In this document: positions 1-25,372 of the stretch, one piece after another
Numbering within the stretch: the stretch's first letter is position 1
Layout: every line of letters begins with the position of its first letter
Assembly (NCBI GenBank): GCA_030603445.1
Contig: JAUVXU010000019.1
Span: 1 to 25,372, forward strand
Direction of reading: 5' to 3'
Length of the DNA stretch: 25,372 nt
Source of the DNA: Methanomicrobia archaeon
GTDB lineage: Archaea; Methanobacteriota_B; Thermococci; Methanofastidiosales; NM3
The notes under the pieces: generated by a model
Databases searched by the model: none
What the model was told of the DNA's origin: nothing
The model's input: the letters and a program-made list of their open reading frames with translations, nothing else
Program-made: the position numbers and the translations under genes

Positions 1-139
1 GGAAAAGATCTGTTCTGATATAATGATTCTAAACTCAGGCGTCCAGCTTGCCTGTGGGAAACTGAGTGAATACGAAAAAAGATTAGGCACAAATAACCTT
101 GAGAACATATTCACATCGATACTGGGGGAGCCAGAATGA
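1..139 (+). CDS. ABC transporter ATP-binding protein, C-terminal end (partial)
   Basis: An open frame enters from the left edge (first full codon at base 2) and ends with TGA at 137-139, giving the last 45 residues of a protein. The sequence (VEKICSD-type helix followed by an ILNSG strand and an 'ACGKLSEYEKRLG' segment) resembles the C-terminal end of ABC-2-type transporter ATPases, where the H-loop is followed by 'd.i.ilnkG.l...G...el'. The Walker motifs lie outside the window. The stop overlaps the next start as ATGA, so the two genes are translationally coupled; the partner is an ABC-2 permease, which supports the call. The frame and coupling are seen; the family assignment rests on the tail and the context. 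Confidence 0.75.
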   Translation, partial: EKICSDIMILNSGVQLACGKLSEYEKRLGTNNLENIFTSILGEPE

Positions 140-897
140 ATGGAATACTTTCCTTTACAAGATGGGAGATGAAAAACTCTTTGAGATTCCCTCTCCCAGA
201 ACTTATAGTGTTTATAGTGTTCTTCACAATGTTTAGCAAACTGTTTGTTATCCCCATAGGCATGATTTCGGGCGAGGGGGAATTATCGAGCATAGCGAAC
301 GGCGGATACTTTACGATGTTTATGCTGCTCACTCCAGAAAGGGTCCAACTACTTTATACAATCATCATAGTGTTTTCATCCTTCATGCTAGCCCTTTCAT
401 TTGCCAATGATATGGAGAAAGGCATACTGCGCCAATATTTTTCTTCACCCATATCGAAGAAAGATATATTTTTCGGGAAGATTATTGCAGTGAGCCTTCC
501 CTTGATAGCGGTGTCGTCCATCGCAACCATATCGATGTTGTTCATGATAGACCCAGCCCACTTCTTCTCCACGCCGCACGTCCTTAAATTCATGGTGGCG
601 ATACTGTTTGCATATACGGCCCTTGTCCTCTTTATTGTGGGTGTGAGCACCATAATATCTCTAATCACGAAAAATACGGCGGTAACGGCCATCAGTACAT
701 TCATGCTATTCTATCTTTTTGATATGATCAGCAGCCGGGAATTGCCCTTCTTTCCTTCCAGATCCATGGCAGATATCGTTTATTTTGTGGTGGGGCAGAG
801 TTACAACAACCTAGCCGTGCTGTTTATGCCGATGATGGCAGCCGTCACCATAGGCATAGGTTACTATCTGTTTGTTGCAAGGGTGGAATTGTCATGA
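136..897 (+). CDS. ABC-2 type transporter permease
   Basis: 253-residue polytopic membrane protein with about six hydrophobic segments (roughly residues 20-42, 72-92, 112-136, 147-175, 180-200 and 227-250). The 'ANDMEKGILRQYFSSPISKK' stretch (about residues 90-109) matches the cytoplasmic loop typical of ABC-2 permeases, where 'E...gT...ll..Pis..ei..gK' is usual. It would form the membrane channel for the ATPase encoded immediately upstream, with which it overlaps by four bases. The substrate is unknown; export of a peptide, lipid or polysaccharide is typical of the family. It also overlaps the next gene by four bases, so it is the middle gene of a tightly packed operon. Confidence 0.85.
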   Translation: MNGILSFTRWEMKNSLRFPLPELIVFIVFFTMFSKLFVIPIGMISGEGELSSIANGGYFTMFMLLTPERVQLLYTIIIVFSSFMLALSFANDMEKGILRQYFSSPISKKDIFFGKIIAVSLPLIAVSSIATISMLFMIDPAHFFSTPHVLKFMVAILFAYTALVLFIVGVSTIISLITKNTAVTAISTFMLFYLFDMISSRELPFFPSRSMADIVYFVVGQSYNNLAVLFMPMMAAVTIGIGYYLFVARVELS

Positions 898-1376
898 GGC
901 CAACATACGTCAGATGCGCATGGACCTTGATAATTGTTTCAATTGCAATGTTTGCAACTACATACATCAATGATTATGGGGGGAGAGCTGATATGTACAA
1001 TGGGACCCTCATCCCAAGTGACAATAACTCCATCCATTATTACCAATACTACCAAAACAGGGAGTATGAGTTCAAGCTAGTTACAGATTCCAAGTATCCT
1101 TTGACGATAGAAGTTATAGATTCAAAAAGAAGTATTTTGTTCTCTGATACGGTTTCCACTGGGCAAAAATTTTATCTAAGGCCAGCTACCAGAGGATATG
1201 TAGATGTCATGGTAACGTTAACTCACGAAGAGGAAGTGGGATTCAATTTGTCATATACTATGGAGGACGCCATAGATAAAGATGTCCAGAGAGACATTTT
1301 AATATTCATGATTATCGTCGCCATAATATTTGTCATTGTGCTTGTTGTTCCTGATAGAAGAAGAAGGGGGTGGTAA
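894..1376 (+). CDS. bitopic surface protein of the ABC transporter operon, unknown function
   Basis: 160 residues with a hydrophobic N-terminal segment (about 8-25), an extracytoplasmic domain rich in Tyr/Asn and predicted beta strands (about 30-130), and a C-terminal membrane helix (about 133-152) ending in a basic 'DRRRRGW' tail that should lie in the cytoplasm. The N-terminal helix may be a signal anchor or a cleaved signal peptide. It overlaps the permease by four bases (ATGA), so it is part of the exporter operon and could be an accessory or substrate-binding subunit. I do not recognise a family. Confidence 0.7.
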   Translation: MRPTYVRCAWTLIIVSIAMFATTYINDYGGRADMYNGTLIPSDNNSIHYYQYYQNREYEFKLVTDSKYPLTIEVIDSKRSILFSDTVSTGQKFYLRPATRGYVDVMVTLTHEEEVGFNLSYTMEDAIDKDVQRDILIFMIIVAIIFVIVLVVPDRRRRGW

Positions 1377-1380
1377 ATGC

Positions 1381-1485
1381 ATGCTATCAACTTTTGGCGA
1401 AAACACTGCGCCATGGTTTGTGACCGTAGGTGTCTTTATAGCCATATCGATAATACTCATAGTGAAAAGTAGAGATAATGATTAG
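1381..1485 (+). CDS. 34-residue single-span membrane peptide
   Basis: Short ORF, ATG at 1381 to TAG at 1483-1485. The product starts MLSTFGENTAPWF, has one strongly hydrophobic helix (about residues 13-28, 'VTVGVFIAISIILIV') and ends KSRDND. A GGGGGTGG purine run at 1366-1373 lies 7 bases upstream of this ATG, good Shine-Dalgarno spacing; the overlapping ATG at 1377 in another frame is too close to it and yields a less plausible peptide. It lies 4 bases downstream of the bitopic protein gene and so is probably the last gene of the ABC operon, perhaps a small regulatory or stabilising subunit. Function unknown. Confidence 0.55.
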   Translation: MLSTFGENTAPWFVTVGVFIAISIILIVKSRDND

Positions 1486-1605
1486 GGGATGTTTGATAAT
1501 AAAAGAGAAGAGATTGGTTAATACTAGCATATACTTCATTTTATCCAATATAATAACACTTAAAAGATAAGAAAGTTTCAAACAAACATTATATGATATT
1601 TATTG

Positions 1606-1620
1606 TATGCTTGGTGCATA
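1606..1620. promoter_or_regulatory. perfect 5-bp-arm dyad upstream of aspartate dehydrogenase
   Basis: TATGC-TTGGT-GCATA is a perfect inverted repeat. A TATA-like stretch (ATTATATGA, about 1588-1596) lies just before it, so the dyad would sit near the transcription start of the gene at 1673. It could be an operator. The arms are short and chance is possible. Confidence 0.25.
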
Positions 1621-1672
1621 GGAAAAAATAAATAGCATAGCCTCTCTATAAAATAAAAAATAGGGTGAAAAG

Positions 1673-2425
1673 ATGTTGCATATAATGATTGTAGGATGTG
1701 GAAATATAGCCCACCTCATTTTTAAAAAAAGCAAAAACATTGCCATTGATGCAGTATTTGATATAAATGAACAGCGAGCAAAAGAGTTTTCCAAACTAAC
1801 TGGAGCCAAAATATGCAAATCAATTGAAGACTTATTGAAACAGGATTGCACGCTTGTTGTAGAGGCCGCATCCCCTCATGCTGTTGTGGAAATAGGCGAG
1901 AAAGTGCTTAAGGCAAGAAAAGACCTTATGATAATGAGCGTAGGTGGACTTGCGGATAAAGACTTTTATGAGGAGATGTTGTCTCTAGCAAGTAAATTAG
2001 AACAAAAGATCTACATACCGTCTGGCGCCATTGGAGGGCTTGATGCGTTATCTGCAGCAAGTATTGGAAAAATAGAAAGCATACTAATTGAGACCACAAA
2101 ACCTGCCTCCTCACTTCCCGTAGAAGTTAAAGAGAAAAAAAAGATATTCGAAGGAACGCCCGATGATGCAATAAAACAATTTCCCAAAAACATAAACGTT
2201 GCTGTAACACTATCCCTCATAGGACGATCAAAAAACGTTATTGTTAAAATCGTGGCCGACCCAAACGCACATAGAAATAAACATAACATAACAATCAGAG
2301 GAGATGTGGGTACTATCACAATGTGTTTTGATAATGTGCCATCAGAAAATGAAGCAACATCCCTATTGGCAGGATACTCTGCTGTCGCACTTTTAGAACG
2401 GCTTTCATCACCCCTTCAGTTTTGA
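1673..2425 (+). CDS. nadX: L-aspartate dehydrogenase (NAD biosynthesis)
   Basis: 250-residue protein that matches the NadX/AspDH family: oxidation of L-aspartate to iminoaspartate with NAD(P)+, feeding quinolinate synthase (NadA) in de novo NAD synthesis. The N-terminal Rossmann fold starts with the GCGNIA fingerprint (residues 8-13). 'SGAIGGLDAL' (117-126) and 'ADPNAHRNKH' (195-204) are the conserved substrate-domain motifs, the latter holding the catalytic histidine (probably His204). Length is normal for the family. A GGGTGA ribosome site at 1662-1667 precedes the ATG. No nadA or nadC lies nearby, so the gene appears to stand alone here. Confidence 0.85.
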   Translation: MLHIMIVGCGNIAHLIFKKSKNIAIDAVFDINEQRAKEFSKLTGAKICKSIEDLLKQDCTLVVEAASPHAVVEIGEKVLKARKDLMIMSVGGLADKDFYEEMLSLASKLEQKIYIPSGAIGGLDALSAASIGKIESILIETTKPASSLPVEVKEKKKIFEGTPDDAIKQFPKNINVAVTLSLIGRSKNVIVKIVADPNAHRNKHNITIRGDVGTITMCFDNVPSENEATSLLAGYSAVALLERLSSPLQF

Positions 2426-2474
2426 GGAAACTAATAATGACAAAATATTTATGCTTATGAGGTGAAAATTTTCA

Positions 2475-3173
2475 ATGCTTCCACTCTATGATGAGAATCC
2501 TACTTATGAAAGGCCATATGTAACTTATGCCTTGATCGCGGTAAACACTATCGTGTTCTTATATATGTTTTTAATAGAGTATGTATTTGGGCCATACGAA
2601 CTTGCAAAATTTTACTATGATTGGTCAATTATCCCTTACTTTGTATCCAACGGCGAGAGGCTTTACACCATATTCACATCCATGTTTATGCACGGAGGAT
2701 TCCTTCATTTTGGCGGAAATATGCTCTATCTCTATATATTTGGGAACAATATTGAAGATTCGATGGGGCATAAAAAATTTATTATTTTTTACCTTGCCTG
2801 TGGGGTAGCAGCTGGTTTTGCCCAAATTCTCACTGAACCAGGATCATTGATACCGATGATAGGCGCGTCAGGTGCAATCGCAGGAGTGCTTGGAGCATAT
2901 CTGCTTCTTTTTCCAAAAGCCAATGTAGTTACCTTAATAATTTATTTTATTGTAAAAGTACCAGCGGTAATAATACTTGGTTTCTGGTTCCTTATGCAGC
3001 TCTTCAGCGGCATTGGGTCCCTTACAGCAAGTGGAGAAGGGGGAGTAGCATACTTTGCACATATAGGTGGATTCGCTTGTGGATTTCTGCTTATAAAATT
3101 ATTTAGAAGAAAAGATTACAAATCCAGAAAATGTATCAAGGATGATTGGGAAAGAATAAATTATCATCATTGA
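2475..3173 (+). CDS. rhomboid family intramembrane serine protease
   Basis: 232-residue polytopic protein with the full rhomboid signature: the 'HGGFLHFGGNM' loop and helix 2 region (residues 73-83, including the oxyanion-hole Asn82), GASGA with the nucleophile Ser132, and AHIGGF with the catalytic His196. About six membrane helices are visible, and a basic cytoplasmic tail follows residue 210. Such proteases cut helix-destabilised membrane proteins within the bilayer; the substrate here is unknown. A GGTGA ribosome site lies at 2461-2465 and a TATA-like AAATATTTAT at about 2443-2452. The gene is 49 bases after nadX, and its 3' end overlaps a convergent small gene by 38 bases. Confidence 0.9.
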   Translation: MLPLYDENPTYERPYVTYALIAVNTIVFLYMFLIEYVFGPYELAKFYYDWSIIPYFVSNGERLYTIFTSMFMHGGFLHFGGNMLYLYIFGNNIEDSMGHKKFIIFYLACGVAAGFAQILTEPGSLIPMIGASGAIAGVLGAYLLLFPKANVVTLIIYFIVKVPAVIILGFWFLMQLFSGIGSLTASGEGGVAYFAHIGGFACGFLLIKLFRRKDYKSRKCIKDDWERINYHH

Positions 3174-3321
3174 AGTGCAATGAGAACCAGCTATTGGCAA
3201 CAACGTATCTTTCCTCCTTGTAACAATAAGGGCAACGTAGCGTATAAAGTAACTTATCTTGTTCCATGATATGTGCAGATTTTATCATGCCCCCGCAAAA
3301 AGGACATTGTAGCGTTGCCAT
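3136..3321 (-). CDS. small zinc-ribbon protein
   Basis: 61 residues with two CxxC knuckles, C6-P-F-C9 and C30-P-Y-C33, the layout of a rubredoxin-like zinc ribbon. The remainder is short and polar with an aromatic tail. It runs opposite to the rhomboid gene and overlaps its 3' end by 38 bases, with no obvious Shine-Dalgarno site, so the mRNA may be leaderless or nearly so. The four correctly spaced cysteines make a real gene likely. Its role is unknown; such proteins often bind nucleic acid or serve as small adaptor modules. Confidence 0.6.
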   Translation of the reverse strand: MATLQCPFCGGMIKSAHIMEQDKLLYTLRCPYCYKEERYVVANSWFSLHFNDDNLFFPNHP

Positions 3322-3390
3322 AAAATATGTAAAACATAAGAGATAAACTGTTTAGTGCAAGAGAGGAAAAGAAAAGTGAAAGCACACACA

Positions 3391-3400
3391 TTTATAAAAA
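3391..3400 (+). promoter_or_regulatory. TATA box of the deoxyhypusine synthase gene
   Basis: TTTATAAAAA preceded by a purine-rich, BRE-like stretch. It is 33-43 bases upstream of the ATG at 3434, which places transcription start near 3418 and leaves a short leader. Confidence 0.55.
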
Positions 3401-3433
3401 GAGATTAATACCACTCATACCTGAGATGATACC

Positions 3434-4363
3434 ATGAAGTTAGAGAAAGCTGTTTCTGATATCCACATAGAAAAGAATACATCGTTAAATGAGATTACAA
3501 AACAGATGTATGAAGCGGGTGGATTTACTGGGCAAAAATTTTCCTTGGGCGCAGATATATTGCACAAGATGCTAAAAGAGGAATGCACAAATTTTTTGTC
3601 ATTTCCGGCATGCATCATTTCCACAGGGGTTAGAGGAATAATAAAGGATATGGTAAAAAAGAAACAGTTCGACGCCCTCATAACTACATGTGGAACGCTT
3701 GACCATGACCTTGCACGAATATGGAAACCTTACTATCATGGTGAGTGGGATGCCGATGATGCCCAACTGCACAAAGAGGGAGTAAACAGGCTGGGTAATA
3801 TATTTATCCCAAATGAGTGTTATGGGGAGATACTAGAAAACAAACTCCAATCAATGCTTCAGGAAATATATGACGAAGGGAAAACTAGCTTGTCAACATA
3901 CGAACTGGTGTGGGAAATAGGAGATAGGATAGATGATAAAGACAGCATAATTTATTGGGCTGCAAAAAATAGGATACCTGTTATAATACCAGGAATAACG
4001 GACGGATCCGTAGGAAGCCAGATATTTTTCTTCGCACAGGATCATGATTTTTCAATTGATTTGATAAAAGATGAAAAACTACTAGCTGACATAGTTTTTG
4101 ATGCACCAAAGACCGGTGCCCTCATGATTGGTGGAGGAATATCAAAACATCACACCATATGGTGGAATCAGTTCAGAGGGGGGCTTGATTACGCAGTGTA
4201 CATAACGACCGCGCCAGAATGGGACGGATCGCTTTCCGGTGCACGCATAAAAGAAGCAGTGTCTTGGGGAAAAGTAAAGGAAGACGCAAGATACGTGACA
4301 ATTGAAGGCGACGCGACAATGATATTACCCTTTATGTATGGAAGTGTTTTGCAGTCGCTATGA
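3434..4363 (+). CDS. dys: deoxyhypusine synthase
   Basis: 309 residues, full length. It transfers the aminobutyl group of spermidine to a lysine of translation factor aIF5A in an NAD-dependent reaction, the first step of hypusine formation. Key motifs are present: 'TTCGTLDHDLAR' (84-95, NAD/spermidine site), 'GITDGSVGSQ' (187-196), 'GGGISKHH' (233-240) with the active-site His, and 'KEAVSWGK' (273-280) ending in the catalytic Lys280 that forms the enzyme intermediate. It is monocistronic here, with its own TATA box; the next gene begins 66 bases downstream behind a DNA dyad. The family assignment is firm. Confidence 0.95.
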   Translation: MKLEKAVSDIHIEKNTSLNEITKQMYEAGGFTGQKFSLGADILHKMLKEECTNFLSFPACIISTGVRGIIKDMVKKKQFDALITTCGTLDHDLARIWKPYYHGEWDADDAQLHKEGVNRLGNIFIPNECYGEILENKLQSMLQEIYDEGKTSLSTYELVWEIGDRIDDKDSIIYWAAKNRIPVIIPGITDGSVGSQIFFFAQDHDFSIDLIKDEKLLADIVFDAPKTGALMIGGGISKHHTIWWNQFRGGLDYAVYITTAPEWDGSLSGARIKEAVSWGKVKEDARYVTIEGDATMILPFMYGSVLQSL

Positions 4364-4379
4364 TGGAACGACCGTTCCA
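4364..4379. promoter_or_regulatory. perfect 16-bp dyad, likely operator of the downstream sensor operon
   Basis: TGGAACG-AC-CGTTCCA is a perfect 7-bp inverted repeat with only two central bases, too tight for an RNA hairpin loop, so a dimeric DNA-binding protein is the better reading. It begins directly after the dys stop codon and lies about 10 bases before a TATA-like CTTAAATTA (about 4389-4397) that would drive the genes at 4430 and 5301. The second of those genes encodes a winged-helix regulator, a candidate ligand. Confidence 0.55.
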
Positions 4380-4429
4380 ATCGTGTCCCTTAAATTACAT
4401 GAATGATAAGAGCGGGTGAGGTGAAAAAC

Positions 4430-5284
4430 ATGAAAAAAAAGATAGTCTCTATAGCACTGATCTTAATCTTCTCGCTTAGTATCTTACCTATACAAGCTGA
4501 AGAAACAACTCAGTCCCGACTTGAACAATACATACATATTGGAGAAAAAGCCTTAATTGCAGTAGAAGAACAAAACTCTAAACAAGAACAGCCAAATGAC
4601 GAAATTACTTTGTTGCTTGATGAAGCAAGAAATCTCTTAGAACATGCGAAAAATTCTATGGAAGAAGGAGATAATGCCTTGGCCATAGAATATACAAAAA
4701 ATGCAATGAAACAGATAAAAGATGCCGCTATGCTACTTGACACCCCCCCAGAAATACCGAAAAACGCATTGAATGCACAATTAAAACGTTTAGAACAATC
4801 ATACCACAAAGCATCTATTGTAGTTTCAAGCCTGCATGAGAAAGGATTTGATACCTCCCTTCTTGATAAAAATCTACAGGACGTGCAGACGTCTTTGCAA
4901 CAAGCATCCTCCCATATCGACAAAGGAGAATATATCGCTGCAAAAAATGAATTAAGACAGGCCGGTGCATCCCTACAAAATATACAGGAAATTCTCAGGG
5001 AACATGCACAAAATAATGAGAATATACAAGCATACCTCTCACTCGTAAAAGAGAAACTCGGAATAGCCATAAAAATCATTGAGTTAGCACAGGCACAAGG
5101 ACTTGACACACAAACAGCAGAGGAATTATTAGAAAGCTTCACTATAGAATTAGAAAACGCAAAAGAGATGTATCAAGAGGGTAATATATTTCAGAGCTTG
5201 CAACACATACGCATATCAGCACAAATAGGCAAAGAACTGAGATATGAGATCCAGAATTTAGCATCAGCATTAAATAATGCATAA
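4430..5284 (+). CDS. secreted all-helical protein with three internal repeats
   Basis: 284 residues from the ATG at 4430, chosen because a GGTGAGGTGA ribosome site (4415-4424) lies just upstream and because it gives a clean signal peptide (MKKK, hydrophobic 5-20, likely cut after QA at 23). An in-frame ATG at 4403 would precede this site. The mature part is acidic, Gln/Ala/Glu-rich and helical. Three related units start near residues 30, 120 and 204; each contains 'LL(D/E)...L..A......G....(A/S)' (about 62-97, 144-180, 233-268), resembling TPR-like helical hairpins. It is followed by a membrane-bound regulator gene whose signal-peptide region starts 16 bases after its stop. It may be an extracytoplasmic ligand or partner of that regulator. 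No family recognised. Confidence 0.75.
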   Translation: MKKKIVSIALILIFSLSILPIQAEETTQSRLEQYIHIGEKALIAVEEQNSKQEQPNDEITLLLDEARNLLEHAKNSMEEGDNALAIEYTKNAMKQIKDAAMLLDTPPEIPKNALNAQLKRLEQSYHKASIVVSSLHEKGFDTSLLDKNLQDVQTSLQQASSHIDKGEYIAAKNELRQAGASLQNIQEILREHAQNNENIQAYLSLVKEKLGIAIKIIELAQAQGLDTQTAEELLESFTIELENAKEMYQEGNIFQSLQHIRISAQIGKELRYEIQNLASALNNA

Positions 5285-5300
5285 AGGAGTAATAATCATC

Positions 5301-6095
5301 ATGCACAAACTCCTTTACTTTTTTCTTATTTTTTCTGTTATGGCTGTTCCTGTAACAGCATCTGAAACAACGATGGAAGTATATAGAGATGGTTACGTGC
5401 ATATTGAACAGACCGTCAATACAGACCCTTTTATCGGCACTATTGACATAACACTCTTATCTGAAACTGTTGAAAATTTACTAGTTGTTGATGCAGCCGA
5501 CATCCCTCTAAACTATGAAGTAAATGGCACTACATTAACAATCTTTACTCTTGGCGAAGAAGTTGCGCGAATTTACTATGACACGTCCAGTATAACTAGC
5601 AAGGAAGGGGCGTTATGGGGTATTACGCTAGAGGCCGATGACACTACCCACATAATACTCCCAGAAGAATCAACTATTATCTACCTTTCTCCTATGCCTG
5701 AAAAGATAGACCTTTCAACAAACTCAGTTTATATGGGGGCGGGCAGTATTGAAATCACATACATTTTTGGTCCAGAATCAGAAAATAAAGGCAAATCATG
5801 GTATATGATAGTGTTATTTATTGTGGCAATAATATCGATTATTGGATATGTTCTCATTAAACACCACAAGAAGCCCAAAAAATGGAAATACGATGACGAA
5901 CTTGATATAATTGAGAACAAGATAATGGAATATCTGTACGAACACGGCAACACATTTGAGTCAGAGATAAGAACTGCTTTTAATATCCCAAAAACATCTT
6001 CGTGGCGTATGATGCGTAGACTAGAGCAAAAAGAGTATATTATACTGACAAAAAAGAATAAGCTTAACTTGTTATCAGTCAATAAGAAGTCTTGA
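5301..6095 (+). CDS. membrane-anchored winged-helix regulator with extracytoplasmic domain
   Basis: 264 residues. Signal peptide 1-20 (ending PVTA), a beta-rich outer domain of about 145 residues, one membrane helix (about 167-187), a basic KHHKKPKK stop-transfer segment, then a cytoplasmic winged helix-turn-helix (about 199-260) of the MarR/ArsR-like type common in archaeal one-component membrane regulators. The start at 5301 is favoured by the signal peptide; an AAGGAG sits at 5283-5288, slightly far. An in-frame ATG at 5277 overlaps the previous stop and would add eight residues. It presumably senses an outside signal and controls transcription, possibly its own operon through the dyad at 4364. 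The 3' end overlaps pelota by 17 bases, tail to tail. Confidence 0.75.
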   Translation: MHKLLYFFLIFSVMAVPVTASETTMEVYRDGYVHIEQTVNTDPFIGTIDITLLSETVENLLVVDAADIPLNYEVNGTTLTIFTLGEEVARIYYDTSSITSKEGALWGITLEADDTTHIILPEESTIIYLSPMPEKIDLSTNSVYMGAGSIEITYIFGPESENKGKSWYMIVLFIVAIISIIGYVLIKHHKKPKKWKYDDELDIIENKIMEYLYEHGNTFESEIRTAFNIPKTSSWRMMRRLEQKEYIILTKKNKLNLLSVNKKS

Positions 6096-7128
6096 ACCTT
6101 AAAATCGCACCCAACCCCCCTAACGCCCGAAGCTTTTCTCCCCCCTCGTGGGAAGTAGATATCACATATGATTTAGAGCGCATTCTTTTTGCAAACTCTA
6201 TTAGTTTCTGAACATTTTTGGATAAGCGAAGCAGTTCATCTGTTACAAGGATATATTCTACCTGGGAATTTTCAACAGCGGTCCTAACAGCATCTAATCC
6301 GTATACAGCTTCGTCTGTAACGATCTTGCGAAAAAGTGTTTCGATTAGGGTGATTTCACTAGCAACGCGCGATTCCATGCAAACATCCCCAACGTATCCC
6401 CTCTTTACAACTTCCCAGATGCCGCTCTTCCCGGTAACTGAAACACTTTTTATATGCAATTTGGGTGCAAGGGCGCGCATGTTCTCCTTTACCCATGAAT
6501 AAAACTCCTCCTTAACGAAACCTGGGCCTGCAACAATTACAGAAGATATCCCGGATTCTTCAAGGTATGATGCAATCTTGTTTGTAACTTCTTTGAAAAA
6601 TGCATCCTTCTCCCTTTTCCTGTTAGAAGTGTCTCTCTTTCCAGATATATTACGGGATATTGATGCCACAAAATCAATGCCGTACTGTTTCATAACCCCA
6701 AAATCGCTTTCGCCCTCATCTATTACTACAATAAGTATTTGGGGGTCGTTGGCTGATTCGACTGCAGTTTTTATCCTATCAAGCTGATGCGGTTTCCAAT
6801 GTTTTATTATCTTGGGGGTAGAGCGCACTTCAATGTTTAATGTATGGTAGCTGCCTGATTGTTCACCTTCAACTATAGTGCCTGTAAGTCGCAATGTGTC
6901 TGAGTAATGGGAAAACTCAATCTTCTCAACGCGAATCCCAAGATAAATGCGTATCTTCTCTGTCTTATCTGAGCGTATCATGTCCTGCTTTGACTGCTGT
7001 CTTCTATATGTAACATCAAAGACCACATCCTCAGGTTCTATTACTTGGGACAAGTGCCATAGGTCATCAAGAGTTTCGACCTTAACCTTCAACTCATCTT
7101 TTGAGAGGTCTTTGTGTATTATACGCAT
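6079..7128 (-). CDS. pelA: pelota homologue, ribosome rescue factor (aPelota)
   Basis: 349 residues from the ATG at 7128 (a TTG at 7131 is an alternative). It begins 'MRIIHKDLSKDELKVKVET', the conserved pelota start, followed by the Sm-like N-domain with its 'DDLWHLS' and 'DVVFDVTYRR' segments, the central eRF1-like domain around 'VVIDEGESDFGV' with 'GPGFVKEEF', and the C-terminal L7Ae-like domain ('LVTDELLR', 'ISTSHEGGEKL..LGGLGAILRF'). No GGQ motif, as expected: pelota does not hydrolyse peptidyl-tRNA but splits stalled ribosomes with ABCE1/aEF1alpha. A TATA-like CTTATATG at about 7158-7165 precedes it. Convergent with the membrane regulator gene. Confidence 0.95.
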   Translation of the reverse strand: MRIIHKDLSKDELKVKVETLDDLWHLSQVIEPEDVVFDVTYRRQQSKQDMIRSDKTEKIRIYLGIRVEKIEFSHYSDTLRLTGTIVEGEQSGSYHTLNIEVRSTPKIIKHWKPHQLDRIKTAVESANDPQILIVVIDEGESDFGVMKQYGIDFVASISRNISGKRDTSNRKREKDAFFKEVTNKIASYLEESGISSVIVAGPGFVKEEFYSWVKENMRALAPKLHIKSVSVTGKSGIWEVVKRGYVGDVCMESRVASEITLIETLFRKIVTDEAVYGLDAVRTAVENSQVEYILVTDELLRLSKNVQKLIEFAKRMRSKSYVISTSHEGGEKLRALGGLGAILRFKTSY

Positions 7129-7207
7129 CAATTTAGTTAAGTAGTAGAGACATATAAGCTTGTTGATTGAGAAATAGAATCACTCTAAACAGGCCATATA
7201 ACTTGCA

Positions 7208-7963
7208 TTATCTGAACAGATCTTTCTCTTTCTCCCTATTATAAGTGGTGGCTGGAACTTCGGAAACTTGGTAGCGAACACCTCGAACTATAACAACAGG
7301 TATCCCCTCATCTGCTTGGCCCATTACCATGTCCGCTGCAGACGCAACTTCATCGGCTCTTGCTATAACACTGGATTTAAGTTCATAATCATACAGATCC
7401 CTCACTCCTTTGTAAAACCAGAAGGGATCTATTCCGGACATGCCCACAGTAACGCCAACAGCACCGGCCCTAAATGGCCTGCCCTGTGTATCTGAAAGCA
7501 AAACGGCTATCCTCTTTCCAGTCGCGGCCTCTATAAATTCCTTAATTTTTCGGGCTGATGCATCTGGATCCACAGGCAATGTGCAAACCATGTTTACATT
7601 CCCTGCAACATTAGATGTATCTATGCCTGCAGAAGCGCATATGAATCCATGTTTTGTCTCAGCAATTATTGGGCCCATGCCTACTTTAATTATGCTTCTT
7701 GATGAACGCAATATCGCCTCACAAAGGCGAGGATCCTTACCTGAAGCGTCTGCAAGCTCTAACGCACGCTCTGATGGTTTGATAGTATTAAGATCAAGCA
7801 ACGCGCCTTCCGCCTTTGAAACTATCGTAGAAGAGACCACTATGATGTCGCCTTCTTCAATATTTATTCCAGACAGGTCTAGTGCATTAACTATAATTTC
7901 TCCTATATCATCGCTTTCTTTTATAAGGGGGATATGATGCAGTGGCAGAATCGAAATAACCAT
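7208..7963 (-). CDS. cofE: coenzyme F420-0:L-glutamate ligase
   Basis: 251 residues, normal length for CofE, which adds gamma-linked glutamates to F420-0 using GTP and metal. Typical motifs include 'GDIIVVSSTIVSKAEG' (about residues 38-53), 'KHGFICASAGIDTSNV' (about 104-119) and 'SDTQGRPFRAGAVGVTVG' (about 156-173). An AGAGGCG ribosome site precedes the ATG at 7963. This gene shows that the organism makes F420, which fits the F420-reducing hydrogenase 400 bases away on the same strand. It starts from an intergenic region shared with the divergent small gene at 8108; a TATA-like AATATATTTTTAA (minus strand, about 8009-8021) probably serves it. Confidence 0.93.
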   Translation of the reverse strand: MVISILPLHHIPLIKESDDIGEIIVNALDLSGINIEEGDIIVVSSTIVSKAEGALLDLNTIKPSERALELADASGKDPRLCEAILRSSRSIIKVGMGPIIAETKHGFICASAGIDTSNVAGNVNMVCTLPVDPDASARKIKEFIEAATGKRIAVLLSDTQGRPFRAGAVGVTVGMSGIDPFWFYKGVRDLYDYELKSSVIARADEVASAADMVMGQADEGIPVVIVRGVRYQVSEVPATTYNREKEKDLFR

Positions 7964-8076
7964 TAAAACGCCTCTTTTGTATGCTGAAGAGCTTATGAGT
8001 CTGCTGCTTAAAAATATATTGTAGCCAGATGCTCCCTGATAGAAAATCCCCCTATTTCATGCTAAATAATAGCAAG

Positions 8077-8084
8077 ATATATAG
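8077..8084 (+). promoter_or_regulatory. TATA box of the small coiled-coil gene
   Basis: ATATATAG centred about 27 bases before the ATG at 8108, the spacing expected for a leaderless archaeal transcript. Confidence 0.45.
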
Positions 8085-8107
8085 ATTATGAGAAAGATAA
8101 TATAATC

Positions 8108-8290
8108 ATGGAAGAAAAAATAAAACTCCTCCATGAACGAATAAAAATCTACAATACACAGATGCAGCTCTACGAACACACGACAAATGAATATCTAAAC
8201 GAATTGAAAAAGATCCACGCAGATGTCACTACCATAAACAAGGAAATCCAGCAGATGCTTACTATGATTGATAAAGAGATTAACAAATAA
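8108..8290 (+). CDS. small coiled-coil protein, unknown function
   Basis: 60 residues, entirely helical and charged, with heptad-like hydrophobic positions (I5, L8, I12, M18, L21, Y28, L32, I36, I43, M49, I53) and no Cys or membrane segment. This is the pattern of a two-stranded coiled coil or a prefoldin-like helix. A well-placed TATA box and start-proximal position suggest a leaderless mRNA. It diverges from cofE and converges with the hydrogenase operon. It could be a chaperone-like or structural adaptor; nothing more can be said from sequence. Confidence 0.6.
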   Translation: MEEKIKLLHERIKIYNTQMQLYEHTTNEYLNELKKIHADVTTINKEIQQMLTMIDKEINK

Positions 8291-8390
8291 TCTGTTTATT
8301 GTGTTGATGAAAAACATGACACCTATTTGTAAATCCAAAAACTTAAGTACAACTTACTAATGCGCCTTTAAACTCTTATAAGTGCTAAAA

Positions 8391-8403
8391 CCATATACTA
8401 TGG
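8391..8403 (-). terminator. possible terminator of the hydrogenase operon
   Basis: CCATA-GTA-TATGG on the minus strand directly after the frhG/B stop, followed by TTTT. The stem is short, so it is a weak candidate. Confidence 0.3.
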
Positions 8404-8404
8404 A

Positions 8405-9949
8405 TTAACAAAAAGGGACAAGTAGACCATATTCGTTGCGAATTTTTACATACTTGTTTCCTTTCTTATTCTTTTTAAGTGCAATATCCTCAATTAAGGA
8501 AAGCGACTTTTCATCTAAATCCTTTGACTGCAAGTATCCTTCCTCGATAGCCCCATCAATAATTGTTTTTCCTTGTTCTGTGCGCACAATAACAGTAGAC
8601 CATTTATCAGAAGAACCTATAGAACCTACAGAGATGTCTGCAAACTCCGATGTGAAGTCCGGGCATATCTTGCAAGATTCTTGTTCATAATTATGAACAA
8701 CCTTCAATGGAATGTGGATAACCTCGCCAGTAACAGAGTATATGTTAAAGTTTCCAACACCTATATCTACCTTGTTTACGTCCTCTGGCCTGATGCCGCC
8801 TACTTCCTCAAGCATCTTTATAAATGCATTATACCTGAAGTTTGAGGTGCAAAACAGCCCAATTCTAAGGGCTATTTTAGAAGATACGTGTCGTATTCCA
8901 AGTGGATAGTCACAAAGCTTCTTTAACGCTTCGTGTTGGCATGGCAGACCAACTACACCCAATTTGGTCAATCCATAAGAAGTTATAGCAGTTTTTAGGG
9001 GAGAAAGAATAGGGCTTACAGAATATCTTGTTCCAGCTGTTTGTAACAGGTCTTCAGAGGAAGTTATTATTATGGGTTCACCCATCCATATGTTATTCTC
9101 ACTATTTCTAGAAACTAGCACACCATCAAGCAGCTTGTTGTCAAGCCCATATGCAAAAATTGATGTAACAGCTCCCCCTGTCTGGGCAGCCTTCTTAATA
9201 GCATGATTTGTTGTTCTCATCGCATATGCTTCGATATACTCCCCTATTGCAGAGGGTTTTGTATTTTTCTTAGATGTTAGATTAATTGCTTTAACGTCGC
9301 AGAAAAAAGAGCGGGGGCACTGGAAGTAACACTCTCCACAAAGTATGCAATATTCATCGCGTATGACAGGCTTTCCTTCAACAAAAGAGATGGCGTTAGT
9401 TGGGCATGTTGCACCACAAATGCCACAAGATACACAAAGACCCATCTTCACTATATCCCTGATTTTTCCTTCGCTCTTTCCGATGATAGATTTGTATGGC
9501 GCAAGGTACCTTGTGTTTTTAGATAAGTAAGCCTCTAAAAATTTAAGTATTGCCTCAGGAGCTGGAGGGCAGCCGGGAATAGCATAATCAACTTCAATGA
9601 GGGTGTGTATTGGTAGAAACGCATCCAATTCTGGCATGGGCATCTGATTTCCTTCAGCGTAGTTTAGCACGCCTCCTGTCTCTGCACACGCGCCCATTGC
9701 AACTATGACGGACGAACGATCACGTAAGCAACGTACAAGCTGGATATGTTCATCAGTTATGGCGCAGCCTCCCTCAATTATAGTTAGGTCTATCTTCTTA
9801 GGAATTACCCTATTATCAGTTAGTAGGGTGCAATACTGTAAATCCAATTTATCTAGTATAGAAAACATATCTTTGTAATTATCCAAAAATGATATACTAC
9901 AGCCACTGCAAGCGGAAAGCTCGACCCATGCTACTACTGGTTTTTTCAT
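8405..9949 (-). CDS. fused F420-reducing [NiFe] hydrogenase subunits FrhG-FrhB
   Basis: 514 residues in one frame. Residues 1-150 are a [NiFe] hydrogenase small subunit: proximal cluster ligands C14, C17, C88 ('MGACAETGG') and C127 ('PGCPPAPEA'). Residues 165-215 hold two [4Fe-4S] ferredoxin motifs (C172/175/178/182 and C201/204/207/211). Residues about 235-514 are the FrhB/FdhB F420-binding flavoprotein, with the cluster cysteines C337 ('GLPCQHEA'), C367 ('GLFCTSN') and C426/C429 ('CKIC'). In methanogens FrhG (~270 aa) and FrhB (~280 aa) are separate; here they are fused in the order in which the genes normally lie. Electrons from H2 would pass through the three clusters to FAD and F420. It overlaps frhD by four bases (ATGA), with a GGGGGAA site 4 bases upstream of the start. 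Confidence 0.9.
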   Translation of the reverse strand: MKKPVVAWVELSACSGCSISFLDNYKDMFSILDKLDLQYCTLLTDNRVIPKKIDLTIIEGGCAITDEHIQLVRCLRDRSSVIVAMGACAETGGVLNYAEGNQMPMPELDAFLPIHTLIEVDYAIPGCPPAPEAILKFLEAYLSKNTRYLAPYKSIIGKSEGKIRDIVKMGLCVSCGICGATCPTNAISFVEGKPVIRDEYCILCGECYFQCPRSFFCDVKAINLTSKKNTKPSAIGEYIEAYAMRTTNHAIKKAAQTGGAVTSIFAYGLDNKLLDGVLVSRNSENNIWMGEPIIITSSEDLLQTAGTRYSVSPILSPLKTAITSYGLTKLGVVGLPCQHEALKKLCDYPLGIRHVSSKIALRIGLFCTSNFRYNAFIKMLEEVGGIRPEDVNKVDIGVGNFNIYSVTGEVIHIPLKVVHNYEQESCKICPDFTSEFADISVGSIGSSDKWSTVIVRTEQGKTIIDGAIEEGYLQSKDLDEKSLSLIEDIALKKNKKGNKYVKIRNEYGLLVPFC

Positions 9950-10425
9950 AAAATTCCCCCAATAATATCCAAAACCATATTACAAGCTGTAGGCACTGCC
10001 TTCTCTATCTTGGGACTAAGTCCAACGGCTAGGGAATCTGTAGATATATTTTCTGTTTGGCATATCAGCAGACTAACAGTCCCATCATAATATGCAGCCT
10101 CGTTGCACAATGAAAACGAATGTAGGCTTACTGGGTGTTCTAACGCATTGATATCTGGCATGGAAAATTTATTCACTGTTCCAATAGGACCATCAAAATC
10201 ACCAGAATCAACTATAATCAGAGAAGGAGGATGCACCTCTGCAGCCTGAAGCATGTTTAGCATGTATGCCCCTGCCGTTCCAACATCCATTGCATAGGAA
10301 CTATCTGGCAGAGCTTCTGATTCCAAAAGTGATGATGCAACAACACATCCAAAACCATCATCACCAAATAGTATGTTGCCGCAACCTAGGATTAACTCGC
10401 GTGCATTGAAGTAATCATTGATCAT
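9946..10425 (-). CDS. frhD: hydrogenase maturation endopeptidase
   Basis: 159 residues from the ATG at 10425, chosen because GGAGGT lies 8 bases upstream and the ATG overlaps the frhA stop as ATGA. The fold is that of HycI/HyaD proteases: 'GCGNILFGDDGFG' near the N-terminus with the Ni-binding Asp, 'VDSGDFDG' in the middle and 'HSFSL' with the second metal ligand region. The enzyme trims the C-terminal tail of the large subunit after nickel insertion; its substrate is the FrhA encoded directly upstream. The operon order A-D-G/B is the same as in methanogen frhADGB clusters. Confidence 0.92.
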   Translation of the reverse strand: MINDYFNARELILGCGNILFGDDGFGCVVASSLLESEALPDSSYAMDVGTAGAYMLNMLQAAEVHPPSLIIVDSGDFDGPIGTVNKFSMPDINALEHPVSLHSFSLCNEAAYYDGTVSLLICQTENISTDSLAVGLSPKIEKAVPTACNMVLDIIGGIL

Positions 10426-11645
10426 TTGAAATACCTCCGCCCACAAACTTTCTTATCAAGATCACGTAAAATTATTTGATGTGTTGCACACTCCACACAA
10501 GGGTCGTATGAACGGACTATAAACTCGGCTATTGAATGATGGTTTCCTTTCAGGGCGCGTTCTATAGTAGGCATGTTCCAAGTCGTTGGGACTATCATGT
10601 TATAGTTAGTCACAATTCCTTTTTTGTCCAAAGTTACCTCATGAAGATTAGTTCCCCTGGGGGCTTCTATAATACCTACCCCCGTCCCGGATTTTATAGT
10701 GTAATCCTTAAAAACAGGTTTTGATGTAGAAAGTTTATCAAGGATCTCAACAGCACGATATACTAGTATCATCATCTCACGTGCACGTGCGATATTGATA
10801 TGTAATGGTGTCTCGCCCCGAAAATCCTTATACTTTGTGTACCGTGCCCTTGGGCCTACCTCTACAGTATCGCCATAATAAAGAGGTATCATTATGTTGG
10901 TATTCCTTCCAGCTTCGCCTGCTTGATAAAATCTATAAGGCGTTATCTCAGTTATAGCAGACATATCGATACCGTTCCTATCGCCATATGTCATGTGAGT
11001 TGAGAGCATTGCTTCTTGATAATGATTAATGGAAAATGGTAGTTCTTCTATCTTTTTTTCCATAGTTTCCACCATAAAATCACGCTGGATCTTTGCAATA
11101 CGTTCACATTTTCTCATGACACGATAAAGCATGGCTGCGGCATAGGGTGTTATGTTAGTGCGCATTCCGCCTACACAAACGTTAGATGGGTGTATTGCCT
11201 CGCCACCAATAACATCCACCATCTTTTGTGCCAATCGCCTTATCTCTTGGATACGCTCTATAATATCCGCCCTATTTTCGCCATTTATTGCTAAATCATC
11301 AAGGATTAAGTATTGATGCAATGCATGACTTTGTATTTTGTTTCCAATTAACAACAGTTCACGCAGTCGCTTGGCATCAGGCGGTATTGATGTATCAAAC
11401 GCATCCTCAACAGCCTCCACAGATGCGAGTCCGTGAGGGATTGGGCAGATGCCGCATATCCGTTGAACAACAGTATTTGCAAAACCAAAATTCCTGCCTC
11501 GGATAAGATATTCAAATCCGCGCACCATACTAGTAGATAAAAAATAGGCATTGTGTATTATGCCATCGTCATCGGTATCGAGTATTATTTTAGCATGACC
11601 CTCAAGCCGTGTTGAGGGGTTTATTTCAATGACTGTAGACACCAT
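10422..11645 (-). CDS. frhA: F420-reducing [NiFe] hydrogenase large subunit
   Basis: 407 residues from the ATG at 11645. The upstream in-frame ATG at 11660 is rejected because the GGGAGGAA ribosome site lies between the two. N-terminal nickel ligands are C64 and C67 in 'RICGICPIPH' and C-terminal ligands are C383 and C386 in 'DPCVECATH'. Cleavage after His389 would remove an 18-residue tail. The DPCxxC motif has cysteine, not selenocysteine. It binds the NiFe(CN)2CO centre that splits H2. First gene of the operon with frhD and the fused frhG/B; the promoter lies in the divergent region shared with the CooS-like gene, with a TATA-like CTTATATTC at about 11679-11687. Confidence 0.94.
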   Translation of the reverse strand: MVSTVIEINPSTRLEGHAKIILDTDDDGIIHNAYFLSTSMVRGFEYLIRGRNFGFANTVVQRICGICPIPHGLASVEAVEDAFDTSIPPDAKRLRELLLIGNKIQSHALHQYLILDDLAINGENRADIIERIQEIRRLAQKMVDVIGGEAIHPSNVCVGGMRTNITPYAAAMLYRVMRKCERIAKIQRDFMVETMEKKIEELPFSINHYQEAMLSTHMTYGDRNGIDMSAITEITPYRFYQAGEAGRNTNIMIPLYYGDTVEVGPRARYTKYKDFRGETPLHINIARAREMMILVYRAVEILDKLSTSKPVFKDYTIKSGTGVGIIEAPRGTNLHEVTLDKKGIVTNYNMIVPTTWNMPTIERALKGNHHSIAEFIVRSYDPCVECATHQIILRDLDKKVCGRRYFK

Positions 11646-11878
11646 GAAAATTCCTCCCATTCATACCTGTATGGGCAAGAATATAAGGTTTATTGCTCAA
11701 TGCGAAAATTAAAAATAATTTTATTTGTATTACAATTCGCACACTGCAGACAAATAGCAATGAAGTCTATGGAAAAACTTTAATACATCTCATTTATACT
11801 CAAACTGCAAAATCTAAAACCAAGCGATTGCAACCTTGGACATGTCGTTTGCAAAAAAACATGGGTGGATCTGAATAC
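11646..11878. promoter_or_regulatory. divergent control region between hydrogenase operon and CooS-like gene
   Basis: 233 bases without a convincing gene. It holds TATA-like elements for both sides (minus strand near 11679-11688; plus strand CTTTAATAC or CATTTATACT near 11778-11799). Nested inverted repeats occur: TGCGAA (11701-11706) pairs with TTCGCA (11736-11741), and inside it AAAATTA-AAAA-TAATTTT spans 11705-11722. Two TTGCAA palindromes follow at 11828 and 11849. A long in-frame ORF extension from ATG 11693 crosses this region but looks non-coding. Confidence 0.45.
11828..11854. promoter_or_regulatory. paired TTGCAA palindromes before the CooS-like gene
   Basis: TTGCAA at 11828-11833 and 11849-11854, 21 bases apart (two helical turns). 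A related TGCAA lies at 11806-11810, and another TTGCAA at 13062-13067 directly precedes the TATA box of the RAM-domain gene downstream. A shared regulator is possible. The motif is short and was chosen after seeing it. Confidence 0.25.
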
Positions 11879-13051
11879 ATGTATGATAAAATAAAAAACT
11901 CACTTAACGATCAAACACCTCGGCAAGAAGAAGCTACGTATGGGCTTCTCTGTGACTCCTGTGACATGGGGCCATGCAAATTTAATATCTCGGACAGATC
12001 AAATAGTGTTCCCTGTGGAATCACTCCCGACGAGATGGCACTGAAAAATCTGGCCGAAAAAATCATTGAGGGATTAGGGGAATACAAATCGTCCACCCGG
12101 CACCTAACAACAACATACAGTATAAGCACACTTATAGAAAAGGCTGCAAATATTATACCGCCTTCTATTAGCTATACCTCCAAAATGGAGTCCTTGCTCT
12201 CCAAAAACAGGGAAACCAAAAAGGTGCCATTTGGACTTGGGGGGTTACGCGAAGATGCCATTAATGTGTGTGCAATTGCAACGCCACAAAGAATATATGA
12301 CCTTGTGATTGCAGCCAAAAACAGCGGGTTATGCAAGAAAGCCTTAGAAGCTGGTTCTACAGGAATAAATATAGTCTCATTAGGGTATCCTGGTGCAGAA
12401 GTCACATACCAACTTGGGGTACCATGTATTGGAAATTACCTTGTCTTGGATGATGCACTTCAAACAGGATGCATTGACAGCATTTTTTCAGGAGGAAACA
12501 CTACAGAATCAATACTAGCCGCTATAAAAAGTTTTGAAGGAAGAAAGGACAATATAGTACAACTTCCTAAAGAAACACTACACAAAACGGGTATGAACAT
12601 TGAATCTGCAGCTATAAACGAGGCATACAAAACAGGCAGTATACAAGGCGCAGTAGTCATTTTTGGTGCCTCAAGCCCGACTTGTACATGGGATATGCAG
12701 TCGATTGTTGACGACCTAACAGCCAAAGACTTCTTAGTTTTTGTCACAGGGGCGCATATGTACAAAGGAAACAAAAATATCGTCATGGATTCGTCTGTAC
12801 TGCACATTGGATTTTGTGAAGTTGGAAAGATATATAATATGGGTCTAAACTTCAAGCCAACTATCCTAGTTCCGGGGTGGAAGAATGCGAAGATACTTAC
12901 CTCAAGTCTTGCCATGGCACACGAAAACTACAGGGTCATAATGGGGCTTGATATACCTGTTACAAGAACTATCAAGAAAGAGCTTGCAAGTAATGGTTTT
13001 ATTGTAGAAAAAGATGGTGGCATGGTAATGAGGCATATCCTCAACAAATAA
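11879..13051 (+). CDS. truncated, degenerate CooS-like carbon monoxide dehydrogenase homologue
   Basis: 390 residues from the ATG at 11879, with GGTGGAT 8 bases upstream; an in-frame start at 11693 would add 62 atypical residues. The N-terminus carries C25-x2-C28-x4-C33-x12-C46 ('CDSCDMGPC'), matching the B-cluster of Ni-CO dehydrogenases. The later Rossmann-like parts also align: 'GINIVSLGYPGAEV', 'GVPCIGNYLVLDDALQTG', 'GAVVIFGASSP', 'LVFVTGA', 'LHIGFC', and a tail like 'G.d.pv....l...g..ve.d'. CooS is about 630 residues; the helical domain is much shortened here. D-cluster cysteines are absent, and of the C-cluster ligands only C313 remains: the positions of CCTG, CNNP, TGC and GHxP read YPG, SSP, TGA and IATP. 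It therefore probably cannot oxidise CO, but may carry electrons or sense a ligand. Divergent from the hydrogenase. Confidence 0.75.
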   Translation: MYDKIKNSLNDQTPRQEEATYGLLCDSCDMGPCKFNISDRSNSVPCGITPDEMALKNLAEKIIEGLGEYKSSTRHLTTTYSISTLIEKAANIIPPSISYTSKMESLLSKNRETKKVPFGLGGLREDAINVCAIATPQRIYDLVIAAKNSGLCKKALEAGSTGINIVSLGYPGAEVTYQLGVPCIGNYLVLDDALQTGCIDSIFSGGNTTESILAAIKSFEGRKDNIVQLPKETLHKTGMNIESAAINEAYKTGSIQGAVVIFGASSPTCTWDMQSIVDDLTAKDFLVFVTGAHMYKGNKNIVMDSSVLHIGFCEVGKIYNMGLNFKPTILVPGWKNAKILTSSLAMAHENYRVIMGLDIPVTRTIKKELASNGFIVEKDGGMVMRHILNK

Positions 13052-13068
13052 AAGGCGCTCTTTGCAAT

Positions 13069-13079
13069 ATTTATATATA
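13069..13079 (+). promoter_or_regulatory. TATA box of the first RAM-domain gene
   Basis: TTTATATATA centred about 25 bases before the ATG at 13099, which predicts a leaderless transcript starting at or next to the ATG. TTGCAA lies directly upstream. Confidence 0.5.
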
Positions 13080-13098
13080 CATAGATACGATAACACTA

Positions 13099-13362
13099 AT
13101 GATGTGTGCTGTAGAAAATGTAAATGCATTTCCCTATGAATCAATTACTATTATTATTGGGTTAAAAGTGATTCCTGGAAAGGAAAAAAACATAAGGGAA
13201 TATTCTGCACATTTCCATGAAATAACACATATTTTTAAAGCATTCGGATGTTTTGATGTAATTTTCTTCGTATCTATTGAAGAAGAAGCGTTATCTTTAT
13301 TTATAAAAAAGATAGAACAAATTGAAGGTGTCCTTGAAGTACACGTTATGAAACTCATATAA
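13099..13362 (+). CDS. stand-alone Lrp/AsnC-type RAM (effector-binding) domain protein
   Basis: 87 residues. After a short N-terminal extension, residues about 16-87 have the alpha/beta RAM pattern: a first strand 'TIIIGLKVIPGKE', a helix, then 'FGCFDVIFFVSIEEE' (the G..D motif of the ligand pocket), and 'IEQIEGVLEVHVM' as the final helix-strand. There is no DNA-binding helix-turn-helix, so it is a ligand-binding module (often amino acids) that may pair with a full Lrp protein or its own kind. It lies 47 bases after the CooS-like gene with its own TATA box. In the same frame, directly after its TAA, a second RAM domain follows. Confidence 0.75.
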   Translation: MMCAVENVNAFPYESITIIIGLKVIPGKEKNIREYSAHFHEITHIFKAFGCFDVIFFVSIEEEALSLFIKKIEQIEGVLEVHVMKLI

Positions 13363-13374
13363 TGGGGTGAATTC

Positions 13375-13605
13375 ATCGTCACAAAAGGATTAATAGGAAT
13401 AAAAGCATCGGATCCCGATAAAGTAATCAAGGGACTAAGAGGTTATGAAGGGGTACGATTCATCCGCAAGGTAAACAAGTACCACGATATTATAATCTTT
13501 GCAGAATTTGATAGTATTAAGTTGTTATCAGAATTCGTCTTTTTCAAAATACGCCCCATACCTGGTGTAAAAGACACTGAGACAACAATTATGGTAGAAG
13601 AGTGA
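13375..13605 (+). CDS. second RAM domain ORF without a standard start codon
   Basis: 76 residues if started at the ATC at 13375, reading (M)VTKGLIGIKASDPDK and ending TTIMVEE, TGA at 13603-13605. It has the full RAM pattern, including 'NKYHDIIIFAEFDS' and 'FKIRPIPGVKDTET', and looks intact. The frame runs back to the TAA at 13360-13362 of the preceding RAM gene with no ATG, GTG or TTG in between; the first such codon (TTG) is about 50 codons in. A GGGGTGA ribosome site at 13364-13370, 4 bases before ATC, points to initiation at ATC, unless the base is an assembly error or the TAA is read through. A two-codon ORF ATG GGG TGA overlaps the preceding stop. Confidence 0.6.
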   Translation: MVTKGLIGIKASDPDKVIKGLRGYEGVRFIRKVNKYHDIIIFAEFDSIKLLSEFVFFKIRPIPGVKDTETTIMVEE

Positions 13606-13610
13606 TATGT

Positions 13611-14291
13611 ATGAAGATAGTTATAAAATATGGCGGTTCACTGCTTTTTAAGAATGGTGACATAGAGATTCAACGCATTGATGAAGTATGCTCTGTCATA
13701 CGAACCCTAGTTGATGGAGGGAATGATGTTGGACTTGTAATTGGAGGAGGCGCAACTGCCCGAAAATATATATCAAGTTTGTCACAGGACTATCCCGAGG
13801 CAAGCAAGGACTATGTTGCAGTACTTGCAACTAGACTTAATGCAATGCTTTTTATCTCGCGCCTTGACGACATATGCTGCCCCTACCCGCCAACAAACTA
13901 TGAAGAGATAGTAGCCTATGTTGCAACAAATAAGGTTGTCGTATCAGGAGGCATGCAACCAGGACAATCCACAAACGCAGTTGCTACATTGCTTTGTGAG
14001 GCGATGGGTGCAACACACCTAATAAATGCCAGTAACGTTGACTACGTCTATGACAAAGACCCACAAAAATATAAGGACGTCAAACCACAAATGGAGCTAA
14101 CATATGCGCAGCTGCAAAAAATAATATCCTCTTCAGGCGCAGGCGCCGGACAGTATGAAATGTTTGATACTGTTGCTGCCAAAAATCTTGCTCGCTCCAA
14201 AATCACACTTAACTTCGTTAATGGAAGCGATCCAAAAAACATCTTGAAACTACTCTCTGGAGAAAAGAAAGGGACCATAGTTCGGGGTTAA
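13611..14291 (+). CDS. pyrH: uridylate (UMP) kinase, archaeal type
   Basis: 226 residues from ATG 13611 (a GTG at 13602 overlapping the previous stop is an alternative). An amino-acid kinase fold is seen: 'KYGGSLL' at the start (phosphate-binding Gly-rich loop), 'GLVIGGGATARKY' (about 46-58), 'VVSGGMQPGQST' (about 108-119), 'NASNVDYVYDKDPQKY' (about 137-152) binding nucleotide. It phosphorylates UMP to UDP in pyrimidine synthesis. Archaeal and bacterial PyrH are unrelated to eukaryotic UMP/CMP kinases. Spacing of five bases from the RAM ORF implies co-transcription, though a functional tie is not obvious. Confidence 0.93.
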   Translation: MKIVIKYGGSLLFKNGDIEIQRIDEVCSVIRTLVDGGNDVGLVIGGGATARKYISSLSQDYPEASKDYVAVLATRLNAMLFISRLDDICCPYPPTNYEEIVAYVATNKVVVSGGMQPGQSTNAVATLLCEAMGATHLINASNVDYVYDKDPQKYKDVKPQMELTYAQLQKIISSSGAGAGQYEMFDTVAAKNLARSKITLNFVNGSDPKNILKLLSGEKKGTIVRG

Positions 14292-14317
14292 ACTATTCAA
14301 TAATGCTGCATTTTTGA

Positions 14318-14358
14318 GATATTTTAGATAATTAGCGTAACATGAACGATATTTTAGA
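14318..14358 (+). repeat. 11-bp direct repeat upstream of the thioredoxin-like gene
   Basis: GATATTTTAGA at 14318-14328 and again at 14348-14358, starts 30 bases apart. The second copy lies just before the TATA box. In addition CATGAACGAT at 14341-14350 recurs at 14393-14402, where it contains the gene's start codon, so the first copy gives a tiny decoy ORF (ATG to TAA, 14342-14362). It may be a regulatory repeat or a local duplication. Confidence 0.35.
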
Positions 14359-14363
14359 ATAAA

Positions 14364-14373
14364 ATATATAAAA
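14364..14373 (+). promoter_or_regulatory. TATA box of the thioredoxin-like/endA operon
   Basis: ATATATAAAA centred about 25 bases before the ATG at 14394, giving a leaderless or near-leaderless transcript. Confidence 0.5.
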
Positions 14374-14393
14374 TAAAGGATATAAGTCTTATC

Positions 14394-14810
14394 ATGAACG
14401 ATGAAGATTTCAACAAAGGAGAAACTGTTGAACCATTTCTCAAAGAAAATCTAAAAAATTATTACTTTAGGAAAAGATATCAGCGCTACGATCCCCCTAA
14501 GAATGTACTAGATGCCATAATAAACATCGCAATGAAAAGAAATATTGTAGTAGCCACGACAAAAAAATGCCCATACTGTATCGCTACTATCCCACTAATA
14601 CTTAGAATCTATCTCGAAGCAGATAACCCAAACTTGGGCATAAGATTATTTGAAGAAGACGTGTTCTTACCAGAAGATTTTGATAAAGAGGAGCAGATGC
14701 CGCAACTTATCATGTTTGATGAGAACTTCAATTCTAAATTGAAAATTGATTATAAGGATATGAAATACAATCTTGAAAACATATTTATTGAAAAGATTTC
14801 AAGACTCTGA
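14394..14810 (+). CDS. thioredoxin/glutaredoxin-fold protein with CPYC motif
   Basis: 138 residues. An N-terminal charged helical region (1-45) leads into a thioredoxin fold: strand 'NIVVATTKK', active site C59-P-Y-C62, helix, then 'MPQLIMFDE' with the expected cis-proline at P103. CPYC is the glutaredoxin-type dithiol motif. It would reduce or exchange disulfides in the cytoplasm; no signal peptide is seen. It lies 3 bases upstream of the endA frame, so the two are probably co-transcribed from the TATA box at 14364. Confidence 0.75.
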   Translation: MNDEDFNKGETVEPFLKENLKNYYFRKRYQRYDPPKNVLDAIINIAMKRNIVVATTKKCPYCIATIPLILRIYLEADNPNLGIRLFEEDVFLPEDFDKEEQMPQLIMFDENFNSKLKIDYKDMKYNLENIFIEKISRL

Positions 14811-14813
14811 TAT

Positions 14814-15368
14814 TTGCCATATTCTAAGGAAAAAATTAAAATAAGAGACATAGTAGAAGTTATCATGATGCAAGGCAAACTAGAAAACAACAAGATTGTA
14901 GTAAGTGACAATCCCTCCATATCAAAACTTTATGGAAAACGTGCCTATGGCATCATGAGAAATGGAAAACTTTATCTTTCACTTCTTGAAGCGTATTATC
15001 TTTTTGAAAAGGATAAGCTGCAAATCCTCAAAAATAACAAAAGCATAAGTGGCGCAACAATAAAATCGCTTGCGGACAAGGAAACTGATTTTAACGCAAA
15101 ATACTGTGTCTATAAAGACCTTAGGGACAGAGGCTATATTGTGAAGACAGGATTCAAGTACGGATGCCACTTCAGGGTATACCGCAACTCCATAGAAGAA
15201 CATGCAGAATATCTTGTACAGTCCTTTATAGAACAAGATTCCATCATAACAGATGACATCATTCGACATGTTCGACTCGCACACACTGTGAAGAAAGAGA
15301 TGATATTTGCTCTTGTAGATGAAGAAAATGATATCAGCTATATCTCTTTTAACAGGACAAAAATATGA
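14814..15368 (+). CDS. endA: tRNA-splicing endonuclease
   Basis: 184 residues, the size of the homotetrameric alpha4 type (Methanocaldococcus-like). The N-domain contains 'LYGKRAYG' and 'LSLLEAYYLFEK'; the C-terminal nuclease domain contains 'YCVYKDLRDRGYIVKTGFKYG' in two parts (97-117), giving Tyr116, then His130 in 'EHAEYLV' and a Lys in 'AHTVKK' (160/161), the expected catalytic triad. It cuts introns at bulge-helix-bulge sites in pre-tRNA. The start is uncertain: TTG at 14814 sits 3 bases after the upstream stop, while ATGs at 14865/14868 would give a 167-residue protein still containing the core. Confidence 0.9.
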   Translation: MPYSKEKIKIRDIVEVIMMQGKLENNKIVVSDNPSISKLYGKRAYGIMRNGKLYLSLLEAYYLFEKDKLQILKNNKSISGATIKSLADKETDFNAKYCVYKDLRDRGYIVKTGFKYGCHFRVYRNSIEEHAEYLVQSFIEQDSIITDDIIRHVRLAHTVKKEMIFALVDEENDISYISFNRTKI

Positions 15369-15425
15369 ATAACAGAGAAAAAGAATGAACAGCGTCCTTG
15401 CCGCTAGTTAAAAAATAAATTTATT

Positions 15426-16226
15426 TTAAAATAGGGCAAAGGCCCTTAAATATATCAACATGCTGACAAATACCAACAAGCAACCTACATATACCTGCAT
15501 TGCTTCTTTTGAAAGCCTGCTTGCAATAGCTGGCCCTATCTGACCGCCAATAACTACGCCTGGTGCCACCCACATCATTATCTGCACTATTTTAGTTTTC
15601 TGTAATATCAAAACTGAACAAAAATCAGGGTTCAATCTAAAAACTACAGCTGCTAGATTCACAATGAAAATAATAAAAATCGTTGAACCAACAGCTTCTG
15701 CAGCAGAACTTATCTTTTTATGCCTGAGAATCCCAGGAAGAATCAGCTTCCCTAATCCTGTTGCAATCAATCCTTTAAGGAAACCGGCAATTGCTGCTCG
15801 CATCCAATATATTTTTTCGTGGCTAACTTCATCTGTTTTTTCTGTGCAAGTAGGGGACTTATAATATTTATACAGCATGAATAATCCATATGCCAATATA
15901 AATGATGAAAACGCGAAGAGCAGTAGTTTTGATGGTGCGTAGGGGACTAGCAAAGATCCGATGATTCCTGCCGGGATCGTTATTTTAAGATACTCTTTTA
16001 CTATATACCAATTGATGGTTTTTTGCCGTATATTCTTAATAATGCCTGAACCAAATCCGAATATCATGGTCAGTAGTGCAAGCCAAAATCCAGTCTTTGC
16101 GTCCAAACCTAGCCAGATAAGATAAACTGGTATCCAAAAATTAGTGCCAGATATTCCTGCGGAAATTGCAATAACAGCAATAGTTATGGCAACAGGAAAT
16201 AAATACCAGTATGTAAAATAGGCCAT
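15426..16226 (-). CDS. TauE/SafE (DUF81) family membrane transporter
   Basis: 266 residues from the ATG at 16226 (AAGGAA just upstream); a GTG at 16271 that overlaps the mscS stop is the alternative start. Seven to eight hydrophobic helices in two halves separated by a polar loop (about residues 117-133, 'KYYKSPTCTEKTDEVSHEK'). The second half begins 'AGFLKGLIATGLGKLILPG', resembling the repeated G-rich helix of TauE/SafE proteins, exporters of sulfite, sulfonates or other organic anions. Substrate unknown. It is the last gene of the AMMECR1-dacZ-mscS cluster, 41 bases after mscS, which hints at osmolyte or anion export in the same response. Confidence 0.8.
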   Translation of the reverse strand: MAYFTYWYLFPVAITIAVIAISAGISGTNFWIPVYLIWLGLDAKTGFWLALLTMIFGFGSGIIKNIRQKTINWYIVKEYLKITIPAGIIGSLLVPYAPSKLLLFAFSSFILAYGLFMLYKYYKSPTCTEKTDEVSHEKIYWMRAAIAGFLKGLIATGLGKLILPGILRHKKISSAAEAVGSTIFIIFIVNLAAVVFRLNPDFCSVLILQKTKIVQIMMWVAPGVVIGGQIGPAIASRLSKEAMQVYVGCLLVFVSMLIYLRAFALF

Positions 16227-16267
16227 TTTCTCAAATTCCTTGTGTGCACATAAAAAATAATGGATGG

Positions 16268-17056
16268 TCACTTTTTCTTAGTGACTATACCATTTGCAAG
16301 CTTAGAGTTAGGAATTATCAGGTATTCCCCTTTATTAGTCTTGGCAAGGGTATTAATAATGCCTATCTCTTCAATAACTCCTTCAAACTCGCCTGTTTGT
16401 ACGAGGTCGCCTACCTTTATTGTCTTGTGCCATATGATTTGTGCTCCTGCAAAGAAGTTTGTTGCTAGCTCACGAGCCCCTATAGCAATAAAAACTGCTC
16501 CTAAAAACGAGGCCACTGCAACTATTATCAGTAGCACCTGTGTAGAAATATGCAATTGTGAAAGTGCCATTATTACGGCGATAAAATATATGAAGTAACG
16601 CACACCTGTTGTCAAAAAGGCATAATTAGGCAATTTAGATTCTTGCAAGAACTCATCGAGTGCGATTATGATCTTATCAGAAACTATAAAACCAAATATC
16701 ATTATTATGAGGGCTATTACAACGTTTGGCAAGTAACCAACAAGATCGTTTGTCACTGCATTTAAGCTCTCAAGGCCCAAAATCTCAATCGCCTGGCCTA
16801 CTGCAATAAGATAAATCGTCCATCTGATGATTATCTCAGTAAAATTAACAATAGTAAAGCTTGTCTCCTTTGTTCTCTTTTGAGCCTTGCTTCCCTTTAA
16901 TATTTTTATAAGGCCTGTTTTTTCCATTATAATCCTAACAAGTTTGCCTACGATCTTGCCAATTATCAATCCCGAAATAAGAATGGCAATCACAAGGATT
17001 ATATCTCCTAAGTTTGCGGATAATTTGTCCGCGATTGTTCCAAAATCTATTTGCAT
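16268..17056 (-). CDS. mscS: MscS-family small-conductance mechanosensitive channel
   Basis: 262 residues from the ATG at 17056, which follows GGGGTGA, a ribosome site that includes the dacZ stop codon. Hydrophobic helices occur at about 15-35, 72-95, 105-135, 145-165 and 172-192; the last, Gly/Ala-rich 'IIVAVASFLGAVFIAIGA', is the pore-lining helix. The MscS beta domain follows: 'ELATNFFAGAQII', 'IKVGDLVQTGEFEGVIEEIG', 'LIIPNSKLANGIV'. The protein ends soon after this, so the C-terminal alpha/beta cage of E. coli MscS is mostly missing. It releases solutes on hypo-osmotic shock. Its packing with dacZ supports a link to c-di-AMP. Confidence 0.9.
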   Translation of the reverse strand: MQIDFGTIADKLSANLGDIILVIAILISGLIIGKIVGKLVRIIMEKTGLIKILKGSKAQKRTKETSFTIVNFTEIIIRWTIYLIAVGQAIEILGLESLNAVTNDLVGYLPNVVIALIIMIFGFIVSDKIIIALDEFLQESKLPNYAFLTTGVRYFIYFIAVIMALSQLHISTQVLLIIVAVASFLGAVFIAIGARELATNFFAGAQIIWHKTIKVGDLVQTGEFEGVIEEIGIINTLAKTNKGEYLIIPNSKLANGIVTKKK

Positions 17057-17060
17057 CCTT

Positions 17061-17903
17061 TCACCCCATCTCTTCTGGGTCCAATTCAAGAATCATCGCA
17101 CCATTTGAAAATATTCGTATCATGTTGTCTGATTCTGAAAGCACGATAGCTATGGCATTGGTTATTTTTGATATCCATGCCGCAGACATGTGCCGCGCCC
17201 CAAGGCCTTGTGGTAATTTTATATCATCTTTTCCGCTTTCAAGATATCTTGATGCTGCAACTATCTTGCCTTTGCCACTAATGACAAATGCACCATCAAG
17301 TCGAGAATACTCTTTTATCATGCTTATAACGCCCTTGTCCTTAAGATCAACATAACTGCTCTCGAAGGGATTATATGTTATTTGGGTTGAATGTCTAAGC
17401 ACATCCCCTGAATCCCCTATTATGAATGTGGTACCAACAGGCTTGCCTTCTCTACCCTTCTTTCCAAGTTGTGTTGTTATGCGCAGTGCAGCGTGGATTA
17501 CAAGAGGTTCTATTCCGTCTGTATGAGCAAGAATAGAGTATATGCCGTCGTCAATGAGTGGTGTTGCTCGTATGGATATTATGGCATTATCGCTTTCTGT
17601 TCCGGTGTTATCTATAAACACCACCAAATCATCGCTTTTTATAAAACCCTCATTCAAAGCACCTGCGACAGAAATACGTATTTTTTCATATAAATCCGGT
17701 ATCTCGGTCACTAGAAATATAGCACGCTCGCACACATTAGTTAGCTTCTTATCAACTACAACTGCAATAGGATTCAAGTTGCTATAAAGGTTCATATCCA
17801 TTGCATTTTTTAATTCCTTTTTTGATTCTGCACAAAATAAAACAGCATCTGCTTTAAGGACATGTGCAATTTCAAAACCTTTTTGTAGAAATATCTTTTC
17901 CAT
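17061..17903 (-). CDS. dacZ: diadenylate cyclase, DacZ type (c-di-AMP synthase)
   Basis: 280 residues. The N-terminal half (1-150) has an alpha/beta fold, pyruvate-kinase-C-like in known DacZ proteins. The C-terminal half is the DisA_N cyclase domain: DGA at 203-205 ('RLDGAFVISGKGKI') and the RHR-type motif as G-A-R-H-M-S-A at 235-241. It condenses two ATP into c-di-AMP, which in archaea and bacteria controls potassium and osmolyte uptake. The third motif residue is Met, not Arg; whether this is normal for the archaeal branch needs an alignment. It starts 3 bases after AMMECR1, and mscS starts 4 bases after its stop. Confidence 0.9.
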   Translation of the reverse strand: MEKIFLQKGFEIAHVLKADAVLFCAESKKELKNAMDMNLYSNLNPIAVVVDKKLTNVCERAIFLVTEIPDLYEKIRISVAGALNEGFIKSDDLVVFIDNTGTESDNAIISIRATPLIDDGIYSILAHTDGIEPLVIHAALRITTQLGKKGREGKPVGTTFIIGDSGDVLRHSTQITYNPFESSYVDLKDKGVISMIKEYSRLDGAFVISGKGKIVAASRYLESGKDDIKLPQGLGARHMSAAWISKITNAIAIVLSESDNMIRIFSNGAMILELDPEEMG

Positions 17904-17906
17904 TGA

Positions 17907-18509
17907 TTAGTCACATCCTTCCTGCTCCACAACTTCTCCTCTAGGCTTAGTTTCAGAAAATATTTGGCCACTAAATGTATATACATTCACATCGTCAGAA
18001 ACCCATGCGTCTTGAGGAAGTCCTGCCTTAATACATGTTTGAGATATATACTCCCCCTTATCCCATCCCCATTCTAAAGGGACTTGGGGTAGCAGCAACC
18101 CTTTATGGAATCCTTTCTCTATAATAAGGCCGTCACGCCCTATCTTAATCGAATCGAGGTATTGACTGCCAGACATGTCCTCAAGCAACATAGGAGGCGT
18201 TAGGACTGTCACTTCCACTGTGATTCTCTCCAGTTCATCCAAAGTAACTGGAGGGAATCTGGGGTCGCTTGTGGATGCTGCTATAGCGGCGTCTTGCAAT
18301 GCTTCAAGCAGTGTGTACGCCGGCTCTGTAAAGCCTATGCATCCCCTTAAATGATTATTTGGGAATGACTTAAGTGTAACAAACACGCCAGACTGCTTAT
18401 AGAAAGATTTTGGGACATCCTTTTGGACATATGTATCTTCTTTTAAGTAGGATTCAATGGTGGCGCGTACAACTTCTACCAACTTCCTACCCTCATCCAA
18501 TAAAAGCAT
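17907..18509 (-). CDS. AMMECR1 domain protein
   Basis: 200 residues, covering the whole AMMECR1 fold. The hallmark L-R-G-C-I-G is at 54-59, followed by 'DAAIAASTSDPRFPPV' and later 'LLPQVPLEWGWDKGEYISQTC' in two parts, with a conserved Cys near 163. The function is unproven; AMMECR1 is often encoded beside Memo-type or radical SAM genes in archaea and has been proposed to act in redox or modification chemistry. Here it is the first gene of an operon with dacZ only 3 bases away, an unusual and suggestive partner. A T/A-rich 134-base gap separates it from the upstream AOR gene. Confidence 0.92.
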   Translation of the reverse strand: MLLLDEGRKLVEVVRATIESYLKEDTYVQKDVPKSFYKQSGVFVTLKSFPNNHLRGCIGFTEPAYTLLEALQDAAIAASTSDPRFPPVTLDELERITVEVTVLTPPMLLEDMSGSQYLDSIKIGRDGLIIEKGFHKGLLLPQVPLEWGWDKGEYISQTCIKAGLPQDAWVSDDVNVYTFSGQIFSETKPRGEVVEQEGCD

Positions 18510-18643
18510 GATAGTTATTTTTTTCTTTGATTAATAAAATTTTTGATTGTAAAGGCTTTGTACATGACTATTTTTTAAAAAGTGTGCTAATTATTTTTAT
18601 ACAAATTATTAATAAAAAATATTAGAAGCTGCAATTGCAACTA

Positions 18644-20524
18644 CTAAATAATGCTTGATAGCCGCGCTGACTCCTTCTTTAGCCCCAATGAACTTAATAT
18701 GTGTCTTGTTGGAACGCCTTGTTCATCCCATCCCCTTAAAGAATAGTACTCGCCAATCATCTTATCAAGGTCAACAACATTGCCTTTGGCAGGTCCGGAT
18801 GGCAATGGTTCATGTAAGATTTTATGGGGGAGGGTATCACGCTGTACTCCTGCAAAAGAAATATTCACTACCTTCTCGAGATTAATTATGCGCTCACCAA
18901 TCTGTAGAAGCTGCGATTCTGTAATATTGGAGCCAACTACAGCATTGATAAGAGAAGACAACATCGCTGGTGTGACGGCATATGTAGAGAATGTCTCATA
19001 TTTGCACATCTCTGCAGAATCAACAGCAGCGCTGAAATTCTCGTGCCAATAGACTAGTGATGCTTTTCCCCTCTCTTCATAAGGGTCACAAGCATAAGGG
19101 CTTCCAAACCTCTCCTCAGACTCCTTAGCAGTAAAACCAAGGAGCTCAAAATTTGGTAAAGCACGTAAATGGTCCGCACCCCTTGTTGAGACTGCCCATC
19201 CCAATGCAAATCCCTTGGCGGCCCTGCCATCAAAAGCAGGCACCCCCATGCCTTTTACATGAAGCGCCAAACGTTCTGCCTGCGGGCCTAATGATTCTGA
19301 CATGCGTCGTACGCCCTTGGCCAAGAACGCACCAAATCCATCAACATTGCCAATAGACTCTATCAGCTGGAGCAAAAGCTCCTCATTTCCCCACCCTAGT
19401 TCCAATCCTCCAGTATCCTTTGAAGTAAGTATTCCTTTCTCCCACAATTCCATTGCCAACGCTATAGAATCGCCGCAAGATATAGTATCAATCCCCAGTT
19501 CGTTGCAAAGTTTATTTGCTACAATTATTGTGGAAAGGGACGAAATGCCGCATTTTGAACCCAGACAGACAAGCGACTCATACTCCGGGCCTTCCGTTAC
19601 AATATGCCTTCCGTCATCTAGCAAGACTTTGGAAACATTGGAGCAGTGGATTGGACATGAAAAACATGCAAAAGAGCGCATTTTGTATTTTTTTGTATAA
19701 GCCGCCTGTGATATATCATCATATTTCTCAAATACGCCAGACTGATTGTTGCGAGTTGCTAATCCTCCATCCTGTTGAGCCGAATCCATCAAAAAGGGAG
19801 TACCAAGCTCAGAGAGCGTAGGATAAATCGGATCGTTGTATATCGCATCATACGCTAACTCCAATGCCTCCATGAATAACTCATAAGATGCAATTTCCAC
19901 GCCCTGTGTGCCTCTTACAACAATCGACTTCAGATGTTTTGATCCAAATACTGCACCTATTCCACATCTGGCGGCGGCGCGATGCACATCATTTATCAAA
20001 GCCGCATAAAGTACCATGTTCTCTCCGGCCGGGCCGATAGATAAAATATGCGCTTCGTTGTCTCCAATGTCCTCCTTTAATATTTTGTCTGTAAAAGAAA
20101 CTCTTTTTCCCCAACAATCCTTAGCAGAACGAATCTCAATATTGTCATCTTCTATAAAAATATAACAAGGCTCTTTTGACCTTCCAGTGATAACCAAACC
20201 GTCAAACCCGGCATATCTAAGCTCGGCCCCAAAATGTCCGCCAGAGTTTGCATCCCCCAATATTCCTGTTAGAGGAGACTTTGCGGCCACAGTAAATCTG
20301 CCCGATGAAGGGCTCATTGTCCCTGCTAAAGGTCCAAGAGCAAGTGTTATACAATTAGTAGGATCAAACGGGCTAACAGAAGGATTTACAGCATCAAAGA
20401 GCAATTTTGAAGTAAATCCGCGACCACCAAGAAATGCACGCTGAAAAGATCTGTCCTCTTCTATAAAAGAACATTTCCCCTTGCCTAAATCAATATAGGC
20501 TATTTTTCCGGCATATCCATACAT
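18644..20524 (-). CDS. aor: aldehyde:ferredoxin oxidoreductase family enzyme
   Basis: 626 residues, full length. It starts 'MYGYAGKIAYIDLGKGK' and has the AOR N-domain ('FLGGRGFTSKLLFD', 'GPLAGTMSPSSGRFTVAAKS', 'SGGHFGAELRYAGFDGLVI') that binds the tungsten or molybdenum bis-pterin. [4Fe-4S] ligands are C287, C290 and C294 in 'CFSCPIHC' and C507 in 'DSAEMCKY'. The enzyme oxidises aldehydes to acids and reduces ferredoxin; the paralogues FOR, GOR, WOR4/5 and benzoyl-CoA-reductase-linked forms differ in substrate, which cannot be told here. A weak GGTG ribosome site lies about 8 bases before the ATG. No pterin-cofactor gene is adjacent, so it appears monocistronic. Confidence 0.92.
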   Translation of the reverse strand: MYGYAGKIAYIDLGKGKCSFIEEDRSFQRAFLGGRGFTSKLLFDAVNPSVSPFDPTNCITLALGPLAGTMSPSSGRFTVAAKSPLTGILGDANSGGHFGAELRYAGFDGLVITGRSKEPCYIFIEDDNIEIRSAKDCWGKRVSFTDKILKEDIGDNEAHILSIGPAGENMVLYAALINDVHRAAARCGIGAVFGSKHLKSIVVRGTQGVEIASYELFMEALELAYDAIYNDPIYPTLSELGTPFLMDSAQQDGGLATRNNQSGVFEKYDDISQAAYTKKYKMRSFACFSCPIHCSNVSKVLLDDGRHIVTEGPEYESLVCLGSKCGISSLSTIIVANKLCNELGIDTISCGDSIALAMELWEKGILTSKDTGGLELGWGNEELLLQLIESIGNVDGFGAFLAKGVRRMSESLGPQAERLALHVKGMGVPAFDGRAAKGFALGWAVSTRGADHLRALPNFELLGFTAKESEERFGSPYACDPYEERGKASLVYWHENFSAAVDSAEMCKYETFSTYAVTPAMLSSLINAVVGSNITESQLLQIGERIINLEKVVNISFAGVQRDTLPHKILHEPLPSGPAKGNVVDLDKMIGEYYSLRGWDEQGVPTRHILSSLGLKKESARLSSII

Positions 20525-20744
20525 TTAAACACCGTAACGCCATTAAAAAGTTAATACAAATCATTTAACTACAAGTAAATAATACATTTAAGGATTTTAG
20601 ATATTAGGAAACATTTGATATTCCAAGCTCCAGTTAAATCTAATTTAGGAAAAAAAAGTATATATAACTATCTACTTCGAAAATTTAGTTGATTGTATAT
20701 TAGCAGACCGTTACTTCTTTAAAGTTCTGCATTATTTTATTAGC
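20525..20744 (+). promoter_or_regulatory. divergent intergenic region between aor and the PP-loop gene
   Basis: 220 AT-rich bases with no supported gene. A strong TATA-like AAAGTATATATAAC lies at about 20655-20667, which would start transcription near 20687 and give the GTG-started gene at 20745 a leader of roughly 58 bases. No clear hairpin or riboswitch-like structure was recognised. Confidence 0.4.
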
Positions 20745-22298
20745 GTGAAAGATCAAATTCTTGCCGCAATACAAAACATCCGTGCAGAGCTAAGCATCGC
20801 GCCTAGAGAGCCAAAAATAACACGAATCTTCAAGAAAGAAGAGGCACTCTATATCGAATGTGAGGATCGTGCTGACAAGAGCGTTATAATTGGGACGGGT
20901 GGTTGGGTTGTTGGAAAGCTAGCTCAGGAGTTTGACGTCAAAAACATAACAATAGAATCGCGCCTTGATAATATTAAAAACACAAGACGCCTCATCGAGT
21001 CGATGCGCAAACTATCTCATGCCGAGATAGATTATGAAACTAGATCTTTTTTATTATCCCTTATCAAAGGGCACGTGCCGACACCCATAACAGCTTTGGT
21101 GCTTGGTGAAGAGCTTCACTGGGCTTGTGGCTTTCTAGAAAGCAACGGATGTTCCCCAATACTTCTGCATTCCGGCCATGTGGATGAGCGTGTCAAAGAT
21201 GCGTATGAAAACACAACATACATCGAAACGGATGTTCCATCTACCCCTTATAATATTAGGATTATGAAAATGACGGACATTGCGATAAGAATCGCAAGAG
21301 AGCGTGCCATAAATCTCGTGTTTGGTGCATTTGAAAAATCTATGACAATACATGAAAATATAATACTTATAAATCCAGAACGATTTTTTAATATATCTGC
21401 ATGGGCACAACACACTTATGAGAGAAAAAAGTACAGGGCCAAAATCTACAATCTATCTGATGAAAATAAAATATATCTGATAAAAAAGATGCTTGAGGAT
21501 GTTTACGAGGGGCTTATTGAACCAAATGAGGCTGCAAACAACATCTATTTACATTGGCCAGAACAACATTTTGATATTGCATTTGATCCAATGATGATGG
21601 GGGCATTTGATAAGGTGTATAAAAGAAGAAACGCCCTAAAGCATGCAGCAAAAACAGCACCTGAAATACATAATGCACTATGCGCATTTGTTAACAATTC
21701 CCCCCCTAACACAAACCTAAGCGCGCTAGTCGCATGGTCGGGGGGTATAGACAGCACAGCCTGCATATTCCTTTCTAAGGAAATGGGATTTAAAACTCAT
21801 GCAGCTACTGTATGCTTAGATCATATGGGGCTTGAATCAATGGGAAAATGGTGTATGAAACATGACGTGCCCCATATCGTGCTTGAAACTCCAAAAGGTA
21901 TTGAAAGGATAATAAAAAGTGCAAAAGATGGAAAGCTGCACCCTTGCGGGCGATGCCATAAACTAATCGAAAATACAATAACAGAATATGCCAACTGCAA
22001 TGGGTATGACGTGGTAATCTTTGGAGATATGCTCTCAAGTGGCGCCCAATCCATAACAAGACAAAATGGGCTATATGTCATAAACCTCCCTGCAGCGCTT
22101 GCACTAACAAAACACGATCTTGAACTTTATGCAAAAAAGATGGCTGACGATGTATTTGGATGTTCACTCCTGGATTTGGTGTATGAAAAGAATAGGCGTT
22201 TCAGAAAAGTTTCAGTTCAAAGGGTTTTACGTGAGCTTAGGGCGCAAGTGATAGATAAGAAGTACGCATTATGTGTTATAAAAGATATAATGAAGTAA
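20745..22298 (+). CDS. KH-like domain / PP-loop ATPase, putative tRNA-modifying enzyme
   Basis: 517 residues with a GTG start (no in-frame ATG upstream; no clear ribosome site). The N-terminal part has a KH-like segment, 'SVIIGTGGWVVGKLAQEF' (46-63), with the GxxG loop seen in RNA-binding domains. A helical and alpha/beta middle (100-310) is unassigned. The C-terminal part is an N-type ATP pyrophosphatase: P-loop 'WSGGIDST' (331-338), 'C401-G-R-C404' and 'IFGDMLSSGAQ' (425-435). PP-loop enzymes with a CxxC adenylate and thiolate or ligate tRNA bases (TtcA, Ncs6/TtuA, TilS). The target is unknown. Alternatively it could act in cofactor synthesis. Confidence 0.8.
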   Translation: MKDQILAAIQNIRAELSIAPREPKITRIFKKEEALYIECEDRADKSVIIGTGGWVVGKLAQEFDVKNITIESRLDNIKNTRRLIESMRKLSHAEIDYETRSFLLSLIKGHVPTPITALVLGEELHWACGFLESNGCSPILLHSGHVDERVKDAYENTTYIETDVPSTPYNIRIMKMTDIAIRIARERAINLVFGAFEKSMTIHENIILINPERFFNISAWAQHTYERKKYRAKIYNLSDENKIYLIKKMLEDVYEGLIEPNEAANNIYLHWPEQHFDIAFDPMMMGAFDKVYKRRNALKHAAKTAPEIHNALCAFVNNSPPNTNLSALVAWSGGIDSTACIFLSKEMGFKTHAATVCLDHMGLESMGKWCMKHDVPHIVLETPKGIERIIKSAKDGKLHPCGRCHKLIENTITEYANCNGYDVVIFGDMLSSGAQSITRQNGLYVINLPAALALTKHDLELYAKKMADDVFGCSLLDLVYEKNRRFRKVSVQRVLRELRAQVIDKKYALCVIKDIMK

Positions 22299-22316
22299 AC
22301 AAGGTGTTAATAAGGA

Positions 22317-22333
22317 TTATTATTTTTATTTTT
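22317..22333 (+). terminator. T-rich terminator-like tract
   Basis: A run composed almost only of T with single A's lies 20-35 bases after the PP-loop gene stop and before the histone promoter, as expected for archaeal oligo-T termination. Confidence 0.4.
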
Positions 22334-22356
22334 AAAAAGAACAAATATTATACCGG

Positions 22357-22368
22357 AATATTTAAATA
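22357..22368 (+). promoter_or_regulatory. TATA box of the histone gene
   Basis: AATATTTAAATA preceded by ACCGGA (BRE-like), about 36 bases before the chosen ATG at 22399. A short leader containing GGTGA would result. Confidence 0.5.
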
Positions 22369-22398
22369 ATGAAAAACATACCTTTATTTGGTGAAAAG

Positions 22399-22599
22399 AT
22401 GATATTAGCAAAGGCATCAATTGATAAAATAATAAGAAAAGCAGGGGCGCACAGAGTATCAAGTGAGGCAGCGATTCGATTGGCAGAGATCCTTGAAGAG
22501 GAAGGCATAGAGATAGCTAAAGAAGCGGTCGAGCTAGCCGGACACGTAAAAAGAAAAACGGTAAAAAGAGAAGATATACGGTTAGTCCTTAAACAATAA
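22399..22599 (+). CDS. archaeal histone (HMf family)
   Basis: 66 residues from the ATG at 22399, chosen because GGTGA lies at 22390-22394 and because this gives the standard HMf length; an in-frame ATG at 22369 would lie almost on the TATA box. It has the histone fold of three helices: 'ASIDKIIRKAGAHRVS', the long 'AAIRLAEILEEEGIEIAKEA' helix, and 'HVKRKTVKREDIRLVLKQ'. 'R-V-S' and 'K-R-K-T-V' are the DNA-contact loops. It wraps DNA as dimers and longer polymers in the nucleoid. A single gene, probably highly expressed given its clear promoter. Confidence 0.95.
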   Translation: MILAKASIDKIIRKAGAHRVSSEAAIRLAEILEEEGIEIAKEAVELAGHVKRKTVKREDIRLVLKQ

Positions 22600-22611
22600 C
22601 TTTGTGATTAT

Positions 22612-22869
22612 ATGGGGTATAGCATTTTCCATTACCGTATTGACTATTTAATAAATAACACCAAACAACGCATACAGGATATGTACCTTGCCCGAATAAC
22701 GTTCATAGTTGGTTGTGCAATCTTTTTGATATGTTATGGTGCAGGTTTGTTTGAATCCGTACTCCCTCCCAACTATGCCGCAATGATTTTGGCGCAAGAA
22801 ACGTCCCTAATACTATACTCTTCTACCATGATATTATTATCAATGATTATGCTTATAATGCGTAAATGA
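22612..22869 (+). CDS. small membrane protein with two helices
   Basis: 85 residues with a polar N-terminal region (1-26), then two hydrophobic helices (about 28-48 and 60-82) joined by a short loop, ending MRK in the cytoplasm. It starts 12 bases after the histone stop and so may be read from the same transcript; no strong ribosome site is seen. The stop lies only 3 bases from the end of the convergent methylthiotransferase gene. No family recognised. Confidence 0.6.
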   Translation: MGYSIFHYRIDYLINNTKQRIQDMYLARITFIVGCAIFLICYGAGLFESVLPPNYAAMILAQETSLILYSSTMILLSMIMLIMRK

Positions 22870-22872
22870 ACG

Positions 22873-24105
22873 TCATGCTATAAGATAAGTAGACGTGGCG
22901 TCCTTTATCATCACTTTTGTAAATGAACCTATTTTTCCATCACATATCACTGGTTTATAATTATTTAGGCGACCAACACACCTTCCCCGCTTACCTTTCT
23001 CCACGATCAGTGCATCAAGCTGCTTCCCAATATAGCGCTTATTAATTTCCAGTGAATGTTTATGAACAATTTTTGACAATATTCTTGACCTGTCTTTTTT
23101 TATGCGGTCGGGAAATTGAGGAAATTTTGAAGATATGGTGCCTGGCCTTGCAGAATAACGGGTTATGTTGACCTTGTCAGGAAAGCTTCTATACATAATA
23201 TCCAAAGAACGTTCAAAGTCCTCCTCCGTCTCCTGTGGAAATCCAACGATTACATCCGTTGCAAGATATAGGTCAGTGAATCTATCCTTAAATGCGTCCA
23301 CTACAAACATGTATTCTTCCACATTATACTTTCGATTCATAGTCTCAAGCACAGTATTCGAACCAGACTGGATAGGAAGATGAAGAAATTTATAGATATT
23401 GGGTGCATCGAATGCTTCTAGCAGTTCATCAAGTTGCATCAATGCATGGTTTGGATTCATCATGCCGACACGTATCCGAATATCTTTACTAATTTCAGCA
23501 AGCGTTGTAAGAAGTTTGGGAAGTGATGTTCCAATGTCAATGCCATAACACCCGGTATCCTGTGATGTCAGCTGAAATTCCTTGTATCCTTCTTCCACTA
23601 ACATAGACACCTCACGCGAGATGTCTTCAAGGGCGTAACTTCGCAACTTTCCACGTGCGAATCGTGTGGCGCAATAAGTGCATGAACCCATGCAACCAAG
23701 TGATACTGGAACTATAGCGACCACCCCATCACGCACCTGTGGAAGAGGCATCGGCTTGCACGAAGTTTGCTTTATCTCCCTCACCTTATTTCCCTGGCGC
23801 ACAGAATCGACTATAGAAGCTATCTTTGGTATCTGATCAGGGCCTATTATAGCTTCCACGTTTTCAGGAATAGCACTATAATGGATAAGGGGAAGGCATC
23901 CTGCGACGATGACCTTCTTTTTTCCAACATATGGTGCAATATCTTTTAGGACCTTGTGCTCGGTCTGTCCCTTTACCCCGCATGTATTGAAGATGATAAT
24001 ATCAGCGTCATCTAATGAATCTGTGATCTCATCCTGAAGATAGTACTTCATAGACTGGCTATCACTCTTGTTAAGCGTGCAACCATACGTCTTGATAAAA
24101 ATCAT
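22873..24105 (-). CDS. tRNA-t6A37 methylthiotransferase (MtaB/CDKAL1 type)
   Basis: 410 residues from ATG 24105 (AGAGGT 9 bases upstream; a GTG at 24111 is too close to it). The N-terminal UPF0004 domain has cluster ligands C9 ('YGCTLNKSDS'), C42 ('NTCGVKG') and C70 ('AGCLP'). The radical SAM domain has C138-x3-C142-x2-C145 ('CMGSCTYC'), then 'QLTSQDTGCYG' and 'FLHLPIQSGSN'. A TRAM domain closes the protein. It converts N6-threonylcarbamoyladenosine-37 of ANN-decoding tRNAs to its 2-methylthio form. The archaeal group is closest to CDKAL1/MtaB. It is followed in transcript order by nothing and preceded at 12 bases by a small membrane protein gene. Confidence 0.93.
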   Translation of the reverse strand: MIFIKTYGCTLNKSDSQSMKYYLQDEITDSLDDADIIIFNTCGVKGQTEHKVLKDIAPYVGKKKVIVAGCLPLIHYSAIPENVEAIIGPDQIPKIASIVDSVRQGNKVREIKQTSCKPMPLPQVRDGVVAIVPVSLGCMGSCTYCATRFARGKLRSYALEDISREVSMLVEEGYKEFQLTSQDTGCYGIDIGTSLPKLLTTLAEISKDIRIRVGMMNPNHALMQLDELLEAFDAPNIYKFLHLPIQSGSNTVLETMNRKYNVEEYMFVVDAFKDRFTDLYLATDVIVGFPQETEEDFERSLDIMYRSFPDKVNITRYSARPGTISSKFPQFPDRIKKDRSRILSKIVHKHSLEINKRYIGKQLDALIVEKGKRGRCVGRLNNYKPVICDGKIGSFTKVMIKDATSTYLIA

Positions 24106-24117
24106 TGCCACATACCT

Positions 24118-24363
24118 CTACAGAAAATTTGGTAAGATAGCTAATATTAAATAAATGCAAGAGATAACTAGCAGGATATCTATTACTTTTTTTGTGAAAT
24201 CGAATCCTGCTCTTATCAGTACAAGTAAGATCACAACGCTAAAGACCCCTACAGCTTCGGCAGGAACTATTCCTTTGCTTGCACCGGATATCTCCTGCGC
24301 TATAGACTGGGCTAAAGAGAACATGATTGCAACAATATTTGACAAAAGACTCACAGGATCCAT
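24118..24363 (-). CDS. small membrane protein upstream of the methylthiotransferase
   Basis: 81 residues with an amphipathic or weakly hydrophobic N-terminal part (1-22), then two strong membrane helices (about 36-51 and 60-80), with 'RAGFDFTKK' between them as a basic cytoplasmic loop. A GGTGAGAAT ribosome site precedes the ATG. Its stop is 12 bases before the methylthiotransferase start, so both genes probably form one operon. No function is recognised; a role in tRNA modification is not implied by the membrane location. Confidence 0.65.
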   Translation of the reverse strand: MDPVSLLSNIVAIMFSLAQSIAQEISGASKGIVPAEAVGVFSVVILLVLIRAGFDFTKKVIDILLVISCIYLILAILPNFL

Positions 24364-24529
24364 ATTCTCACCAACTATCTAAAACATTAATAAATCTTTT
24401 GTAGAAACAGGCTTTGCACATAAAGGATACCACGGAACATAAAATATCAGAAAGCTAACATAAACTTGCGTTCACTTTACCCCTGCCCTCTTTCTATGGG
24501 CTTTTATTGTTATTATTTCAATGTTAATC
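24364..24529 (+). mobile_element. junction and putative left end of an IS200/IS605-type element
   Basis: 166 bases between the last chromosomal gene and TnpB. Base composition changes from AT-rich to GC-rich around 24530. TTTAC at 24476-24480 is followed by CCC...GGG partners within 20 bases (24481-24500), which fits the TTAC-like target and subterminal hairpin of this transposon group. The exact boundary is a guess without the right end. Confidence 0.3.
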
Positions 24530-25372
24530 ATGTACGTCACGCGCACGCAGCAAGTGGCCCTAAAGGGCAATCACTTCTCATGCTGGTGCCACAAGGCCAA
24601 GAACGTATACAACAATGCTAACTACATCGTTCGCCAGGAGTACTTCAACAACGGGCGCTACATAGCGCACAATGAGCTCTACCACCTCGTCAAGAACGAT
24701 ACGGAGTACAGGGAGCTTCCCTCGCTTGTTGCAAACGAGGTCTTAAGGGCGCTTCATGAGGCGTGGACAAGTTTTTTCGGCTCCATGAGGTCGTATGGCC
24801 GTGACCCGTTCCGTTTCCTTGGAAGGCCAAGGCCGCCCCGCTACAAGGACAGGGACGGAGAGATAACGATAAGATTCCCCCGCAATCACATCTCGCACCG
24901 CAGGGGAAAGGTCCTTTTGCCAAAGAAGGTGGGGCGATACCAGATAAGACACAAACTGCCGGAGGGAGCAGACGTCAAGATGGTGCGAATAATTCCAAGG
25001 GGATCCTCATATGTAGCGGAGATCGTCTATGGGAAGGAGATAGATGTAAACAACAGGGCAAGCGGATGCGTGCTTGGTGTGGACATCGGGCTTGAGAACC
25101 TCATGACCGTGGTGGATGATCAGGGCAGCAGGCCCTGGATCGTCAAGGGTGGAGCTCTCAAATCGATGAATCAGTACTACAACAAGAAGCTTGCCCGCCT
25201 AAGGTCAATATGCACAAGGTCGGGGAGGGGAACGACCAAGAGGATAAGGAAACTTTCCGAAAAAAGGAACAGAAAGGTAAGAAACGCCCTCCACCATATG
25301 AGCAAGCTGCTCGTCGGGCATGCCTGCAAGGTGGGGGCGTCTTCCATCGTCATCGGGTACAATGGGGGGTGG
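24530..25372 (+). CDS. tnpB: TnpB, IS200/IS605-family RNA-guided nuclease (cut by window end)
   Basis: Open frame of 281 codons from ATG 24530 (in-frame ATG at 24521 is an alternative) running off the right edge. It has a TnpB N-domain: 'MYVTRTQQVALKGNHF', a helical REC-like region, then 'RPPRYKDRDG' and 'RFPRNHISHRRGKVLLPK', followed by the start of the RuvC domain: 'GVDIGLENLMTVV' carrying the first catalytic Asp, and 'KKLARLRS...' with the bridge-helix region. It ends at 'IVIGYNGGW', so the second and third RuvC residues and the zinc finger are beyond the window. TnpB cleaves DNA with a right-end-derived guide RNA and aids transposon retention. It is much more GC-rich than its neighbours, a sign of recent transfer. 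No tnpA is seen upstream. Confidence 0.92.
   Translation, partial: MYVTRTQQVALKGNHFSCWCHKAKNVYNNANYIVRQEYFNNGRYIAHNELYHLVKNDTEYRELPSLVANEVLRALHEAWTSFFGSMRSYGRDPFRFLGRPRPPRYKDRDGEITIRFPRNHISHRRGKVLLPKKVGRYQIRHKLPEGADVKMVRIIPRGSSYVAEIVYGKEIDVNNRASGCVLGVDIGLENLMTVVDDQGSRPWIVKGGALKSMNQYYNKKLARLRSICTRSGRGTTKRIRKLSEKRNRKVRNALHHMSKLLVGHACKVGASSIVIGYNGGW

Follow-up and report, generated by a model that had tools for sequence, protein, structure and literature searches.

The open reading frame at positions 11879 to 13051 encodes a shortened relative of CO dehydrogenase (CODH), and the alignment, the fold comparison, and the phylogenetic tree all lend strong support to its derivation from a Ni-CODH with loss of the CO-oxidizing C-cluster. 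We infer that it is a CO-inactive, CODH-derived redox relay in Theionarchaea which has turned into a probable sensor in the NM3 family, a reading to which we assign a probability of roughly 0.55. The window, that is, the whole stretch of DNA analyzed, is one entire contig of 25,372 b from an uncultured archaeal genome (1.62 Mb, 96% complete). This genome encodes McrA, and the source organism is therefore a methanogen.

11879..13051, + strand: short CODH-like protein, 390 aa (396 aa from ATG 11861), identified by Prismane PF03063, orthologues, and CODH fold

Two other in-frame starts (ATG 11861 and TTG 11693) are available, and ATG 11879 is considered the best one because the homologues open with MYEKI or MYDRI. 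Prismane/CODH (PF03063, E = 1.4e-17) is the sole Pfam family matched, and the score of 64 bits against a gathering score of 27 bits places the protein in this superfamily. TIGR01702 also matches (E = 5e-20), with a score of 71 bits that lies far below the curated cut-off of 478. All sequence matches in PDB are CODHs, which bears out the CooS-like assignment made in the first-pass annotation. A PDB profile search with six short proteins returned CODHs at 3e-31 and hybrid cluster protein (HCP) at 0.12, by which an HCP origin is disfavored at the sequence level.

The protein is about 240 residues shorter than a CODH (396 vs 632 aa). The largest loss, 103 residues, lies between the B-cluster and the first Rossmann domain (73 vs 176 residues), with a further shortening of 52 residues between positions 295 and 446, 20 between 476 and 526, and the remainder at the ends. 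The helical domain had been described as about 115 residues shorter; it is indeed reduced, but by 103 residues, with deletions spread along the protein.

The metal ligands were compared by aligning the window protein and its five orthologues with the source genome's own Hcp and with 43 full-length archaeal CODHs that cover Thermococcus CooS, CODH-V-like, CdhA, and further types. The B-cluster, Cys333, Cys446, Cys476, and Cys526 are kept in all 43 full-length enzymes. The B-cluster and Cys526 are also present in the six short proteins, all of which have lost His261, Cys333 together with its segment, and the D-cluster cysteines, there being no cysteine at all upstream of the B-cluster; the acid-base residue His93 is replaced by Tyr in each. 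The four NM3-type proteins additionally lack Cys295, Cys446, and Cys476, which the two Theionarchaea proteins retain, leaving the latter with four of the six C-cluster ligands (Cys295/446/476/526). The NM3 type retains Lys563, which is replaced by Arg in Theionarchaea. The positions concerned in the window are as follows:

11951..12016, + strand: B-cluster motif, Cys25/28/33/46 counted from 11879 (Cys31/34/39/52 from 11861), invariant in 6/6 short forms
12269..12685, + strand: new cysteines of the NM3 type, Cys137 (12269), Cys189 (12425), Cys204 (12470), and Cys275 (12683)
12386..12388, + strand: Cys295 position, Tyr in the window, Tyr or Ala in the NM3 type, Cys in Theionarchaea
12668..12670, + strand: Cys446 position, Ala in the window, Cys in Theionarchaea
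12752..12754, + strand: Cys476 position, Ala in the window and followed by the conserved His299, Cys in Theionarchaea
12815..12817, + strand: Cys526 equivalent, Cys313 from 11879 (Cys319 from 11861), the sole C-cluster ligand left

At the C-site of the window protein, His261 is thus gapped, position 295 is Tyr, 333 falls in the deleted segment, and 446 and 476 are both Ala, so that Cys526 alone remains of the six-ligand set of CooS-type Ni-CODH. The annotation had singled out C25/C28/C33/C46 as B-cluster cysteines and C313 as the one C-cluster ligand left; the alignment recovers both and upholds the loss of the C-cluster, while adding that the D-cluster cysteines and His93 are lost too and that Lys563 is kept. 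The sequence comparison shows that the C-cluster ligands were lost in two steps, His261 and Cys333 in all members and Cys295/446/476 later on the NM3 branch. The new cysteines Cys137/189/204/275 are identical in 4/4 NM3-type proteins and absent from Theionarchaea, a conservation that exceeds chance mildly (P = 0.04); His299 and His315 are also conserved in the NM3 type.

Structure prediction, one of the checks proposed in the annotation, recovered the CODH fold. The AlphaFold model of the window protein, built from six sequences, is of low confidence (pLDDT 56), and the best matches of this low-confidence model are CODHs (Foldseek 2e-13; Z = 13.8). The model of a Theionarchaea orthologue (pLDDT 75, pTM 0.76) superimposes on Desulfovibrio vulgaris CODH over 378 of 392 residues at 3.3 Å with Z = 24.2. 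Comparison with class III HCP (PDB: 7e0l) gave Z = 12.6 for the window model and 22.6 for the Theionarchaea model. The predicted structures show that the CODH fold persists although the long helical part, the Cys333 segment, and the D-cluster are missing. We claim no geometry for the new cysteines, since the window model is weak.

The short family consists of six proteins of 388 to 398 aa, from four NM3-family methanogen genomes and two Theionarchaea, all of one order. The window protein shares 48% to 51% identity with the orthologues in G001, G002, and G004 and 30% with those of the Theionarchaea (G006 and G009); named carriers include archaeon NM3, Methanomicrobia archaeon SpSt-1146, and a Ca. 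Methanofastidiosia MAG. No short form was detected in the remainder of the 396 archaeal genomes searched (216 genera), and a pattern-limited single-protein scan of genome contigs also gave nothing. Bacteria were reached by such contig scans only, so that absence from them is weakly tested. Viral contigs yielded nothing with alignments of full-length CODHs or of the short proteins as query, nor did 227 genomes from the phylum of G205, in a scan run without a positive control. In a tree of 40 sequences, the six short forms are monophyletic (support 100/99) on a long branch whose position among CODHs the tree leaves unplaced. Values of dN/dS are 0.13 (G001/G002) and 0.07 (G006/G009), and the short proteins are under purifying selection. 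The architecture is no chance product, because five orthologues share the deletions and the B-cluster at dN/dS of 0.07 to 0.13; the open reading frame is a real gene and neither a pseudogene nor a one-off.

Members of family NM3 are methyl-dependent hydrogenotrophic methanogens that have lost the Wood-Ljungdahl pathway (PMC9635834). No full-length CODH above the TIGR01702 cut-off was found in G000 or G004, and full-length CODH-V-type proteins are separately present in G001, G002, and G003. The latter (L036 1134-3143 in G001, L037, L038) carry Glu295, a type III D-cluster, and Tyr in place of His93, and those of G001 and G002 adjoin two CooC/MinD-like ATPases with ferredoxin motifs.

The gene neighborhoods differ between the two branches. 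In the Theionarchaea genome G006, the short gene overlaps the gene of a 154-aa CooF-like ferredoxin by 4 bp; MNHE begins 4 nt past it and is followed by further Mrp-type subunits and then by a [NiFe] hydrogenase, in the large subunit of which both CxxC pairs are intact (RICGICS, DPCFCC). The downstream genes of G009 are the same, and its contig stops short of the ferredoxin position. The arrangement resembles published gene clusters of CODH, CooF, and energy-converting hydrogenase (ECH/Mrp), in which CooS occupies the slot held here by the short gene; the difference is that this slot is filled by a protein with an incomplete C-cluster. Canonical CooS is absent from the operon (L035 1657-10798 in G006, with the short gene at 9159-10337; L034 in G009).

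In 4/4 NM3-type loci, the short CODH gene is followed by the genes of the Lrp/AsnC-like domain, UMP kinase, a thioredoxin-like protein, and EndA, in this order.

13099..13362, + strand: stand-alone Lrp/AsnC ligand-binding-domain-like protein, 87 aa, the next gene in 4/4 NM3-type loci

Across these loci the Lrp/AsnC-like partner measures 84 to 87 aa. It matches PF01037 at E = 0.012 to 0.1, under the Pfam cut-off, and has a weak PDB profile match (E = 8e-4) to the stand-alone AsnC effector domain 2e1a. Strong orthologues (131-149 bits) are confined to the four NM3-type genomes; the 17 remaining genomes of the order yielded none, and the next best match scores 54 bits.

On the other side of the short gene in the window lies a divergent frhA-frhD-frhGB operon; a link with F420 hydrogenases had been hinted at in the annotation. 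Our survey shows this neighbor to be peculiar to the source genome: in G001 and G002, frhA and frhGB are on contigs other than that of the short gene, and the f4 genomes have frh without the short CODH. A partnership with F420 hydrogenase was accordingly rejected, while the CODH derivation and C-cluster loss put forward along with it stand on alignment, fold, and tree. Within the same operon, a single 514-aa open reading frame (8405-9949, - strand) encodes FrhG (gamma) and FrhB (beta) as one fused protein and has full-length matches in G001, G004, and the f4 genomes, suggesting an order-wide fusion.

The ligand set and the neighborhoods together suggest how the protein may work. No Ni-Fe C-cluster could be built on it and CO and CO2 would not be interconverted; with these ligands lost and one Fe-S site kept under selection, another redox or sensing job is very probable. 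The short protein would then be a redox module whose B-cluster motif provides one [4Fe-4S] site. A second, ordinary Fe-S cluster could be bound in Theionarchaea by the four C-site cysteines left there, which makes a relay the simplest reading for that branch: in the CooS slot, the protein would link the CooF-like ferredoxin to the Mrp-[NiFe] hydrogenase by relaying electrons, the partners being suggested by gene order. In the NM3 family, where the protein is uncoupled from any hydrogenase operon, further cysteine loss and the constant Lrp/AsnC-like neighbor suggest a sensing or regulatory role. Here the B-cluster, possibly joined by a metal site that has been rebuilt, would most likely sense redox state or a small molecule jointly with the adjacent Lrp/AsnC-like domain, a pairing again suggested by gene order. 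The electron-transfer or sensory role proposed in the annotation fits both the CooF/Mrp-hydrogenase operon and the conserved Lrp/AsnC-like partner. Against it, loss of the D-cluster removes the usual electron exit route, and the four new cysteines, two histidines, and retained Lys563 of the NM3 type could form an active metal site and not a bare sensor.

The main rival explanation is that of an enzyme whose active site has been rebuilt around an Fe-S(-O) or different metal center, bound by the remaining or new Cys/His residues, and which acts, like CODH-V or HCP, on a small molecule other than CO (eg, hydroxylamine, NO, or sulfur species); we regard it as a serious though somewhat unlikely candidate. 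The Cys295/446/476/526 set retained in Theionarchaea, the conserved Cys137/189/204/275/319, His299, and His315 of the NM3 type, and the catalytic-module position of the Theionarchaea gene in its hydrogenase operon all speak for such an enzyme, as does CODH-V itself, which holds an Fe-S-O cluster on the CODH fold (PMC10502027). However, the His and other ligands lost here are kept by both HCP and CODH-V, and the new cysteines are conserved mildly beyond chance, as given above. Also doubtful is a new type of metalloprotein on the CODH scaffold, with a rebuilt C-site center in the NM3 family (Cys137/275/319, His299, and others) and, in Theionarchaea, a four-Cys cluster by which the protein would serve the Mrp-hydrogenase as input module for a substrate other than CO.

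A structural or regulatory scaffold, or an Fe-S/Ni carrier or chaperone, in either case not itself active in redox reactions, would agree with the loss of most catalytic residues and of some 240 amino acids, as well as with the UMP kinase and EndA genes next to the NM3 type, which are not redox-pathway genes (the thioredoxin-like neighbor is an exception). Yet all four cysteines of the B-cluster are present without exception in the six proteins and the Theionarchaea operon is a redox operon, and this explanation appears improbable to us. Continued CO oxidation through an unusual C-cluster is very improbable: the Theionarchaea operon does resemble CO-dependent hydrogenase clusters and four of six ligands remain there, but the window protein is without five of the six, has Tyr for His93, and lacks the D-cluster, and in CODH-V the loss of Cys295 alone coincides with absent CODH activity. 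A decaying pseudogene or assembly artefact, for which the greatly reduced length could be cited, is hardly credible and was rejected in view of the open frames and common architecture in six separate assemblies, the conserved neighbors, and the purifying selection on the orthologues.

Compared with known systems, CooS-type Ni-CODHs (D. vulgaris 6b6v, Thermococcus AM4 6t7j, and Carboxydothermus hydrogenoformans CODH-II 1su6) are the best sequence and structure matches, sharing the fold, the B-cluster motif, the order of conserved segments, and the Cys526 and Lys563 equivalents; the short form differs in its size, in lacking His261, Cys295/333/446/476, and the D-cluster, and in Tyr for His93. 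CODH-V (clade D) is alike in carrying an altered ligand set on the CODH fold and Tyr for His93 but is full length with Cys295 replaced by Glu, whereas the short forms have Tyr/Ala or Cys at 295 and no D-cluster cysteines. CODH-V lacks both the C-cluster and CODH activity (PMC10502027), groups A-4 and A-6 have incomplete active sites, and some clade A enzymes are also without a D-cluster (PMC6344411). Mini-CooS of clade G (Thermosinus carboxydivorans) is another shorter, divergent CooS relative, set apart by its description as having a complete metal-cluster motif (PMC8776680), which is incomplete in the short family. Class III HCP of Methanothermobacter marburgensis (7e0l) is likewise a short superfamily member missing a middle segment but retains the hybrid-cluster ligands (His, two Glu, and four Cys); in the short proteins the His is gapped or Tyr and the Cys333 equivalent is deleted.

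Altered or missing C-clusters as such are already known in CODHs, and the novelty therefore lies in the combination: in the literature compared we found no 390-aa form that lacks His261, the D-cluster, and the Cys333 segment and is retained throughout a lineage. With CODH-V, A-4, and A-6 known and this combination not found, we treat the short family as a variant of the altered CODHs. The published CODH surveys compared set aside sequences that lacked ligands or were too short (<400 or <550 aa), and forms of this kind were thereby filtered out. In this family the CODH scaffold was stripped stepwise: every member has lost the D-cluster, His261, and the Cys333 segment, one branch has lost a further three cysteines, and the B-cluster stayed under purifying selection throughout. 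The family thus offers a natural series in which to study the part that B-cluster and scaffold play when there is no C-cluster. Annotation of such proteins as CO dehydrogenase may wrongly predict CO metabolism, a risk underlined by the two of four NM3-family carriers in which no full-length CODH was detected at the TIGR01702 cut-off.

Elsewhere in the window (20745-22298, + strand), a 517-aa protein with a PP-loop-like motif (SGGIDST) and CGRCH has no Pfam match at 1e-3 and has homologues in G001 (L031 2-1630) and G004 (L033 462-2021).
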